Assembly: GCF_005490785.1 (NCBI RefSeq)
Contig: NZ_CP027295.1
Span: 1,798,001-1,862,000, forward strand
Source of the DNA: Brachybacterium sp. SGAir0954
GTDB taxonomy: Bacteria > Actinomycetota > Actinomycetes > Actinomycetales > Dermabacteraceae
Direction: 5' to 3'
DNA length: 64,000 nucleotides
The notes beneath the pieces are model-generated. The model saw only the letters and a program-made list of their open reading frames with translations, made no database searches and was not told where the DNA came from. The position numbers were made by a program, and so were the translations under genes. The first letter of the stretch is position 1. Every line of letters begins with the position of its first letter. Shown piece after piece: positions 1 through 64,000 of the stretch.

Positions 1-77
1 ACACCGCCACCGAGGTCCCCGCGGGGGCGCGCGTGGGCATCGGCGACCGCTGGCTCACCGTGGAGAGGGAGCAGTGA
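1..77 (+). CDS. C-terminal tail of an upstream gene (partial)
   Basis: Only the last 24 residues are inside the window, in the frame that ends at TGA 75-77. The tail reads ...VGIGDRWLTVEREQ. It overlaps the phosphatase start (GTG 74) by GTGA, so it belongs to the same operon. The fragment is too short to assign a function; in comparable loci a VWA- or FHA-type component often sits here, but that is a guess. Confidence 0.6.
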   Translation, partial: TATEVPAGARVGIGDRWLTVEREQ

Positions 78-952
78 TCGACCGCTCCCTCTCGGACCCG
101 GACGCGCAGGGCACCATCCGCGTGGTCTCCTCGGCGACCACGCACGTGGGGCACGTGCGCGCCACGAACGAGGACAGCATGCTCGCCCACCCGCCGATCT
201 TCCTGGTCGCCGACGGCATGGGCGGGCACAACGCCGGCGAGGTCGCGAGCGCGATCACCGTCGAGGAGTTCGAGCGCCTCACGCTGCAGGAGAACGTGAG
301 CGTCGAGCAGCTCGGCGACGCGCTGACCTCCGCCGGGGACCGCATCGCTGCCCTCACCGGCGAGGCGCAGCAGGGTGCCGGGACCACCGTCGCCCTCGTC
401 GCGTCGATGGTCCTGGACGGCGTGGGCTACTGGGTGGTGCTGAACCTCGGCGACTCCCGTGTGTACCGCCTCTCGGGAGAGATCTTCGAGCAGGTCAGCG
501 TGGACCACTCCGTGGTCCAGGAGCTCATGGACCGCGGTGACCTCACTCCGGCAGAGGCGGAGGTCCATCCGTACCGGCACATGGTCACGCGCGCCCTGGG
601 CGCCGGCCCGGACTCCGAGCCCGACTACTGGCTGATCCCGGCGGAGGTCGGCGATCGCATGCTCATCTGCTCCGACGGCCTGACCAACGAGGTCGAGGAC
701 GCGTCGATCGAGCGCGCGCTGCGCAGCCCGCGGGACGTGCGGACGATCGGCGAGGACCTCGTCCGGCTCGCGCTGGACGCCGGCGGCCGCGACAACGTGA
801 GCGTCGTGATCGTCGAGGCCGTGGAGATCCTGGGCCTGTCGCTGCCCCCGGAGTCCACGGCGGACCTCCCCGGGGAGGACACCGACGAGCACGAGATCGA
901 CGAGGACACGCTGCCCCGCGGTCTCGAGCGCGAGGCCGGCGAGGGACGATGA
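74..952 (+). CDS. PP2C-family Ser/Thr protein phosphatase
   Basis: Probable metal-dependent phosphatase that removes phosphate from Ser/Thr, most likely opposing the kinase two genes downstream. Conserved PP2C metal-binding motifs are visible: TNED at about residues 31-34, VADGMGG at 45-51 (Asp47), a C-terminal SDGLTNEV and GGRDNVSVV. The phosphatase domain fills about residues 15-250 and is followed by an acidic tail; there is no transmembrane segment, so the protein is cytosolic. The GTG start overlaps the previous stop, and the stop overlaps the ATG of the FHA gene (ATGA), which indicates translational coupling. Length (292 aa) is normal for soluble bacterial PP2C enzymes. Confidence 0.93.
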   Translation: MIDRSLSDPDAQGTIRVVSSATTHVGHVRATNEDSMLAHPPIFLVADGMGGHNAGEVASAITVEEFERLTLQENVSVEQLGDALTSAGDRIAALTGEAQQGAGTTVALVASMVLDGVGYWVVLNLGDSRVYRLSGEIFEQVSVDHSVVQELMDRGDLTPAEAEVHPYRHMVTRALGAGPDSEPDYWLIPAEVGDRMLICSDGLTNEVEDASIERALRSPRDVRTIGEDLVRLALDAGGRDNVSVVIVEAVEILGLSLPPESTADLPGEDTDEHEIDEDTLPRGLEREAGEGR

Positions 953-3549
953 GCGGAACCGGGGGCGAGGGAGCGGCGAGCACGGGCACCGGGGACGGCC
1001 CCGCGCCGCTGCTCGGGGCCGGGATCTGGGTGCAGAACGGGCCGGCGACGCTCGTCGTGCGCGAGCGCGGCTGGATCGTCCTCGTGCCAGGCACCCGCAA
1101 GGAGGTCATCGAGGCCGCGTGGAGCGTCCTCGGCGAGGACGCGGTCGACGGCGACACCCTGCTGCCCCGGACCGCGGAGCTCGCGGGCCTCGAGGGGCCG
1201 GAGAAGATCCCGGCGATCCTCTTCGCCCTCGTCAGCGGGAGCTCGGCGCAGCTGGGCGTGAAGGGACGGACCCTGCTCTCGCTCCACGACGCCGACGGCG
1301 CACGGCAGCTCGAGGGCGCCGACGGCGAGCTGCGCAGCGCGAGCGCCGAGGGCCTCGAGCGGATCGCCTTCGGCGACCTCCCTCCCGAGGATCCGACGGG
1401 AGTCCTGCGGATCGGGACCGGGGTCATGCGCACCAAGGGCTTCGTGCACATGCTCGTGGACCCGGCCGCGCTCCCGGACGAGCGTCGGGCCCGTCTTGCC
1501 GCGCAGGTCGAGAAGGACGGTCGTTCGATCGAGTCCGAGGAGTCGAAGGCGAAGCGGGCCGCGGCCCCGGCGCCTGCTCGGCCCGCGGCGTCCTCGAGCT
1601 CCTCGACCCCCGTGAGGAAGCCCGCCGCGGCCACCCGCAAGCCGGGGGAGATGCCTCCCTCGATCGCCGGACGCGGCGGCTCCTCCTCTCGGTCCTCGCG
1701 GACCGAGCCCGAGGCGCCGCGCGGCCCCAGCGTGTTCGACGGGCTGTTCGGCGGTGACGCGCCGGCTCCCGCCGCGGCGACCCCGGCCGCAGCCCCGGAC
1801 CCCGTGGCCCCGGCAGCCGAGAGGTGGGTGTCCGAGCCCACCCCGGCAGCGGCGCCCGCGCCCGCGCCCGAGACCCTGGCGGTCGGGACCCCTGTCCCCG
1901 AGACCCCGGTGGCGGAGAGCGCCGAGGCCGAGGCCCCCACCCCCGCCGTGGAGTCGGCGCCGGCCGCCGCCCCGACACCCTCTCCGGCACTCGCAGCCTC
2001 GCCCGTCCCCACGCCGGCCCCGACGCAGGACGTGCCCTCGTCGCCGTCGGCGGAGCAGCAGCCCGTCCCGCAGCGGTCGACCGTGCAGGGCCAGGCCGAG
2101 CAGCCCGCGCCCCGGCGCCGACTCGTGAGCACCTCGCTCTTCGACCGTCGTCGTCCCGCGGCCACGCCGGCTCCGGCGCCGGCCACCGCGTCGTCGCCGG
2201 TCGCGCCGGAGGACCCCGGGGCGACCCGGATCGAGCCGGCGGATGACCGTATCGACGTCCCGGACGAGCAGACCCAGGTGCCGGTCACGGAGACCGCTCC
2301 CGCGGAGCCGGGGCCCGTGACCCCGGGACCTGCGGCGACGCCCGCCTCTGCATCGACGCCCGCACCCGCGGCGACGCCGGCATCCGCGGTGACGCCCGCG
2401 GCTGCGGCGACCCCCGCTCCGGCCCCGGCTCGATCGCAGCCGGCCCATCGCGCCGCCTCACCGGTCCCCGAGCACTCCGGGGCGCGCGCCGGCTCCCGTC
2501 GGGAGCTCCCGCCGGATCTCGACACCTCCCTCACCTACGACGACCTCTTCGGGAAGACCGTCTTCCGCACGATCGAGGACGCCGCGGTCCGTCGCCGCGA
2601 GGAGGACGAGGAGCACGCGGACGAGGTGGACGCACCGGAGCGCCCCGGCGCCGACGTCCCCGATGCGGGACGAGCGGACGCCGCGTCACCGGGGAGCGTC
2701 CCGTCGGCGCAGCCTGCCCCGTCGCCGAGCCTCGCCGCCCCCAGCCCGGCGCCCGCTCCCGAGCACACGGGCTCGGACTTCATCGACTGGGTGCCCGGGG
2801 TGGGACGCACGGCGCCGGAGATCGCGCAGACCGCGGCGCAGCGCGCGGCGACCCCGCCCGTCGCCGCCCCCGCCTATCCGCAGGTCCACATGCCCGAGCC
2901 GTCGGCTCCCGCGGGCGCGCCGGGATCGCCGGTCGCCCCGCCGCAGCAGCGACCCACCGCCCCGCCGCGGCGACCCACGGCCCCGCCGGCGTCGGCGAAC
3001 CCTGCGGCACCCGCCCCCGGCCACCAGGCCGGACCGACCGTGGCCCCGGCGTCGGGCCCGTCGAGCTCCCGGCCCGACGCGGTCACCCACGAGGTGACCC
3101 TCCCCGGGCTCGTCTGCCCCCGCGGCCATGCCAATGCCCCCGAGCGCGCGGTCTGCGCCGTGTGCCGGCTCCCGCTCCAGGGCCCGGTGCGGCCCGTCGC
3201 CCGTCCCGCTCTGGGGCAGGTCATGATCTCGACCGGCGGCGGGTTCGTCCTGGACCGCAGCGCGATCATCGGCCGGCGCCCCCGCGCCTCCCGCGTGAGC
3301 GTCGCCGACATGCCCCAGCTGATCACCGTCCCGAGCCCCCAGCAGGACGTCTCCCGCTCCCATCTCGAGCTGCGGCTCGAGGGGTGGCACGTCCTGGCCA
3401 CGGACCTCGGCACCACCAACGGCACGACCCTGCACCGACCCGGCGCGGACCCGGTGCGCCTGCGCCCCCGCGAGGGCGTCGGGCTGGGTCACGAGGACGT
3501 CCTCGACCTCGGGGACGGCGTGCTGCTGCGCTACCTGGGGGTGCGGTGA
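949..3549 (+). CDS. long Pro/Ala-rich protein with zinc ribbon and C-terminal FHA domain
   Basis: 866-residue probable phosphothreonine-binding adaptor. Three parts are visible. Residues 1-190 form a globular domain I do not recognise. Residues about 200-720 are a low-complexity Ala/Pro/Thr stretch with scattered acidic patches, including a folded-looking segment DLDTSLTYDDLFGKTVF near 523-539. The C-terminus has a four-Cys zinc ribbon (CPRGH...CAVC, about 723-740) and an FHA domain (about 760-866) with GR, SRSH and TTNGT core residues. The gene sits between the phosphatase and kinase with ATGA overlaps on both sides, so it is the obvious candidate for a regulated scaffold of this locus. The low-complexity part creates long false open frames on both strands. 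Confidence 0.88.
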   Translation: MSGTGGEGAASTGTGDGPAPLLGAGIWVQNGPATLVVRERGWIVLVPGTRKEVIEAAWSVLGEDAVDGDTLLPRTAELAGLEGPEKIPAILFALVSGSSAQLGVKGRTLLSLHDADGARQLEGADGELRSASAEGLERIAFGDLPPEDPTGVLRIGTGVMRTKGFVHMLVDPAALPDERRARLAAQVEKDGRSIESEESKAKRAAAPAPARPAASSSSSTPVRKPAAATRKPGEMPPSIAGRGGSSSRSSRTEPEAPRGPSVFDGLFGGDAPAPAAATPAAAPDPVAPAAERWVSEPTPAAAPAPAPETLAVGTPVPETPVAESAEAEAPTPAVESAPAAAPTPSPALAASPVPTPAPTQDVPSSPSAEQQPVPQRSTVQGQAEQPAPRRRLVSTSLFDRRRPAATPAPAPATASSPVAPEDPGATRIEPADDRIDVPDEQTQVPVTETAPAEPGPVTPGPAATPASASTPAPAATPASAVTPAAAATPAPAPARSQPAHRAASPVPEHSGARAGSRRELPPDLDTSLTYDDLFGKTVFRTIEDAAVRRREEDEEHADEVDAPERPGADVPDAGRADAASPGSVPSAQPAPSPSLAAPSPAPAPEHTGSDFIDWVPGVGRTAPEIAQTAAQRAATPPVAAPAYPQVHMPEPSAPAGAPGSPVAPPQQRPTAPPRRPTAPPASANPAAPAPGHQAGPTVAPASGPSSSRPDAVTHEVTLPGLVCPRGHANAPERAVCAVCRLPLQGPVRPVARPALGQVMISTGGGFVLDRSAIIGRRPRASRVSVADMPQLITVPSPQQDVSRSHLELRLEGWHVLATDLGTTNGTTLHRPGADPVRLRPREGVGLGHEDVLDLGDGVLLRYLGVR

Positions 3550-5180
3550 TGGCGCGCCCGCCCCAGGCACCGCCGGAGCTCGCCGGCTACTCCTACGAGA
3601 CCGTGCTGGGCTCGGGCGGCTTCGCCGACGTCTTCCTCTACCGCCAGCAGCGCCCGCAGCGACGCGTCGCGATCAAGGTGCTGCTGTCGACCGTGCTCGA
3701 CGAGAGCGTCGCCCGCCAGTTCGAGGGCGAGGCCAACGTCATGGCCTCCCTCTCCACGCACCCCTCGATCGTCGCGATCTACGCCGCCGAGGTCTCCGCC
3801 GACCACCGGCCCTACATCGTCATGGAGTACTGCTCGCGCCCCAACTACGGCGTGCGCTTCCGGCGCGAGCGGATCACCGTCACGGAGGCCCTGCGGGTGG
3901 GGGTGCAGATCGCCGGCGCGGTGGAGACCGCGCACCGCGCGGGGATCCTGCACCGCGACATCAAGCCTGCGAACATCCTCGTCACCGACTACAACCGGCC
4001 GGCGCTGACGGACTTCGGCATCTCCATCGCGACGACCGGCGGCCAGGACATCGAGGACAGCCAGGGCCTGTCGATCCCGTGGTCGCCGCCCGAGTTCTTC
4101 ACCGACCCGCCGCGGGCGGACGTCCGCAGCGACGTGTTCTCCCTCGCCGCGACGATCTACTCCCTGCTCGCCTCCGCGACGCCGTTCGAGCGTCGCGGTC
4201 AGCGCAACTCCGCCACCGATCTCATCCAGCGGATCAGCACGGAGCCCCTGCTGCCGCTGGACCGGCCCGACGTCCCGCCCGAGCTGGGGCGCGTGCTCGC
4301 CGTCGCCATGGCGAAGGATCCTCAGGCCCGCTACCCGAGCGCCCTCGACCTGGGCCGCGCGCTCCAGCAGGTCGAGCTGGGGCTCTCCCTGCCGGTCACG
4401 CAGATGGACGTGCTCGACGAGCGGGGACCCGCCCCCGAGGAGCAGGGCCAGGACGACGAGCTCGAGGCGCACACACGCATCCGGCGCGTCTCGACCGTGG
4501 ACCCCGAGGAGTCCTCCCGTCGCCTCGACCGCTTCGCCGGGGTCGCGCCGGCGCTGTCCGGCCCCCGTCACGGCTCGCCCGGCTCGGGCGCGTCGGCGCA
4601 CTCCGCGGCCTCCGCCGCGGAGCCGGGAGGGGAGTCCACCGTCCTGCGACCGGCCGGCGCGGCCCCCCTCGGCGCGACCCCGCTCGCGGCGACCGCCGCC
4701 GGCGGCGCGGCACCCGAGCGGACCACCCGGACCTGGCCCTGGATCGTGCTCGCCGCGGTGCTCGTCGTCCTCCTCGGCGTCGGCACCACGATCGGCGTGC
4801 GCGCCCTGGTCGTCGAGCCGGAGCCGGTCACCGCGACCTCGCCGGTCAACGTGCCCACGGGCGGGGCGGAGCCCCCGGGCGAGCCCGTCGACCCGAAGGT
4901 CGTCGTCATCACCGAGGAGTCGGAGGGCGTCACCGGGCGGGCCAAGGTCACCTGGGGCGTCCCCGAGGGCTACACGGAGGACGACTTCTTCCGCGTCCGG
5001 TGGAAGGACATGCCGGACAACTACGAGAAGTTCGGCGAGTGGACTGAGCAGCACGGGCGCAGCTCCGAGGTGCGCGACATGCCGCCGAACCTGAAGGATC
5101 GCTGCCTCGAGGTGCAGACCGTCTCCCCGGACGGGCAGTCGAGCGGGATCGTCGAGGCCTGCCTCGAGGACGACGGATGA
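3549..5180 (+). CDS. transmembrane Ser/Thr protein kinase with extracytoplasmic FN3-like domain
   Basis: PknB-like Hanks-type kinase. The kinase domain (about 14-285) has the glycine loop GSGGFADV (21-28), Lys43, catalytic HRDIKPAN (Asp137) and DFG (Asp155). A disordered linker (about 290-390) leads to one transmembrane helix (about 395-417) and an outside domain of about 120 residues whose pattern (VKVTW..., FRVRWKD, SSEVRDM) resembles a fibronectin type III fold rather than PASTA repeats. ATG at 3549 is chosen because it overlaps the FHA stop; an open frame upstream of it is an overlap artefact. Partners are likely the adjacent PP2C and FHA proteins. The external ligand cannot be read from sequence. 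Confidence 0.94.
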   Translation: MARPPQAPPELAGYSYETVLGSGGFADVFLYRQQRPQRRVAIKVLLSTVLDESVARQFEGEANVMASLSTHPSIVAIYAAEVSADHRPYIVMEYCSRPNYGVRFRRERITVTEALRVGVQIAGAVETAHRAGILHRDIKPANILVTDYNRPALTDFGISIATTGGQDIEDSQGLSIPWSPPEFFTDPPRADVRSDVFSLAATIYSLLASATPFERRGQRNSATDLIQRISTEPLLPLDRPDVPPELGRVLAVAMAKDPQARYPSALDLGRALQQVELGLSLPVTQMDVLDERGPAPEEQGQDDELEAHTRIRRVSTVDPEESSRRLDRFAGVAPALSGPRHGSPGSGASAHSAASAAEPGGESTVLRPAGAAPLGATPLAATAAGGAAPERTTRTWPWIVLAAVLVVLLGVGTTIGVRALVVEPEPVTATSPVNVPTGGAEPPGEPVDPKVVVITEESEGVTGRAKVTWGVPEGYTEDDFFRVRWKDMPDNYEKFGEWTEQHGRSSEVRDMPPNLKDRCLEVQTVSPDGQSSGIVEACLEDDG

Positions 5181-5247
5181 CCGGCACGAGCAGGATGACC
5201 GACGACAGCAGCCCCCGACGGGGGCACGAGCACGAGGAGGGACGCCG

Positions 5248-5958
5248 ATGACGTCCTCGATCTCCGTGGAGTTCTGCGGCGAATGGTTCACGGTCGCCGA
5301 CGGCGAGGAGCTGACGATCGGCCGCGACGCGGATCTCAGCGTCGACGACGACAACCCCTTCCTGCACCGGCGCTTCCTGTCGATCGTGCAGGTGGACACG
5401 CTGTGGTGGCTCGTCAACATCGGCTCACGGCTCTCCGCCACGATCACCGACCCCGGCGGCGCGATGCAGGCCTGGCTCGCCCCGGGCGCCCGCATCCCGC
5501 TCGTCTTCGACGAGACCAAGGTCGTGTTCACCGCGGGACCGACCACCTACGACCTCTCCATCCACACCGAGTCGCCCTCCTTCGAGCGGATCGCCGGCCC
5601 GGACGACCCGGTGGGGGAGACGACGGTGGGCGCCGTGCAGCTCACGGCGAGCCAGAAGCTGCTCATCCTCGCGCTCTCCGAGCAGATGCTCGCCCGTGAG
5701 GGCAGCGGCATGAGCACCGTCCCCACCTCTGCGCAGGCCGCGGAGCGGCTCGGATGGCAGCTCACCAAGTTCAACCGCAAGCTCGACAACGTGTGCGACA
5801 AGCTCGACCGGATGGGCGTGCGCGGTCTGCGCGGCGGCCCCGGGAAGCTCGCGAGCAACCGGCGGGCCCGTCTCGTCGAGCACGCCGTCATGTCGCGGCT
5901 CGTGACGGTGGAGGACCTGCCGCTGCTCGACCAGGCGCAGCAGCCCGACGAGGACTGA
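5248..5958 (+). CDS. FHA-like protein with C-terminal helix-turn-helix-like region
   Basis: 236 residues. Residues 1-110 look like a degenerate FHA fold: LTIGRDADLSVDDDNPFLHRRF keeps the GR turn and the second-loop Arg, but has His-Arg-Arg in place of the usual Ser-x-x-His. The C-terminal half (about 125-215) has a pattern SAQAAERLGWQLTKFNRKLDNVCDKL that suggests a winged-helix DNA- or protein-binding unit, an uncommon pairing with FHA. An AGGAGG-like ribosome site precedes the ATG. The 67-base gap after the kinase and 76 bases before the ATPase suggest the same operon. It may link kinase state to expression or assembly of the secretion locus (inference). Confidence 0.8.
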   Translation: MTSSISVEFCGEWFTVADGEELTIGRDADLSVDDDNPFLHRRFLSIVQVDTLWWLVNIGSRLSATITDPGGAMQAWLAPGARIPLVFDETKVVFTAGPTTYDLSIHTESPSFERIAGPDDPVGETTVGAVQLTASQKLLILALSEQMLAREGSGMSTVPTSAQAAERLGWQLTKFNRKLDNVCDKLDRMGVRGLRGGPGKLASNRRARLVEHAVMSRLVTVEDLPLLDQAQQPDED

Positions 5959-6034
5959 TCGACCGGGCGGCCGGCACCGCCGGTCGCCGACGACGGCGGG
6001 TCTGAGCCCGCCCCAGGGGAGGACCCGCACCACC

Positions 6035-9000
6035 ATGCGCATCAAGCTGACGCTGCGCCGTCCCGAGGACCGGCTCACCGACCTCGAGGTGACCGCCGAC
6101 GCGACCGCCTCGGTCGCCGACGTCGCCAACGCGCTGTACCTCGCCGATCCCCTCCGCGACGAGGTCGAGCCGCCCGATGGGCTGACCCTCCAGGTCCAGG
6201 ACCCGGGCGCGGGCCCCGGCGCGAGCGGCGTGCGCTCCCTGGACCGCGGCGCGGACCTCATCCAGGCGGGCCTGCGCTCCGGGAGCGTCGTCTCCATCGC
6301 CCGCTCCTCGGAGGACTTCGAGACCCGGGCGGAGTCACGCGGCGCGGCCGTCGCCCTGCTGCGGGTCCTCTCCGGGCCGGAGGCGGGACGCGAGTTCCCG
6401 CTGCCCAGCGGCTCGAGCGTCGTGGGACGCGAGGGCGACCTCGACATCCGCATCGCCGATCCGATGCTCTCCAAACGGCACGCGCGGATCAACGTCTCCG
6501 ACACGATCGAGGTCGTGGACCTGCACTCCTCCAACGGTGTGGTGATCGGCGGCGAGCAGGTCCAGCGCGCCGTCATCGGCCCCGCGGACACCGTCCTCAT
6601 CGGCGGGACGACCTTCTCCGTGATCACCCTGCACCGACTGGGCGGCGCCGCCCCGAGCAGCCCCGTCGTCGAGTTCAACCGCTCCCCGCGGGTGGTGCCG
6701 CGCTTCCCCTACCGCCCGCTCAAGGCGCCCACCCCGCCCAAGGAGCCCGCGCCGCAGTACTTCCCGATCTTCATGATGTTCGCGCCGGTGTTCATGGGCG
6801 CGTTCATGTTCTCCCTGACCCGCAGCCCCTTCTCGCTCATGTTCGTGGTGATGATGCCGCTCATGGCCACCGCGGGCTACCTCAACCGCAAGTGGCAGCA
6901 GAAGAAGCAGCTCGAGCGGCAGATCGAGAACTTCGAGGAGGGGCTCGCCTCGCTCAAGCGCCGCGTCACCGCCGCCCAGGACCTCGAGCGTGCGGTGCGG
7001 CTGGTGGAGACCCCCTCCGCCGCGGACACCGTCGACGCGGCGTTCCGCCTGGGCCGCCTGCTGTGGACCCACCGCACCGAGCACAACGCCTTCGGCACGG
7101 TGCGCCTGGGCCTCGGCGTCGCCGAGTCGCGGGTGGGCATCGAGATGCCGGGGGAGAACGACGCGATCCCGAAGTACTACGACATGCTCGACGACATGCA
7201 CGAGAAGTACCGCCTGATCGCGGGCGTGCCGATCGTCGGGGACCTCCGCTCCGCCGGGAGCATCGGCGTCGCCGGCGGCGGCCAGGAGGCGGACGGCGTG
7301 GCCCGCGGGCTCGTCACCCAGCTGTTCGCCCTGCACTCCCCGGCGGATCTCGCGATCGCCGCGATCACCTCGCGCACCAGCCGCGACCGCTGGCAGTGGT
7401 TGAAGTGGCTCCCGCACACCTCGAGCCCCCACTCCCCGCTGCCCGGCGACCACCTCGCGGACAGCCCCGGCCGCGGCACCGCCCTGCTCTCCCGCATCGA
7501 GGAGCTCATCGAGCAGCGGGGCCAGGGCGCCCCGGCCCAGCTGCGCACCCCGCTCACGCCGGACGTGACGAAGGAGCCGCGGATCCCGCCGGAGCCGGTC
7601 GCCCCGCTGCTGCTCGTGGTCATCGAGGACGACGCGCCCGTCGACCGCGCCCGCCTCGTGCGCCTCGCGGAGAAGGGGCCCGACGTCGGCGTGCACGTGC
7701 TGTGGTCCGCCGCGAACGTCGCCGCGCTACCCGCGGCGTGCCGCACCTACGTCTCGGTCGACGAGGCCGTGGAGGGCGCGAGCGCGGGCCACGTGCGGCT
7801 CGGGGAGCGGTACTACCCCGTGACCGTCGAGACCGTCGCGGTCGACGTCGCCGCCGGGGTGGCCCGCCACCTCTCGCCCGTGGTCGACGCGGGCGTGCCG
7901 GTGGACGACGACTCCGACCTCCCGCGCGCGATCTCCTACCTCAAGCTCGGCGGCATGGCGCTCGCCGAGGACCCCGGCCACATCATCGAGCGGTGGAAGG
8001 AGAACAACTCCCTCACCCCGCGGGACGGCTCCGAGCCGGTGCGCCGCAAGCACGACGCGAACCTGCGCGGGCTGATCGGGCACAACGGCCAGGACGCCTT
8101 CCACCTGGACCTGCGCACCAACGGCCCGCACGCCCTCGTGGGCGGCACCACCGGCGCCGGCAAGTCCGAGTTCCTGCAGGCGTGGGTGATGGGCATGGCC
8201 ACCGCCCACAGCCCGGACCGCGTGACCTTCCTCTTCGTGGACTACAAGGGCGGAGCGGCCTTCGCGGACTGCATCACGCTGCCCCATGCGGTGGGCCTGG
8301 TCACCGATCTCTCCCCGCACCTCGTGCGGCGCGCGCTCACCTCCCTGCGGGCCGAGCTGCACCATCGCGAGCACCTGCTGAACCGCAAGAAGGCGAAGGA
8401 CCTCGTCTCGCTCGAGCGCACCGGCGACCCCGAGACCCCGCCGAGCCTCATCATCATCGTCGACGAGTTCGCGGCGCTGGCCAAGGAGATCCCCGAGTTC
8501 GTGGACGGCGTGGTCGACGTCGCCGCGCGCGGCCGCTCCCTGGGGCTCCACCTGATCCTCGCCACCCAGCGGCCGGCCGGTGTCATCAAGGACAACCTGC
8601 GCGCGAACACGAACCTCCGGATCGCCCTGCGCATGGCCGACGAGGCGGATTCCCAGGACATCCTGGGCGACAAGATGGCCGCCCACTTCGATCCGGGGAT
8701 CCCGGGCCGCGCCGCCGCCAAGACCGGTCCGGGCCGCATCGCGACCTTCCAGACCGGCTACGCGGGAGGCTGGACGACGGAGGAGCCCGAGCGGGCCCGC
8801 ATCGACATCGTCGAGCGGGACTTCGGCACGGGGGAGGCCTGGGACATCCCGGCCCCGCCCGTGAAGGAGGTCAAGGACCCGGGTCCCAACGACATCAGCC
8901 GCATGGTGCACACGATCATCGGCGCCGCGGAGCAGGCCTGCGTTCCGGCCCCGCGCAAGCCGTGGCTCTCCGAGCTCGCGGACGCCTACGACCTCTCCCG

Positions 9001-10501
9001 CCTGCCCACCCGGCGCAGCGACGAGGAGCTGCTGCTGGGCGTCATGGACGTCCCTGAGCAGCAGGCGCAGCCCACGATCTCCTACTTCCCCGACCGTGAC
9101 GGCAACATGGCCATCTACGGCACGGGCGGCTCCGGCAAGTCCACGACCCTGCGCACCCTCGCGATCTCCGCCGCCTCGACGGTGCGCGGCGGTCCCGTGC
9201 ACGTGTACGGCCTGGACTTCGGCGCCTCGGGCCTGTCGATGCTCGAGGAGCTCCCGCACGTGGGCTCGATCGTCCCCGGGGACGACGAGGAGCGGGTCAT
9301 CCGCCTGCTGCGCACCCTGCGCGGGCTGGTCGACGAGCGCGCCCGCGACTTCGCGCGCTTCCGCGCCGGCTCGATCTCCGAGTACCGCGCACTCGCCGGG
9401 AAGCCGGAGGAGCCGCGCATCCTGCTGCTCGTGGACGGCATGGCCGCGTTCCGCGAGGCCTACGACTACTCGAACCTCACCAAATGGTTCACGACCTTCG
9501 TGCAGATCGCGACCGACGGGCGCCAGGTGGGCGTGCACGTGATCGTCACCGGCGACCGCCCCAACGCGATCCCCACCTCGCTGGGCTCCTCGATCCAGCG
9601 CCGCCTCATCCACCGCATGACCGGGGTGGACGACTATGCGGGCTTCGGCGAGCCGAAGGACGTGCTCGACGGCTCCTCGCCACCCGGCCGCGCGATCCTC
9701 GAGGGGCACGAGGTGCAGGTCGCCGTCCACGGCGGCGATGCGAACGTCGCGATCCAGTCCCGCGAGGTCACGAAGCTCGCGCGGGCCATGCGCCGGGCCG
9801 GCGTGCCGGAGGCCCCCGCCGTGGAGCGCCTGCCGGAGCGGGTCGAGCTGTCCTCGCTGCGTCCGGTCGTCGGCGGTCGCCCCGTGCTGGGTGTGGGCGA
9901 CGAGACCCTCGCCGAGGTCACCTTCGAGCCGCGCGGCGCGTTCATGGTCACGGGCCCGATGGGTTCGGGTCGCACCACCGCGATGCTCACGATCGCCACC
10001 GGCCTCAAGGCGCTCGAGCAGCCGATGCGGCTCGTGCGCTTCTCCGCACGACGGACTCCGCTCACGGGGCTCGACGTCTGGGACGTGGAGGCCTCGGACC
10101 CGGAGACGGTCAAGGAGCTCGCCGCGCAGCTGCGCGGCACCGTGGAGTCCGGATCCGTGGGGGAGGGGCGGCTGGCCCTCTTCATCGACGGCGTCACCGA
10201 CTTCACCGGGACGGGCGTCGAGAACGACCTCGACAAGCTGATCCGCGCCTCCACCCGCGAGGCCCAGTTCGTGGTGGGCGAGAACGAGTCCGCCTCGTGG
10301 TCGCAGGCCTACGTGCTCGCCCAGCCCTTCAAGTCCGGTCGCCGCGGCCTGCTGCTGCAGCCGGGGGAGATGGAGGGCGACTCGCTGCTGGGGACGAGCC
10401 TGGGCAGGATCCGGCGCGCGGACTTCCCGACGGGCCGAGGGTTCCTCGTCGCCGGCGGCCGTGCGACCAAGCTGCAGGTCGCCCAGCGCACGATCGACTG
10501 A
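6035..10501 (+). CDS. EssC/EccC-type FtsK/SpoIIIE ATPase of a type VII-like secretion system, with FHA domain
   Basis: 1488-residue membrane motor that should recognise and export WXG100 substrates. Order of parts: an N-terminal ubiquitin/FHA-like domain (1-95), a clear FHA domain (about 109-200; VGR, LSKRHARI, SSNG), two transmembrane helices (about 243-283), a linker, then three FtsK/SpoIIIE ATPase modules. P-loops lie at about 702 (GGTTGAGKSEF), 1028 (GTGGSGKSTTL) and 1306 (GPMGSGRTTAM). The first module has Walker B LIIIVDEF (about 806). In the second the Walker B is LLLVDGM and the third has Arg for the P-loop Lys, so modules 2 and 3 look regulatory. N-terminal FHA placement is the layout known from Firmicutes EssC rather than mycobacterial EccC. 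WXG100 genes follow directly. Confidence 0.93.
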   Translation: MRIKLTLRRPEDRLTDLEVTADATASVADVANALYLADPLRDEVEPPDGLTLQVQDPGAGPGASGVRSLDRGADLIQAGLRSGSVVSIARSSEDFETRAESRGAAVALLRVLSGPEAGREFPLPSGSSVVGREGDLDIRIADPMLSKRHARINVSDTIEVVDLHSSNGVVIGGEQVQRAVIGPADTVLIGGTTFSVITLHRLGGAAPSSPVVEFNRSPRVVPRFPYRPLKAPTPPKEPAPQYFPIFMMFAPVFMGAFMFSLTRSPFSLMFVVMMPLMATAGYLNRKWQQKKQLERQIENFEEGLASLKRRVTAAQDLERAVRLVETPSAADTVDAAFRLGRLLWTHRTEHNAFGTVRLGLGVAESRVGIEMPGENDAIPKYYDMLDDMHEKYRLIAGVPIVGDLRSAGSIGVAGGGQEADGVARGLVTQLFALHSPADLAIAAITSRTSRDRWQWLKWLPHTSSPHSPLPGDHLADSPGRGTALLSRIEELIEQRGQGAPAQLRTPLTPDVTKEPRIPPEPVAPLLLVVIEDDAPVDRARLVRLAEKGPDVGVHVLWSAANVAALPAACRTYVSVDEAVEGASAGHVRLGERYYPVTVETVAVDVAAGVARHLSPVVDAGVPVDDDSDLPRAISYLKLGGMALAEDPGHIIERWKENNSLTPRDGSEPVRRKHDANLRGLIGHNGQDAFHLDLRTNGPHALVGGTTGAGKSEFLQAWVMGMATAHSPDRVTFLFVDYKGGAAFADCITLPHAVGLVTDLSPHLVRRALTSLRAELHHREHLLNRKKAKDLVSLERTGDPETPPSLIIIVDEFAALAKEIPEFVDGVVDVAARGRSLGLHLILATQRPAGVIKDNLRANTNLRIALRMADEADSQDILGDKMAAHFDPGIPGRAAAKTGPGRIATFQTGYAGGWTTEEPERARIDIVERDFGTGEAWDIPAPPVKEVKDPGPNDISRMVHTIIGAAEQACVPAPRKPWLSELADAYDLSRLPTRRSDEELLLGVMDVPEQQAQPTISYFPDRDGNMAIYGTGGSGKSTTLRTLAISAASTVRGGPVHVYGLDFGASGLSMLEELPHVGSIVPGDDEERVIRLLRTLRGLVDERARDFARFRAGSISEYRALAGKPEEPRILLLVDGMAAFREAYDYSNLTKWFTTFVQIATDGRQVGVHVIVTGDRPNAIPTSLGSSIQRRLIHRMTGVDDYAGFGEPKDVLDGSSPPGRAILEGHEVQVAVHGGDANVAIQSREVTKLARAMRRAGVPEAPAVERLPERVELSSLRPVVGGRPVLGVGDETLAEVTFEPRGAFMVTGPMGSGRTTAMLTIATGLKALEQPMRLVRFSARRTPLTGLDVWDVEASDPETVKELAAQLRGTVESGSVGEGRLALFIDGVTDFTGTGVENDLDKLIRASTREAQFVVGENESASWSQAYVLAQPFKSGRRGLLLQPGEMEGDSLLGTSLGRIRRADFPTGRGFLVAGGRATKLQVAQRTID

Positions 10502-10552
10502 TCCGGTCCCACGTCGGCGCTCCCGCCGCGCTGGGGAGGACCGGTCGTCCAC

Positions 10553-10598
10553 ATGGGGACTCCTCCCCATCGTCGGATCCGGGAGGTCGACCTACAGT
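10553..10598 (+). promoter_or_regulatory. promoter of WXG100 unit 1: ATGGGGA-N4-TCCCCAT palindrome plus -10 box
   Basis: A perfect inverted repeat (arms 10553-10559 and 10564-10570, 4-base spacer) is followed 23 bases later by TACAGT (10593-10598), a TANNNT -10 box. The palindrome abuts the -35 position. The same arrangement precedes the two other WXG100 units at 11616 and 12610, so it is probably a shared activator or sigma-factor site. A leader of about 90 bases separates it from the GTG at 10695. Confidence 0.7.
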
Positions 10599-10694
10599 GA
10601 GGACGTCGACCAGGACGCAGGTGCCGGAGCCCCGAGCAGGGACGCGGGCGCCGGTCCGATCAGCCGAGCACACCGAGTGAGGGGAGAGGGTCCC

Positions 10695-10961
10695 GTGAAC
10701 GCCACGCAGGGCATGAACGTGGAAGAGGTCCGCCGGATGGCGAACCAGCTGCGCGATGCGGCGGAGGAGATCACCCGCATCGAGCAGGAGCTGACCTCCG
10801 GGCTGGAGGAGGTCGACTGGACGGGTCCGGATGCGGACCGCTTCCGCGGCGAATGGTCCGGGGAGATGGTCCCCGCGCTGCAGCAGGTCAGGAAGGCCGT
10901 CGAGGAGCTGGGGCAGACGGCCGACTCCAACGCCGCCGAGCAGGAGGCCACCTCCTCCTGA
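10695..10961 (+). CDS. WXG100 family protein (unit 1)
   Basis: 88-residue probable type VII secretion substrate or chaperone partner. It has the family layout of two amphipathic helices joined by the turn motif WTG (in VDWTGPDADRF, about residue 42), and ends in an Asn/Ala/Glu-rich tail. I chose GTG 10695 because GGGGAGAGG lies just upstream and the first helix then starts normally; the frame is open further upstream but lacks WXG100-like sequence. It directly follows the ATPase gene with its own promoter and is closed by a strong terminator. Cysteines are absent, as usual. Confidence 0.88.
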   Translation: MNATQGMNVEEVRRMANQLRDAAEEITRIEQELTSGLEEVDWTGPDADRFRGEWSGEMVPALQQVRKAVEELGQTADSNAAEQEATSS

Positions 10962-10997
10962 TCGAAGGGACGCGGTGACCCCTGGAGACGGGGGACA

Positions 10998-11030
10998 GGA
11001 GGCCCGGACGGAACACCCGTCCGGGCCTCC
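10998..11030 (+). terminator. intrinsic terminator after WXG100 unit 1
   Basis: A perfect 14-bp stem (10998-11011 with 11017-11030) around a 5-base loop, 37 bases past the stop codon. No clear T-run follows, as is common in high-GC actinobacteria. Confidence 0.75.
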
Positions 11031-11040
11031 GGCGCGCTGG

Positions 11041-11046
11041 TATCTT
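11041..11046 (+). promoter_or_regulatory. candidate -10 box of the LpqN-like gene
   Basis: TATCTT matches TANNNT and lies just after the terminator of the preceding gene, giving a leader of about 30 bases before ATG 11084. No convincing -35 box or WXG100-type palindrome is present, so this gene seems to be controlled separately from its WXG100 neighbours. Confidence 0.4.
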
Positions 11047-11083
11047 GGGCGCCGTCACGGGTGGGACGAACGGAGCGGACAGC

Positions 11084-11566
11084 ATGGTCAAGAGCATCTC
11101 GTACCCGAGCGCCGACTTCCCCGGGCCGCCGCGGATCAGCGCCGGCGTGCCCGAGGACTGGGAGGCTCTCACGGTCGCCGGTGTCCAGCTCGCCGTCGCC
11201 CAGCCGCGCATCGAGGGGCGCTTCCGCGCCAACGTGGTGGTCACCGTGCAGCGCTTCGGGCCCGGGTTCACGCTCGACCAGGCCGGTGAGTCGCTCACGC
11301 GCCGCAAGGCCGCCCTCCCCGAGCTCGAGGAGCTCGGCACGGGCCGGATCGAGGTGGGCGAGCGCGAGTGGATCGCGAGCGAATACGGCTACACCCAGCC
11401 CGGCCGGCCCACCGTGGTGCAGGCCGCCCGGTACACGGTGGTCCCGCGCGGGGAGAGCGCGACGGATGTCGTGGAGATCGTCGGCAGCTGCGGGGCGGAT
11501 GGCGCCGACGACGAGATCGAGATCGTGCGCGGCATCCAGGACTCACTGCGCATCGAGACCGACTGA
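11084..11566 (+). CDS. LpqN/LpqT-like (DUF1795-type) protein of unknown function
   Basis: 160 residues, alpha/beta pattern beginning YPSADFPGPPRISAGVPEDWEAL and containing NVVVTVQRF and a C-terminal EIEIVRGIQDSLRI. This resembles the LpqN/LpqT and DUF1795 folds found in lipoproteins and type VII-linked proteins. No signal peptide, lipobox or transmembrane segment is present, so this copy should be cytosolic. ATG 11084 has GGAG upstream and is preferred over the in-frame TTG at 11045. Location between WXG100 genes suggests a role in the secretion locus, perhaps as chaperone or adaptor (inference). Confidence 0.65.
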   Translation: MVKSISYPSADFPGPPRISAGVPEDWEALTVAGVQLAVAQPRIEGRFRANVVVTVQRFGPGFTLDQAGESLTRRKAALPELEELGTGRIEVGEREWIASEYGYTQPGRPTVVQAARYTVVPRGESATDVVEIVGSCGADGADDEIEIVRGIQDSLRIETD

Positions 11567-11615
11567 CCCACCCCCCCCCGCCCGCCGGGGCGTCCCCGAG
11601 CGGAGGGTAATCCAC

Positions 11616-11660
11616 GGGGAGTTCTCCCCATCGACCCGCCGCCGGTCCCCGACATAGCGT
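11616..11660 (+). promoter_or_regulatory. promoter of WXG100 unit 2: GGGGA-N4-TCCCC palindrome plus -10 box
   Basis: GGGGA (11616-11620), spacer GTTC, TCCCC (11625-11629) and AT, followed 24 bases after the AT by TAGCGT (11655-11660). It matches the design at 10553 and 12610. One outer arm base is lost here (C instead of T before GGGGA). A 9-C run at 11571-11579 lies between it and the preceding gene. Confidence 0.7.
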
Positions 11661-11688
11661 GGAGCCATCAGCCCGGGAGATCGAGGAG

Positions 11689-11705
11689 GCGGCCACGGAG
11701 GCCGC
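11689..11705 (+). promoter_or_regulatory. leader hairpin of WXG100 unit 2
   Basis: GCGGCC (11689-11694), loop ACGGA, GGCCGC (11700-11705) lies in the transcribed leader about 50 bases before the start codon. The same stem with a different loop occurs at 12689-12705, so the stem is conserved while the surrounding leader has diverged. It may stabilise the mRNA or tune translation; function is inferred. Confidence 0.5.
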
Positions 11706-11756
11706 GGAGGTCACCCGGGGAGAGTCCAGGGAACACCGGATGAGGGGATGAGGACC

Positions 11757-12017
11757 ATGAAGAAGGGTATGAACCCGGAGGCTGTCGATCAGATGGCCAC
11801 GCAGATCACCGATGCGGCTGATCAGGCGAATGAGGCGTACCAGCGGGTGCTGGCGCGTGTGCAGGAGTTCGACTGGACCGGTGAGGATCGTGACCGGTAC
11901 GTGTCGGAGTTCGAGTCGACGGTGGGTCAGGCGGTGCAGCAGCTGGTGCAGCAGGCGCAGGATCTGTCGGAGCGGGCGTCGAAGAATGCTTCCGAGCAGC
12001 GGGATGCGTCCGCCTGA
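11757..12017 (+). CDS. WXG100 family protein A, copy 1
   Basis: 86 residues with two predicted helices and the turn motif FDWTGEDRDRY (WTG at about 40-42). The start at ATG 11757 is chosen to match the copy at 12757; an in-frame ATG at 11748 exists only here. A GAGGGGATGAGG ribosome site precedes it. It is the first gene of a bicistron; the partner follows after 64 bases, as in EsxA/EsxB-type heterodimers. Gln/Ala-rich helices and a Ser/Glu/Gln tail fit a secreted four-helix-bundle half. The protein is identical to the product of 12757-13017. Confidence 0.9.
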   Translation: MKKGMNPEAVDQMATQITDAADQANEAYQRVLARVQEFDWTGEDRDRYVSEFESTVGQAVQQLVQQAQDLSERASKNASEQRDASA

Positions 12018-12081
12018 TCGGCGGGTGCGTCAGCTTCTCGTAGTCGTCGAGATCAGTTTTTTCTAGAGCGAGGGGATTGTC

Positions 12082-12351
12082 ATGGCTTTCAAGGGAATGA
12101 ACCCGGAGGAGGGTCGCGAGGTCGCGACCGCGATCAATGAGGCGGGCAGCCAGATCCTGGATGCGATCGATGCGGTGACCGGTGTGGTCAACGGTGTGGA
12201 GTGGGTCGGTCCGGATTACGACACGTATGTGGATGACTGGAACGGTTTTGTCTCGGGTCCGGTGAACAGCGTGGTCGAGGCGTGCAAGGCGAAGTCGGAT
12301 GAGCTGAACCAGCATGCCGAGGAGCAGGACACGACCTCGAACAGCAACTGA
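12082..12351 (+). CDS. WXG100 family protein B, copy 1
   Basis: 89 residues; turn motif VEWVGPDYDTYV (WVG at about 40-42). A single Cys at about residue 68 in the second helix (VEACKAKSDEL) is unusual for this family and could allow a disulfide-linked dimer after export (inference). The tail is Asn/Ser-rich. AGCGAGGGG precedes the ATG. It is probably the heterodimer partner of the gene just upstream and is identical to the product of 13082-13351. Confidence 0.9.
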   Translation: MAFKGMNPEEGREVATAINEAGSQILDAIDAVTGVVNGVEWVGPDYDTYVDDWNGFVSGPVNSVVEACKAKSDELNQHAEEQDTTSNSN

Positions 12352-12385
12352 GTCCGTCCGGTCGCGTAGTCGTCCGCGCCGCCGC

Positions 12386-12428
12386 AGGACCCCGTCCCGT
12401 CCCCCGCAGGGGAGCGGTGCGGGGTCCT
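12386..12428 (+). terminator. terminator after WXG100 unit 2
   Basis: A 9-bp outer stem (12386-12394 with 12420-12428) encloses a second stem (TCCCC/GGGGA) and is followed by TC. It lies 35 bases after the stop of protein B. The rest of the 405-base gap to the next gene holds only the unit-3 promoter and leader; no gene is seen. Confidence 0.65.
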
Positions 12429-12609
12429 TCGCCGTCCGCCGCCGACCCCGGCGGGGAGCTGGGCGAGCGGGGGTGCGGGCCGACGGCGAGCTGGGCGGCC
12501 GGGACGAGCGGCCCGAGCCGGCCGTCATCCACAACGGCTCCGTGCGGGCCGAGAGCGCGATCCCGCCTCTGACCTGTGGTGATATTCAGCAGGCGGTATG
12601 GGGAGGGGG

Positions 12610-12655
12610 ATGGGGAGTTGTCCCCATCGTCAGGTCGTGCAGGGCCGCCTAGTGT
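12610..12655 (+). promoter_or_regulatory. promoter of WXG100 unit 3: ATGGGGA-N4-TCCCCAT palindrome plus -10 box
   Basis: A perfect inverted repeat (12610-12616 and 12621-12627, spacer GTTG) is followed 23 bases later by TAGTGT (12650-12655). It is the same design as at 10553 and 11616. Relative to unit 2 this part lies at an offset of about 996 rather than 1,000, so the upstream regions have gained or lost bases while the genes have not. Confidence 0.72.
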
Positions 12656-12688
12656 GGAGTCATCACCTGGAGGTCAGGGATCGAGGAG

Positions 12689-12705
12689 GCGGCCATGGCG
12701 GCCGC
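12689..12705 (+). promoter_or_regulatory. leader hairpin of WXG100 unit 3
   Basis: GCGGCC (12689-12694), loop ATGGC, GGCCGC (12700-12705). It is the counterpart of 11689-11705: the stem is kept and the loop differs. It lies in the leader between the -10 box and the ATG at 12757. Confidence 0.5.
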
Positions 12706-12756
12706 GGAGATCCGGGCCATGGGTGGACCAGGGAAGACGCGACGAGGAGGAACGCC

Positions 12757-13017
12757 ATGAAGAAGGGTATGAACCCGGAGGCTGTCGATCAGATGGCCAC
12801 GCAGATCACCGATGCGGCTGATCAGGCGAATGAGGCGTACCAGCGGGTGCTGGCGCGTGTGCAGGAGTTCGACTGGACCGGTGAGGATCGTGACCGGTAC
12901 GTGTCGGAGTTCGAGTCGACGGTGGGTCAGGCGGTGCAGCAGCTGGTGCAGCAGGCGCAGGATCTGTCGGAGCGGGCGTCGAAGAATGCTTCCGAGCAGC
13001 GGGATGCGTCCGCCTGA
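12757..13017 (+). CDS. WXG100 family protein A, copy 2
   Basis: Identical 86-residue protein to 11757-12017, with the same DNA. The ribosome site differs (GAGGAGG at 12744-12750 rather than GAGGGGATGAGG), and the promoter and leader are diverged homologues of those of copy 1. Two identical genes under similar but not equal leaders would raise dosage or allow separate tuning. Confidence 0.9.
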   Translation: MKKGMNPEAVDQMATQITDAADQANEAYQRVLARVQEFDWTGEDRDRYVSEFESTVGQAVQQLVQQAQDLSERASKNASEQRDASA

Positions 13018-13081
13018 TCGGCGGGTGCGTCAGCTTCTCGTAGTCGTCGAGATCAGTTTTTTCTAGAGCGAGGGGATTGTC

Positions 13082-13351
13082 ATGGCTTTCAAGGGAATGA
13101 ACCCGGAGGAGGGTCGCGAGGTCGCGACCGCGATCAATGAGGCGGGCAGCCAGATCCTGGATGCGATCGATGCGGTGACCGGTGTGGTCAACGGTGTGGA
13201 GTGGGTCGGTCCGGATTACGACACGTATGTGGATGACTGGAACGGTTTTGTCTCGGGTCCGGTGAACAGCGTGGTCGAGGCGTGCAAGGCGAAGTCGGAT
13301 GAGCTGAACCAGCATGCCGAGGAGCAGGACACGACCTCGAACAGCAACTGA
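13082..13351 (+). CDS. WXG100 family protein B, copy 2
   Basis: Identical 89-residue protein and DNA to 12082-12351, including the single Cys and the T-rich spacer before it (GTTTTTTCT near 13054-13062). It is the last gene of the secretion locus in this window and is followed by a strong terminator facing the convergent yajQ gene. Confidence 0.9.
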   Translation: MAFKGMNPEEGREVATAINEAGSQILDAIDAVTGVVNGVEWVGPDYDTYVDDWNGFVSGPVNSVVEACKAKSDELNQHAEEQDTTSNSN

Positions 13352-13380
13352 GGTCCCTCCCGGCCCCGCCGGGAGAACGC

Positions 13381-13426
13381 AGGAGCCCCGATCCCACCCC
13401 GTGCAGGGGAGGGGATCGGGGCTCCT
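13381..13426 (+). terminator. terminator between WXG100 unit 3 and yajQ
   Basis: A perfect 15-bp stem (13381-13395 with 13412-13426) around a 16-base loop that can itself pair. It sits between convergent genes and could stop transcription from both sides. Confidence 0.8.
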
Positions 13427-13451
13427 CGACGTGCTGAGGGGTCGCGGGCGA

Positions 13452-13940
13452 TCAGCGGTAGTTGATGAACTGCAGCGCGACCTCGAGGTCCTTGCCCTTG
13501 AGCAGGGCGATGACGGCCTGGAGGTCGTCGCGGCTCTTGGAGGAGACCCGCAGCTCGTCGCCCTGGATCTGGGCCTTCACGCCCTTGGGGCCCTCGTCGC
13601 GGATGATCTTGGAGATCTTCTTGGCGTCCTCGGTGCTGATGCCCTCCTTGAGGGCGGCCGCGAGGCGCACCTCCTTGCCGGACTGCTTGGGCTCGCCCAC
13701 CTCGATGGCCTTGAGGGAGATGCCGCGGCGCAGGAGCTTGGTCTGCAGGACGTCGAGGACGGCCAGCACGCGCTCCTCGGCGTTCGCGGTCATGACGATC
13801 TCGTCCCCGCTGAGGGTGAGCGAGGCGCCGGTGCCGCGGAAGTCGTAGCGCTGGCCCACTTCCTTCACCGCCTGGTTCACGGCGTTGTCGACCTCCTGGC
13901 GGTCGAGCTGGCTGACGATGTCGAACGATGAATCGGCCAT
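13452..13940 (-). CDS. yajQ: YajQ family (DUF520) nucleotide-binding protein
   Basis: 162 residues, full-length for the family. It starts [20 protein letters not shown] and contains [14 protein letters not shown] and [19 protein letters not shown], all typical of YajQ. In some proteobacteria YajQ binds cyclic di-GMP and alters transcription; in Actinobacteria the ligand is not established. The minus-strand ATG is at 13940 with GGAAGG upstream. It is a single-gene unit, converging with the WXG100 locus. Confidence 0.93.
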
Positions 13941-14348
13941 GGGGTGCCTTCCTTCCTCGGGGGTTCCCTGCCCCTGCATGATGCACGATCCCCCGATGAT
14001 GCCCGATCCGAGCGCTGCGCCGGGCGGGGCCGTGGCCCTGTGTGCCGAGGGAGAGGCGATCCGCGGGCCGTGCCGGATCGGAGCGGGACGCGTCGGCCGG
14101 GCCGCCGGCGGCGGGCCGACGATCCCCGTGACCCGGTGCTGACCCGGCGCTGCCCCGGTGCCGAGCGGGCACCGAATCCGCCAGGGGCATCGAAACTGCA
14201 GGTCAGGAGCCCTGTGACCATGGTCATGCGGCGGAGAGGCCTCCCGGGTTCGCGCACCGTCGCCCACCCCGCTATGCTTTCCGAGTCCGCTTCCGGCGGC
14301 CCTCGCACCTGGTTCCCAGGGGTGGAGGACGACGGGGGAGGCCAACCC
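13941..14348. other. gene-less spacer between yajQ and tRNA-Tyr
   Basis: 408 bases. It must hold the yajQ promoter on the minus strand and the tRNA promoter near 14249-14278. Open frames that cross it have no protein-like character. No other structure is seen. Confidence 0.6.
14249..14278 (+). promoter_or_regulatory. candidate tRNA-Tyr promoter
   Basis: TATGCT (14273-14278) is a good -10 box; the matching -35 (TTCGCG, 14249-14254) is weak. Transcription would start near 14285, about 65 bases ahead of the tRNA. Confidence 0.4.
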
Positions 14349-14430
14349 GGCAGGTTACCCGAGTGGCCAAAGGGGGCTGACTGTAAATCAGCTGGCATTG
14401 CCTACGGGGGTTCGAATCCCTCACCTGCCA
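14349..14430 (+). tRNA. tRNA-Tyr (GTA)
   Basis: Class II tRNA with a long variable arm. Acceptor GGCAGGT pairs with ACCTGCC; anticodon GTA is at 14383-14385 in the loop CTGTAAA; the T-arm contains GTTCGAATC; the discriminator is A14430. CCA is not encoded. Confidence 0.95.
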
Positions 14431-14476
14431 CCGCGGAGGGTCCTTGTGATCCGAAGCACCGGGAACACCGCGAGAA

Positions 14477-14505
14477 TTGCTCTCCGAGCAGGGATTGTGT
14501 AGTGT
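14477..14505 (+). promoter_or_regulatory. tRNA-Thr promoter
   Basis: TTGCTC (14477-14482), 17-base spacer, TAGTGT (14500-14505). The predicted start near 14512 is a few bases before the mature tRNA at 14516. Confidence 0.6.
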
Positions 14506-14515
14506 TCACCGGGTT

Positions 14516-14588
14516 GCCCTGATAGCTCAGTCGGCAGAGCATCTCCATGGTAAGGAGAAGGTCAAGGGTTCGATTCCCTTTCAGGGCT
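14516..14588 (+). tRNA. tRNA-Thr (GGT)
   Basis: Acceptor GCCCTGA pairs with TCAGGGC; D-arm TAGCTCAGTCGGCAGAGCA; anticodon GGT at 14549-14551 inside a TCTCC/GGAGA stem; T-arm GGGTTCGATTCCC. CCA is not encoded. Confidence 0.95.
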
Positions 14589-14599
14589 CTGATGGATGC

Positions 14600-14628
14600 C
14601 GGCCCGGTCTCGTCTCGAGATCGGGCCG
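14600..14628 (+). terminator. terminator between tRNA-Thr and tRNA-Met
   Basis: A 12-bp stem with one G:T wobble (14600-14611 with 14617-14628) and a 5-base loop, 11 bases after tRNA-Thr. Confidence 0.55.
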
Positions 14629-14641
14629 TCGCATCGATCAC

Positions 14642-14715
14642 GCCGGGGTAGCTCAGACGGTTAGAGCGCACGACTCATAATCGTGAGGTCGCGGGTTCGA
14701 TCCCCGCCCTCGGTA
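14642..14715 (+). tRNA. tRNA-Met (CAT), elongator type
   Basis: Acceptor GCCGGGG pairs with CCTCGGT using two G:U pairs, including the terminal G1:U72. Anticodon CAT is at 14676-14678 in a CACGA/TCGTG stem. The absence of three consecutive G:C pairs in that stem argues against initiator tRNA. A lysidine-modified tRNA-Ile is a less likely alternative. CCA is not encoded. Confidence 0.9.
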
Positions 14716-14812
14716 CCGCACCGGTCCTACCGGCGATAAGATTCATCTCCCCGCGAGGGGACCCAGCCAGGCGCGCGGGCGAGCGCGCTTCTCGGAACGA
14801 AAGAGGCGAGTC

Positions 14813-14983
14813 GTGGCGAGCAAGAGCTCTGACGTGCGTCCCAAGATCACCATGGCCTGCACCGAGTGCAAGGCCCGCAACTACATCACCAAGAAGAACC
14901 GTCGCAACACCCCGGATCGGCTGGAGCTCTCGAAGTTCTGCCCGACCTGCGGCAAGCAGACGGCGCACCGCGAGACCCGCTGA
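14813..14983 (+). CDS. rpmG: 50S ribosomal protein L33
   Basis: 56 residues, the normal L33 length. It has four Cys in two CxxC pairs (CTEC and CPTC), so this is the zinc-binding paralogue, and the typical [19 protein letters not shown] core. GTG start with a GAAAGAGG ribosome site. It follows tRNA-Met and precedes two MaoC-like genes and murB, a conserved actinobacterial order. Zinc-dependent paralogue switching is known for L33 in this phylum; no Zur site was identified here. Confidence 0.96.
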
Positions 14984-15008
14984 CCGGGTCTCCCCAGCGC
15001 GACACGAC

Positions 15009-15036
15009 AGGCCACTCGGGGCGACCCGGGTGGCCT
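15009..15036 (+). terminator. terminator after rpmG
   Basis: A 12-bp stem with one wobble pair (15009-15020 with 15025-15036), tetraloop GCGA, 25 bases after the stop codon. Confidence 0.65.
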
Positions 15037-15190
15037 TCGTGCATCCTCGGGGGGAGGTGCGCCACGGGCGCGCCGTCCTCACGGCCCGCAGGCCACCACG
15101 CCCGCGGGCCCGCCGTCGGACCTGCGGCTCCGCAGTGCCACCGCCTTCGATCGCCCGGGGGATCACCCGCCCGGGCACCCTGGGAGAGAC

Positions 15191-15640
15191 ATGACCACCA
15201 CCCCGGATCCGTCCTTCGCCGGTCGCACCTACCCCGCAGGGGCCGTGCACGAGGTCTCGAGCGCGAAGATCGCCGAGTTCGCGCGCGCCACCGGCGCCAC
15301 CTCCCCGCTGCACCTCGATCCCGAGGCGGCGCGCGCGGCCGGCCACGCGGGCGTCGTCGCACCGCCCACCTTCCTGGTCTCCCTCGCCCAGGCCACCGAG
15401 GCGCAGTACATCGAGGACCCGGCCTCGGGGATCGACTTCACGCGCGTGGTCCACGGCGAGGAGGGGTTCACCCTCGAGCGCCCCGTCGTCGCGGGGGATC
15501 GGCTCGTCCCGACGCTCACCGTCGAGTCCGTGCGCGCCGCCGGCGGCCACGCCATGGTCACCACCCGGGTGGACATGACCGACGAGGCCGGCGCGCCGGT
15601 CGCGAGCGTGCGCAGCATGCTCGTCGTCCGCGGCGACTGA
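15191..15640 (+). CDS. MaoC-like (FAS1-type N-terminal) dehydratase subunit, HadA-like
   Basis: 149 residues with a hot-dog fold pattern: SSAKIAEFARATGATSPLHLDPEAARAAGH, then VVAPPTFLVSLAQA and a beta-rich C-terminus (HGEEGFTLERPVVAGD). This is the N-terminal MaoC type that lacks the catalytic Asp/His and pairs with the next gene, as HadA does with HadB in mycobacteria. The heterodimer should hydrate or dehydrate acyl thioesters; in a non-mycolate organism the true substrate is not known. The ribosome site GGGAGAG precedes the ATG. Confidence 0.82.
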   Translation: MTTTPDPSFAGRTYPAGAVHEVSSAKIAEFARATGATSPLHLDPEAARAAGHAGVVAPPTFLVSLAQATEAQYIEDPASGIDFTRVVHGEEGFTLERPVVAGDRLVPTLTVESVRAAGGHAMVTTRVDMTDEAGAPVASVRSMLVVRGD

Positions 15641-15776
15641 CCCGCCGCAGCGACGGCGGCTCCGCGCGGCGACCTGCCGCACACGGCCCGCCCGCCCCCT
15701 CCCCGCAGCGCCCCGGCACCGACGCCGGATCCCCGACCTCCCGCGGCCCCGGCCGCCCCACGCCCCTGGAGATGCG

Positions 15777-16214
15777 ATGAACGACCTCGACCTCAGCACC
15801 CTCGAGAAGGGCCAGGTCCTCGCCCGGCGCGAGCACCGGCTCAGCCGCGACACCCTGGTCCGCTACGCGGGCGCCTCCGGCGACTTCAACCCGATCCACT
15901 ACAACGACACCGTCGCCGAGGCCGCCGGCCTGCCCGGCGTCATCGCCCACGGCATGCTGACCATGGGCACCGCGATCACCGGCCTGCTCGAGGAGCTCGG
16001 CGACCCCTCGCTGCTGCGCGAGTACTCCACCCGCTTCACCAAGCCCGTGCCCGTCCCCGCCACCGGCGAGGCCGTGCTCGAGGTGACCGCGACCGTCGGC
16101 GCCGTCGACCCCGAGGCCGGCACCGTCCGGATCGACCTCACCGCCGTCACCGCGGAGGGCACCTCGGTGCTGGGCCGCGCCCGCGCCGTCATCGCGCTGC
16201 CGGTGCAGGCATGA
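15777..16214 (+). CDS. MaoC family dehydratase, HadB-like catalytic subunit
   Basis: 145 residues. It carries the hydratase signature YAGASGDFNPIHYND (catalytic Asp and His about residues 41-46) followed by GVIAHGMLTMG. This is the active partner of the HadA-like protein encoded 136 bases upstream. Its stop overlaps the murB start (ATGA). The rpmG-hadA-hadB-murB order is conserved among Actinobacteria. Confidence 0.87.
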   Translation: MNDLDLSTLEKGQVLARREHRLSRDTLVRYAGASGDFNPIHYNDTVAEAAGLPGVIAHGMLTMGTAITGLLEELGDPSLLREYSTRFTKPVPVPATGEAVLEVTATVGAVDPEAGTVRIDLTAVTAEGTSVLGRARAVIALPVQA

Positions 16215-17338
16215 GGCTCGCCGACCTCACGACCCTGCGGATCGGCGGGGAGATCCGGACCCTCGTCGAGGCGACGACCGAGCAGCAGGTCATCGACGCC
16301 GTCTCCGCGGCGGACGCCGCAGGGGAGCCGATGCTCGTGCTCGGCGGCGGCTCCAACCTCATCGCCTCCGACGCCCCCTTCGAGGGCACCGTCGTCCTGC
16401 TGAAGGACCCCGGGACCCCGCCCGGCCTCGACGCGACCTGCGAGATCCCGACCTCGGGTGAGCCCGACGGCAGCCCCGCGGATCCCGCCGCCCTCACGCC
16501 GCTGGACCCCACCTGCGGCGGCGCGATCGTCGAGCACTTCGCCGGGGTCAGCTGGGACCGCGCCGTGCAGTACGCCGTGGCGCGGGAGCTCGTGGGCATC
16601 GAGGCGCTCTCCGGCATCCCCGGGACCGTGGGCGCGACCCCGATCCAGAACGTCGGCGCCTACGGCCAGGAGGTCGCCTCGACGATCACCCGGGTGCGCA
16701 CCTGGGACCGCGAGCGCGGGGCCGTGCGCACCTTCTACGCGGGCGACTGCGACTTCGCCTACCGCGACAGCATCTTCAAGCGCACGCCCTTCACGGGCGG
16801 TGCGCCGTCGGCCACCGGCCGCTACGTGGTGCTCTCCGTGAGCTTCCAGCACACCCTCGGCTCGCTCTCCGCCCCGGTGCGCTACGCCCAGCTCGCCGCG
16901 GCGCTCGGCATCGAGGTGGGCCAGCGGGCGCCGATGGCGGAGGTGCGGGGGACCGTGCTGCGGATCCGCGGGGAGAAGGGCATGGTCCTGGATCCCGCGG
17001 ACCGCGACACGTGGAGCGCCGGCAGCTTCTTCACCAACCCGATCCTCCCGGCGGCGGAGGCCGAGCGGTTGCCCGAGGACGCCCCCCGCTTCCCCGCGGG
17101 CGACGGCCTCGTGAAGACGAGCGCCGCCTGGCTCATCAGCCATGCCGGCTTCGACCGCGGCTTCGCGGTGGGGGAGCGGGCGAGCCTGTCCACCAAGCAC
17201 TCCCTCGCACTGACCAACCGCGGCGGCGCCTCGAGCGAGGATCTCGTGGCCCTCGCCCGCGCTGTGCAGGCCGGGGTCGCCGAGCGCTTCGGCGTCGCGC
17301 TGCACCCGGAGCCGGTGCGGCTCGGCGTCGACCTCTGA
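16211..17338 (+). CDS. murB: UDP-N-acetylenolpyruvoylglucosamine reductase (MurB)
   Basis: FAD-dependent reduction of UDP-GlcNAc-enolpyruvate to UDP-MurNAc in peptidoglycan precursor synthesis; cytosolic. 375 residues. FAD-binding VLGGGSNLIASD is near 40-51, the core LSGIPGTVGATPIQNVGAYGQEV near 134-156, YRDSIFK near 183, and a C-terminal WSAGSFFTNPIL with GRGFAVGERASLSTKHSLALTN-type residues. An insertion of about 30 residues after residue 70 makes it slightly longer than enterobacterial MurB, as is common in Actinobacteria. Confidence 0.96.
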   Translation: MRLADLTTLRIGGEIRTLVEATTEQQVIDAVSAADAAGEPMLVLGGGSNLIASDAPFEGTVVLLKDPGTPPGLDATCEIPTSGEPDGSPADPAALTPLDPTCGGAIVEHFAGVSWDRAVQYAVARELVGIEALSGIPGTVGATPIQNVGAYGQEVASTITRVRTWDRERGAVRTFYAGDCDFAYRDSIFKRTPFTGGAPSATGRYVVLSVSFQHTLGSLSAPVRYAQLAAALGIEVGQRAPMAEVRGTVLRIRGEKGMVLDPADRDTWSAGSFFTNPILPAAEAERLPEDAPRFPAGDGLVKTSAAWLISHAGFDRGFAVGERASLSTKHSLALTNRGGASSEDLVALARAVQAGVAERFGVALHPEPVRLGVDL

Positions 17339-17507
17339 TCCGGGGACGGCTGACCCGGGGCGGCTGATCCGAGGCGGTTGGCCGGGGACGCCGCGCAGGG
17401 CCGCGACGCTGCGGGACGGCGTGGACGATCCTGCCCGGGGCGGCGCGGCGATCTAGGATGGAGGGACGGCCCATGCCCGCCGATCCACCCTTGCCGCAGG
17501 AGGCCCT

Positions 17508-18779
17508 GTGAACGACGTCCTCTCCCAGTCCATCGCCGATCTCGACCCGGACATCGCCCAGGTCCTGGATCGGGAGCTCGCCCGCCAGCAGCGCACGCTG
17601 GAGATGATCGCCAGCGAGAACTTCGTGCCGCGCGCCGTGCTCCAGGCGCAGGGCTCGGTGCTGACGAACAAGTACGCGGAGGGCTACCCCGGTCGCCGCT
17701 ACTACGGCGGCTGCGAGGAGGTCGACGTCGCCGAGGAGATCGCGATCCAGCGCGCGAAGGACCTCTTCGGCGCCGAGCACGCGAACGTCCAGCCGCACTC
17801 GGGCGCCACCGCGAACGCCGCGGTCATGCACGCCCTCGCCCGCCCCGGCGACACCCTCATGGGCCTCTCGCTCGCGCACGGCGGCCACCTCACCCACGGC
17901 ATGAAGATCAACTTCTCCGGCCGCCTCTACGACATCGTGGCCTACGAGACCGAGCCCGGCACCGGCCTGATCGACATGGACAAGGTCCACGCCCTCGCCG
18001 TCGAGTCGCAGCCCAAGGTCATCGTCGCCGGCTGGTCCGCGTACACCCGCCAGCTCGACTTCGCGCGCTTCCGCGAGATCGCCGACGAGGTCGGCGCCGC
18101 GCTCTGGGTCGACATGGCGCACTTCGCGGGCCTCGTCGCCGCGGGTCTGCACCCGAGCCCCGTCCCCTACGCGGACGTCGTCTCCACCACCATCCACAAG
18201 ACCATCGGCGGCCCCCGCTCCGGCATGATCCTGTGCAAGGAGAAGTGGGCGAAGAAGATCGACTCCGCCGTCTTCCCCGGCCAGCAGGGCGGGCCCCTCA
18301 TGCACGTCATCGCCGCGAAGGCCGTCGCGCTCAAGGTCGCCGCCTCCGAGGACTTCAAGGATCGCCAGGCCCGCACCCTCGAGGGCGCGAAGATCCTCGC
18401 CGAGCGCCTCCAGCAGGAGGACGCCGCCGCCCAGGGCGTGAAGGTCATCTCCGGCGGGACCGACGTGCACCTCGTGCTCGTGGACCTCGTGGACAGCGAG
18501 CTCGACGGTCAGCAGGCCGAGGACCGCCTCCACGAGGTGGGCATCACCGTGAACCGCAACGCGGTCCCCAACGATCCGCGTCCCCCGCGCGTCACCTCGG
18601 GCCTGCGCATCGGCACCCCGGCCCTCGCGACCCGCGGCTTCGGCGCCGAGGAGTTCACCGAGGTCGCCGACGTCATCGCCCTCGCCCTCACGGGCGGCGC
18701 GGACCTCGAGTCCCTGCGGGCCCGCACCGCGGCCCTCGCCGAGAAGAAGCCGCTCTACGCAGAGCTCCAGCAGTACTGA
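17508..18779 (+). CDS. glyA: serine hydroxymethyltransferase
   Basis: PLP enzyme that converts serine plus tetrahydrofolate to glycine plus methylene-tetrahydrofolate. 423 residues, normal length. [18 protein letters not shown] (about 51-68), the [10 protein letters not shown] segment and the PLP lysine in TTIHKTIGG (Lys231) are present. GTG start with AGGAGG; TAGGAT at 17454-17459 may be the -10 box. It is followed after 79 bases by folD, whose product uses the methylene-THF made here. Confidence 0.97.
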
Positions 18780-18858
18780 TCGACGTTCGCGGGGCCCGGC
18801 CGATGCCGGGCCCCGCGCTCGTCCCCGACCGTTCCCAGCGCTCCCCGGAAGGAGCCCC

Positions 18859-19758
18859 ATGACCGCTCAGATCCTCGACGGCAAGGCCACCGCGAAGGCC
18901 ATCAAGGCCGAGCTCGCCGAGCGCGTCAGCGCCCTCGTCGACGCCGGCCACCCCCAGCCCGGCCTCGCGACCGTCCTCGTGGGGGAGGACCCCGGCAGCG
19001 CCGCGTACGTGCGTGGCAAGCACCGCGACAGCGCCCAGATCGGCCTGAACTCGATCCAGCGCCACCTCCCGGCGGAGACCACCCAGGCCGAGCTCGAGGC
19101 CGTCATCGACGAGCTCAACGCCGATCCGGCGTGCACCGGCTACATCGTGCAGCTGCCGCTGCCCGCGCACATCGACACCGACGCGATCCTCGAGCGGATC
19201 GACCCCGCGAAGGACGCCGACGGCCTGCACCCGATGAACCTGGGCCGGCTCGTGCTCAACGCCTACGGCCCGATCTCCACGCCGCTGCCCTGCACCCCGC
19301 GGGCCGTCGTCGAGCTGCTGCTGCGCCACGACGTGGACCTCAAGGGCAAGGACGTCGTCGTGGTGGGTCGCGGCGTGACCGTCGGCCGCTCGATCGGGGC
19401 GCTGCTCACGCGCCGCGCGATCAACGCGACCGTGACCCTCACCCACACCGGCACCCGCGACCTCCCCGACCACCTGAAGCGGGCGGACGTCATCGTCGCC
19501 GCGGCGGGCGTCGCGCACCTCGTGCGACCCGAGGACGTCAAGCCCGGCGCGATCGTGCTCGACGTGGGCGTCTCCCGGGTCGAGGACCCCGAGGGCGGGA
19601 AGGCGACGCTCGTGGGCGACGTGGACCCGGCCGTCGCCGAGGTCGCCTCCTGGATCTCCCCGAACCCCGGCGGTGTGGGCCCCATGACCCGCGCGCTGCT
19701 CGTGCAGAACGTCGTCGAGATGGCGGAGCACGCCGCAGGGACCGGCCCCGCCGCCTGA
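18859..19758 (+). CDS. folD: bifunctional methylenetetrahydrofolate dehydrogenase/cyclohydrolase
   Basis: Oxidises 5,10-methylene-THF to methenyl-THF and opens it to 10-formyl-THF, feeding purine and formyl-Met synthesis. 299 residues. YIVQLPLP, the NADP loop [15 protein letters not shown] (about 172-186), and the C-terminal [17 protein letters not shown] signature are visible. In most homologues the loop reads GRSxxVGxP; here Gly replaces the first Ser, a mild variation. It forms a one-carbon unit with glyA. A strong terminator follows. Confidence 0.97.
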
Positions 19759-19776
19759 CCCGCTCGCCGCACGCGC

Positions 19777-19813
19777 ACGAGGCCGCCCCGGCCGGTGATC
19801 GGGGCGGCCTCGT
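19777..19813 (+). terminator. terminator after folD
   Basis: A perfect 14-bp stem (19777-19790 with 19800-19813) and a 9-base loop, 18 bases after the folD stop. Confidence 0.8.
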
Positions 19814-19897
19814 CGCGTGCGGACGCCCCCCGGTGACGGCGCTCCGGGGGAGGGGTGCGGGCGGCGGGCCTCGGCTCGCCCTGGAATACTGGCGGGC

Positions 19898-20722
19898 ATG
19901 ACCTTCACACTCGCCACCGTCAACGTCAACGGCCTGCGCGCCGCCGCCCGGAAGGGCATGGGCGACTGGCTCGCCGCGACCTCCGCGGACGTCGTCACCC
20001 TCCAGGAGGTGCGTGCGCCGGACGAGCTGCTCGCCGACCTCATGGGGGAGGGCTGGAGCATCGTCGGCGAGGCGTCACGGCTCAAGGGCCGTGCGGGCGT
20101 CGCGATCGCGGCCCGCACCTCGCTCGAGCGGATCGATCTCGAGGGCGTGCGGCGCGGCCTGCCCGGCCTCGAGGAGGAGGACGCGCACTCGGGCCGCTGG
20201 CTCGAGGCGGACCTCGGCGACCCCCTCGGCGACGGCCAGGACCTCACCGTCATCTCCTGCTACATGCACTCCGGCAGCGTCGACAAGCCGCAGACGATGG
20301 TCGACAAGTACGCCTTCCTCGACGTCGCCCTCGAGCGCCTCGCCGCGCTGCGGGCCGACGGCCGCCACGTGGTCCTCACCGGAGACCTCAACATCGCCCA
20401 CCAGAACAACGACATCAAGAACTGGAAGGGCAACCTGAAGTCCGCCGGGTTCCTGCCCGAGGAGCGCGCCTACCTCGACCGCCTCCTCGTCGAGGGCGAC
20501 TGGGTCGACGTGCACCGCCGTCTCGCCGGCGACGTCCCGGGTCCCTACACGTGGTGGTCGCAGCGCGGGAAGGCCTTCGACAACGACTCGGGCTGGCGCA
20601 TCGACTACCAGCTGACCACCCCGCAGCTGGGGGAGCGGGCGACCGCCGCGCAGGTGGACCGCGCCCCGAGCTACGACACCCGCTGGTCCGACCACTCGCC
20701 GCTCGTGGTCACCTACGACTGA
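19898..20722 (+). CDS. xthA: exodeoxyribonuclease III (AP endonuclease family)
   Basis: 274-residue EEP-fold nuclease for base-excision repair. LQEV (metal Glu), YMHSGS, the catalytic LTGDLNIAHQNNDIKNWK segment and the C-terminal WSDHSPLVV are all present. ATG 19898 fits the TFTLATVNVNGLRAA beginning; the frame is open upstream but not protein-like. AATACT ends 7 bases before the ATG, so the mRNA may be leaderless. It converges with the sdh operon across a 46-base palindrome. Confidence 0.94.
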   Translation: MTFTLATVNVNGLRAAARKGMGDWLAATSADVVTLQEVRAPDELLADLMGEGWSIVGEASRLKGRAGVAIAARTSLERIDLEGVRRGLPGLEEEDAHSGRWLEADLGDPLGDGQDLTVISCYMHSGSVDKPQTMVDKYAFLDVALERLAALRADGRHVVLTGDLNIAHQNNDIKNWKGNLKSAGFLPEERAYLDRLLVEGDWVDVHRRLAGDVPGPYTWWSQRGKAFDNDSGWRIDYQLTTPQLGERATAAQVDRAPSYDTRWSDHSPLVVTYD

Positions 20723-20741
20723 TCCGACGCCCTCCTCCGGG

Positions 20742-20787
20742 ACGACGGAGCGCCCGGCCCCCTCGAGGGGGCCGGGCGCTCCGTCGT
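20742..20787. terminator. bidirectional terminator between xthA and sdhB
   Basis: A perfect 46-base palindrome centred on CTCGAG, ending 37 bases short of the sdhB stop. Its symmetry and its position between converging genes indicate that it stops transcription from both directions. Confidence 0.85.
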
Positions 20788-20824
20788 GCGGGGGCCGCCC
20801 CGCAGGTGGGCGGGCCCCGCAGGA

Positions 20825-21589
20825 TCAGATGCGACCGCGGATGACGGCCTGCTTGACCTCGGCGATGGCCTTGGTGACCTGGATGCCCCGGGGGCACGCC
20901 TCGGAGCAGTTGAAGGTCGTGCGGCAGCGCCACACGCCCTCCTTGGAGTTGAGGATCTCCAGACGCTGCTCGCCGGCGTCGTCGCGCGAGTCGAAGATGA
21001 AGCGGTGCGCGTTGACGATCGCGGCCGGGCCGAAGTACTGCCCGTCGGTCCAGAACACGGGGCAGGACGAGGTGCACGCCGCGCACAGGATGCACTTGGT
21101 GGTGTCGTCGAAGCGCTCGCGCTCCTCCGCGGACTGCAGGCGCTCGCGGCTGGGCTCCTGACCCTTCGCCACGAGGAACGGCATGATCTCGCGGTAGGAC
21201 TCGAAGAACGGGTCCATGTCGACGATGAGGTCCTTCTCCACCGGCAGGCCCTTGATCGGCTCGACCAGGATCGGCTTGGAGATGTCGAGGTCCTTGAGCA
21301 GTGTCTTGCAGGCCAGACGGTTGCGGCCGTTGATGCGCATCGCATCGGAGCCGCACACGCCGTGCGCGCACGAGCGGCGGAAGCTCAGCGAGCCGTCCAG
21401 GTGCCACTTGATCTCGTGCAGGGCGTCGAGCACACGGTCGGTGCCGTGCATCGTGACGGTGAAGTCCTCCCAGGAGGAGTCCTTCCCGGAATCCGGGTCG
21501 AAGCGGTTGATGCGGAGGGTGACCTCGAAGGAGGGGATCTCCGCGGCGGAGGCCTCGGGGGCCGGGGTCTTCTCGGCGACGGCGGTCAT
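20825..21589 (-). CDS. sdhB: succinate dehydrogenase iron-sulfur subunit
   Basis: 254 residues carrying the three Fe-S clusters that pass electrons from the flavin to quinone. Cys ligands: RRSCAHGVCGSDA and RLAC for [2Fe-2S], CILCAACTSSCP for [4Fe-4S], and CRTTFNCSEACPRGIQVT for [3Fe-4S]. It is the last gene of sdhCDAB; its ATG overlaps the sdhA stop by one base. It is peripheral on the cytoplasmic face of the membrane. Confidence 0.98.
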   Translation of the reverse strand: MTAVAEKTPAPEASAAEIPSFEVTLRINRFDPDSGKDSSWEDFTVTMHGTDRVLDALHEIKWHLDGSLSFRRSCAHGVCGSDAMRINGRNRLACKTLLKDLDISKPILVEPIKGLPVEKDLIVDMDPFFESYREIMPFLVAKGQEPSRERLQSAEERERFDDTTKCILCAACTSSCPVFWTDGQYFGPAAIVNAHRFIFDSRDDAGEQRLEILNSKEGVWRCRTTFNCSEACPRGIQVTKAIAEVKQAVIRGRI

Positions 21590-23364
21590 CAGAACGTACG
21601 CTCCTTCGGCTCGTAGCGCGTGATCACGACGGGCTTGGTGCCGAGCCGGATCGAGGTGCCCTCGGCACCCTCCTCACCCTCGAGGGTGCGGTAGTACATC
21701 GTGTGGTGCAGGAAGTTGACGTCGTCGCGCTTGTCGAAGTCCTCGCGGAAGTGGCCGCCGCGGGACTCCTTGCGGTACAGCGCACCGAGTGCGACGGTCT
21801 CCGCGAGATCCAGCAGGAAGCCGAGCTCCACGGCCTCGAGCAGGTCGAGGTTGTAGCGCAGGCCCTTGTCCTGGACGGCGACGGTCTCGTAGCGCTTCTT
21901 GAGCGCCTCGATGTCCGCGAGCGCCTTCCGGCAGGTCTCCTCGGTGCGGAACACCTGGACGTTGGCGTCCATGGTCTCCTGCAGGTCGCGGCGGATGTCC
22001 GCGACGCGGTCCTCGGTGGCCGGGCGGTCGCGGAGGCGCTGCAGCAGCTCGACCGTCGGGATCTCGACGCCCTCGGGCAGCTCGGGGGACTCGACCGTCG
22101 CCGCGTGCTCCGCGGCGGCGATGCCGGCGCGGCGACCGAAGACGTTGATGTCCAGCAGCGAGTTCGTGCCCAGGCGGTTGCCGCCGTGCACGGACACGCA
22201 GGCCACCTCGCCCGCGGCGTACATGCCGGGGATGACGTCCTCCGCGTTGCGGAGCACCTCGCCGCGGATGTTCGTGGGGATGCCGCCCATGGCGTAGTGC
22301 GCGGTGGGGAACACCGGCACCGGCTCCGTGTACGGCTCCACACCCAGGTAGGTGCGGGCGAACTCGGTGATGTCCGGGAGCTTCGCGTCGATGTGCGCGG
22401 GCTCGAGGTGGGTGAGGTCCAGCAGCACGTAGTCCTTGTTCGGACCGCAGCCGCGGCCCTCGCGCACCTCGTTGGCCATCGCGCGGGCGACGACGTCGCG
22501 CGGGGCGAGGTCCTTCAGCGTCGGCGCGTAGCGCTCCATGAAGCGCTCCATGTTGCTGTTGCGCAGGATCGCGCCCTCGCCGCGGGCCGCCTCGGAGAGC
22601 AGGATGCCCAGGCCCGCGAGGCCCGTTGGATGGAACTGGAAGAACTCCATGTCCTCGAGCGGGATGCCGCGGCGCAGCACCATGGCGGGGCCGTCGCCGG
22701 TCAGCGTGTGCGCGTTCGAGGTGGTCTTGAAGACCTTGCCGAAGCCGCCGGAGGCGAAGACCACGGACTTCGCACGGAAGACGTGGATCTCGCCGGTCGC
22801 GAGCTCGTAGGTGACCACGCCGGAGGCGCGGACGCCCTCGTCGGTGCGAGGGTCGCCTGTCATGAGGACGTCGAGCACGTAGTACTCGTTGAAGAACTCC
22901 ACCTGCTGCTTCACGCAGTTCTGGTAGAGGGTCTGGAGGATCATGTGGCCGGTGCGGTCCGCGGCGTAGCAGGCGCGGCGCACGGGCGCCTCGCCGTGCT
23001 CACGCGTGTGGCCGCCGAACCGGCGCTGGTCGATCTTGCCCTCGGGCGTGCGGTTGAACGGCAGGCCCATCTTCTCGAGGTCGAGCACCGCGTCGATGGC
23101 CTCCTTGGCCATGACCTCGGCGGCGTCCTGGTCCACCAGGTAGTCGCCGCCCTTGACGGTGTCGTAGGTGTGCCACTCCCAGTTGTCCTCCTCGACGTTG
23201 GCGAGGGCGGCGCACATGCCGCCCTGCGCCGCGCCGGTGTGGGAGCGGGTGGGGTAGAGCTTGGTGACGACGGCGGTGCGGGCGCGCTTGGAGGCCTCGA
23301 GGGCGGCGCGCATGCCGGCGCCGCCGGCGCCCACGATCACCACGTCGTAGTCATGAGTCTGCAT
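21589..23364 (-). CDS. sdhA: succinate dehydrogenase flavoprotein subunit
   Basis: 591 residues. N-terminal FAD fold [16 protein letters not shown]; covalent-FAD histidine in [10 protein letters not shown] (about residues 40-49); active-site HPTGL and [24 protein letters not shown]. It oxidises succinate to fumarate in the TCA cycle. It lies 49 bases after sdhD in the same operon. The length and motifs are those of the aerobic SdhA rather than a fumarate reductase, but direction cannot be proved from sequence. Confidence 0.98.
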
Positions 23365-23413
23365 GGTCGGTGAGTGCTCCGTTTCGATCGCGATATGCGG
23401 GACGGCCGAGCCG

Positions 23414-23875
23414 TCAGCCCTGGCAGACGGCGGGCAGGAGGCTGGGCTCCGCGCCGGCCGGGCAGGGGTTGAAGGTGAAGATCACGAGGGTGCCGAGCAC
23501 GATCGTGACGACCACGGCGACGAGCAGCAGGCCCTTGAGGACCAGGCGCGGCGTCGAGGAGCGGGCGTAGTCGTTGATGATCGTGCGCACGCCGTTGCCG
23601 CCGTGGATGAGGCCGAGCCACAGCATGAGCAGGTCCCAGACCTGCCAGAAGGGGTTGGCCCACTTGCCGGCGACGAAGGCGAAGTCGATGCCCTTGACGC
23701 CGAGGCCCAGCCAGAGGTTCACGAAGAGGTGGCCGAAGATGAGGATCACGAGCAGGGCGCCCGAGGCGCGCATGAACATCCACGAGAGCATCTCGGTGTT
23801 CACGCCGCGCTGGCCGGTGCGGCGGTAGCGCGTGGTGGGATCGGGGATCCGCGTGGGGGAGGTCTGTGCGCTCAT
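23414..23875 (-). CDS. sdhD: succinate dehydrogenase membrane anchor subunit
   Basis: 153 residues with three transmembrane helices after a basic N-terminal region ([25 protein letters not shown]). GHLFVNLWL and the [15 protein letters not shown] loop are typical for actinobacterial SdhD. It anchors SdhAB and helps form the quinone and haem site. ATG 23875 lies 2 bases after the sdhC stop. Confidence 0.9.
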
Positions 23876-23877
23876 GG

Positions 23878-24255
23878 TCAGGCTCCGAACATGTGCATGA
23901 GGTGGCGGGGGAGGAAGCCGGCCATGAGGACCACCCACAGCACGACGACGCCCCAGAACAGGCCGCGCTGGTGCTTGGTGCCCTTCGACCAGAAGTCCAC
24001 CAGGATGATGCGGAGGCCGTTCAGCGCGTGGAACACCACGGCGCCCACCAGGCCGATCTCGCCGAGGCCGAACACCACCGTCTTGTAGTGCCCGATCACC
24101 TCGTTGTACGCCTCGGGGGAGACACGCACGAGGGCGGTGTCGAGGACGTGGACGAGCAGGAACAGGAAGATGAGCATCCCTGAGATGCGGTGAGCGACCC
24201 AGGACCACATGCCCTCGCGTCCGCGATACAGCGTCCCGGATTGGGCGGAAGCCAC
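23878..24255 (-). CDS. sdhC: succinate dehydrogenase cytochrome b556 subunit
   Basis: 125 residues, three transmembrane helices. HRISGMLIFLFLLVHVLDTALV carries the expected haem-ligand histidine region. I chose GTG 24255 (VASAQSGTLYRGREG) because GGAGGA lies just upstream and the residues before it look non-coding. It is the first gene of sdhCDAB. A candidate -10 (TACGCT on the minus strand, 24429-24434) would give a leader of about 170 bases. Confidence 0.9.
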   Translation of the reverse strand: MASAQSGTLYRGREGMWSWVAHRISGMLIFLFLLVHVLDTALVRVSPEAYNEVIGHYKTVVFGLGEIGLVGAVVFHALNGLRIILVDFWSKGTKHQRGLFWGVVVLWVVLMAGFLPRHLMHMFGA

Positions 24256-24428
24256 GGAGTTCCTCCAGAAGCGTCGGTTGAGTCGTCGGCGGACGGGATG
24301 ACGGGCGGGCCCGCAGGGGCCTGTCGCGCCGCACCCGGCCCGACGGCTGCAGGGCCCGCACTGGGGACCCGCAGAGGGCCGGTTCACGACACGGCGACAT
24401 CATCATCGCCCCCGACAGGGGCCCCGCC

Positions 24429-24434
24429 AGCGTA
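24429..24434 (-). promoter_or_regulatory. candidate -10 box of the sdhCDAB operon
   Basis: TACGCT on the minus strand; no good -35 is visible. It is the only TANNNT that stands out in the divergent sdhC/manC spacer on this strand. Low certainty. Confidence 0.3.
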
Positions 24435-24519
24435 ACACCATGACGTGCGCTTTCTGTCCCGCGCGCGGCGGTGTCGGGTCGGTCCCCGGCGCCTCCACGG
24501 AGGGGTCGCAGGACGCCGC

Positions 24520-24525
24520 TACCCT
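24520..24525 (+). promoter_or_regulatory. -10 box of a probably leaderless manC mRNA
   Basis: TACCCT ends 6 bases before the ATG at 24532, the spacing expected when transcription starts on the start codon. No ribosome site precedes the ATG. Confidence 0.5.
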
Positions 24526-24531
24526 GGCCGC

Positions 24532-25719
24532 ATGCCCGAGGCCCCCTTCGTCCCCGTCATCCCCGCAGGCGGCTCCGGCACCAGACTGTGGCCGCTCTCA
24601 CGGCGTGAGCGCCCCAAGTTCCTGCTCGATCTGACCGGCACCGGATCCTCCCTGCTCGAGCAGACGATCGAGCGCCTGCTCCCGCTGGCCGACGCCCCTC
24701 CCGTGGTCGTCACCGGCGCCGTGCACCGGGCCGCGGTCGAGGAGCAGGCCGCCGGGCGCGCGCGCGTGATCGCGGAGCCCTCGCCGCGCAACTCGATGCC
24801 CGCGATCGCGCTCGCCGCCGCCGTCGTCGAGCGGGAGATGCCGGACGCCGTCATCGGCTCCTTCGCCGCGGACCATCTGGTCGCCGACACCGCCGCCTTC
24901 GCCGAGGACGTCCGCGCCGCGCGCGCCGCCGCGGAGGACGGCCACCTCGTCACCCTCGGCATCGTCCCCACGCACCCGGCGACGGGCTTCGGCTACATCG
25001 AGCGCTCCACCGCGCCGGTGGCGTCCGTCCTCGAGCGCGCGGGGGCGCTGCCCGTCTCCCGGTTCGTCGAGAAGCCGACCCGGGAGGTCGCGGAGGAGTT
25101 CCTCGCCTCGGGCCGGTTCCTGTGGAACGCCGGCATGTTCGTGGTCCGCGCGCGGGTCCTGCTCGACGAGCTGGCCGTGCAGATCCCGCCGCTCGCCGAG
25201 GGTGTGCGCAGGATCGCCGCGGCCCGCGGCACCGCGCAGGAGCAGGAGGTGCTCGAGGAGGTCTGGCCCTCGCTGCTCTCGATCGCGATCGACCACGCGC
25301 TCGCGGAGCCGCTCGCCGCGCGCGGCCGCGTGGCCGTGGTGCCGGCCCGCTTCGACTGGGACGACGTCGGCGACTTCGCCGCGCTGGCGCGGCAGCTGCG
25401 CTCGCCGGCGGCCGGCGGCGGCGTCCGGACGGTCGGCGCCGCCGACGGGACCGTCCGCGCGGAAGGTGTCGACGGGGCCGGTGACGGCGCCGGAGGTGGG
25501 GGAGATGTCCGGGTGCTGGGCACCGCCACCGTGGATGCCGTCGGCTCCCGGGCCACGGTGTACGGTGCCACGCATCGTCACGTGGCCCTCGTCGGCCTCG
25601 ACGGGATCACCGTGGTCGATGCCGAGGACGCCCTCCTCGTGCTCGACGAGGACCACGCCCAGGAGCTCACGCGGATCGTCTCCGCCCTGTCCGGCGCCGG
25701 GAGGGACGACCTGCGCTGA
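24532..25719 (+). CDS. manC: mannose-1-phosphate guanylyltransferase
   Basis: 395 residues. Forms GDP-mannose from mannose-1-phosphate and GTP for glycans of the cell envelope. The nucleotidyltransferase signature PVIPAGGSGTRLWPLSRRERPKFLL is at about 8-32, with FAADHLVAD, GFGYIER, FVEKP and WNAGMFV further on, and a C-terminal left-handed beta region. A Gly-rich insert (about 310-330) separates the two parts. ATG 24532 is preferred over in-frame upstream starts because the signature begins there. Mannose-1-phosphate could come from the mutase at 40410. Confidence 0.94.
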   Translation: MPEAPFVPVIPAGGSGTRLWPLSRRERPKFLLDLTGTGSSLLEQTIERLLPLADAPPVVVTGAVHRAAVEEQAAGRARVIAEPSPRNSMPAIALAAAVVEREMPDAVIGSFAADHLVADTAAFAEDVRAARAAAEDGHLVTLGIVPTHPATGFGYIERSTAPVASVLERAGALPVSRFVEKPTREVAEEFLASGRFLWNAGMFVVRARVLLDELAVQIPPLAEGVRRIAAARGTAQEQEVLEEVWPSLLSIAIDHALAEPLAARGRVAVVPARFDWDDVGDFAALARQLRSPAAGGGVRTVGAADGTVRAEGVDGAGDGAGGGGDVRVLGTATVDAVGSRATVYGATHRHVALVGLDGITVVDAEDALLVLDEDHAQELTRIVSALSGAGRDDLR

Positions 25720-25846
25720 GGTCCGCGCGGGGACGGGGGAGCAGGAGCAGAGCCGGGCGGGGGAGACCCGGCAGTCGCCGCCCGCGACCGCGGGCGGCCA
25801 GGATCGAGGGACGGGCCCCAGGGACCGTCCGGAAGGCAGGACGCAC

Positions 25847-27100
25847 GTGCAGGCGCAGCAGGTTCAGCAGGAGCAGCACCCGGGCGGACCGGAGCAGGCG
25901 ATGCTCGGCCCCGACGGGCTCATCATGCGCACCGTCCACGAGCGCTCCGACCACCTGCGGGGGATCCGCCGCCACCTCCACCGCCACCCCGAGCTCTCCC
26001 ACGAGGAGCACGGCACCACCGACTACATCTCCGAGCAGCTCGAGGCGCTCGGTCTGAAGCCCGTGCGCATGCCGCGCACCGGTCTCATCTGCGACGTGCC
26101 CGGCAGCGACCCCTCCCTGAAGCCCGTCGCCCTGCGCGCGGACATGGACGCGCTGGGGATCCCCGAGCTCTCCACCGTCTCCTTCCGCTCGAGCGTCGAG
26201 GGCGTCTCCCACTCGTGCGGACACGACGTGCACATGAGCGCCGTGCTCGGCGCGGCCATGGCCCTCGTGCGGGTCGCCGAGGAGGGGCACCTGCGCCGCG
26301 GGGTGCGCCTGATCTTCCAGCCCTCCGAGGAGCGCCACCCCTGCGGCGCGCTCGAGCTGATCGGCGAGGGTGTGCTCGACGGCGTCGACTCGATCTTCGC
26401 CCTGCACTGCGACCCGGGCGTCGACGTGGGTCACGTGGGGCTCAAGGTCGGCCCGATCACCTCCGCGACCGACCCGGTCACGGTGCAGGTGCGCGGTGCG
26501 GGCGGCCACACCTCCCGCCCCCACCTCACGCAGGACCTCGTCTTCGCGCTGAGCTCGATCGCAACCGGCCTGCCCGCGGCCCTCACCCGTCGCATGGACC
26601 CCCGCTCGGGCGTGAACCTCACCTGGGGCTCGATCCACGCGGGCTCCGCCTTCAACGCGATCCCCAGCTCGGGCACGCTCGAGGGGACGCTGCGCTGCCT
26701 GGACCACGACGCCTGGGACCGCGCGGAGGAGCTGCTCGAGGAGCTCCTCGCCGATCTCGTGCGGCCGTGGGGCGTCGAGGCCCGCGTGACCCATGACCGC
26801 GGCGTGCCGCCGGTCTCGAACTCCGCCTCCTCGACCGCGGTGCTCGAGGCCGCCGCCTCCGCCGTGCTGGGCTGCGCGAACGTGGACCCCACCGCGCAGT
26901 CCCTGGGCGGCGAGGACTTCGCGTGGTACCTCGAGAAGGTGCCCGGCGCGCTCGCCCGGCTCGGCACGCGCACGCCCGGCGGTCGCAGCTACGACCTCCA
27001 CATGGGGGACCTCATGATCGACGAGCGCGCGATCGGCAACGGCGCCGCGGTGCTCGCCACGGCGTGCCTGCAGCGCGACCTCGTCGCGCAGCGCGGCTGA
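25847..27100 (+). CDS. M20 family amidohydrolase/metallopeptidase
   Basis: 417 residues from GTG 25847; ATG 25901 (GGAG 6 bases upstream, 399 residues) is an equal alternative because the first 18 residues are Gln-rich and not conserved in type. Metal-binding motifs of the aminoacylase/IAA-amino-acid hydrolase group are clear: HRHPELSHEEHGT, SCGHDVHMSAVLGAA, SEERHPCGA, ALHCDPG and the C-terminal LGGEDFAWYLEKVPG. It should cleave an N-acyl amino acid or similar amide in the cytosol. The substrate is not known. No operon partner; the nucleoside operon starts 199 bases later. Confidence 0.87.
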   Translation: MQAQQVQQEQHPGGPEQAMLGPDGLIMRTVHERSDHLRGIRRHLHRHPELSHEEHGTTDYISEQLEALGLKPVRMPRTGLICDVPGSDPSLKPVALRADMDALGIPELSTVSFRSSVEGVSHSCGHDVHMSAVLGAAMALVRVAEEGHLRRGVRLIFQPSEERHPCGALELIGEGVLDGVDSIFALHCDPGVDVGHVGLKVGPITSATDPVTVQVRGAGGHTSRPHLTQDLVFALSSIATGLPAALTRRMDPRSGVNLTWGSIHAGSAFNAIPSSGTLEGTLRCLDHDAWDRAEELLEELLADLVRPWGVEARVTHDRGVPPVSNSASSTAVLEAAASAVLGCANVDPTAQSLGGEDFAWYLEKVPGALARLGTRTPGGRSYDLHMGDLMIDERAIGNGAAVLATACLQRDLVAQRG

Positions 27101-27299
27101 GGCGCCGCGCCCCCGGGCGAGCACGACGGTCGCCTGCCGGCCATCTGCCCGTCGCCCGCGCGACGATTTCATAACGGTTCGAGACCGGGACCGCGACGGC
27201 GTCTCACGGAGTGTGCGGCGCGGCTAGTCTCCGGAGGACTGCGACGTGGTGACGCCCGACACCGGGCGCGTCCGGCATCCCTTTCCTCGGAGGAACTTC

Positions 27300-28418
27300 A
27301 TGAAGAGCATCTCGCGCGCGATCGCCCTCACGGGCGCCGGCATCCTGACCCTGGCGGCCTGCGGCGCCCCGCCCGAGGAGTCCGCCTCCTCCGGTGGCAG
27401 CGACGGCGGCTCCGGGGCGACCTCGGACTTCAAGGCCTGCATGGTCTCCGACTCCGGCGGCTTCGACGACAAGTCGTTCAACGAGTCCGGCTTCACCGGG
27501 CTGACCGCCGCGAAGGAGAAGCTCGGCATCGAGACCTCCACCGCCGAGTCCACCGACCCGGCCCAGTTCGCGACGAACATCGACAACCTGGTCTCCCAGG
27601 ACTGCAACCTCATCTTCACCGTGGGCTTCCTCCTCGCCCCGGCCACGGGCACCGCCGCCCAGGCCAACGAGGACGTCGAGTTCGCGATCATCGACTCCAC
27701 CGCGCAGGACGCCGACGGCAACGCGATCGAGGTCGACAACGTCAAGCCGCTCTCCTTCGACACCGCACAGGCGGCCTACCTCGCCGGCTACGTCGCCGCG
27801 GGCACCTCGAAGACCGGCAAGGTCGCCACCTACGGTGGCATGCAGATCCCGACCGTCACCATCTTCATGGACGGCTTCGCGGACGGCGTCGCCAAGTACA
27901 ACGAGGTCCACAAGGCCGACGTGCAGCTCATGGGCTGGGACAAGGACACCCAGAAGGGCTCCTTCACCGGCGACTTCGAGGACCAGTCCAAGGGCAAGGC
28001 GCTCTCCGACACCTTCTACTCCCAGGGCGCGGACATCGTCATGCCGGTCGCCGGTCCCGTCGGCTCCGGCACCCTCGCCTCCGCGAAGGAGGCCGACGGC
28101 CGCTACGTCGTGTGGGTCGACTCCGACGGCTACGAGTCCGTGGACGACGACGCCGCGAAGCCGCTCATCCTCACCTCGGTCATGAAGGGCATCGCCCCCG
28201 CCGTCGAGGACGTCGCGACCGCCGCCTCCTCCGACGAGTTCTCCAACGAGCCCTACGTGGGCACGCTCGAGAACGAGGGCGTGGGCCTCGCCCCGTACCA
28301 CGACCTCGACGCCCAGGTCCCCGACGAGCTCAAGTCCGAGGTGGACCAGCTCAAGGCCGACATCATCTCCGGGAAGATCACCGTCGAGTCCGACGCCTCC
28401 CCGCAGAACCTCGGCTGA
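27300..28418 (+). CDS. BMP-family nucleoside-binding lipoprotein of an ABC importer
   Basis: 372 residues. A lipoprotein signal peptide ends in the lipobox LAAC (Cys about residue 18), followed by a Ser/Gly linker and the PnrA/Med-type domain (MVSDSGGFDDKSFNESGFTGL, then IFTVGFLLAP, YLAGYVAAG). It is anchored outside the membrane and delivers nucleosides to the permeases encoded downstream. ATG 27300 has CGGAGG upstream; the upstream GTG frame lacks a signal peptide. It is highly expressed in many relatives, which fits the hairpin placed after it. Confidence 0.94.
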   Translation: MKSISRAIALTGAGILTLAACGAPPEESASSGGSDGGSGATSDFKACMVSDSGGFDDKSFNESGFTGLTAAKEKLGIETSTAESTDPAQFATNIDNLVSQDCNLIFTVGFLLAPATGTAAQANEDVEFAIIDSTAQDADGNAIEVDNVKPLSFDTAQAAYLAGYVAAGTSKTGKVATYGGMQIPTVTIFMDGFADGVAKYNEVHKADVQLMGWDKDTQKGSFTGDFEDQSKGKALSDTFYSQGADIVMPVAGPVGSGTLASAKEADGRYVVWVDSDGYESVDDDAAKPLILTSVMKGIAPAVEDVATAASSDEFSNEPYVGTLENEGVGLAPYHDLDAQVPDELKSEVDQLKADIISGKITVESDASPQNLG

Positions 28419-28432
28419 GACCGCACCACCAG

Positions 28433-28477
28433 GTGGCCGCCGCCCCCGTCGAGACCCTCGACGGAGGCGGCGGCCAC
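28433..28477 (+). terminator. intercistronic hairpin between the binding protein and the ABC ATPase
   Basis: A 12-bp outer stem (28433-28444 with 28466-28477) and an 8-bp inner stem (28446-28453 with 28457-28464) with a single mismatch between them. In ABC operons such hairpins usually give partial termination or protect the upstream mRNA, so that the binding protein is made in excess. Confidence 0.65.
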
Positions 28478-28527
28478 GCCCCTGCGGTGCCGCCCCGGCA
28501 CCGCCCACCCCGACGGAGAGAGCAGGC

Positions 28528-30099
28528 GTGAAGCTCGAGCTCAGAGGGATCACGAAGGTCTTCGGCACCTTCGTGGCCAACGACGCGATCGACCTCGTGG
28601 TCGAGCCCGGAGAGATCCACTCCCTGCTGGGGGAGAACGGTGCGGGCAAATCCACCCTCATGAACGTGCTGTACGGGCTCTACCGGCCCGACGGCGGCGA
28701 GATCCTCCTGGACGACGAGCCCGTCCGCTTCAGCGGCCCCGGCGACGCGATGCGCGCCGGCATCGGCATGGTGCACCAGCACTTCATGCTCGTGCCGCCC
28801 TTCACCGTCGCCGAGAACGTCATGCTCGGCAACGAGCCCGGCACCTTCGGGTTCCTCGACCTCGCCTCCGCCCGCCGCACCGTGCGCGAGCTCTCCGCCC
28901 GCTTCGGCTTCGACATCGACCCCGACGCCGTGGTCGAGGACCTGCCCGTCGGCGCCCAGCAGCGCGTGGAGATCATCAAGGCCCTCTCGCGCCAGGCGAA
29001 GGTCCTCGTGCTCGACGAGCCCACCGCCGTGCTCACCCCGCACGAGACCGACGAGCTCATGGGCATCATGCGCCAGCTGCGGGACGAGGGCACCTCGATC
29101 GTCTTCATCACGCACAAGCTCCGCGAGGTCAAGGCCGTCGCGGACCGCATCACCGTGATCCGCCGCGGCCGGATCGTCGGCACCGCCGATCCCTCCGCGG
29201 ACCAGACCGAGCTCGCCTCCCTCATGGTGGGCCGCTCCGTCGCCCTCGACCTCGACAAGGCCCCCGCCGCCCCCGGCGAGGTGGCCCTCGAGGTGCGCGG
29301 CCTCGGCGTGACCGACGCCGACGGCGTCGTGCTCCTGGACGACGTGGACCTCGACGTGCACCGCGGCGAGGTGCTCGGCGTCGCGGGCGTGCAGGGCAAC
29401 GGCCAGACCGAGCTCACCGAGGCCCTGCTGGGCCTGCAGAAGGGCGCCCGCGGCTCGATCCGCCTCGACGGCGCCGAGCTCGTGGGCCGCAGCACCCGCC
29501 AGATCCTCGACGCGGGCGTGGGCTTCGTGCCCGAGGACCGCACCCACGACGCGCTCGTCCCCGACTTCTCCGTGGCGGAGAACCTCGTCCTGGACCAGCA
29601 CCACCGCGCGCCCTACGCGACCGGCGTGCTCCTGCACCCCGAGGCCGTGCGCCGCCGCGCGACCGCGGAGGTCGAGGAGTTCGACGTCCGCACCGGATCG
29701 ATCGACGACGCCGTCTCGACCCTCTCCGGCGGCAACCAGCAGAAGGTCGTCATGGCCCGCGCCCTGGGCCGCGACCTCTCCCTGTTCATCGCCTCCCAGC
29801 CCACCCGCGGCGTGGACGTGGGCTCGATCGAGTTCCTCCACCGCCGCATCGTCGCCGAGCGCGACAAGGGCACCCCGGTCATCATCGTCTCGACCGAGCT
29901 CGACGAGGTCATCCAGCTCTCCGACCGGATCGCCGTCATGTACCGCGGCGGGATCCTCGGCATCGTCCCCGCGGACGAGGACCGTGACGTGCTGGGCCTC
30001 ATGATGGCCGGCTACACCGCGGAGGCCGCCCGCGAGGCGGTCGCCGCGGGCGCCCGCACCAGCGACACCACGCTCGCCGACGAAGGAGACATCGTATGA
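28528..30099 (+). CDS. nucleoside ABC transporter ATP-binding protein (two ATPase domains)
   Basis: 523 residues with two fused ABC domains. Domain 1 (about 1-240): Walker A GENGAGKST, LPVGAQQRVEIIKAL signature, VLDEPTAVLTP. Domain 2 (about 255-500): degenerate Walker A GVQGNGQTE, signature LSGGNQQKVVMARAL, and SQPTRGVD in place of a full Walker B. This asymmetry is usual for the YufO/RbsA-like branch. GTG start with GGAGAG. It overlaps the first permease by 4 bases and powers nucleoside uptake. Confidence 0.95.
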   Translation: MKLELRGITKVFGTFVANDAIDLVVEPGEIHSLLGENGAGKSTLMNVLYGLYRPDGGEILLDDEPVRFSGPGDAMRAGIGMVHQHFMLVPPFTVAENVMLGNEPGTFGFLDLASARRTVRELSARFGFDIDPDAVVEDLPVGAQQRVEIIKALSRQAKVLVLDEPTAVLTPHETDELMGIMRQLRDEGTSIVFITHKLREVKAVADRITVIRRGRIVGTADPSADQTELASLMVGRSVALDLDKAPAAPGEVALEVRGLGVTDADGVVLLDDVDLDVHRGEVLGVAGVQGNGQTELTEALLGLQKGARGSIRLDGAELVGRSTRQILDAGVGFVPEDRTHDALVPDFSVAENLVLDQHHRAPYATGVLLHPEAVRRRATAEVEEFDVRTGSIDDAVSTLSGGNQQKVVMARALGRDLSLFIASQPTRGVDVGSIEFLHRRIVAERDKGTPVIIVSTELDEVIQLSDRIAVMYRGGILGIVPADEDRDVLGLMMAGYTAEAAREAVAAGARTSDTTLADEGDIV

Positions 30100-31688
30100 G
30101 CGCCCCCACCGAGGGCCAGGCGCCCGCGGTCGCCCCCGGCACCGCCACGCAGCCCGGCGACCCCGGCACCCCCGGAGCCGAGGCCGCCGAGCGCTCCGCC
30201 GGCTCGGTGCTGCAGTCGATCGCGCGCAGCAACGTGCTCGTCGTCGTGCTCGCCTTCGTCTTCGCCTTCGTCGTCGGCTCCGTGCTGATCCTCGTCTCCG
30301 ACGTGGACGTGCGCGCCGCGGCGGGCTACTTCCTCTCCCGTCCGGGCGACCTCATCGGCGCCTCCTGGACGGCGATCACCGAGGCCTACGCGGCGATGTT
30401 CCGCGGGGCCGTCTTCGACCTCCCCGGCGCGCGCAAGGTCGCCGACGACATCGCCGAGCGCGGCGGCAGCGGGCTGTACCTGCTGGGCCCCGCCTTCCTG
30501 CGCGGCATCAAGCCGCTGCTGGAGACCCTCACCGTCGCGACCCCGCTGATCATCGCCTCCGTCGGCATGGCGGTCTCCTTCCGCTCGGGCCTGTTCAACA
30601 TCGGCGGCACCGGCCAGCTGATCGTCGGCGCGACCGCCGCGGGCTACGTCGGCTTCGCGATCGACCTCCCCGTCGTGATCCACCTGCTCGTCTGCATCCT
30701 CGCGGCGATCGTCGCGGGCGGCCTCTACGGCGGCATCGCCGGCTTCCTCAAGGCCCGCTTCGGCGCGAGCGAGGTCATCACGACGATCATGCTGAACTGG
30801 ATCGCGACCTACGCCCTCGCCTTCGCGCTGACCACCTCCGCCTTCACGGGCGCGAACAAGGCCCAGCCCACCTCTCCCGCGATCGCGGGGACCGCGCGCC
30901 TCCCGCTCCTCGCGGGCGACCAGTACCGCCTCCACCTGGGCCTGGTCATCGCACTCCTCGCCGTCGTCTTCCTGTGGTGGCTCATGAGCCGCTCCACCCT
31001 GGGCTTCCGCTTCCGCGCCGTGGGATCGAACCCGCGCGCCGCGGAGGTCGCCGGCATCGACGTGGGCCGCAGCGCGATCGGCGTCATGGTCGTCGCGGGC
31101 GCCCTCGTGGGCCTCGCGGGCGGTGTGCACGTGCTCGGCACGGAGCAGCGGCTGACCGGCTCGATCGCCGGCTCCATCGGCTTCGACGCGATCACCGTCG
31201 CCCTGCTGGGCCGCTCCGGCCCCGTCGGGATCCTGCTCGCGGGCGTGCTCTTCGCGGGGCTCTCCACGGGCGGGCGGTTCATGGAGTCCGCGCAGGGCGT
31301 CCCGATCGACCTCGTGCAGGTCATCCAGGCGCTCGTGGTGCTCTTCATCGCGGCGCCGCCGCTCGTGCGCTTCCTCGTGGGCCTCGGCGGCGTGGACCGC
31401 CCCCGCGCCCCGCGCCGACGCACCGCGACCGGCGCGCACGCCGCCCCGGTCCTCGCGGCCGACGCCGCCGCGGTCGCCGCCGCGGAGGGGCCCGCCGCCC
31501 CGCGCGAGGGCGCCCACCGCGCCCCGGTCGAGCCCGCGGCCGACGGCGGGGCGCAGCCGCCGGGTCCGCCCGGCGATCCCGCGGAACCCGTCGGCCCTGT
31601 CGACTCGGCCGATCCCGCTGACCCCGCCGGCACCCACAGCACCGTGGACCCCTGCGGCCCCGACGCCCCGAAGGGGGAGAACGCATGA
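30096..31688 (+). CDS. nucleoside ABC transporter permease 1 (YufP-like)
   Basis: 530 residues. After a 40-residue Pro/Ala-rich cytosolic tail come about eight to ten transmembrane helices with the BPD_transp_2 core (FRSGLFNIGGTGQLIVGA, ARFGASEVITTIMLNWIATY, FRFRAVGSNPRAAEVAGI). A C-terminal tail of about 100 residues rich in Ala/Pro (after residue 425) is not part of the usual permease. The ATGA overlaps on both sides show tight coupling with the ATPase and permease 2. Confidence 0.93.
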   Translation: MSAPTEGQAPAVAPGTATQPGDPGTPGAEAAERSAGSVLQSIARSNVLVVVLAFVFAFVVGSVLILVSDVDVRAAAGYFLSRPGDLIGASWTAITEAYAAMFRGAVFDLPGARKVADDIAERGGSGLYLLGPAFLRGIKPLLETLTVATPLIIASVGMAVSFRSGLFNIGGTGQLIVGATAAGYVGFAIDLPVVIHLLVCILAAIVAGGLYGGIAGFLKARFGASEVITTIMLNWIATYALAFALTTSAFTGANKAQPTSPAIAGTARLPLLAGDQYRLHLGLVIALLAVVFLWWLMSRSTLGFRFRAVGSNPRAAEVAGIDVGRSAIGVMVVAGALVGLAGGVHVLGTEQRLTGSIAGSIGFDAITVALLGRSGPVGILLAGVLFAGLSTGGRFMESAQGVPIDLVQVIQALVVLFIAAPPLVRFLVGLGGVDRPRAPRRRTATGAHAAPVLAADAAAVAAAEGPAAPREGAHRAPVEPAADGGAQPPGPPGDPAEPVGPVDSADPADPAGTHSTVDPCGPDAPKGENA

Positions 31689-33022
31689 GCACCCTCGTCC
31701 AGGACCCGGTCCCGGTGGCGGACGCCCCCGTCGTCCCCGTGCGCACCTCCGAGCGCCTGCGCTCCTGGTGGCACCTGCCCACCGCGCTGACCGTGCTCGC
31801 CCTCGCGGCGCTGCTCGTCTTCGGCCTCGGCTCGCCCGCGGCCGACTCCACGACCTTCCGCCTCGCCGCCGAGGGCGACCTCAACCCCGGCGGCATCGTC
31901 CCCGGGGACGTGGCGATCCCGGCGCGGGTGCTAGCGATCGTCCTCGCGGCGCTCTGCCTCGTCATCGCGGGCGTGCTCTGGTGGGCCTCGGCGACGGTGA
32001 CCGCGCTGGGTCGTTGGCGCACCGCGCTCGTGGTCGTCTTCGGGCTGCTGTGGGTGATCGCCTTCCTCGACTGGGCCTTCCACGGCGCGACCGTCGACGT
32101 CGGCGCCATGCTGCAGACCATGATGGTGCTCGCGGTGCCGCTCGCCTTCGGCGCCCTCTCCGGCGTTCTCTCCGAGCGCTCCGGCGTCATCAACATCGCG
32201 ATCGAGGGCCAGCTGCTCATGGGCGCCTTCGGCGCCGTGCTCGTGGGCTCGATGGTGGGCAGCCCCTGGGCGGGCCTGATCGCCGCGCCCGTCATGTCCC
32301 TCCTGATCGGCGTGCTGCTCGCCCTGTTCGCCGTCGGCTACCGGGTCCAGCAGATCATCGTCGGCGTCGTCCTCAACGTCTTCGCGATCGGCCTGACGAG
32401 CTTCTTCTTCGGCACCGTCATGAAGCAGAACCCGCAGATGTTCAACCAGCCGCTGCGCCTGCCGACCCTGCGCATCCCGCTGCTCGCCGACCTCCCCGTG
32501 ATCGGGCGGGTGCTGTTCGAGCAGAACATCCTTGTCTATCTCATGTGGATCATCGTCGCGGTGCTCACCGTCGCCCTGTTCCGCACCCGCTGGGGCCTGC
32601 GCGTGCGCGCCGTCGGCGAGCACCCCCGCGCCGCGGACACCGTCGGCATCAACGTCAATGGCACCCGCTGGGGCAACGTGCTGCTGGGCTCCGCCGTCGC
32701 GGGCCTCGGCGGGGCGACCCTCACCATCGGCACGGGCGTCGCCTTCGGCGAGGAGATGAGCGCGGGCAAGGGCTACATCGCCCTCGCCGCGATGATCCTG
32801 GGCCGCTACCACCCGGTGGGCGCGCTCGCCGCGGCGCTCCTGTTCGCCTTCACCGACGCCCTCCAGCTGCGGCTCGGCACCTTGCCCACCGGCAGCGGCG
32901 CCGGCATCCCCAGCCAGTTCCTGCTCATGCTCCCGTACATCGTCACCCTCTTCGCCGTCGCCGGCGTCGTGGGCCGGGTGCGCGTCCCGGCCGCCGACGG
33001 CGTGCCCTACGTGAAGCAGTGA
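31685..33022 (+). CDS. nucleoside ABC transporter permease 2 (YufQ-like)
   Basis: 445 residues, membrane-embedded, with the family core LSERSGVINIAIEGQLLMGAF, VGVVLNVFAIGLTSFF and LRVRAVGEHPRAADTVGINV. It has about 100 more N-terminal residues, including three helices, than typical YufQ proteins. It forms a heterodimer with permease 1. Its stop overlaps a possible GTG start of the cytidine deaminase frame. Confidence 0.93.
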   Translation: MSTLVQDPVPVADAPVVPVRTSERLRSWWHLPTALTVLALAALLVFGLGSPAADSTTFRLAAEGDLNPGGIVPGDVAIPARVLAIVLAALCLVIAGVLWWASATVTALGRWRTALVVVFGLLWVIAFLDWAFHGATVDVGAMLQTMMVLAVPLAFGALSGVLSERSGVINIAIEGQLLMGAFGAVLVGSMVGSPWAGLIAAPVMSLLIGVLLALFAVGYRVQQIIVGVVLNVFAIGLTSFFFGTVMKQNPQMFNQPLRLPTLRIPLLADLPVIGRVLFEQNILVYLMWIIVAVLTVALFRTRWGLRVRAVGEHPRAADTVGINVNGTRWGNVLLGSAVAGLGGATLTIGTGVAFGEEMSAGKGYIALAAMILGRYHPVGALAAALLFAFTDALQLRLGTLPTGSGAGIPSQFLLMLPYIVTLFAVAGVVGRVRVPAADGVPYVKQ

Positions 33023-33039
33023 CCATGGGGGAGCAGGCG

Positions 33040-33501
33040 ATGACGGCGAACGGCACCGGAGACGGCGCCGGCACGGCCGACGGTCGGGCCGGCGAGGAGT
33101 TCGCGGAGCTGCTCGCCGCCGCCCGCGAGATCGCCGAGCGCGCCTACACCCCGTACTCGCACTTCCGGGTGGGCGCCGCCGCGCTCACCGAGGACGGCCG
33201 TCTCGTGCGCGGCTGCAACGTGGAGAACGCCGGCTACGGCGTGACCCTGTGCGCCGAGTGCGGGCTCATCAGCGAGCTCGTCGCCGGAGGCGGCGGCCGG
33301 CTCTCCCGCTTCGTGTGCGTGGGCGGGGACGAGCACCTGGGCCGGGACGAGCGGCAGGTCGTCATGCCCTGCGGGCGCTGCCGGCAGCTGCTCTCCGAGC
33401 ACGCGGGGGAGAGCCTGGTGGTGCTCACCCCCGCCGGACCGTGCACCATGGACGAGGTGCTCCCGCAGGCCTTCGGGCCCGCGGACCTCGAGCTTCCCTG
33501 A
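33040..33501 (+). CDS. cdd: cytidine deaminase
   Basis: 153 residues, tetrameric zinc enzyme turning (deoxy)cytidine to (deoxy)uridine. SHFRVGAAAL, CNVENAGYGVTLCAECG (zinc Cys and catalytic Glu) and PCGRCRQLL (two zinc Cys) are present. ATG 33040 follows GGGGGAG at good spacing; in-frame GTG 33019 and ATG 33025 are alternatives. Located between the nucleoside importer and deoA, so it feeds imported cytidine into uridine/deoxyuridine breakdown. Confidence 0.95.
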   Translation: MTANGTGDGAGTADGRAGEEFAELLAAAREIAERAYTPYSHFRVGAAALTEDGRLVRGCNVENAGYGVTLCAECGLISELVAGGGGRLSRFVCVGGDEHLGRDERQVVMPCGRCRQLLSEHAGESLVVLTPAGPCTMDEVLPQAFGPADLELP

Positions 33502-33533
33502 CACCGCCGCCGACACCGCTCCTGAGGAGACCG

Positions 33534-34841
33534 ATGAACCAGCCCGCCCCCGCCGTCGAGCCCTTCGACGCGGTCGACGTCATCCGCACCAAGCGGGACG
33601 GCCGCACCCTCGAGCCCTCCCAGATCGACTGGGTCATCGACGCCTACACCCGCGGCGTCGTCGCCGAGGAGCAGATGGCCGCGCTCGCCATGGCCGTCTT
33701 CCTCAACGGCATGGACCGCTCCGAGATCGCACGCTGGACCGCCGCGATGATCGCGAGCGGCGAGCGCATGGACTTCTCCGCGCTCGCGAAGCCCACCACG
33801 GACAAGCACTCCACCGGCGGCGTGGGGGACAAGATCACCCTCCCGCTCGCCCCGCTCGTCGCCTCCTTCGGCGTCGCCGTCCCGCAGCTCTCCGGCCGCG
33901 GCCTCGGCCACACGGGCGGCACGCTCGACAAGCTCGAGGCGATCCCCGGCTGGCGCGCCGCGCTCAGCAACGACGAGATGATGCGCCAGCTCGACGAGGT
34001 GGGCGCCGTGATCTGCGCGGCCGGCTCGGGCCTCGCCCCGGCGGACAAGAAGCTCTACGCCCTGCGCGACGTCACCGGCACCGTCGAGGCGATCCCGCTC
34101 ATCGCGAGCTCGATCATGTCCAAGAAGATCGCCGAGGGCACGGCCGCGCTCACGCTCGACGTGAAGACCGGCGCCGGGGCGTTCATGACCGACGAGGCCG
34201 ACGCCCGCGAGCTCGCCCGCACGATGGTGGACCTCGGCACCGACGCGGGCGTGCGCACCGTCGCCCTGCTCACCGACATGTCCGCGCCGCTCGGCCGCAC
34301 CGCCGGCAACGGCCTCGAGGTGCGCGAGTCCCTCGAGGTGCTCGCGGGCGGCGGCCCGGCCGACGTCGTCGAGCTCACCGTCGCCCTCGCCCGCGAGATG
34401 CTCGAGGCCGCGGGCGTGCACGACGCGGACGTCGAGGCGGCGCTGCGCGACGGCCGCGCGATGGACTCCTGGCGCGCGATGATCGCCGCCCAGGGCGGGG
34501 ACGTGGACGCCCCGCTGCCCACGGCGAAGCACGTCGAGGAGCTGCGCGCGACCGAGGACGGCGTGGTGACGGGGCTCGACGCGATGGGCGTGGGCGTCGC
34601 CGCCTGGCGGCTCGGAGCGGGCCGCTCCCGCCCGGGCGAGGCCGTGCAGGCCGCCGCGGGCGTCGAGATCGAGAAGCACCTCGGCGACGAGGTGCGCGCC
34701 GGGGACGTCCTCGCGCGCCTGCACACGGACACCCCCGAGCGGGTGGCCCGCGCGCTCGAGGCGATCGAGGGCTCCTGGACCCTCGCCGCTCCCGGCACCG
34801 CCCTGCCCGAGCGCCGCATCGTCATGGACCGCATCGCCTGA
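33534..34841 (+). CDS. deoA: thymidine phosphorylase
   Basis: 435 residues. Cleaves thymidine or deoxyuridine with phosphate to base plus deoxyribose-1-phosphate. Signature region KHSTGGVGDKITLPLAPLVASFG then SGRGLGHTGGTLDKLE (about 85-130), plus KTGAGAFM. ATG 33534 has GAGGAG 5 bases upstream. It ends the nucleoside operon. The sugar phosphate could be processed by the mutase at 40410 and DeoC at 39650. Confidence 0.96.
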   Translation: MNQPAPAVEPFDAVDVIRTKRDGRTLEPSQIDWVIDAYTRGVVAEEQMAALAMAVFLNGMDRSEIARWTAAMIASGERMDFSALAKPTTDKHSTGGVGDKITLPLAPLVASFGVAVPQLSGRGLGHTGGTLDKLEAIPGWRAALSNDEMMRQLDEVGAVICAAGSGLAPADKKLYALRDVTGTVEAIPLIASSIMSKKIAEGTAALTLDVKTGAGAFMTDEADARELARTMVDLGTDAGVRTVALLTDMSAPLGRTAGNGLEVRESLEVLAGGGPADVVELTVALAREMLEAAGVHDADVEAALRDGRAMDSWRAMIAAQGGDVDAPLPTAKHVEELRATEDGVVTGLDAMGVGVAAWRLGAGRSRPGEAVQAAAGVEIEKHLGDEVRAGDVLARLHTDTPERVARALEAIEGSWTLAAPGTALPERRIVMDRIA

Positions 34842-34860
34842 CGTCTGGCAGCGGCTGCAC

Positions 34861-34898
34861 CACGGCCACCGTCCCGCAGGCGCGGGGCAGGGGCCGTG
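34861..34898 (+). terminator. possible terminator after deoA
   Basis: CACGGCC (34861-34867) pairs with GGCCGTG (34892-34898); an inner CCCGC/GCGGG stem lies in the loop. It lies between convergent genes. Weak but well placed. Confidence 0.4.
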
Positions 34899-34936
34899 TC
34901 ACGTGCAGAGGCGGTGCGTCCGCGACGCCGCGGCCC

Positions 34937-35998
34937 TCAGGCCCGTCGCAGCGCCGGCAGGATGTGCTCGGTCATGAGCGGGGCGAGGCGGGGACCGGGA
35001 GCCGGGTCCTCGATGCTGATCCAGCGGTGGTCCGCGAGCTCGGCGCGCACCGCGAGCGGCTCCGGCAGGGCCGTGCGGCAGCGGAACACGGTCGAGCGCA
35101 CGCGCGTGCCGGGCTCGTTCGCGGCGACCGCCTCGAACTCGCCGAGCACCTCGAGGTCCTCCGCGCGCAGCCGCACGCCGATCTCCTCCTCGACCTCCCG
35201 CAGGGCCGCCTCGAGCGGGCTCTCCCCGGGCTCGAGCTTCCCGCCCACCTGCATGTAGGAGCCGGTGCCGCGCTTGCGGACCGTCAGCAGCTCCTCGCCG
35301 CCGCTCCCCTCGCGGAGGAAGGCCACGGCCGTGATCTCGAGGACCGTGGGCGCCCCGGCGGTCCAGCGCTGGCGACGCTCCGCCTCGGCGAGCTGGGTGA
35401 GGCGGCGCAGCAGCGCCGTCCCCTCGTGCAGCCCCACCGGCCGCATCCCCGCACCGCGCCAGCGCTCGAGGTCGCCCCGCTGCTCCCGGGCGAGGGCCCA
35501 GCCGCGGCGCAGCAGCGTGAGCGGCGGCTTGCGTCCCTCGCGGAGGTCACGGGTGAGGCGCAGCGCGAACACCACGGGCACCGGCCGGTGCAGCACGATC
35601 GCGTCCGCGAGCAGGCCCAGCGCCTGCAGCGGGGCGATGAGCTCCGCGGCGAAGATCCCCTCGGCGATGACGAGCTCCGCGCCGTCGACGTCGAGCGTGG
35701 TGGTGCCCGTGCGGCGGGAGCGGGGGATCGAGTAGACGGGCACCTGAGCGCGCCCCTCGTGGGCGAGGGAGACGAGCGCCTCGAGCGCGGCCCCGGCGTC
35801 CCAGGAGGCCGGGTCGTCCCAGTCGACGATGCCGAAGCGACGGGGGAGGGAGGGATCGTCGTGGTCCCGGTAGAACTCGTCCAGCGGCACCGTGGGGAGC
35901 CCGGCGCGGCGGGACATCTCGCCCTTCCCGCTGCCCGAGGGCCCGGCCACGATGACGATCCGGCGCGGCGGGCTGGAGGCGGCAGCGGGAGCGGTCAT
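34937..35998 (-). CDS. uridine-kinase-like P-loop protein fused to a NUDIX hydrolase
   Basis: 353 residues, two enzymes in one chain. Residues 14-190 resemble actinobacterial uridine kinases (VAGPSGSGKGEMSRRAG, then LDEFYRDHDDPSLPRRFG and VIAEGIFAAELI). The Walker A ends in Lys25-Gly26 instead of Lys-Ser/Thr, which should weaken Mg-ATP binding. Residues 220-350 are a NUDIX domain with an intact box (GKLEPGE...REVEEEIGV, about 252-274), so that half should hydrolyse a nucleoside diphosphate derivative. TAGAAT on the minus strand ends 8 bases before the ATG, suggesting a near-leaderless mRNA. Neighbouring nucleoside genes fit a salvage or clean-up role (inference). Confidence 0.85.
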   Translation of the reverse strand: MTAPAAASSPPRRIVIVAGPSGSGKGEMSRRAGLPTVPLDEFYRDHDDPSLPRRFGIVDWDDPASWDAGAALEALVSLAHEGRAQVPVYSIPRSRRTGTTTLDVDGAELVIAEGIFAAELIAPLQALGLLADAIVLHRPVPVVFALRLTRDLREGRKPPLTLLRRGWALAREQRGDLERWRGAGMRPVGLHEGTALLRRLTQLAEAERRQRWTAGAPTVLEITAVAFLREGSGGEELLTVRKRGTGSYMQVGGKLEPGESPLEAALREVEEEIGVRLRAEDLEVLGEFEAVAANEPGTRVRSTVFRCRTALPEPLAVRAELADHRWISIEDPAPGPRLAPLMTEHILPALRRA

Positions 35999-36006
35999 GG
36001 ACGTCG

Positions 36007-36012
36007 ATTCTA
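36007..36012 (-). promoter_or_regulatory. -10 box of the kinase/NUDIX fusion gene
   Basis: TAGAAT on the minus strand, 8 bases ahead of ATG 35998; no ribosome site lies between. The remaining spacer up to 36224 holds no recognisable gene. Confidence 0.5.
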
Positions 36013-36224
36013 GGCGCGGCGCCGGGCCTCGCTGGCCCGACACGGGACTGATGCACGTCGAGGTGACCGTCAAGGAACCGTCCGGGCGCGGGGTGGCGAG
36101 CAGCAGATCGAGGACGTGGAGCCCCGTCCCTGGCTCTCGTCGTCCCCGCCGAGCCGGCTGCTGTCGGGATCGACGTCGGACCCGCCCACGCGAGGACGGG
36201 GACACCGATCCGCATACGTGCCGG

Positions 36225-36252
36225 TCCCGGGGCGGGCACCACGTTCCCGGGA
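36225..36252 (-). terminator. possible terminator of the idonate-dehydrogenase unit
   Basis: TCCCGGG (36225-36231) pairs with CCCGGGA (36246-36252), 4 bases past the stop of the minus-strand gene. A short stem, so tentative. Confidence 0.4.
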
Positions 36253-36256
36253 TCGC

Positions 36257-37264
36257 TCAGGCGATCGTGAGCACGACCTTGCTGGATCCGCGGCCCGCCG
36301 CCGCCTCGAAGGCGGCCTCCGCCTGGTCGAGGGGGAACTCGTCGCTGATCACCTGCTCGGCCTCGGGCGTGGTCGCGAGCAGCTCCACGGCGCGCTCGAT
36401 CTCGTCGACGAAGCGGAAGGTGCCGCGGTAGTCGATCTCGCGGGTGACGAGGGCCGCGAGGGTCACCTGGACAGGGGTCGTGGGCAGGTTGCCCACCTGC
36501 ACGACCACGGAGGCGCGGGCGGCGTTGCGCAGGATCCCCTCGAGGGAGGGGGCGACGCCGGCGGCCTCGAAGGCGACGGTGAACTCCTCGTCGAGGTCGT
36601 CGGGGGACTCGGCGGCGACGTCGGCCCCGAGGGTGAGCGCGCGCTCGCGGGCCACCTCGGAGAGGTCCACCGCGGTGATGCGGCGGGCGCCCGCGGCGCG
36701 GGCCGCGAGCACGACGAGCAGGCCCACGGGGCCGCAGCCGCTCACGAGCACGTGCTGGCCGGTGACGTCCCCGGCGCGGGAGACGGCGTGCATGGCGACG
36801 CCGAGCGGCTCGGCGAGCACGGCCCGCCGGGTCGAGAGGCCCTCGGGGAGCGGCACGACCTGGTCCGCGTCGACGGTGACCGACTCGGCGAAGGCGCCGT
36901 CGGTGTGCGGCTCGTGCTGGGCGGAGCCGAAGTAGGTCAGCTGCGGGTGGAGGTTCTCGCGGCCGGCGAGGCGCTCGGGGAGCTCGCCGTGCGTGCGGGC
37001 CGGGTGGACGGTGACGCCCTGGCCCACGGCGAGGCCGGTGACGCCCTCGCCGAGCTCCGCCACGCGGCCGGAGATCTCGTGGCCGAGCACGAAGGGGTGG
37101 CGCATGAGGGCGGTGCCGGTGCCGCCGTGCTTCCAGTAGCCGAGGTCCGATCCGCAGATGCCGCCGTACTCGACGGCGATGCGGACCTGGCCGGGGCCGG
37201 GCGGGACGATCTCTCGCTCGGCGAGGCGGAGGTCGCGGACGGCGTGGATCTCGAGGCTGCGCAT
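36257..37264 (-). CDS. L-idonate 5-dehydrogenase-like zinc alcohol dehydrogenase
   Basis: 335-residue medium-chain dehydrogenase. Catalytic zinc ligands are present (Cys37 in GGICGSD, His62-Glu63 in LGHEISG), the NAD(P) fold is GCGPVGLLVV (about 175), and GSAQHEPHTDGAFAE is typical for IdnD-like enzymes. The lobe that usually holds four structural-zinc cysteines reads HPARTHGELPERLAGRENLHPQ (87-108) and has none. It should oxidise a sugar acid or polyol. It is the last gene of a unit with a FadR-type regulator and an Nramp-like transporter. Confidence 0.85.
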   Translation of the reverse strand: MRSLEIHAVRDLRLAEREIVPPGPGQVRIAVEYGGICGSDLGYWKHGGTGTALMRHPFVLGHEISGRVAELGEGVTGLAVGQGVTVHPARTHGELPERLAGRENLHPQLTYFGSAQHEPHTDGAFAESVTVDADQVVPLPEGLSTRRAVLAEPLGVAMHAVSRAGDVTGQHVLVSGCGPVGLLVVLAARAAGARRITAVDLSEVARERALTLGADVAAESPDDLDEEFTVAFEAAGVAPSLEGILRNAARASVVVQVGNLPTTPVQVTLAALVTREIDYRGTFRFVDEIERAVELLATTPEAEQVISDEFPLDQAEAAFEAAAGRGSSKVVLTIA

Positions 37265-37313
37265 GAGGGGGGTCCTTCCAGGATCGGGATGGGTCGTTCG
37301 GTGGGTGGGGTGG

Positions 37314-38105
37314 TCAGCGGGGGACGGCGAAGCCGGCGGCGGCGGTCATGTGCGCGTCCATCGCGGCGGCCGCGGCGGCGGCGTCCCCGGCGATGATCGC
37401 GGTGACGACGGCGCTGTGCTCGTCGTGCTCGGCGCCGACGAGGCCGCGCTGCTCACGGGTCACGCGCAGCTCGCGCATGGCCCGGAACAGCGGCCCGCTC
37501 ACGGCGTCGAGCACGCCCTGCAGGGCGAGGTTGCCGGAGAGGCGGGCGACGAGCGCATGGAGCTCGAGGTCCAGCCGCGGGTACTCCTCGGCGTCGCCGA
37601 GCGCCTCCCCCATCCGGGCGAGCAGCTCCTCGAGCTGCTCGCGCCCGGCGGGATCGGCGGCGAGGCGATCCGCCGCGAGGGAGGCCGCGCGCACCTCGAG
37701 CGGAGCACGGAGGTCCATGAGCACGAGGAAGCCGTCCCCGGGGGTGTCGCGGATCGCGCGGGAGAGGTAGAAGCGCACGATCGAGCTGTCCGGGGGCCGG
37801 ACGCGGGCGGCACGGCCGTTGCTGATCTCGACGATGCCGAGGGCCGCGAGGGCGGAGAGCGCCTCGCGCACCACGGCCTTGGAGACCCCGAACCGCTCCG
37901 CGAGGGTTCCCGCGGAGGGGAGGGCGTCCCCGGCGCCGAGGTGCTCGTCGTCGATGAGCGCGAGCACCGCGTCCCGTGCCCGGTCCACCAGGGTCTCGCG
38001 GGACAGGCCTACGGAGCCGTCGGCCGTCGAGGACGCCGCGAGATGGCGGCGGGCGGCGTCGCCGAGCGGGAAGCCCGCGCCCTCGACGGCGGTCTCAGAA
38101 GGCAT
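37314..38105 (-). CDS. GntR/FadR-family transcriptional regulator
   Basis: 263 residues. Winged helix (about 38-105) with LGAGDALPSAGTLAERFGVSKAVVREALSALAALGIVEISNGRAARV, followed by an all-helical FCD ligand domain (about 115-250) with Asp and His metal-site candidates (LDLELHALVARLSGN, HDEHSAVVTAI). It probably senses a sugar acid and controls its own operon. The start lies 9 bases inside the end of the transporter gene, showing cotranscription. Confidence 0.92.
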   Translation of the reverse strand: MPSETAVEGAGFPLGDAARRHLAASSTADGSVGLSRETLVDRARDAVLALIDDEHLGAGDALPSAGTLAERFGVSKAVVREALSALAALGIVEISNGRAARVRPPDSSIVRFYLSRAIRDTPGDGFLVLMDLRAPLEVRAASLAADRLAADPAGREQLEELLARMGEALGDAEEYPRLDLELHALVARLSGNLALQGVLDAVSGPLFRAMRELRVTREQRGLVGAEHDEHSAVVTAIIAGDAAAAAAAMDAHMTAAAGFAVPR

Positions 38106-39519
38106 TGACCAGTCCGATCACGCCCACCGCGATGATCGCCGCGGCGGAGATCCACAGCATGACCTCCGTGGGGCGGCCGTCGCGGATCCGCGGGTCCGTC
38201 TGGGTGCGCGCGAGGTAGACCGTCGCGATGGCGGCACCGATCAGGTACACCGCGTTGAGGATGCCGGCGATGATCACGAGCAGCAGCGGGGAGGAGGCGA
38301 TGGTGCCCAGCAGGCCCCAGCCGATCGGCAGGATGATCATGATGATCCGCTGCCAGCGGTTCCGGGCGGTCTGGTCGCGCCAGTCGTAGGCGCCGAAGAC
38401 GGCGAGGGTCTGGCCCACGATCCGGCTGAGGCTCGGGACGTTCGCGAGGATCGTCTTGAACAGCGCGAGCCCGGCGCCCACGAGGAAGAGCACGCCGCCC
38501 CAGGTGCCGACGGCGGAGTCGAAGATCGAGGAGATCGTCACCATGACCTCGTTGCCCTCGGGGACGAGCCCCTGCGGGTGCAGCACGGCCGCGCCGAGCA
38601 CGTAGAAGGCGGCGGTGGAGGCGGTGTAGACGACCCAGCTGACCCAGGCGTCGACCTTCATGACGGAGATCCAGCCGCGGGCGCGGGTGACCCAGCCGGG
38701 GGTGCCGTCGTTCGGGCCGGTCCAGGCGGCGTAGCCCTTCTCGACGACCCAGTAGGTGTAGGCGGTGGTCTCGCCGGCGCCCACGCCGGTCATGCCGAAC
38801 ATGGCGATGGCGACGCCGATCGCGCCCGCCGCGACCTGGAAGCGCAGGCCGCCGCCGAGGTCGCCGAGCGTCCAGGCGAACTGCGTGCCCTGGAGCAGGA
38901 AGACCATGGCGATCGCGAAGAGCGTCACGGCCAGGACGAGCACGGTGGAGATGCGCTCGACGACCGCGTAGCGGTTCAGGGAGTGGATGGCGATCGCGAC
39001 GACGACGAGGATCGCGACCCAGGTGCCGATCGAGAGCAGCGAGTACGGCTCGGGGCCGATCGGCAGGAGCGAGGAGAAGGCGAAGGCCGAGGCGCTGATG
39101 ACGCCCGCCTGGCCGATGAAGAACTGCAGGAGCATGAGCAGCTGGAGCCAGGCGATCCAGCCGCGCCTCCCGATCCTGGGCGGGACGTCGTCGTAGCCGT
39201 CCACGGCGGTGCGGCCGGTGGAGATGGACCAGCGGGCGAGCTCGATCTGCACCCAGACCTTGAGGAAGGTGGAGACGAGCACGAGCCACAGGAGCATGAA
39301 GCCGACGGTCGCGCCGAGGGCGGTGGCGGTCAGCAGCTCGCCGGAGCCGACGACGGCGGCGGAGGTGATCATGCCCGGGCCGAGGAACTTCAGCTTGCCC
39401 CGCAGGGTGGAGGGCGGCTCGGCGATCTGCGAGCCGTCCACGACGTAGGGGTCCACCTCCTTGGACAGGATGGTGGTGCTGGGGGCGTCCGCGGGGGCGG
39501 GGCCGGGGGACGTCGTCAT
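38095..39519 (-). CDS. Nramp-like membrane transporter lacking the metal-binding motif
   Basis: 474 residues with about 11-12 transmembrane helices, belonging to the Nramp (PF01566-like) fold: FLGPGMITSAAVVGSGELLTATALGA in helix 1. Classic Nramp proteins have DPGN in this helix; here the same positions read GSGE (58-61). The MPH motif of helix 6 is also missing (AMFGMTGVGAGETTAYTY). Loss of both argues against Mn/Fe transport. Operon partners (dehydrogenase, FadR-type regulator) suggest an organic acid or sugar-acid substrate, or another ion (inference). It is the first gene of the unit. Confidence 0.82.
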   Translation of the reverse strand: MTTSPGPAPADAPSTTILSKEVDPYVVDGSQIAEPPSTLRGKLKFLGPGMITSAAVVGSGELLTATALGATVGFMLLWLVLVSTFLKVWVQIELARWSISTGRTAVDGYDDVPPRIGRRGWIAWLQLLMLLQFFIGQAGVISASAFAFSSLLPIGPEPYSLLSIGTWVAILVVVAIAIHSLNRYAVVERISTVLVLAVTLFAIAMVFLLQGTQFAWTLGDLGGGLRFQVAAGAIGVAIAMFGMTGVGAGETTAYTYWVVEKGYAAWTGPNDGTPGWVTRARGWISVMKVDAWVSWVVYTASTAAFYVLGAAVLHPQGLVPEGNEVMVTISSIFDSAVGTWGGVLFLVGAGLALFKTILANVPSLSRIVGQTLAVFGAYDWRDQTARNRWQRIIMIILPIGWGLLGTIASSPLLLVIIAGILNAVYLIGAAIATVYLARTQTDPRIRDGRPTEVMLWISAAAIIAVGVIGLVNAF

Positions 39520-39579
39520 CGACGCTTCTCCTTCGTGGGGCGGGGCGCTCGCGGAGGACCGACGGCGCCGTACTCGCGC

Positions 39580-39593
39580 AACCTATCAGATAG
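39580..39593 (-). promoter_or_regulatory. candidate -10 box and operator of the Nramp-like operon
   Basis: TAGGTT on the minus strand (39580-39585) is a TANNNT box and overlaps the 11-base palindrome CTATC-A-GATAG (39583-39593). A palindrome over the -10 is a natural repressor site, perhaps for the operon's own FadR-type regulator, but it does not match the usual FadR-family half-site closely. Confidence 0.35.
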
Positions 39594-39649
39594 CTCGACA
39601 GGTGTGATGCTGCGGTCCGTCAGTGCTCGATCGTGGGAGGATTCGGGAC

Positions 39650-40318
39650 ATGACGAACCCCGCCGCCGGCACCGATCTCGCCGCCCTCATCGACCACACC
39701 CTGCTCAAGCCCGAGGCCACCCGCGAGGACGCCCTCGCCCTCGCCCGCGAGGCGGAGGAGCTCGGCACCTACTCCATCTGCGTCTCCCCGTCGATGCTGC
39801 CGATCGAGACGACCGTGAAGGTCGCGACCGTCTGCGGCTTCCCCTCGGGTCAGCACGCCCCCTCCATCAAGGCCGCCGAGGCCGCCGACTCCGTGGCCAA
39901 GGGCGCCGACGAGGTCGACATGGTCATCAACGTGGGCCTCGCCCGCGCCGGTGAGGACCAGGCGCTCGAGGCGGAGATCCGCGCCGTGCGCGAGGCCGCC
40001 CCGGCCCCCGTGGTGCTCAAGGTGATCATCGAGTCCGCCGCGCTCACCGACGAGCAGATCGTCGCCGCCTGCGAGGCCTCCGAGCGCGCCGGCGCCGACT
40101 TCGTGAAGACCTCCACCGGCTTCCACCCCGCGGGCGGCGCGAGCGAGCATGCTGTCCAGCTCATGCGAGCGACCGTGGGCGACCGCCTCGGCGTGAAGGC
40201 CTCCGGCGGCATCCGCACCCGCGAGGCCGCGGAGGCGATGGTCGCCGCGGGCGCGAGCCGCCTGGGCCTGTCCTCCTCGCGCGCGATCCTCGACGGCGGG
40301 ACCGGCACCGGCTACTGA
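39650..40318 (+). CDS. deoC: deoxyribose-phosphate aldolase
   Basis: 222 residues, TIM barrel. Splits deoxyribose-5-phosphate into acetaldehyde and glyceraldehyde-3-phosphate. The Schiff-base lysine is in FVKTSTGF (Lys153), the partner residues in EVDMVINVG and VLKVIIESA, and the C-terminal SGGIRT is present. ATG 39650 has GGGAGG upstream. It completes the pathway begun by the nucleoside phosphorylases. It ends at a large palindromic terminator facing the mutase gene. Confidence 0.95.
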
Positions 40319-40341
40319 GCAGCAGCCCGCACACTCGCGAC

Positions 40342-40379
40342 GGAGGGCGGCCGGGACCACGTGGTCCCGGCCGCCCTCC
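40342..40379. terminator. bidirectional terminator between deoC and the phosphomutase
   Basis: A perfect 38-base palindrome (two 19-base arms, centre CAC|GTG) between converging genes, 23 bases after the deoC stop and 30 bases before the mutase stop. Confidence 0.8.
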
Positions 40380-40409
40380 CGCGTCGGTGCGCTCCTCGAG
40401 TCCCCGTGC

Positions 40410-42149
40410 TCAGGCGCCCGTGAGCGCCGTGCGCATGTCCTCCGTGATCGCGGCGAGATGCTCCGCGGCGGCGACGCGGACCGTCCCGAGGGCGGCGTCG
40501 CCGGCCCCCGCGGCGACCTCCTCGTGGACCTCGATGTAGCACTTGAGCTTCGGCTCGGTGCCCGAGGGGCGCACGATCACGCGGGCGTCGTCCGCCGTCG
40601 CGAGCAGCACGCCGTCGGTCGCGGGGAGGCCCGTGGTCTCCACGGAGCCCTCGGCGAGGTCCTGCACCTCGGTCACCTCGGAGCCCGCGAGGGAGACGGG
40701 CGGCCGCTCGCGCAGGCGCGCCATCATGACGTCGCGGTCCGAGAGGTCCGTGACGCGCAGGGACAGCTGCGAGGTCGCGAAGAGCCCGTGCTCGCGGGCG
40801 AGCGCGTCGAGCCGCCCCACGAGCGTGGTGCCCTCCGCCTTCGCGTACGCGGCCATCTCCGCGACCATGAGGGCTGCGGAGAGTCCGTCCTTGTCCTTGA
40901 CGACCTGCGGCAGCACGCAGTACCCGATCGCCTCCTCGTAGCCGAAGACGATGCCGGCGGCGCGGGCGATCCACTTGAAGCCCGTGAGGGTCGTCGCGGC
41001 CCTCGCGCCGGCCGCCTCGGCGATCCGGCCCAGCCAGCGGCTCGAGACGACCGAGTTCGCGACCGTGCCCCGGTAGCCGTGGCGGCGCAGCAGGTGGTCG
41101 CCCAGCAGCACGCCCAGCTCGTCGCCGGTGAGCATCCGCCAGTCCCCGAGGTGCGGGTCGAGGACCGCCGCGGCGCAGCGGTCCGCGTCCGGGTCGTTCG
41201 CGACGACGACGTCCGCCTCGACGGTGCGGGCGAGCTCGAGGGCCAGGTCGATCGCACCGGGCTCCTCCGGGTTCGGGAAGGCGACCGTGGGGAAGTCGGG
41301 ATCCGGGTCCGCCTGCTTGCCGACGGTGTGCACGTCCGTGAAGCCCGTGCGGTGCAGGGCCGCGACGGCCGTCTCGGTGCCCACGCCGTGCATGGCCGTG
41401 TGGACGATCCGCACGGACCGCCCGCCGCCCACCTCGGCGAGCGCGGGCAGATCCACGAGGGCGCAGATCGCCTCGAGGTAGTCCTCGACCAGACTGTCGC
41501 CGATCATCTCCGGCTCGGCGTCGTGCGGGATCTCCAGCACGGGGCCGACGGCCTCGATGCTCGCGGCGATCTGCGCGTCCGACGGCGGCACGATCTGCAC
41601 GCCGTTCCCGTCGGCGTCCGCGGCACGGCCGCCGAGGTAGACCTTGTAGCCGTTGTCCGCCGGCGGATTGTGGGAGGCGGTGACGACGATCCCGGCGTCG
41701 GCCCCCAGGTGCCGCACGCCGAAGGCGACGAGCGGGGTGGGCAGCGCCCGGTCCAGCAGCTGCACACGGCAGCCCGCCGCGGCCATGATCGCCGCGGAGC
41801 GGTGCGCGAGGTCGCGTGAGCGGTGACGGGCGTCGTGCCCGATCACCACGAGCGGCTCCTCGAGCCCGAGCGTGCCCACGAGGTGGTCGGCGAGCCCGCG
41901 GGCGGCGCGGGAGACCACCGCGAGGTTCATGCGCAGGGGACCGGGGCCCATGCGGCCGCGCAGGCCGGCCGTGCCGAACTCGAGGGTGCCGGAGAAGGCG
42001 TCGGCGATCTCGGCGACGGCCGACTCGTCACCGCCCTCCGCCTGCTCCAGGAGGCTGCCGAGGACCGCGCGGGTCTCGGCGTCGGGGTCGTCGGCGATCC
42101 AGGCGCGCGCCCGCTCCTGCAGCTCGGGCGTGAGGACGGCGGCGCTCAT
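40410..42149 (-). CDS. phosphomannomutase/phosphopentomutase-like alpha-D-phosphohexomutase
   Basis: 579 residues, PGM2-type. Phosphoserine loop VTASHNPP (Ser159), metal loop NDPDADR, sugar-binding GYEEAIGYCV, and a C-terminal PSGTEPKLKCYIEV phosphate site. Proteins of this size and type interconvert hexose or pentose 1- and 6/5-phosphates. Its ATG overlaps the punA stop by 4 bases, which favours phosphopentomutase activity on ribose-1-phosphate made by PunA; use for mannose-1-phosphate is the alternative usually written in annotations. Confidence 0.9.
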   Translation of the reverse strand: MSAAVLTPELQERARAWIADDPDAETRAVLGSLLEQAEGGDESAVAEIADAFSGTLEFGTAGLRGRMGPGPLRMNLAVVSRAARGLADHLVGTLGLEEPLVVIGHDARHRSRDLAHRSAAIMAAAGCRVQLLDRALPTPLVAFGVRHLGADAGIVVTASHNPPADNGYKVYLGGRAADADGNGVQIVPPSDAQIAASIEAVGPVLEIPHDAEPEMIGDSLVEDYLEAICALVDLPALAEVGGGRSVRIVHTAMHGVGTETAVAALHRTGFTDVHTVGKQADPDPDFPTVAFPNPEEPGAIDLALELARTVEADVVVANDPDADRCAAAVLDPHLGDWRMLTGDELGVLLGDHLLRRHGYRGTVANSVVSSRWLGRIAEAAGARAATTLTGFKWIARAAGIVFGYEEAIGYCVLPQVVKDKDGLSAALMVAEMAAYAKAEGTTLVGRLDALAREHGLFATSQLSLRVTDLSDRDVMMARLRERPPVSLAGSEVTEVQDLAEGSVETTGLPATDGVLLATADDARVIVRPSGTEPKLKCYIEVHEEVAAGAGDAALGTVRVAAAEHLAAITEDMRTALTGA

Positions 42150-42988
42150 GCCGGTGCGTCCTCCGTGCTCGCCCCGGTGATCCGTCGCACGGTCTCGGCG
42201 AGCAGGCGGGAGATGCGGGGACCGGCCTCGCGGCCCGCCTGCAGCACCTCCTCGTGGGAGAGCGGCACAGGGGAGATGCCCGCGGCGAGGTTCGTGACGA
42301 GCGAGATGCCGAGCACGTCCAGCCCCGCCTCGCGGGCGGCGATCGCCTCGAGCGCGGTGGACATGCCCACCAGGGTCGCGCCGAGGGTGCGCGCCATGCG
42401 GACCTCCGCCGGGGTCTCGTAGGCCGGCCCGTGGAACTGCATGTAGACGCCCTCGGGGAGGTCCGGGTCCACCTCGCGGGCGATGTCGCGCAGGGCGGGG
42501 GTGTAGACGTCGGTCATGTCCACGAAGGTCGCGCCGCGCAACGGGGTCGCGCCCGTGTGGTTGATCTGGTCGGCGATGAGCACGGGGGTGCCGGGCTCCC
42601 ACGACGGGTCGATGCCGCCGCAGCCGTTGGTCAGCACGATCGTGCGGCAGCCGGAGGCCGCCGCGGTGCGCACGCCGTGCACGACCGGGTCCACGCCGGC
42701 GCCCTCGTAGTAGTGGGTGCGCGCACCGAGCACGAGGGCGTGGGCGCCGCTGCCCTCCACCTCCACGGAGCGCAGGGTGCCCACGTGGCCGGCGACGGCG
42801 GGGGCGCGGAAGCCGGGGATCGTGGTCGCGGGGGCCTGCCAGACGGTCTCGCCGAGGAGGTCCGCGGCGCCGGCCCAGCCGGAGCCGAGCACGAGGGCGA
42901 CGTCGTGCGAGCCGACGCCGCTGGCCTCGGCGATCGCGGCCGCCGCATCACGGGCGAGGAGGTACGGATCAGGGGTCGAATCGCTCAT
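42146..42988 (-). CDS. punA: purine-nucleoside phosphorylase
   Basis: 280 residues, trimeric PNP family. LVLGSGWAGAADLL phosphate loop, HYYEG, LTNGCGGI, GPAYETPAEVRMARTLGATLVGMST and SLVTNLAAG are all characteristic. It cleaves purine (deoxy)nucleosides with phosphate to base plus (deoxy)ribose-1-phosphate. TAGGTT on the minus strand (42995-43000) ends 6 bases before the ATG, so the mRNA is probably leaderless. Translationally coupled to the mutase. Confidence 0.95.
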   Translation of the reverse strand: MSDSTPDPYLLARDAAAAIAEASGVGSHDVALVLGSGWAGAADLLGETVWQAPATTIPGFRAPAVAGHVGTLRSVEVEGSGAHALVLGARTHYYEGAGVDPVVHGVRTAAASGCRTIVLTNGCGGIDPSWEPGTPVLIADQINHTGATPLRGATFVDMTDVYTPALRDIAREVDPDLPEGVYMQFHGPAYETPAEVRMARTLGATLVGMSTALEAIAAREAGLDVLGISLVTNLAAGISPVPLSHEEVLQAGREAGPRISRLLAETVRRITGASTEDAPA

Positions 42989-43082
42989 GGGAGAAACCTA
43001 GCGCGGGCCGTGCCCGCCGGGGGACGCCCCCGGTCCCTCCGTTGCCGCCCGCGCGGTGCGGGGCCTGGGCGAGAATGGCACC

Positions 43083-44555
43083 GTGAGCGATTCCACGACC
43101 GCGATCCCCGCCGGAGCACCTCGGATCACCGCCGACGACGGCGGCACCCGCCTGGTGGTGATCGGCGGCGGGCCCGGCGGCTACGAGGCAGCGCTCACCG
43201 CCGCCCGACTCGGCGCGGAGGTCGTCCTCGTGAGCGCCGGACCCCTCGGCGGGGCCGCGGTGCTCACGGACGTGGTCCCCTCGAAGACCCTCATCGCGAC
43301 CGCGGACGTCCTCGACCTCGTCGCCGGCTCCGCGGCGCTCGGCATCCGCGACGCCGACACCGCCGGCAGCCCCGGCGCAGGGGCGCTCACCGTGGACCTC
43401 GCGGCCGTCAACGCGCGCGTGCGCCGGCTCGCCCGGGCGCAGTCCGCGGACGTCACCGCCGCGCTCGCCGAGGCCGGGGTGCGGACGGTCCTCGGGCGCG
43501 GGCACCTCCTCACGCCGGGGCTCGTCGCCGTGCATGCCCTGGTCGGGGCAGGAGCGGAGATCGAGCGGATCGAGGCGGACGCCGTGCTGCTCGCCACGGG
43601 TGCCCGTCCCCGTGAGCTCGACGGGTCCCCGCCGGACGGCGATCGGATCCTCTCCTGGACCCAGCTCTACGACCTCGACGAGCTGCCCTCGCACCTGGTC
43701 GTCGTCGGCTCCGGCGTGACCGGCGCCGAGTTCGCGAGCGCCTACCGGGCGCTCGGCTGCGAGGTCACGCTCGTCTCCTCGAGGGACCAGGTCCTCCCCG
43801 GCAGCGACCGCGACGCCGCGGCGGTGCTCGAGGAGTCCTTCCGTCGCCGCGGCATCACCGTGCGCTCCCGCTCCCGCGCCGCCTCCGCCCGGGTCGAGGG
43901 GGACGGGGTGCGGGTCGCCCTCACCTCGGGGGAGGAGATCCGCGGCAGCCACGTGCTGCTCGCCCTCGGTGCGATCCCCGCGACAGCGGGCATGGGCCTC
44001 GAGGAGGCCGGGGTGCGGCTGCGGGAGAGCGGCCACATCGAGACCGACCGGGTCTCCCGCACCTCGGTGCGCGGGGTGTACGCGGCGGGGGACTGCACCG
44101 GCGTGCTCCCGCTCGCCTCGGTCGCCGCGATCCAGGGCCGCACCGCCGTGCACCATGCGCTCGGCGAGGCGGTCGCCCCGCTGTTCCGGGCCCATGTCGC
44201 CTCCGCGGTGTTCACGAGCCCCGAGATCGCGACCGTCGGCGCGAGCGAGCAGGACGTCGCTGACGGCCTCGTCGTCGCCGACGTCCGCTCCTACCCGCTC
44301 GGCACGAACGCCCGCGCGAAGATGCAGGGCGTGCGCGAGGGTTTCGTGAAGCTCGTGGTGCGCCACGACTCCGGGACGGTGCTGGGCGGCGTGGTCGTCG
44401 CCCCGCGGGCGAGCGAGCTCATCCACCCGATCACCCTCGCCGTCGCCCAGCGGCTCACCGTGGAGCAGCTCGCCGACACCTCGATCGTCTACCCGTCGAT
44501 GACCGGCTCGCTCGCCGAGGCCGCCCGGCAGATCGCGATGACGCTGGGGGAGTGA
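43083..44555 (+). CDS. lpdA: NAD(P)H-quinone dehydrogenase, LpdA-like flavoprotein disulfide-reductase fold
   Basis: 490 residues. N-terminal FAD motif VVIGGGPGGYEAALTAARLGA, NAD motif VVVGSGVTGAEFASAYRALG, ATGARPREL and YAAGDCTGVLPLAS are clear. The segment that in dihydrolipoamide dehydrogenases holds the redox Cys pair is GPLGGAAVLTDVVPSKTL and has no Cys, matching the mycobacterial LpdA group that reduces quinones. GTG 43083 follows GAGAAT by 6 bases and has no ribosome site, so it is likely leaderless. No operon partner is seen. Confidence 0.9.
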   Translation: MSDSTTAIPAGAPRITADDGGTRLVVIGGGPGGYEAALTAARLGAEVVLVSAGPLGGAAVLTDVVPSKTLIATADVLDLVAGSAALGIRDADTAGSPGAGALTVDLAAVNARVRRLARAQSADVTAALAEAGVRTVLGRGHLLTPGLVAVHALVGAGAEIERIEADAVLLATGARPRELDGSPPDGDRILSWTQLYDLDELPSHLVVVGSGVTGAEFASAYRALGCEVTLVSSRDQVLPGSDRDAAAVLEESFRRRGITVRSRSRAASARVEGDGVRVALTSGEEIRGSHVLLALGAIPATAGMGLEEAGVRLRESGHIETDRVSRTSVRGVYAAGDCTGVLPLASVAAIQGRTAVHHALGEAVAPLFRAHVASAVFTSPEIATVGASEQDVADGLVVADVRSYPLGTNARAKMQGVREGFVKLVVRHDSGTVLGGVVVAPRASELIHPITLAVAQRLTVEQLADTSIVYPSMTGSLAEAARQIAMTLGE

Positions 44556-44945
44556 GCCGGCCCGGAGTCCTCGCCCCGTCGGGGACGGCGCATGAACGTG
44601 GCCTCTCGATGGACGCTCTGCCGATGGGCGCCAGGCCGCCGGGCCTCGACCGTCGGCAGGAGGCCGTCGCCGGCGGACCGTCGACCGACAGCCTCCGCCA
44701 GGAACCGTCAGCAGGGGCTGCCGACCGCAGTCCGTCGTCGATCGCGGACCGCACTCGGGTCGGGGTGCCCTGCAGAAGAACGCGGATATCATGTACATGA
44801 TGTCCGGGCTTTTCGGAACAGACGGTGCTCGGGAGCCGGCTCGCCCTCGGTGGGGCCGACCTGTCCGAGGACGACCGGCTCGGCCGACGCGTCCGCGGAT
44901 CAGCGAGGGAGTGGTGGCCCGGCGGTGCCGGTCACCAGCTCGGTC
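44556..44945. other. gene-less spacer with an AT-rich palindrome
   Basis: 390 bases between convergent lpdA and accA. Open frames here are in the shadow of GC-rich composition and are not protein-like. It holds the 14-bp palindrome ATCATGT|ACATGAT at 44788-44801, the most AT-rich spot in the area. No tRNA or clear terminator was recognised. Confidence 0.6.
44788..44801. promoter_or_regulatory. 14-bp perfect palindrome, possible operator
   Basis: ATCATGTACATGAT is fully symmetrical and stands out in a GC-rich region. Sites of this kind are typical targets for TetR- or MarR-type dimers, but no regulator or promoter is adjacent. Confidence 0.35.
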
Positions 44946-46724
44946 TCAGTCGTCGATGGTGCAGAGCGCGGCGCCGGCGGAGACGGTCGCGCCGACCTCC
45001 GCGCTGAGCCCCGTGACGACGCCGGAGCGGTGCGCCGTGATGGGCTGCTCCATCTTCATCGCCTCGAGCACGAGCAGCAGGTCGCCGTCGGCCACCGTCT
45101 GCCCCTCCTCGACCTGGACCTTCACGATCGTGCCCTGCATCGGCGCGGTGACCGTGCCGCCGGAGACCGCCGCCTCGCCCGAGGCGCGGTGCTGGCGCTT
45201 GCGGCGCTGGCGCACCGCCTGCTGCGGGGCACGCAGGGACGCGGGCAGGGAGATCTCGACGCGGCGACCGTCCACCTCGACGACGACCGCCTCGCGGTCC
45301 TCGGGCTCCTCCGGCTGCGCGGGCAGGGAGGCCGGCGGGATCTCCCCGGTGAACTCGGTCTCGATCCAGCGCGTGTGGATTGAGAACGGCGCCTCGGGAT
45401 CCGCCGGGGCGAAGGCCGGGTCCTCGACAACCACGCGGTGGAAGGGGAGGACCGTGGGCAGACCCTCGATGCGGAACTCGGCGAGCGCCCGGCGGGAGCG
45501 CTCGAGCGCCTCCTGCCGGGTCGCGCCGGTGACGACGAGCTTGGCGAGCATCGAGTCGAAGGCGCCGGAGACGACGTCGCCCGAGCGCACCCCGGTCTCC
45601 ACCCGCACACCCGGGCCGCTCGGCGCGTCGAAGCGGTGCACGGGCCCCGGGGACGGCATGAAGCCGCGGCCCGGGTCCTCGCCGTTGATGCGGAACTCGA
45701 AGGAGTGCCCGCGGGCGACGGGGTCCTCCTCGGAGATGCGCTCGCCGGCGGCGATCCGCAGCTGCTCGCGCACGAGGTCCACCCCGGCGACCTCCTCGGT
45801 CACCGGGTGCTCGACCTGGAGGCGCGTGTTCACCTCGAGGAAGGAGATGGTGCCGTCCTTGCCGACGAGGAACTCGCAGGTCCCCGCGCCGACGTAGCCG
45901 GCCTCGCGCAGGATCGCCTTCGAGGAGGAGATCAGCTGCGCGTTCTGCTGCGGCGTGAGGAACGGCGCGGGCGCCTCCTCGACGAGCTTCTGGTGGCGGC
46001 GCTGCAGCGAGCAGTCACGGGTGGAGACCACCTGGACGTTGCCGTGCTGGTCCGCGAGGCACTGCGTCTCCACGTGGCGCGGGGAGTCGAGGTAGCGCTC
46101 GACGAAGCACTCGCCGCGGCCGAAGGCGGCCGTCGCCTCGCGCACCGCGGAGTCGAACAGCTCGCGGACCTCGCCCTCCTCGCGGGCGACCTTGAGGCCG
46201 CGGCCGCCGCCGCCGAAGGCCGCCTTGATGGCGATCGGCAGTCCGTGCTCGCGCGCGAAGGCGACGACCTCGTCGGAGTTCTGGACGGGGTCCTTGGTGC
46301 CCGCGACGAGCGGGGCGCCGGCCTTCTGCGCGATGTGCCGCGCGGAGACCTTGTCGCCGAGCTTCTCGATCGCGTCGGGGCTCGGGCCGATCCAGGTCAG
46401 CCCGGCGTCGATGACCGCCTGGGCGAAGTCGGCGCGCTCGGAGAGGAACCCGTAGCCCGGGTGGACGGCGTCCGCGCCGGAGCGCTTGGCGACGTCCAGG
46501 AGCTTGTCGATGACGAGGTAGGAGCTCGCGGCGGTGGTGCCGCCGAGGGCGTAGGCCTCGTCCGCGATGACGGTGTGCAGGGCGTCGCGGTCCGGGTCCG
46601 CGTACACGGCGATCGACCGCAGGCCCGCGTCCTTGCAGGCCCGGGCCACGCGCACCGCGATCTCCCCACGATTGGCGATGAGCACCGTGGTCAGGGGGCG
46701 GGGCTTGGGGTGGCGTGAAGCCAT
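44946..46724 (-). CDS. accA: acyl-CoA carboxylase alpha subunit (biotin carboxylase plus BCCP)
   Basis: 592 residues. The ATP-grasp biotin carboxylase (about 12-460) has [13 protein letters not shown] loop ([12 protein letters not shown]), [32 protein letters not shown] and [14 protein letters not shown]. The C-terminal biotin carrier ends with EAMKMEQPI (biotin Lys about 556). It makes carboxybiotin for the beta subunit AccD (50884). TAGACT on the minus strand (46760-46765) gives it a promoter of its own apart from the maf group, with GGAAGGA as ribosome site. Confidence 0.96.
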
Positions 46725-46797
46725 GGGGCGAGGGTCCTTCCGGGAGGCGACGACGATCGAGTCTAACGGGGCGGGCGCGCCGATCGGCGCAGGCGGC

Positions 46798-47514
46798 TCA
46801 GCCGGAGACGGCGTCGCCGTCGGCCTCGGGGAGGTCCCACAGATCCATGACGGTCAGCCCGATCCCCGCGAGCAGCTCCCGCAGCAGCGGCAGGGACAGC
46901 CCCACCACGGCGTGCGGATCACCGTCGACGCCGGTGACGAAGGGGCCGGCGATCCCGTCGATCGTGAACGCACCGGCGACGCCGAGCGGCTCCCCGGTCT
47001 CCACGTAGGCCTCGATCTCCTCGTCGGTGACCGCGGCGAAGGTCACCTCGCAGCTGGCCGTCGCGCCGACGGTCGCGCCGGTCCCGCCGTCCTCCTCGTC
47101 GCGGTCGTCCACGAGCCAGTGGCCCGAGTGCAGCACGGCGGTGCGGCCGCGCAGCCGGTTCCAGCGCTCGACGGCGACCTCCGCCGTGTGCGGCTTGCCG
47201 ATCGCCTCGCCGTCCAGCTCGAGCATCGAGTCGCAGCCGAGCACCACGTAGCCGCCCTCGCTGCGGGTGGTCGCCGCCTGCGCCTTCTCCCGGGCGAGCA
47301 GCAGCACCTCCTCCGCGGCGGTGAGCGGCTCCTCGCCGGCGGCCTCGCGCGCCGCGGCGAGGATCGCCGCCTCGTCGAGGTCCACGGGCAGGGTCGAGTG
47401 CGCGATGCGGGCGCCCTCGAGGACGTGGCGGCGGCCCTGCGAGGCGGAGGCGAGCAGCAGCAGCGGCTCGAACCCGTCCTCGGTCGCGGCGGCGGACACG
47501 GGGGCGGTGCTCAT
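46798..47514 (-). CDS. maf: Maf-like nucleoside triphosphate pyrophosphatase
   Basis: 238 residues. [14 protein letters not shown] near the N-terminus stands for the Maf LASxSPRR motif (Gln-Gly replaces Pro-Arg), with [16 protein letters not shown] and a C-terminal [12 protein letters not shown]. Maf proteins hydrolyse dTTP/UTP or modified nucleotides and affect septum formation. Slightly longer than usual (about 200) because of an acidic, Gly-rich insertion (about 150-165). Its ATG overlaps the preceding DUF885 stop by one base. Confidence 0.9.
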
Positions 47515-49205
47515 CAGAGGGCTCCTTCGAGGACGGAGAGGGGGAGGCTGCCGAGCTCGAGGGCGCGGCGGTGGAAGGCGCGGACAGCGCCGGGGGAGGA
47601 GTCCGCGGCCGTCGCCCGGTCCCGGATCTGCTCCCAGGTGCGCTGACCGATCTTGTACGACGGCGCCTGCCCCGGCCAGCCGAGGTAGCGGTGCAGCTCG
47701 AAGCGGCGCTCGGCCTCCTCGATGCCCCAGTTCTCCGTCATGAAGTCCCAGGCGGTGCGCTCGTCCCACGCACCGCCGTCGGAGCCCGGCACGCCCGTCG
47801 GCATGGGCAGCCCCAGGTGCAGGCCGATGTCGAGGACCACGCGCCCGGCGCGCAGGCGCTGCGCGTCGAGCATGCCGAGGCGGTCGCCGTCGTCGTCGAG
47901 GTAGCCCAGCTGCTCCATGAGCCGCTCGGCGTACAGGGCCCAGCCCTCGCCGTGCCCGGAGACCCAGCAGAGCATCGCGCGCCAGCGGTTCAGGGAGCCC
48001 GCCTGCAGGGTCTGCGTGCCCACCTGCAGGTGATGGCCGGGGACGCCCTCGTGGTAGACGGTCGTGGTCTCCGCCCAGGTGCGGAACTCCTCGGTGCCCG
48101 CGGGCACGTCCCACCACATGCGGCCGGGACGGGTGAGGTCCTCGCTGGGGCCCGTGTAGTAGATGCCGCCGGAGCCGGTGCGGGCGATCCGGCACTCGAG
48201 CCGGTGCAGCGGCTCGGGGATGTCGAAGTGGGTGCCGGCGAGGTCCGCGATCGCCGTGTCGGAGAGCTGCTGCATCCAGGCCTGGAGCGCGTCGCTGCCG
48301 TGGAGGATGCGGGCGGGATCGGCGTTCAGCGCCTCCTTCGCGGCGGCGACGCTGCTGCCGCCGCCGGTGCCGTAGCGCTCGTTGAGGCGCGCGGCGACCT
48401 GCTCCTGCTCGGCGATGATCGCGCGCAGCTCCTCGACGCCCCAGGCGTAGGTCTCGTCGAGGTCGATCTCGGTGCCGAGGTAGGTGCGGGAGGCGAGCTG
48501 GTAGGCCTCGCGGCCGACGGCGTCCGCCTCGGGCGCCTGCGGCAGCAGCTCCTCGAGGACGTCGGCGATCTCGCGGTACGCGGCGCGGGCCTGATTCGCC
48601 GCCTCCCGCACGTGCGCCTTCTGCGCGTCGTCGCCCACGGCCTCCGCGGCGAAGGTGTCGAAGAAGCCGCCATCCGCCGCGTAGCCGCGGGCCTGCTCGG
48701 CGCCGAGGCGCAGCTGGCGGCGGGCGGAGACGGTGCCCGCGGCGGCGGCCTCGCGCAGCGACTCGGCCCACGAGGACAGGGCGCGCGGGAAGCCGGCCAT
48801 GCGCTCGGCGAGCACCTCCCAGTCCGCGGCGGTCTCCGTCGCCATGAGGTCCAGGACGTCCCGCGACTGGAGCACGGAGGCGAGGTTGTTCACGGCGGCC
48901 ACGTCGAGGTGCTGCTCGGCGCGCTCGAGCTCGAGGCCCAGGCGCTCCTGGAGCGCCGCGCGGGTCACGGCGTCGACGCCGTCGGCGTCGGGAACCTCGG
49001 CGATCGCGGAGAGCAGCTCACGGGAGAGGTCGTGGCGCGCCTGCTCGGCGGCGGGGGAGTAGTCGGTCGCCTCCGCGTCGTGGCCGACGATCCCGAGCTG
49101 GGTGGAGAGGAACGGGTCCGCCGCGGCGAGGCGGTCGACGTAGGAGTCGGCCAGGGCGTCCAGGGCGGAGGGGGTGCGGCCGGTGGCCGGGGAGTCGCTC
49201 GACAT
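47514..49205 (-). CDS. DUF885 family protein, probable metallopeptidase
   Basis: 563 residues, mostly helical. The HEGVPGHHLQVG segment is an HExxxH-like zinc-binding motif typical of DUF885 proteins, together with Y-EGWALYAERLMEQLGYLDD and FMTENWGIEEAERRFELHRYLGWPGQAPSYKIG. No signal peptide, so cytosolic. TAGACT on the minus strand (49213-49218) ends 7 bases before the ATG, so the mRNA is probably leaderless. Family members are assigned to peptidases, but substrate is not established. Confidence 0.88.
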   Translation of the reverse strand: MSSDSPATGRTPSALDALADSYVDRLAAADPFLSTQLGIVGHDAEATDYSPAAEQARHDLSRELLSAIAEVPDADGVDAVTRAALQERLGLELERAEQHLDVAAVNNLASVLQSRDVLDLMATETAADWEVLAERMAGFPRALSSWAESLREAAAAGTVSARRQLRLGAEQARGYAADGGFFDTFAAEAVGDDAQKAHVREAANQARAAYREIADVLEELLPQAPEADAVGREAYQLASRTYLGTEIDLDETYAWGVEELRAIIAEQEQVAARLNERYGTGGGSSVAAAKEALNADPARILHGSDALQAWMQQLSDTAIADLAGTHFDIPEPLHRLECRIARTGSGGIYYTGPSEDLTRPGRMWWDVPAGTEEFRTWAETTTVYHEGVPGHHLQVGTQTLQAGSLNRWRAMLCWVSGHGEGWALYAERLMEQLGYLDDDGDRLGMLDAQRLRAGRVVLDIGLHLGLPMPTGVPGSDGGAWDERTAWDFMTENWGIEEAERRFELHRYLGWPGQAPSYKIGQRTWEQIRDRATAADSSPGAVRAFHRRALELGSLPLSVLEGAL

Positions 49206-49254
49206 GGGTCGCAGTCTAGGTCTCCTGCTGCCGCCGCACGTCCTCCGATCGAGG

Positions 49255-50493
49255 TCAGGCCCTCCCGCCGCGGCGGGTGCCGAGATCGATGAGGATCATC
49301 TCGGTGTCGTCCGGGGTGCCCGGGTAGCGGGCGTCGTTGCTCGGGTAGTTGTTGTCGTTCGCGATGAGCAGGCGGCCGTCCTCGAGCAGCACGACCGTCT
49401 CCACGGACTGCATGGGGAAGGAGAAGGTCTCGCCGACGCCGTAGGCGCCGGGGTCCGCCGCGAGGCCGATGCCGTCCGGGTTGGGGATCGTGAGAAGGTC
49501 GATGACGAGGGTCTTCTCGAGCGTCCCGTCGGCGTCGGTGCGGCGCAGGTCCACCCGGTAGACCTTCTTCGTCACCGCGCCCGGCCCCCACACGTCGTCC
49601 CGCTCGAGGATCAGCAGGCGGTGGGGATCCAGGGCGAAGGCGTCGCCCACGAGGTTCCCGGGAAGGTCCGTGCGGTAGGTCCAGCGGCGGTCGGTGTACG
49701 CGCGGCGGCGTACGTCGAACTCGAGCACCTCGACGCGGTGCTGGTCCTCCTCGCCGGGGAGGTACCCCTCGAGGATCGGATGCAGGATCTTCCCGTTCGG
49801 GGAGGCGGCGAGGGCCTCGAAGCCCTTGCTCGCGCGGATGCTCGGCGTCTCGCCGTCCTCGAGGTACGGGCTCTGCGGGGAGCGCAGGCCGCCCGGGAGC
49901 GGGACCGGCGCCTCGAGCAGCGCGCCGTCGGCGTCCGCGTGGAGCAGGAACGGGCCGAACTCCTCGCCGATCCAGAAGCTGCCGTCCTTCGCGAGGACGA
50001 GCGACTCGACGTCGAGGTCCGCACCGGTGAGCAGCCGCTCCTCGGTGTGCTCGTGGACGATCGGGAAGTCGAGCACGCGCCGAGGATCCTTCAGGGACAC
50101 GAAGGAGTCCAGGGAGATCGTGCCCGCCCCGCCGCGGGAGGTCTCCCAGCGCGGGGTCGCCCGGTAGATCCGCAGCAGGAAGTCCGCGGAGTTGGTCTTC
50201 GCACCGAAGCCGTTGTCCGGCATCGCCCAGTAGCTCCCGTCGCCGATCTCGACGGCCGCCGAGAACCCGGGGACGACCTGCCCGTCGAACGGACCGGACA
50301 CCCCGTTCGCGGGGCTCACGGCCGCGCCCGAGACCGGGCCCTCCTCGAGGTGGTCGGAGGGGAGGGTCGCGCGGGCCACGAGCCGCGGACCGCGGTCATG
50401 GCCGCGGGAGGGTGCGGCCAGCGCAGGGGAGGCGACGGCGAGCGGGGACACGGCGAGCGCGGCGAGGACGCCGCGGCGGGGGAGGGAGGTCAT
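49255..50493 (-). CDS. secreted esterase-like/phytase-like beta-propeller protein
   Basis: 412 residues. The N-terminus SLPRRGVLAALAVSPLAVASPALAAP is a signal peptide with a twin-arginine pair, so Tat export is possible. The mature part matches the phytase-like domain family (PF13449-like): YWAMPDNGFGAK, DVESLVLAKDGSFWIGEEFGPFL, FEALAASPNG, LLILERDD, LLIANDNNYP. Acidic loops suggest calcium binding. It should act on a phosphate or other ester outside the cell; the true substrate is not known. ATG 50493 is chosen because the signal peptide starts there. Confidence 0.87.
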   Translation of the reverse strand: MTSLPRRGVLAALAVSPLAVASPALAAPSRGHDRGPRLVARATLPSDHLEEGPVSGAAVSPANGVSGPFDGQVVPGFSAAVEIGDGSYWAMPDNGFGAKTNSADFLLRIYRATPRWETSRGGAGTISLDSFVSLKDPRRVLDFPIVHEHTEERLLTGADLDVESLVLAKDGSFWIGEEFGPFLLHADADGALLEAPVPLPGGLRSPQSPYLEDGETPSIRASKGFEALAASPNGKILHPILEGYLPGEEDQHRVEVLEFDVRRRAYTDRRWTYRTDLPGNLVGDAFALDPHRLLILERDDVWGPGAVTKKVYRVDLRRTDADGTLEKTLVIDLLTIPNPDGIGLAADPGAYGVGETFSFPMQSVETVVLLEDGRLLIANDNNYPSNDARYPGTPDDTEMILIDLGTRRGGRA

Positions 50494-50614
50494 GGACCGA
50501 TCCCATCGGCCCCCGGCGACCACGGCATGGCGGCCGCGCGACGTCCGGATGAACGCCGTGCGACGCCCGCGGCGGGGCCGGGCGCGACGGGCGGTCCCCG
50601 GCGCGCCGGCGCGC

Positions 50615-50887
50615 TCAGCGGTCCGCGAAGACCCAGGCCGAGGCGGAGGGGTGGTGGCGCTCGCTGTGCCCGCGGGCGTGCGTGTGCACGGGGGAGGTCC
50701 AGGCGCTCTCCTGCACGGGACCGCCGTCGAGCGAGCGCTCCTCCGCCTCGAGGCGGCTCGTGACGCTCATCGCGGAGACGACGACGGCGATCGCCGCGAG
50801 CTCGTCGGCCTCGAGGCGGCCGGAGACGAGCCGGACGTCGGACCGCCCGTCGGGACCGCCCTCGGCGGCCGGGGACTCCGTGCTCAC
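50615..50887 (-). CDS. accE: acyl-CoA carboxylase epsilon subunit
   Basis: 90 residues. [22 protein letters not shown] followed by SRLEAEERS and a Trp-containing tail fits the small epsilon subunits that stabilise actinobacterial acyl-CoA carboxylases. The GTG start overlaps the accD stop (GTGA), the usual arrangement. It has no catalytic role of its own. Confidence 0.88.
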
Positions 50888-52473
50888 AGCGGGATGTTCC
50901 CGTGCTTCTTGGTGGGCAGGGAGTCGCGCTTGGTGCGCAGGGCGCGCAGCGCGCGGGCCACCTGGACGCGGGTCTCCGAGGGCTCGATGACCCCGTCGAT
51001 CCAGCCGCGCTCGGCCGCCGCGTAGGGCGTCGCGAACTGGTCCTCGAACTCGGTCTGCAGGCGCAGCCGCTCCGCCTCGACGTCCCCGCCCTCCTCGGCG
51101 ACCTGCTTGAGGCCCTGCCGGTGGAGGATGTTCACCGCGCCCTGGGCGCCCATGACCGCGATCTGCGCGGTGGGCCAGGCGAGGTTGACGTCCGCGCCGA
51201 GGTCCTTGGACCCCATGACGATGTAGGCGCCGCCGTAGGCCTTGCGGGTGATGACGGTGACCAGGGGGACCGTCGCCTCCGCGTAGGCGTACAGGAGCTT
51301 CGCGCCGCGGCGGATGATGCCGCTGTACTCCTGGTCCGTGCCGGGCAGGAACCCGGGGGTGTCCACGAGCGTGAGCACGGGGATGTTGTTCGCGTCGCAC
51401 AGGCGCACGAAGCGCGCCGCCTTCTCCGAGGCGTCGATGTCGAGCGTGCCGGCGAAGTGCGAGGGCTGGTTCGCGACGATGCCGACGCTGCTGCCCTCGA
51501 CCCGGCCGAAGCCGACGACGATGTTCTGCGCGTAGCCCGGCTGCACCTCGAGGAACTCGCCGTCGTCGAGGATCGCCCGCCACACCTCGCCCATGTCGTA
51601 GGGCTGGTTGGGGGAGTCGGGGATCAGCACGTCCATCGCGCGGTCCTCCGCGGTGGGCTGCTCCTCGAGCGGCGTGGGGAACACGGGCGCGGGGCTCAGC
51701 GTGTTCGAGGGCAGGTAGGAGAGCAGGTCCTTGACGTACTCGATCGCCTCGGACTCGTCCGGCGCCATGTAGTGGGCGACGCCCGAGCGGGTGGAGTGGG
51801 TGCGCGCCCCGCCGAGCTCCTCGAAGCCGACGTCCTCGCCGGTCACGGTGCGGATGACGTCCGGTCCCGTGATGAACATGTGGGAGGTCTTCTCGACCAT
51901 GACGATGACGTCGGTGAGGGCCGGGGAGTACACGGCACCGCCCGCGGCCGGTCCCATGATCAGCGAGATCTGCGGGATGACGCCCGAGGCGCGCGTGTTG
52001 CGCCGCATGATCCCGGCGAACATGGCGAGCGAGGCCACGCCCTCCTGGATGCGCGCGCCGCCGCCGTCGAGGATGCCGATGATCGGCACCCCGGTGGACA
52101 GCGCGAGGTCCTGGATCTTCTGGATCTTGCGGCCGTGCGCCTCGCCCAGGGAGCCGCCCATGACGGTGAAGTCCTGCGAGTACACGCACACCTGGCGGCC
52201 GTCGATCGTGCCGTAGCCGGTGACGATGCCGTCACCCGCGGGGCGCTTGCGCTCGAGTCCGAAGGAGTGGGACTGGTGCGCCACGAAGCGGTCGGTCTCG
52301 ACGAAGGAGCCGTCGTCCAGCAGGTCGTGGATGCGCTCGCGAGCGGTGCCCTTGCCCCGGGCGTGCTGCTTCTGGACGGCGAGACCGTCGGCGTCGGAGA
52401 CCGCGGCCGCCGAGCGGGCGCGCAGGTCTTCGAGTCGCTGAGCGGTGGTGAGCGGCCGAGGGGCGTCGGACAC
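50884..52473 (-). CDS. accD: acyl-CoA carboxylase beta subunit (carboxyltransferase)
   Basis: 529 residues, the normal size for AccD/PccB. Carboxyltransferase halves: [23 protein letters not shown] N-half with [13 protein letters not shown], and a C-half with [24 protein letters not shown] and [11 protein letters not shown]. It moves CO2 from biotin to acetyl- or propionyl-CoA. GTG 52473 follows GGAGG; an open frame further upstream is not conserved in type. The promoter TAGTAT (minus, 52571-52576) overlaps the -10 of divergent birA. Substrate preference cannot be read here. Confidence 0.96.
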
Positions 52474-52570
52474 GGAGCCTCCAACTGCGACCCTGGGGCC
52501 GCCTGATCCGGGTGCAGGGGCGCGGGCGGGGTCCGGCGGCAGGCGCGGGTCCACGGCCCGAAACACAGGG

Positions 52571-52580
52571 ATACTACGCT
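52571..52580. promoter_or_regulatory. overlapping divergent -10 boxes of accD and birA
   Basis: TAGTAT on the minus strand (52571-52576) and TACGCT on the plus strand (52575-52580) share two bases. Only one polymerase could occupy the site at a time, so carboxylase and biotin ligase expression may be linked. The -35 boxes are not clear. Confidence 0.4.
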
Positions 52581-52639
52581 ACCCCTCGGCCCCCGTCGGG
52601 GAGCCCGGCAGTGAGCCCCGGCATGCGAGGAGACCCCGG

Positions 52640-53596
52640 ATGAACACGTCAGTCGTCCGCGGAGGGGCTCGCGGGGAGGCCGAGCCGCCCGCGCTCCCCG
52701 TCGAACTCGTCGACCTGACGCCCTCGACGCAGGACCTCGCCGCGCGCCGGCGCGCCGAGGGGCGGCCCGCCCCCTTCGCCGTGCTCGCCGCGCAGCAGTC
52801 CGCCGCACGCGGCCGGCTCGGGCGCCGCTTCTCCTCTCCCGCCGGGGGCGCCCTCGCGCTCACCGTCGTCCACGAGTCCGCGCTCGCCCCCGGGGACCGC
52901 TCCTGGTTCCCGCTCGCCCTCGGCGTCGCCGCCCTGGACGCCCTGCACGCGCTGCCCGGGGCCGCCGCGGGTCTCGAGGCGGCCGGGCTCGGCCTGAAGT
53001 GGCCCAACGACCTGCACACGGCCGCGGGCGGGAAGCTCGGCGGGATCCTCGTCGAGGGCCGCGGCGCCGGGACCGTGCTGCTGGGCATCGGCCTGAACCT
53101 GCGCGGCCCGATCCACGGCGAGGACGCCACGGAGGTGCCCGGTGCGGCGTGGCTCCATGGGCCCGGAGGGCTGCTGGACGACGAGGGCGGCGAGGGGCTG
53201 ACCGCGGCGGAGGTGCCCGCGCTGCGGGACGCGCTCGCCGCCGGCATCGCCTCCCGTCTTGTCCGGGAGCTCGAGGCGCTCGAGGCGAGCGGCGGCGACG
53301 CCTCGGCCACCGGACTCGACGAGCGCTTTGCTATGACCTGTGTCACACTCGGGCGGGACGTGCGCGTCGAGCCTCTCGGGCACGACGGTCCCCGCGGGTC
53401 GGCGCCCCTCACCGGGAGGGCCGTCGGCATCGACGATCGCGGACGGCTCCTGGTCGACCCCGGCCCGGAGCAGGGCGGGGTCGTGGCGGTGGACGTCGGC
53501 GACGTCCGGCATCTCAGGGCCGTCCGAGGAAGCGGGGGCACCATGGCAGGTCCGGTTCGGAACGGTCACGACGGCGAGGAGGCAGGGACGCGGTGA
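52640..53596 (+). CDS. birA: biotin-[acetyl-CoA-carboxylase] ligase
   Basis: 318 residues. Attaches biotin to the carrier Lys of AccA. VELVDLTPSTQDLAARRR, GRLGRRFSSPAGGALALTVV and LKWPNDL (catalytic Lys) are present, plus a C-terminal SH3-like part (GRAVGIDDRGRLLV). The N-terminal DNA-binding domain of bifunctional BirA is absent, so it is a class I ligase. ATG 52640 has CGAGGAGA upstream. Its stop overlaps the next GTG (GTGA). Confidence 0.94.
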   Translation: MNTSVVRGGARGEAEPPALPVELVDLTPSTQDLAARRRAEGRPAPFAVLAAQQSAARGRLGRRFSSPAGGALALTVVHESALAPGDRSWFPLALGVAALDALHALPGAAAGLEAAGLGLKWPNDLHTAAGGKLGGILVEGRGAGTVLLGIGLNLRGPIHGEDATEVPGAAWLHGPGGLLDDEGGEGLTAAEVPALRDALAAGIASRLVRELEALEASGGDASATGLDERFAMTCVTLGRDVRVEPLGHDGPRGSAPLTGRAVGIDDRGRLLVDPGPEQGGVVAVDVGDVRHLRAVRGSGGTMAGPVRNGHDGEEAGTR

Positions 53597-54792
53597 GCAG
53601 CGACATCCACGGGACGGAGAGCGCGCCCGGGACCCCGGACGCCACGACGGCGCACGGGCGCACGACGCCCGAGGAGGCGGCGGGACAGGCCGCGCCGAGC
53701 GCGACGGACACCAGCCCGGACCTCGAGCAGACCTCGATCGACGGCGAGGAGGTGCTCGGGCTGAACCGACGCTTCGCACAGGTGCGCCGCAGCGTCGGCG
53801 CCCTCGAGAAGGTCCTCCTCCAGGGTCCCCGCAAGTACTCCCGGCGCGACCTCGCCGAGGAGCAGGGGATCCCCGAGCGCCTCACCTCCGTGTACTGGCG
53901 CTCCCTGGGCTTCAGCCCCGTGGACGAGGACACCGTCGTCTACACCGAGGAGGACGCCCACGCGATCGGCGACCTCGCCGCGATCGTCGAGGACGACGCG
54001 CTGTCCGAGCGCGCCTTCTCCTCCATCACCCGTGGCCTCGGCTTCCACATGGGACGCCTGGCCATGTGGATCACGGAGGCGATGGTCGACGAGGCGAAGG
54101 TGGTCGACGGCCTCGGGGACGCCGACGCCCGCCTCCAGATGCTCGACCGCATGCCCGAGCTGCTCGAGACCCTCGAGTCCCAGGTCGTCTTCACCTTCCG
54201 GCGCCAGCTCGCCGCCTACGCCGCCCGGGCGGGATCCGAGGTGCTCCACCGGGGCACCGACGAGCTGTTCCCGCTCCAGCGCGCCGTGGGCTTCGCCGAC
54301 CTCGTCCAGTTCACCCGGCTCTCCCGCGACCTCTCCGGGGCCGAGCTGGCCGACGTCGTCGCCCGCTTCGAGGCCGTGGGCCGCGACGTCATCTCCGTGG
54401 GCGGCGGCCGCGTCGTCAAGACCGTCGGCGACGAGATCATGTTCCTCGCCGACACTCCCGAGGACGGCGCCCAGATCGCCGTCTCCCTCGCCGAGACCAT
54501 CACCGCGGACCCGGACCTCCCCCCGCTCCGGGTCGGCCTCGCCTGGGGATCGATGTTCTCCCGCTACGGCGACGTCTTCGGCCCCACCGTGAACCTCGCC
54601 GCCCGCATGGAGTCCGTCGCGAGGCCCGGGACGGTCCTGATCGACCCGGACACGGCGGACGCCGTCGAGAAGGCCATCCCCGGCGGCTTCGAGGTCGCCG
54701 AGGGCGAGGACGTGGACCTCCACGGCATCGGCACGGTGCACCTGGCGGAGCTCCGGCGGGGCCGCTCGGCGGCCCTGGACCTGGGGCTGTGA
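53593..54792 (+). CDS. class III adenylate cyclase with N-terminal regulatory domain
   Basis: 399 residues. The catalytic domain (about 225-399) keeps both metal Asp residues (Asp in GFADLVQF, about 235, and in VGDEIMF, about 279) and the transition-state Asn/Arg in VNLAARMES (about 333-341). The preceding 180 residues are helical and resemble the pH-sensing autoinhibitory domain of Rv1264-type cyclases; no transmembrane segment. An acidic, Thr/Ala-rich leader covers residues 1-50. It should make cAMP. It is translationally coupled to birA. Confidence 0.92.
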   Translation: MSSDIHGTESAPGTPDATTAHGRTTPEEAAGQAAPSATDTSPDLEQTSIDGEEVLGLNRRFAQVRRSVGALEKVLLQGPRKYSRRDLAEEQGIPERLTSVYWRSLGFSPVDEDTVVYTEEDAHAIGDLAAIVEDDALSERAFSSITRGLGFHMGRLAMWITEAMVDEAKVVDGLGDADARLQMLDRMPELLETLESQVVFTFRRQLAAYAARAGSEVLHRGTDELFPLQRAVGFADLVQFTRLSRDLSGAELADVVARFEAVGRDVISVGGGRVVKTVGDEIMFLADTPEDGAQIAVSLAETITADPDLPPLRVGLAWGSMFSRYGDVFGPTVNLAARMESVARPGTVLIDPDTADAVEKAIPGGFEVAEGEDVDLHGIGTVHLAELRRGRSAALDLGL

Positions 54793-54802
54793 GCGCGGGA
54801 CG

Positions 54803-54808
54803 TACTAT
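54803..54808 (+). promoter_or_regulatory. -10 box of a leaderless two-component operon
   Basis: TACTAT ends 7 bases before GTG 54816. It overlaps the other possible start (ATG 54807), which could not be transcribed from this promoter. Confidence 0.55.
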
Positions 54809-54815
54809 GGCTGAC

Positions 54816-55511
54816 GTGACACGACTGCTTCTCGTCGAGGACGACTCGGCCATCGCTGAACCGCTGTCCCGCGCCCTGGACCGCGAGGGCTACACCGTCA
54901 CCCGGGCCTCCCGGGGGATGGACGCGCTCGCGATCGCCGCGGGGGAGGACCCGATCGACGTGGTCATCCTGGACCTCGGGCTGCCCGACCTGGACGGCCT
55001 CGAGGTCGCCCGGCGCCTGCGCAAGGGCGGTCTGGAGTCACCGATCCTCATCCTCACCGCCCGCGCCGACGAGGTCGACGCCGTGGTGGGGCTGGACGCC
55101 GGCGCGGACGACTACGTCACCAAGCCCTTCCGGCTCGGCGAGCTCCAGGCGCGCATCCGTGCGCTGCTGCGGCGCGCCCAGGCCGTCGAGGAGACGGGCG
55201 ACAGCTTCGACGTCAACGGCGTGAGCCTCGACGTCTCCGCCCGCCGCGCCTACGCCGACGGCGAGGAGCTCAGCCTCTCCGCCAAGGAGTACGACCTGCT
55301 CACCGTGCTCGTGCGCGAGTCCGGCAGCGTCGTCACCCGCGACGACCTCATGCGCGAGGTGTGGGGCGCCGAATGGTGGGGCTCCACGAAGACGCTCGAC
55401 ATGCACATCTCCTGGCTGCGCCGGAAGCTCGGCGACGACGCCTCCGATCCGCGACGCATCACCACGGTGCGCGGGGTGGGCTTCCGGTTCGAGACCGGCG
55501 ACGGGAGCTGA
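54816..55511 (+). CDS. OmpR-family response regulator
   Basis: 231 residues. Receiver domain with acidic pocket Glu8-Asp9-Asp10, phosphoacceptor Asp53 (VVILDLGLPD) and Lys103 (VTKPFR); winged-helix output domain (about 130-228) with SAKEYDLLTVLV and TLDMHISWLRRKLGDD...RITTVRGVGFRF. GTG 54816 is preferred to ATG 54807 because of the -10 box. The cognate kinase follows after 3 bases. Signals and targets are unknown. Confidence 0.95.
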   Translation: MTRLLLVEDDSAIAEPLSRALDREGYTVTRASRGMDALAIAAGEDPIDVVILDLGLPDLDGLEVARRLRKGGLESPILILTARADEVDAVVGLDAGADDYVTKPFRLGELQARIRALLRRAQAVEETGDSFDVNGVSLDVSARRAYADGEELSLSAKEYDLLTVLVRESGSVVTRDDLMREVWGAEWWGSTKTLDMHISWLRRKLGDDASDPRRITTVRGVGFRFETGDGS

Positions 55512-55514
55512 CCT

Positions 55515-56855
55515 TTGCGGCAGCGCGTGCTGCAGGCGACCATGATCACGGTGCTCCTGGTCGTCCTCATCCTCGGCATCCCGCTCGGCTACTCGTGGCT
55601 GACGTTGTCCCAGCAGAGCCTCACCACCCAGGCGACCAGCATCCTCGACGAGGTCCGCGTCGACACCGACTCCCGGCTCGCGAGCAAGCGCGATCTCGAC
55701 CAGGCGCTGCTCCAGCGGCACGTCGACGCCCAGACCGACCTCCACGTCGCGATCGAGGTCACCCACGACGGCCAGGTGATCTCCGTCGGCGAGGACCCCG
55801 GCGACTCGCCGCTGCAGGTCTCGACCAACGGGGCGAACGGCCAGTCGATCCGTGTGCTCATCCCGCAGTCCGACGTGCGCGCCCACACCGCGAGCGCGAT
55901 CGTGCTGCTCGTGGTCGCGGGCCTCGCGGCGCTCTCGATCGGCGTCTCGGTCGCGCTGTGGCAGGCGCAGCGGATCTCCATGCCGCTCTCACGGCTCGCC
56001 CGCCGTGCCGAGGAGATGGGCAGCGGGCGCGCCCGCGGCCCCTGGACCGACGCCGGCATCGTCGAGGTCGACGAGGTCGCCGAGGAGCTCATCCGCTCCG
56101 GCGCCCAGCTCACCGAGCGGCTCGAGGCGGAGTCCCGCCTCGCCTCCGACGCCTCCCACCAGCTGCGCACCCCGCTCACGGCGCTGTCCATGCGGCTGGA
56201 CGAGATCCTCGCGACGAGCTCCGAGGAGTGGGTGCGCGAGGAGGCCCGCATCTCCCTCGAGCAGATCGACCGCCTCACCGAGGTGGTCCACGACCTCATC
56301 AACGCCCCCCGCTCCTCCCAGCGGCGCACGCCCGGCGTGGTCGAGCTGCGCACCGTGCTCACCCAGCAGAGCGAGGAGTGGGCGCCCGCGTACCGCCGCG
56401 CCGGCCGGGAGCTGCGCATCCAGGTGCCGCGCAGCGCCGCCGTCTGGGGATCGACGGGCCCCCTCACCCAGGTCGTCGCGACGCTCATCGAGAACGCGCT
56501 CATGCACGGCGGCGGCCGCACGAGCGTCAAGGTGCGCCGCAACGACCACTCGACCGTCATCGAGGTCATGGATGAGGGCGGCGGCATCGACCCCGCGCTC
56601 GGGCACCGCATCTTCGAGCGCTCCGTCTCCGGGCGCAGCTCCAAGGGCACCGGCGTCGGCCTCGCCCTCGCGCGGACCCTCGTGGAGGACGACGGCGGCC
56701 GGCTCGAGCTGCTGACGGAGAGCCCCGCGACCTTCGGCGTCTTCCTCATCTCCGCGCCCGGCGAGGAGGAGCCGGCGGGGACTGAGCGCACCGACGACCT
56801 CTCCTCGCTGCCGCAGGGCTCCGTGGTGCGCCGGCGCCACCGCTCCCGCGGCTGA
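55515..56855 (+). CDS. sensor histidine kinase
   Basis: 446 residues. Two transmembrane helices (about 9-30 and 127-150) flank a periplasm-side sensor of about 95 residues; then a HAMP linker (RISMPLSRLARRAEEMGSG), H-box SDASHQLRTPLTAL (His215), N-box LIENALMHGGG, and GTGVGLALARTLVEDDGG. It starts at TTG 55515 with GGGAG upstream, a rare start codon that may lower its amount relative to the regulator. Pairs with the response regulator just upstream. Confidence 0.93.
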   Translation: MRQRVLQATMITVLLVVLILGIPLGYSWLTLSQQSLTTQATSILDEVRVDTDSRLASKRDLDQALLQRHVDAQTDLHVAIEVTHDGQVISVGEDPGDSPLQVSTNGANGQSIRVLIPQSDVRAHTASAIVLLVVAGLAALSIGVSVALWQAQRISMPLSRLARRAEEMGSGRARGPWTDAGIVEVDEVAEELIRSGAQLTERLEAESRLASDASHQLRTPLTALSMRLDEILATSSEEWVREEARISLEQIDRLTEVVHDLINAPRSSQRRTPGVVELRTVLTQQSEEWAPAYRRAGRELRIQVPRSAAVWGSTGPLTQVVATLIENALMHGGGRTSVKVRRNDHSTVIEVMDEGGGIDPALGHRIFERSVSGRSSKGTGVGLALARTLVEDDGGRLELLTESPATFGVFLISAPGEEEPAGTERTDDLSSLPQGSVVRRRHRSRG

Positions 56856-56914
56856 GGGTCGAGCTCGGACGCCGGCAGGGGCGGACGGCCGCGGAGGGTG
56901 CCCACGGCCCCGCC

Positions 56915-56920
56915 TACACT
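56915..56920 (+). promoter_or_regulatory. -10 box of a leaderless purK mRNA
   Basis: TACACT ends 6 bases before GTG 56927; no ribosome site lies between. Confidence 0.55.
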
Positions 56921-56926
56921 GATCCG

Positions 56927-58120
56927 GTGCCTGACGACCCCACCTCCCTGACCCCCGCCCGCAGCGCCCGACGCATCGGCGTCGTCGGCGCCGGGCAGCT
57001 GGCCCGCATGATGCTGGGCCCCGCGATCGAGCTCGGCCTGGACCTCACCGTCCTCGCGACCGACCCCGCCGAGAGCGCCGCCGCGGTCGCCGGGGACGTG
57101 ACCCTGGGCGCCCACGACGACGAGCACGCCGTGCGCGAGCTCGCCGGCCCCGTCGAGGTGATCACCTTCGACCACGAGCACGTGCCCCCGGAGATCCTCG
57201 AGGGGATCGGCCGCGACGGCCTCGCCGCCGTCCGGCCCGGCCCGGACGCCCTCCTGCACGCCCAGGACAAGCTGCACATGCGCGAGCGGCTCTCCGCGCT
57301 CGGCCACCCCTGCCCGCGCTGGTGGCGCCTGCCCGACGCGGCCGCGCTCGAGGCAGCGCTCGCCGAGGCGGGCGGCCGGATCGTCGTGAAGACCCCGCGC
57401 GGCGGCTACGACGGCCACGGCGTGCGGATCGTCGAGCGCGCCGAGGACGTCGCGGACTGGTTCGCCCAGGGCGGCGACCTCCTCGGCGAGGAGCTCGTGC
57501 CCTTCACCCGCGAGCTCTCCGCCCAGGTGGCGCGCCGGCCCAGGGGAGAGGCCGTCGCCTACCCGGTCGTCGCCTCCCGCCAGAAGGACGGGGTGTGCTA
57601 CGAGGTGATCGCCCCCGCGCCGGACCTCGACCCCGAGGCCGAGCGCCGGATCCGCGAGCTGGCCCTCGCGATCGCCGAGGACCTCGACGTGGTCGGCATG
57701 CTCGCCGTCGAGCTCTTCGAGACGGCCGACGGCGCCGTGAGCGTCAACGAGCTCGCCATGCGCCCCCACAACACGGGCCACTGGTCCATGGACGGCGCGG
57801 TCACCGGTCAGTTCGAGCAGCACCTGCGCGCCGTCGCGGACCTCCCGCTCGGCGCGACCACCCCGCTCGCCCCGTGCGCGGTCATGGTGAACCTGCTCGG
57901 CGGCGCCGCCGAGGACCTCCGCCCCGGCCTCGAGGCCGCGCTCGCCGCGGATCCCGAGCTCACGGTGCACCTGTACGGCAAGTCCGTGCGGCCCGGCCGG
58001 AAGATCGGCCACGTGACCCTGCTCGGCGAGGAGCCGGGCGCCCTGCTCGAGCGCGCCCACCGCGCCGAGCGCCTGATCGTCGACGGCCCGGGGGACGGCG
58101 ACGCCGTCCCCGCCCCGTGA
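56927..58120 (+). CDS. purK: 5-(carboxyamino)imidazole ribonucleotide synthase
   Basis: 397 residues, ATP-grasp. N-terminal [26 protein letters not shown]-grasp [17 protein letters not shown] and [17 protein letters not shown]-terminal [30 protein letters not shown]. Carboxylates AIR with bicarbonate in purine synthesis; PurE uses the product. GTG start. Confidence 0.97.
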
Positions 58121-58178
58121 CCCGCCACCGCGACCCGACCCGTCCCCGTCCTACCCCCGTCATCGCAGGAGAGACCGC

Positions 58179-58691
58179 ATGAGCACCCTCGCGCCGCTGG
58201 TCGGCATCGTCATGGGATCCGATTCCGACTACCCCGTCATGAAGGCCGCCGAGGAGGCGCTCGCCGAGTTCGGGATCCCCGTCGAGGTCGACGTCGTCTC
58301 CGCGCACCGCATGCCCGAGGACATGGTCGACTACGGCCGCGGCGCCGCGGGTCGCGGCCTGCGCGCGATCATCGCGGGCGCCGGCGGGGCCGCGCACCTG
58401 CCCGGCATGCTCGCCGCCCTCACCCCGCTGCCCGTGATCGGCGTGCCGGTGCCGCTCAAGCACCTCGACGGCATGGACTCCCTGCTCTCGATCGTGCAGA
58501 TGCCCGCCGGCGTCCCGGTCGCGACCGTCTCGATCGGTGGGGCCCGCAACGCCGGGCTGCTCGCCGCGCGGATCCTCGCCGCCGGCGGGGACGAGCGCGC
58601 CGCGGAGCTCCGCGCGCGCATGGAGGCCTTCCAGGCGGAGCTGCGACAGGTCGCGCTGCGCAAGGGCGAGGCGCTGCGCTCCTCCCGCTGA
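58179..58691 (+). CDS. purE: 5-(carboxyamino)imidazole ribonucleotide mutase
   Basis: 170 residues, class I Pur[17 protein letters not shown] at the N-terminus, SAHRMPEDM and the [27 protein letters not shown] core are present. It moves the carboxyl group from N5 to C4 of the imidazole in the step after PurK. ATG with GGAGAG upstream; 58 bases after purK and probably cotranscribed. Confidence 0.97.
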
Positions 58692-58802
58692 TCCCCCCAG
58701 CCTCCGCGGGCCCGCGTGAAGGGCCTGTGGAGGGCCGGGGCGAGATGTGCAACAGCTGCCGGGCCCGCGCCGTGGCTCCTGGGAAGCGGCTGGTCCGCGC
58801 GG

Positions 58803-58808
58803 TATCGT
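58803..58808 (+). promoter_or_regulatory. -10 box of the envelope-sugar cluster
   Basis: TATCGT ends 7 bases before ATG 58816. It is the only promoter-like element seen before the chain of overlapping genes that follows, so it may drive all of them from a leaderless start. Confidence 0.5.
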
Positions 58809-58815
58809 CGAGGCC

Positions 58816-59571
58816 ATGACGAACACCCCCGCGTACCGGGTGGCCCCGGGCGCCGACATCGCCGAGGACGCCGTGATCGGCGCGGGCAGCGCGATCTGGC
58901 ACCTCGCCCAGATCCGTGAGGGCGCCGTCCTCGGCGCCGACTGCATCGTGGGACGCGGCGCCTACATCGGCTCCGGCGTCGAGATGGGCGCCGGCTGCAA
59001 GGTCCAGAACCACGCCCTCGTCTACGAGCCCGCCCGGCTCGCCGAGGGCGTCTTCGTGGGTCCCGCCGTCGTCTTCACGAACGACCACTTCCCCCGCGCC
59101 GTGAACCCGGACCTCAGCCCGAAGTCCGCGAGCGACTGGGAGCCCGTGGGCGTGACCTGCGAGCAGGGCGCCTCGATCGGCGCCCGTGCCGTGTGCGTCG
59201 CCCCCGTGACGATCGGCGCCTGGTCGATGGTCGCCGCGGGCGCCACCGTCGTGAAGGACGTCCCGCCGCACGCGCTCGTCGCCGGGGTGCCCGCCCGCCG
59301 CCTGGCCTGGGTGGGCCGCGCCGGGGAGAAGCTCGTCCCCGCCTCAGACGGCACCGACGCGTGGGTGTGCCCGGTGACCGGCGAGTGGTACATCCCTGAC
59401 GAGTCCACGGGCGGCCTCCAGCTCGCCTCGACCCCCGTGGTCGACGCCCCCCGCCCCGCCCCGCTCGAGGCCGACGACGCCGACGACTCCACCGACGCCA
59501 CGGCCGCCGTGGGCGCCGACAGCAGCTCCAGCACAGACAGCACCGATGAACAGGACGGATCCGCACGATGA
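58816..59571 (+). CDS. left-handed beta-helix acetyltransferase, WbpD/WlbB-like
   Basis: 251 residues. Hexapeptide repeats (about 15-160: IGAGSAIWHLAQIREGAVLGADCIVGRGAYIG, FTNDHFPRA, VTIGAWSMVAAGATVVKDVPPHALVAGVPAR) match UDP-2-acetamido-3-amino-glucuronate N-acetyltransferases. The C-terminal 70 residues are extra: a WVCPVTGEWY segment that may bind a metal, then an Asp/Ser/Ala-rich tail. It overlaps the aminotransferase gene by 4 bases. Likely makes a diacetamido uronic acid or related sugar nucleotide for envelope glycans. Confidence 0.87.
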   Translation: MTNTPAYRVAPGADIAEDAVIGAGSAIWHLAQIREGAVLGADCIVGRGAYIGSGVEMGAGCKVQNHALVYEPARLAEGVFVGPAVVFTNDHFPRAVNPDLSPKSASDWEPVGVTCEQGASIGARAVCVAPVTIGAWSMVAAGATVVKDVPPHALVAGVPARRLAWVGRAGEKLVPASDGTDAWVCPVTGEWYIPDESTGGLQLASTPVVDAPRPAPLEADDADDSTDATAAVGADSSSSTDSTDEQDGSAR

Positions 59572-60677
59572 CGACCGATCTCCCGATGATCCCCGCGGCC
59601 AAGCCGCTGATCGGCCAGGAGGAGCGGGACGCGGTGGATCGCGTGCTCGCCTCCGGCATGGTCGCCCAGGGCCCCGAGGTCGCGGCCTTCGAGGAGGAGT
59701 TCAGCGCGGCCCTCGTCGCCGGCCGCGAGTGCGTCGCCGTGAACTCCGGCACCTCGGGCCAGCACCTCGGCATGCTCGCGCTGGGCCTCGGCCCGGGCGA
59801 TGAGGTCATCGTGCCCTCCTTCACCTTCGCCGCCACGGCGAACTCCGTCGCCGTCTCCGGGGCGACCCCGGTCTTCGTCGACGTGGACCCCGAGACCTTC
59901 ACGCTCGACCCCGCCGCCGTCGAGGCCGCGATCACCGAGCGCACCGTCGGCATCCAGCCCGTGCACCTGTACGGCCACCCCGCGCCGATGGACGAGCTCC
60001 TCCGGATCGCGGACGCCCACGGCCTGTGGATCTTCGAGGACGCCGCCCAGGCGCACGGCGCCGCCTGGCAGGGCGCGCCCGTCGGCAGCTTCGGCCGCGG
60101 CGCGATGTTCTCGCTGTACCCCACGAAGAACATGACCTCCGGCGAGGGCGGCATGGTCGCGACCGACGGCCCGGAGCTCGCCCGCCAGGTGCGGCTGCTG
60201 CGCAACCAGGGCATGGAGAAGCAGTACGCGAACGAGGTCGCCGGCTTCAACAACCGCATGACCGACATCCACGCAGCGATCGGCCGCGTCCAGCTGGGGA
60301 AGCTCCCCGCCTGGACCGCCCGCCGCCAGGAGCTCGCCGCCCACTTCGACGCGCACCTCGAGGGCGTCGTGACGCCCGTGGTCCGCGAGGGCGCCGTGCA
60401 CGTCTACCACCAGTACACCGTCCGCATCGAGGGCGCGAGCGCCGCCGAGCGCGACGCCTTCGCGACCGCCCTGCGCGAGGAGCACGCCGTGGGCTGCGGG
60501 GTCTACTACCCGACCCCCGTGCACCGCCTGGACACCTTCCGCGTGGACCTCGACCTCCCCGTCACCGAGATGCTCGCGCGGGAGGTGCTCTCGATCCCCG
60601 TGCACCCGAGCGTGAGCGACGAGGACCGCGACCGCATCGTCGCGGCCGTCAACGCCGTCGCGAAGGCGGGGGCGTGA
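59568..60677 (+). CDS. DegT/DnrJ/EryC1/StrS-family sugar aminotransferase, WbpE-like
   Basis: 369 residues, PLP-dependent. NSGTSGQHLGMLALGLGPGDEVIVPSFTFAATANSV, FEDAAQAHGAAW and the PLP Lys in LYPTKNMTSGEGG (Lys187) define the family; NNRMTDIHAAIGRVQL and C-terminal IPVHPSVSDEDRDRI fit sugar transaminases. It would aminate the 3-keto sugar made by the oxidoreductase and supply the acetyltransferase. Overlaps both neighbours. Confidence 0.92.
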   Translation: MTTDLPMIPAAKPLIGQEERDAVDRVLASGMVAQGPEVAAFEEEFSAALVAGRECVAVNSGTSGQHLGMLALGLGPGDEVIVPSFTFAATANSVAVSGATPVFVDVDPETFTLDPAAVEAAITERTVGIQPVHLYGHPAPMDELLRIADAHGLWIFEDAAQAHGAAWQGAPVGSFGRGAMFSLYPTKNMTSGEGGMVATDGPELARQVRLLRNQGMEKQYANEVAGFNNRMTDIHAAIGRVQLGKLPAWTARRQELAAHFDAHLEGVVTPVVREGAVHVYHQYTVRIEGASAAERDAFATALREEHAVGCGVYYPTPVHRLDTFRVDLDLPVTEMLAREVLSIPVHPSVSDEDRDRIVAAVNAVAKAGA

Positions 60678-60679
60678 GC

Positions 60680-61702
60680 ATGACGGACCCGACGCGCCCG
60701 TCGCTCCGGGCCGGTCTGATCGGCCTCGGCATGATGGGGCGCCACCACGCCCGCAACCTCCGCGCCCTCGAGGGCGTGGACCTCGTCGCCGTGGCCGACG
60801 CCTACGGCGACCCGCACGGCGCCGCCCCCGGCTACGAGGTGCTGCCGGACGTCGATGCGCTCATCGACGCCGGGATCGACTACGCGGTCGTCGCGGTCCC
60901 CACCCAGTTCCACAAGGACGTCGCCCTGCGCCTCGCCGAGGCCGGCGTGCACACCCTCGTCGAGAAGCCCCTCGCCTTCGACATCTCCGAGGCGGAGGAG
61001 ATCACCGCCGCCTACGAGGAGGCCGGGCTCGTGGGCGCCGTGGGCTACATCGAGCGCTACAATCCCGCCCTGCAGGAGATGCGTCGGCGCATCGCCGAGG
61101 GCCAGCTGGGGGAGATCTACCAGATCACCACCCGCCGCCAGGGCGGCTTCCCCGCCCGCATCGCCGACGTCGGCGTCGTCAAGGACCTCGCCACCCACGA
61201 CCTCGACCTCACCGCCTGGGTCGCCCAGTCCTCGTACGCGCAGGTCGCCGCGACCTCGACCCGCCGCTCGGGCCGCGAGGACGAGGACATGGTCTCGATC
61301 GCCGGGCGCCTCGCCTCCGGCACGATCACCAACCACCTCGTGAACTGGCTGTCCCCCTTCAAGGAGCGCGTGACCGTCGTGACCGGCGAGAACGGCGCGC
61401 TCATCGGGGACACCGTCAACGCGGACCTCACCTTCATCGCGAACGCCGAGGCGGACACGAACCACTGGGACCACATGGCGTCCTTCCGCGGGGTCAGTGA
61501 GGGCGACGCGATCCGCTACGCGCTCCAGCGCACCGAGCCGCTCGCGACCGAGCACGAGGCCTTCCGCGACGCCGTCCTCGGCCAGGGCTCGAACATCGTC
61601 ACCATGCGCGAGGGCCTGCACACCGTGCGCACCGTCGAGGCGGTGCTCGAGTCGGCGCGCGAGGGGACCGTCGTCGTCCCCGATCCGGGCCCGGAGGCAT
61701 GA
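60680..61702 (+). CDS. Gfo/Idh/MocA-family sugar oxidoreductase, WbpB-like
   Basis: 340 residues from ATG 60680; GTG 60674, overlapping the previous stop, is an alternative. Rossmann motif GLIGLGMMGRHHARNLRALEG, AVPTQFHKDVALRLAEAGVHTLVEKPLAFD (with the EKP lysine) and GYIERYNPALQEM are typical. It should oxidise the 3-hydroxyl of a UDP-hexuronic acid with NAD, setting up the transamination. The stop overlaps the glycosyltransferase ATG. A UDP-GlcNAc 6-dehydrogenase, needed ahead of it, is not in the window. Confidence 0.92.
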   Translation: MTDPTRPSLRAGLIGLGMMGRHHARNLRALEGVDLVAVADAYGDPHGAAPGYEVLPDVDALIDAGIDYAVVAVPTQFHKDVALRLAEAGVHTLVEKPLAFDISEAEEITAAYEEAGLVGAVGYIERYNPALQEMRRRIAEGQLGEIYQITTRRQGGFPARIADVGVVKDLATHDLDLTAWVAQSSYAQVAATSTRRSGREDEDMVSIAGRLASGTITNHLVNWLSPFKERVTVVTGENGALIGDTVNADLTFIANAEADTNHWDHMASFRGVSEGDAIRYALQRTEPLATEHEAFRDAVLGQGSNIVTMREGLHTVRTVEAVLESAREGTVVVPDPGPEA

Positions 61703-63192
61703 GCAGGCAGGCCGTCGTCCGCGCCGTGCGCACCCACGCCCTGCGCTGGGCGGCGCGCGGCGGGCGCGCGCTCCCCGGCGCGCCCGGGGACCGCGCCCGC
61801 TACATGGACACCGTCGACCGGATGGACCGCGGTGAGCTCCCCGTCGACGGCGCCGAGGTGCAGGAGGCCCTGCTCGCCCGTTCCGACGCCCTCGTCGCCG
61901 CCGGGAAGCCTGAGGAGGCCCTCGGCTGGTTCGACAAGGCGCTGCGCATGGCCTATCACCCCGCACTGCACTACGACGCGACCCCGTCGCCGCTCGCCAC
62001 GGACCCCTCCGCCTTCCTCGCCCCGTTCCGGGCGGCGCGACTGGGTCCGCTGCTGCTCGACCTGCCGGCGCACGACCCGGGACCCAGGCGCCCCGCCCCC
62101 CGCACCGCGGAGGACGGCGCGCCCGTGCGGCTGCTCGTCGTCGCCCAGCGCAACTGGACCTTCGTCGACCCGGTCATCGAGTCGCTCGGCGCGCGCGGCG
62201 TGGAGATCCGCCGCTTCGAGGTGGACTCCCTGCCCGTCGCCGAGCGACCCTCCCGGGAGCGGGTGCTCCGGGCCCGGCTCGACCTGGCCCTGCACGGTCG
62301 GCGCCTGCCCACCCCGGCGCCGCTCGCCGAGCAGATCGAATGGGCCGACGTCGTCCTCGTCGAATGGGGCCACCACGTCCTGACCTGGATGTCGCTGCTC
62401 GAGCTGATGCCCCGCCGCACCGTCGCCCGCTTCCACCGCTTCGAGGTCTACACGCCGTTCCCGCTGCTGACGGTGTACCCGGTGATCGACCGGGTGCTCT
62501 TCGTCTCCGGGCACGTGCGCATCCTGCTCGACCACCTCACCCCGCACCTCTCCCGGGCCGGATCCGTGCTCGAGGTGGAGAACTTCCTCGCCCACGGGCT
62601 CGGGCCCGAGCCGGGCGCCGGCCACGACCCGCACCTGCTCGCGCAGGTGGGCTGGGTGCGCCCGGTCAAGGACGTGCTCTTCACGCTCGACCTGCTCGAG
62701 CGCCTGCGGGAGACGGATCCGCGGTTCCGCCTGCTCCTCGTGGGGCCGGGCCTGCCGGACTCCTCCGCCGACGACTCCGCCCACGAGCGGAAGGTCCGCG
62801 CCCGCCTTGCGGCGCTCCCCGCCGGATCCGTGCAGATCCTCGGCCCGCGCGACGACGTCCCCGACGTGCTCGCCGGCGCCGGATGGATCGTCTCCTCCTC
62901 CCTCGTGGAGGGGGTGCACGAAGCCGTCATGGAGGGCCTCGCCGCCGGCTGCCTGCCCCTCGTGCGCGACTGGCCCGGCGCCCGCGCGTACGGCGGCGCC
63001 CGCACGATCTACCGCGAGGACTGGGTCGTGGCGGACGTCGACGCCGCCGCGGAGCGCGTGCGCAGCGTGCTCGAGGGCGGCGACCTCGCCGCGCTGTCCC
63101 AGGACGCCCGGCGCTGGGTCGTGGCCCGCCGCTCCCCGGAGTACGTGGTGCAGCGGTACGAGGACGCGATCGTCCCCGGCCGCCGTCCATGA
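61699..63192 (+). CDS. GT-B fold (GT4-like) glycosyltransferase
   Basis: 497 residues. The first 100 residues are helical with a TPR-like LVAAGKPEEALGWFDKALRM. The C-terminal half shows the GT4 pattern: GWVRPVKDVLFTLDLLERL, VQILGPRDDVPDVLAGAGWIVSSSLVEGVHEAVMEGLAAGCLPLVRDWPGA, with the two Glu of the EXGXXXE-type motif (EGVHEAVMEG). Linked by 4-base overlaps to the sugar-nucleotide genes and the following membrane protein. It likely adds a sugar to an envelope polymer; donor and acceptor are unknown. Confidence 0.87.
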   Translation: MSRQAVVRAVRTHALRWAARGGRALPGAPGDRARYMDTVDRMDRGELPVDGAEVQEALLARSDALVAAGKPEEALGWFDKALRMAYHPALHYDATPSPLATDPSAFLAPFRAARLGPLLLDLPAHDPGPRRPAPRTAEDGAPVRLLVVAQRNWTFVDPVIESLGARGVEIRRFEVDSLPVAERPSRERVLRARLDLALHGRRLPTPAPLAEQIEWADVVLVEWGHHVLTWMSLLELMPRRTVARFHRFEVYTPFPLLTVYPVIDRVLFVSGHVRILLDHLTPHLSRAGSVLEVENFLAHGLGPEPGAGHDPHLLAQVGWVRPVKDVLFTLDLLERLRETDPRFRLLLVGPGLPDSSADDSAHERKVRARLAALPAGSVQILGPRDDVPDVLAGAGWIVSSSLVEGVHEAVMEGLAAGCLPLVRDWPGARAYGGARTIYREDWVVADVDAAAERVRSVLEGGDLAALSQDARRWVVARRSPEYVVQRYEDAIVPGRRP

Positions 63193-64000
63193 GCACCGAC
63201 TGGATCCTGCCGACCCTGCTGGCCGCGGCGCTGCTGAGCGCGCCCGGGCTGCTCCTGCTGCGCGCGGGCGGGGCGCGGATCGCCGTAAGCCTCGGCGCCG
63301 CGCCGCCCGTGACCGTGCTGCTGACGGTCCTTGCCGGGGCCGCCCTGAAGCTCGTGGGCCTCCCGTGGTCCCCGGTGACGGCGACCGGCTCCCTCGTGCT
63401 CGCCGTGCTCGTGGTGCTGCTCGTGCGCGCCCTCCTGCGCCGCCGCCGTGCGAGCACCGCGGCGGACGGGGCGGGGGAGCGGGAGCGGCGCCCGCTCCGG
63501 GCGCGGGTGCTCGACGGCCTCCCGGTGCTCGTCGCGGCCGTCACGGGCCTCGCGACCGCGGCCGGTGCGCGCGCCGGCATGGGCACGATCGACACGCTCA
63601 ACGGCAGCTACGACTCCTTCTTCCACCTCGCCGCGATCGAGTTCGTGCGCGAGGACGGCGACGCCTTCCTGCTCACCGCGCTGCAGGGGATCTACCACGA
63701 GCCCACCTTCTATCCGGCCGCCTGGGACGTGCTCACGGCCCTCCTGCCCTTCGGGCCGGTGACCTCGGCGAACGCGATGGCGCTCGCGATGCTCGCCCTG
63801 CTCCCCGCCGCGCTCGCCGCGATGACCGGGTTGCTCCTGGGACCGGCGACCCCGCCGCTCGAGCGGCGCGTGCTCACCGCCGCCTCCGCCCTGTGCGCGC
63901 CCCTGTTCCTCTCGCTCCCGGTGATCACCCTCGTCATGGGGCTGTGGCCCTTCGTGCTCGGCTCGCTGTGCCTGCCCGTCGCGCTCGGCGCGCTGTGGCG
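63189..64000 (+). CDS. polytopic membrane protein, possible GT-C type glycosyltransferase (partial)
   Basis: 270 residues seen; the frame is open to the end of the window. At least six transmembrane helices are visible (about 5-25, 40-60, 65-80, 115-130, 185-220 and 235-265). The outside-facing LNGSYDSFFHLAAIEFVREDGDA with Asp-Ser and the ALQGIYHEPTFYPAAWDVLTALLP segment resemble large DUF6541/GT-C proteins of actinobacterial polysaccharide loci. It overlaps the glycosyltransferase by 4 bases. Assignment is tentative because the end is missing. Confidence 0.7.
   Translation, partial: MSTDWILPTLLAAALLSAPGLLLLRAGGARIAVSLGAAPPVTVLLTVLAGAALKLVGLPWSPVTATGSLVLAVLVVLLVRALLRRRRASTAADGAGERERRPLRARVLDGLPVLVAAVTGLATAAGARAGMGTIDTLNGSYDSFFHLAAIEFVREDGDAFLLTALQGIYHEPTFYPAAWDVLTALLPFGPVTSANAMALAMLALLPAALAAMTGLLLGPATPPLERRVLTAASALCAPLFLSLPVITLVMGLWPFVLGSLCLPVALGALW

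What the first reader, a model, noticed from the sequence alone, without database searches (positions are those of the whole stretch)
11755..13352. Two WXG100 bicistrons identical over 598 bp at an offset of exactly 1,000 bp, with identity ending at the coding boundaries
I compared the two tracts block by block: every base of 11755-12352 equals 12755-13352, including the 64-base spacer and all silent sites. Identity begins 2 bases before the first ATG and ends 1 base after the last stop, while the promoters and leaders are clearly related but diverged. A simple recent duplication should carry its flanks along. The pattern suggests repeated gene conversion confined to the genes, or strong selection for two identical substrate pairs. 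An assembly artefact is possible but less likely because the flanks differ.
Basis: partly seen in the sequence, partly recalled or inferred. Interest (0 to 1): 0.85.

Follow-up and report, generated by a model that had tools for sequence, protein, structure and literature searches.

The report
Twin secretion genes kept identical
Brachybacterium species carry an old tandem pair of small secretion-system genes that keep overwriting each other, so the two copies stay identical within a species while changing fast between species, and copies kept identical this way also have an unusual DNA letter make-up that is not yet explained.

Summary
In detail: 598 of 598 bases agree at an offset of 1,000, from 2 bases before the first ATG to 1 base after the last TGA. 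The unit is a pair of small WXG100/Esx-like genes of a type VII secretion locus in Brachybacterium. Of 36 genus genomes read (window plus 35 relatives), 15 have two or more assembled copies; in 12 of these, two copies differ by 0-2 substitutions, although relatives' units are only 67-76% like the window's. Promoters tell the opposite story: in five species copy-1 promoters group together and copy-2 promoters group together, while the genes group by genome. So the duplication is old and recombination keeps the copies alike. The stop at the coding edges is local: in 10 of the 12 genomes exact identity runs 23-151 bp upstream. Such concerted evolution is known (tuf, tubercle esx genes). The new part: homogenised copies are strongly G+T-rich on the coding strand (four-fold sites 0.62-0.81; comparison copies of other lineages 0.24-0.43), even within one genome. 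GC-biased conversion does not predict this; recombination bias and translation-linked selection remain open.

The parts
11757..12017 (+). gene A, copy 1: EsxA-like WXG100 protein, 86 aa
   Evidence: ORF with ATG and TGA; weak WXG100 matches below curated cut-offs (PF06013 25.3 of 27.3 bits; TIGR03930 30.8 of 44.85 bits)
12018..12081 (+). non-coding spacer of copy 1, 64 nt, identical in both copies
12082..12351 (+). gene B, copy 1: EsxB-like WXG100 protein, 89 aa
   Evidence: no Pfam or NCBIfam match as a single sequence; profile finds EsxA structures at E 3.1e-4; modelled two-helix hairpin, Foldseek prob 1.00 to EsxB/EsxA but no E under 0.001
12757..13017 (+). gene A, copy 2
   Evidence: identical to copy 1
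13018..13081 (+). spacer of copy 2
   Evidence: identical to copy 1
13082..13351 (+). gene B, copy 2
   Evidence: identical to copy 1
11616..11633 (+). palindromic promoter box, copy 1 (GGGGAGTTCTCCCCATCG)
   Evidence: conserved in most aligned leaders; exact site; letters checked; regulator role inferred
12612..12629 (+). palindromic promoter box, copy 2 (GGGGAGTTGTCCCCATCG)
11655..11660 (+). -10-like motif of copy 1 (inferred by alignment)
   Evidence: no transcript data
12650..12655 (+). -10-like motif of copy 2 (inferred by alignment)
   Evidence: no transcript data
6035..10501 (+). EssC/EccC-type FHA-FtsK ATPase of the T7SS locus, 1488 aa
   Evidence: FHA, FtsK_SpoIIIE; EssC 532.8 bits, EccCa 348, EccCb 326, all below their cut-offs
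10695..10961 (+). single WXG100 gene, conserved, not duplicated here
   Evidence: PF06013 29.3 bits over the 27.3 cut-off
11084..11566 (+). 160-aa protein without Pfam match, upstream neighbour
   Evidence: in frame; present in relatives
13452..13940 (-). YajQ (DUF520), downstream neighbour
   Evidence: PF04461 207.9 bits

Best explanation
An EsxA/EsxB-like gene pair of a type VII secretion locus was duplicated in tandem in an ancestor of most Brachybacterium species. Each copy kept its own box-containing promoter. Since then homologous recombination between the copies (gene conversion, or unequal exchange with the same outcome) has repeatedly overwritten one copy with the other, so the unit evolves in concert although its proteins change fast between species. 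In this genome the leaders have diverged so far that identity stops at the coding edges; in most homogenised relatives it runs on into leader and promoter. Shown: identity at silent and non-coding sites, position-specific promoters, recurrence across species, escape in some lineages. Inferred: that the recombination is RecA-dependent, that two identical copies are kept for dosage and interchangeable A-B partners, and that the box binds a T7SS regulator.
For: 12 of 15 multi-copy genomes hold two copies with 0-2 substitutions, 5 in all over about 7.1 kb, plus one indel in G003. Within-genome dS is 0-0.017; median silent difference between the homogenised species (G017 left out) is 0.44. Spacers are identical within all 12. 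In G000, G009, G020, G023 and G028, promoters split into copy-1 and copy-2 groups (support 96/95) and pairing G009's own two promoters is rejected (p-AU 8.8e-6), while coding regions pair by genome and a copy-1 group is rejected (p-AU 9e-51). Between G009 and G023, 66 of 67 differences are carried by both copies of both species; G009-G020 77 of 77; G020-G023 82 of 82; G000-G002 137 of 138; G003-G037 95 of 103. Homogenised genomes are scattered over the EccC tree.
Against: Three of 15 multi-copy genomes (G006 74%, G035 70%, G010 94% with a decayed copy) and the third copy of G017 (70%) are not homogenised. The promoter trees rest on 54 columns. Only one genome per species was available, so within-species mosaics were not tested, and conversion cannot be told from unequal exchange. 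20 genomes show one assembled copy, some perhaps collapsed in assembly (shown for G024).
Confidence: 0.93

Rival explanations
1. Independent recent tandem duplication in each lineage (birth and death) rather than homogenisation of an old pair.
For: 20 of 35 genomes with a parsed pair have one assembled copy and one has three, so copy number does change; tandem position makes duplication easy.
Against: Promoters outside the tract are orthologous by position between species, which a fresh duplication with its flank would not give.
Confidence: 0.04
2. Assembly or polishing artefact: the copies differ in truth and were made alike by short reads.
For: The identical tract is longer than a short read; G024 shows that short-read assembly stumbles here. 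Sequencing methods of the genomes were not shown to me.
Against: Twelve assemblies agree, among them single-contig ones (G000, G002, G008, G017, G023, G037); single differences are retained in four; species-specific changes sit in both copies.
Confidence: 0.02
3. For the composition only: the G+T-rich silent sites come from translation- or expression-linked selection on a highly made protein pair, and merely go along with keeping two identical copies.
For: The rise of T over C differs by codon box, low where the second base is T (Val 0.14, Leu 0.09, Ile 0.17, Phe 0.07) and high for Gly 0.73, Arg 0.69, Ala 0.61, Asp 0.56. GGAGG and GGTGG are rarer than in synonymous shuffles (z -4.8, -4.4). In G017 silent sites are enriched but the spacer (0.43) is not.
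Against: The non-coding spacer is enriched in the other 11 homogenised genomes (0.61-0.82). A ribosomal-protein region of this genome lacks the bias (third-position G+T 0.43), as do two single-copy WXG genes downstream of the same box. mRNA of homogenised copies is not less structured (-0.400 against -0.388 kcal/mol per nt, 10 copies each). Leaders outside the tract (G000, G017) are presumably transcribed but have G+T 0.51, against 0.68 inside it.
Confidence: 0.45

Closest known systems
tufA/tufB of Salmonella (EF-Tu genes; PMC5485169, abstract and passages seen)
   Same: Two copies in one chromosome kept alike by gene conversion, with identity ending at the coding boundaries, as in this window.
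   Different: There a dispersed pair of a slow-evolving housekeeping gene (recalled); here a tandem bicistron whose proteins evolve fast between species (dN/dS 0.16-0.82 for A and B, 0.05-0.16 for EccC).
esx paralogues of Mycobacterium tuberculosis (PMC13061034 and PMC12046097, passages seen; Uplekar 2011 known only through its citation there)
   Same: WXG100 gene pairs of a type VII system that undergo gene conversion.
   Different: There conversion among dispersed paralogues is reported mainly as a source of diversity within one species, and paralogous regions are depleted in C>T and enriched in T>C changes; here a tandem pair is homogenised across a genus and shifts from C towards T and G.
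Long-lasting concerted evolution in prokaryotes: mtrA pairs and 26 recurrent genes (PMC4632066, abstract; PMC6053082, abstract and passages)
   Same: Paralogues more alike within than between species over long times.
   Different: The terms ESAT-6, type VII and WXG100 do not occur in the main text of PMC6053082; supplements were not searched.
Firmicute-type T7SS (EsxA/EsxB with EssC)
   Same: Helical-hairpin WXG proteins; nearest solved folds to B are EsxB and EsxA; the ATPase scores best to EssC.
   Different: Curated cut-offs are missed by A and by the ATPase; other T7SSb membrane parts were not looked for.

Membership tests
Concerted evolution by gene conversion | Paralogues more alike within genomes than orthologues between species | tested here: met
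   12 of 15 multi-copy genomes, 0-2 substitutions within, best between-species identity listed 88%
Concerted evolution by gene conversion | Duplication older than the species split, shown by flanks | tested here: met
   Position-specific promoter groups, five species
Concerted evolution by gene conversion | Observed non-reciprocal transfer, RecA dependence | not testable with these tools
   Needs strains and experiments; conversion not separable from unequal exchange here
WXG100 / Esx proteins | About 100 residues, WXG between two helices, hairpin fold | tested here: met
   WTG in A, WVG in B in all rows aligned except WLG, WIG or WKG variants in B; hairpin model of B; A not modelled
WXG100 / Esx proteins | Score over the curated family cut-off | tested here: not met
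   A 25.3 of 27.3 bits, B no match; so Esx-like rather than a certified member by that model
T7SSb (EssC type) | EssC over curated cut-off | tested here: not met
   532.8 of 778.4 bits; EccC models also missed
T7SSb (EssC type) | EsaA, EssA, EssB, EsaB present | not tested
   no search made
GC-biased gene conversion (PMC4450053, abstract seen) | Recombining genes richer in G+C | tested here: not met
   Copy 1 of the 12 homogenised pairs has GC3 0.06-0.22 below EccC of the same genome

The most novel reading that the evidence does not exclude
Recombination between the copies itself carries a strand-specific bias: alleles with G or T on the coding strand win, or G+T-rich strands recombine better (RecA is reported to leave TGG repeats most slowly). 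Homogenised DNA then drifts to G+T across silent sites, spacer, leader and, in one clade, untranscribed promoter, and drifts back when a copy is lost. This would be a keto-biased gene conversion in bacteria, distinct from GC-biased conversion.
Probability: 0.3. Interest if true: 0.82.

Novelty: new variant of a known kind. Interest (0 to 1): 0.6.

Why it matters
It offers a natural series for bacterial gene conversion: homogenised, diverged, decaying and single-copy states of one locus in related species, with position-specific promoters as an internal record. It shows that fast-evolving T7SS partner proteins can be kept identical in two copies. The link between homogenisation and a coding-strand G+T bias, seen even between copies of one genome (G017), runs against what GC-biased gene conversion predicts for recombining bacterial genes and makes the direction of conversion bias testable at a small locus.

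Tried and rejected
Chi-like or TGG-motif reading: GGTGG and GTGG are rarer than in synonymous shuffles of the homogenised copies, so there is no motif enrichment. Selection for unstructured mRNA: folding energy is not weaker (10 homogenised and 10 other copies). General high-expression codon usage: a ribosomal-protein region of the same genome lacks the bias (its gene set was picked mechanically and includes doubtful ORFs). Regulon-wide codon usage: two single-copy WXG genes downstream of the same box lack it. A plain AT-mutation reading of low GC3 was dropped because A falls while T and G rise. The independent-pairs test of homogenisation against high G+T went the right way in every pair that differed (mean 3.9 to 0, 2.1 not differing) but is too small to be significant (p 0.0625-0.25); the PGLS p values in the same call (about 1e-9, n = 30, copy 1 only, midpoint root) should be read with that. 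The promoter-interior comparison is close to one event, since the six genomes whose tract includes that stretch lie in one 12-genome group; both G020 copies failed the pattern and were left out.

Errors of mine: one search was one base out of frame; the 160-aa neighbour was searched out of frame and compared out of frame (that column is void; one search repeats the Pfam search in frame, another the composition). G003 copy 2 carries an indel in gene B, so its gene-B end, its downstream extension and the register of the G003-G037 count are affected. Rows dropped: G029 (only gene A on a contig end), G030 and G033 (no match). G007 was left out of the EccC tree for 48% identity and is classed as basal for that reason; G016, G024 and G031 had no EccC on the fetched stretch. 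In one search the intact G010 copy, G016, G024 and G031 stand apart from the four classes. G015 and G019 are classed with G006, G035 and the third G017 copy because they lie outside the 18-genome clade; the six 'derived singles' lie inside it.

Full report
What is there. The two 598-base tracts are identical at every position. Each holds gene A (86 aa), a 64-nt spacer and gene B (89 aa). A matches the WXG100 family below the curated cut-offs; B matches no model as a single sequence, but its profile finds EsxA structures (E 3.1e-4) and its model is a two-helix hairpin closest to EsxB and EsxA (probability 1.00, though no E under 0.001). Upstream lie a PP2C phosphatase, an FHA protein, a protein kinase, a 236-aa protein without Pfam match, an EssC/EccC-type ATPase, a single WXG100 gene and a 160-aa protein without Pfam match; downstream lie YajQ and three tRNA genes. 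The ATPase scores higher to Firmicute EssC than to EccC, but all three models stay under their cut-offs.

Relatives. With the 598-base tract as query, 36 of 38 genus genomes (own included) had a match. I read the locus in 35 relatives and the window. A complete A-B pair was parsed in 35 of 36; 15 genomes have two or more (G017 three) and 20 have one assembled copy. In 12 of the 15, two copies differ by 0-2 substitutions: G000 0, G002 1, G003 0 plus an indel in copy 2, G004 0, G008 1, G009 2, G014 0, G017 0, G020 0, G023 0, G028 1, G037 0. In the other three the copies are 74% (G006), 70% (G035) and 94% (G010, copy 1 decayed) alike; the third copy of G017 is 70% like its two identical ones. The units of the 11 homogenised relatives are 67-76% like the window's; the closest two species among those compared are 88% alike. 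G024 counts as single, but two of its contigs end in the same 127 bases at the promoter, so it is probably an unresolved pair.

Old duplication, concerted copies. A palindromic box and a -10-like motif stand in most aligned leaders; G001, G007 and G036 lack the box, and G010 copy 1 and G021 were left out of that alignment. In G000, G009, G020, G023 and G028 the 54-column promoter stretch splits into a copy-1 and a copy-2 group (support 96/95); pairing G009's own two promoters is rejected (p-AU 8.8e-6). The coding-plus-spacer tree does the opposite: copies pair by genome and a copy-1 group is rejected (p-AU 9e-51). Between G009 and G023, 66 of 67 differences are carried by both copies in both species; G009-G020 77 of 77; G020-G023 82 of 82; G000-G002 137 of 138; G003-G037 95 of 103, where the indel of G003 copy 2 disturbs the register of my count. 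Segment comparisons agree for the wider flank: upstream stretches of copy 2, where they match anything, match copy-2 stretches only. Nearer the gene, in the -160 to 0 stretch, most genomes' two leaders are closest to each other, because the tract covers them there; G009 and G023 are the exception, closest by position. Homogenised genomes are scattered over the EccC tree; the base of the 24-genome clade that holds G000 is unresolved.

Where identity stops. Exact identity upstream of the ATG is 2 bp in G000, 8 in G017, 23 in G003 (then 99% over the next 100), 30 in G023, 54 in G020, and 107-151 in G009, G028, G002, G008, G037, G014 and G004. Downstream it is 1 bp in G000 and 4-110 in the ten others; the G003 value is not usable. 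So the coincidence with both coding edges is a property of this genome. It resembles the Salmonella tuf pair, where identity also ends at the coding boundaries (PMC5485169, passage).

Speed of evolution. Over 14 species pairs A and B have dN/dS of 0.16-0.82 and EccC 0.05-0.16 (Nei-Gojobori, short genes, so rough). The pair evolves fast between species yet is identical within genomes. I infer that conversion lets a change spread to both copies and keeps partners interchangeable; no experiment here supports this.

Base composition. Copy 1 of the 12 homogenised pairs has GC3 0.06-0.22 below EccC of the same genome; copies that are not homogenised and have a measured EccC lie between +0.075 and -0.051, except G027 (-0.108) and G010 (-0.094, -0.104). 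The change is strand-specific: pooled third positions go from A 0.015, C 0.473, G 0.428, T 0.084 (13 other copies) to A 0.003, C 0.281, G 0.510, T 0.206 (12 homogenised). At four-fold sites G+T is 0.62-0.81 in the 12 homogenised genomes, 0.24-0.43 in 7 non-homogenised copies of the 24-genome clade outside the 18-genome clade, 0.25-0.41 in 9 basal single-copy genomes, and 0.45-0.63 in 6 single-copy genomes inside the 18-genome clade. Of four set apart, G024 has 0.81, G031 0.61, the intact G010 copy 0.56 and G016 0.23. Inside G017 the identical pair has 70 of 96 and the third copy 22 of 85 (Fisher p 2e-10). EccC, YajQ, the 160-aa gene, the single WXG100 gene and the flank at -400 to -170 show no such shift between classes. 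Among 359 ORFs from about 0.46 Mb of this genome, A and B included, only A and B combine four-fold G+T of at least 0.71 with T of at least 0.17. PGLS on the EccC tree gives a slope of 0.20-0.24 (p about 1e-9, n = 30); the independent-pairs test has too few pairs to be significant (p 0.0625-0.25).

Is the bias tied to recombination? For: the spacer is enriched in 11 of 12; leaders inside the tract have G+T 0.68 (8 genomes), leaders outside it 0.51 (G000 and G017, four leaders), comparison leaders 0.46 (15 copies); the stretch between box and -10 has 0.84 in 12 copies whose tract includes it and 0.47 in 10 whose tract does not, though this is near to one clade. Against: the G017 spacer is not enriched (0.43); G023's leader is rich (0.69-0.71) although exact identity stops at 30 bp, and six single-copy genomes have rich leaders too (0.64); the size of the shift depends on codon box, low after T; Chi-like words are avoided. 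RecA is reported to dissociate most slowly from TGG repeats, without a nucleation preference (PMC3763553, abstract and passages). GC-biased conversion predicts higher GC in recombining genes (PMC4450053, abstract). I leave recombination bias and translation-linked selection as open rivals.

Known or not. Gene conversion among esx genes is in print for M. tuberculosis and long-lasting concerted evolution in prokaryotes for other genes. A search for Brachybacterium with type VII secretion gave one paper, on soil metagenomes (listing only). Searches combining gene conversion with strand or G+T bias listed nothing that looked like the same finding (listings only). Most subscription papers are not in the library, so absence from print is not shown.

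Noticed in passing
window 11616-11633 and 12612-12629; G000:C1 900745, 1284148, 3081303: The box GGGGASTWNTCCCCATSG has 5 exact sites in this genome and none for the reversed pattern in any of 38 genus genomes. Four of the 5 lie upstream of WXG genes: the two bicistrons, a 311-aa WXG protein (L117 2840-3775) and an operon with a WXG protein (L119 from 3402); no WXG ORF was seen at the fifth. A candidate T7SS regulon box.
   Followed up: partly
window 10695-10961, 11757-12017, 12082-12351: The three WXG proteins of the locus end in a shared pattern E-Q-x-x-x-S (EQEATS, EQRDAS, EQDTTS), possibly an export or partner signal.
   Followed up: no
L051 (G003) and L052 (G010): One copy of the pair is broken in two relatives: gene B of copy 2 in G003 carries a frameshift, and copy 1 of G010 has decayed, with gene A shortened. 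Described only.
   Followed up: no
L048 (G017) 6933-9471 on the reverse strand: Triple array: two identical copies behind a copy-1-type and a copy-2-type promoter, and a third, diverged copy behind a copy-2-type promoter.
   Followed up: partly
genus genomes: WXG-like domains of the gene-B profile also sit in long open frames elsewhere in many Brachybacterium genomes, which look like WXG-headed secreted effectors.
   Followed up: no
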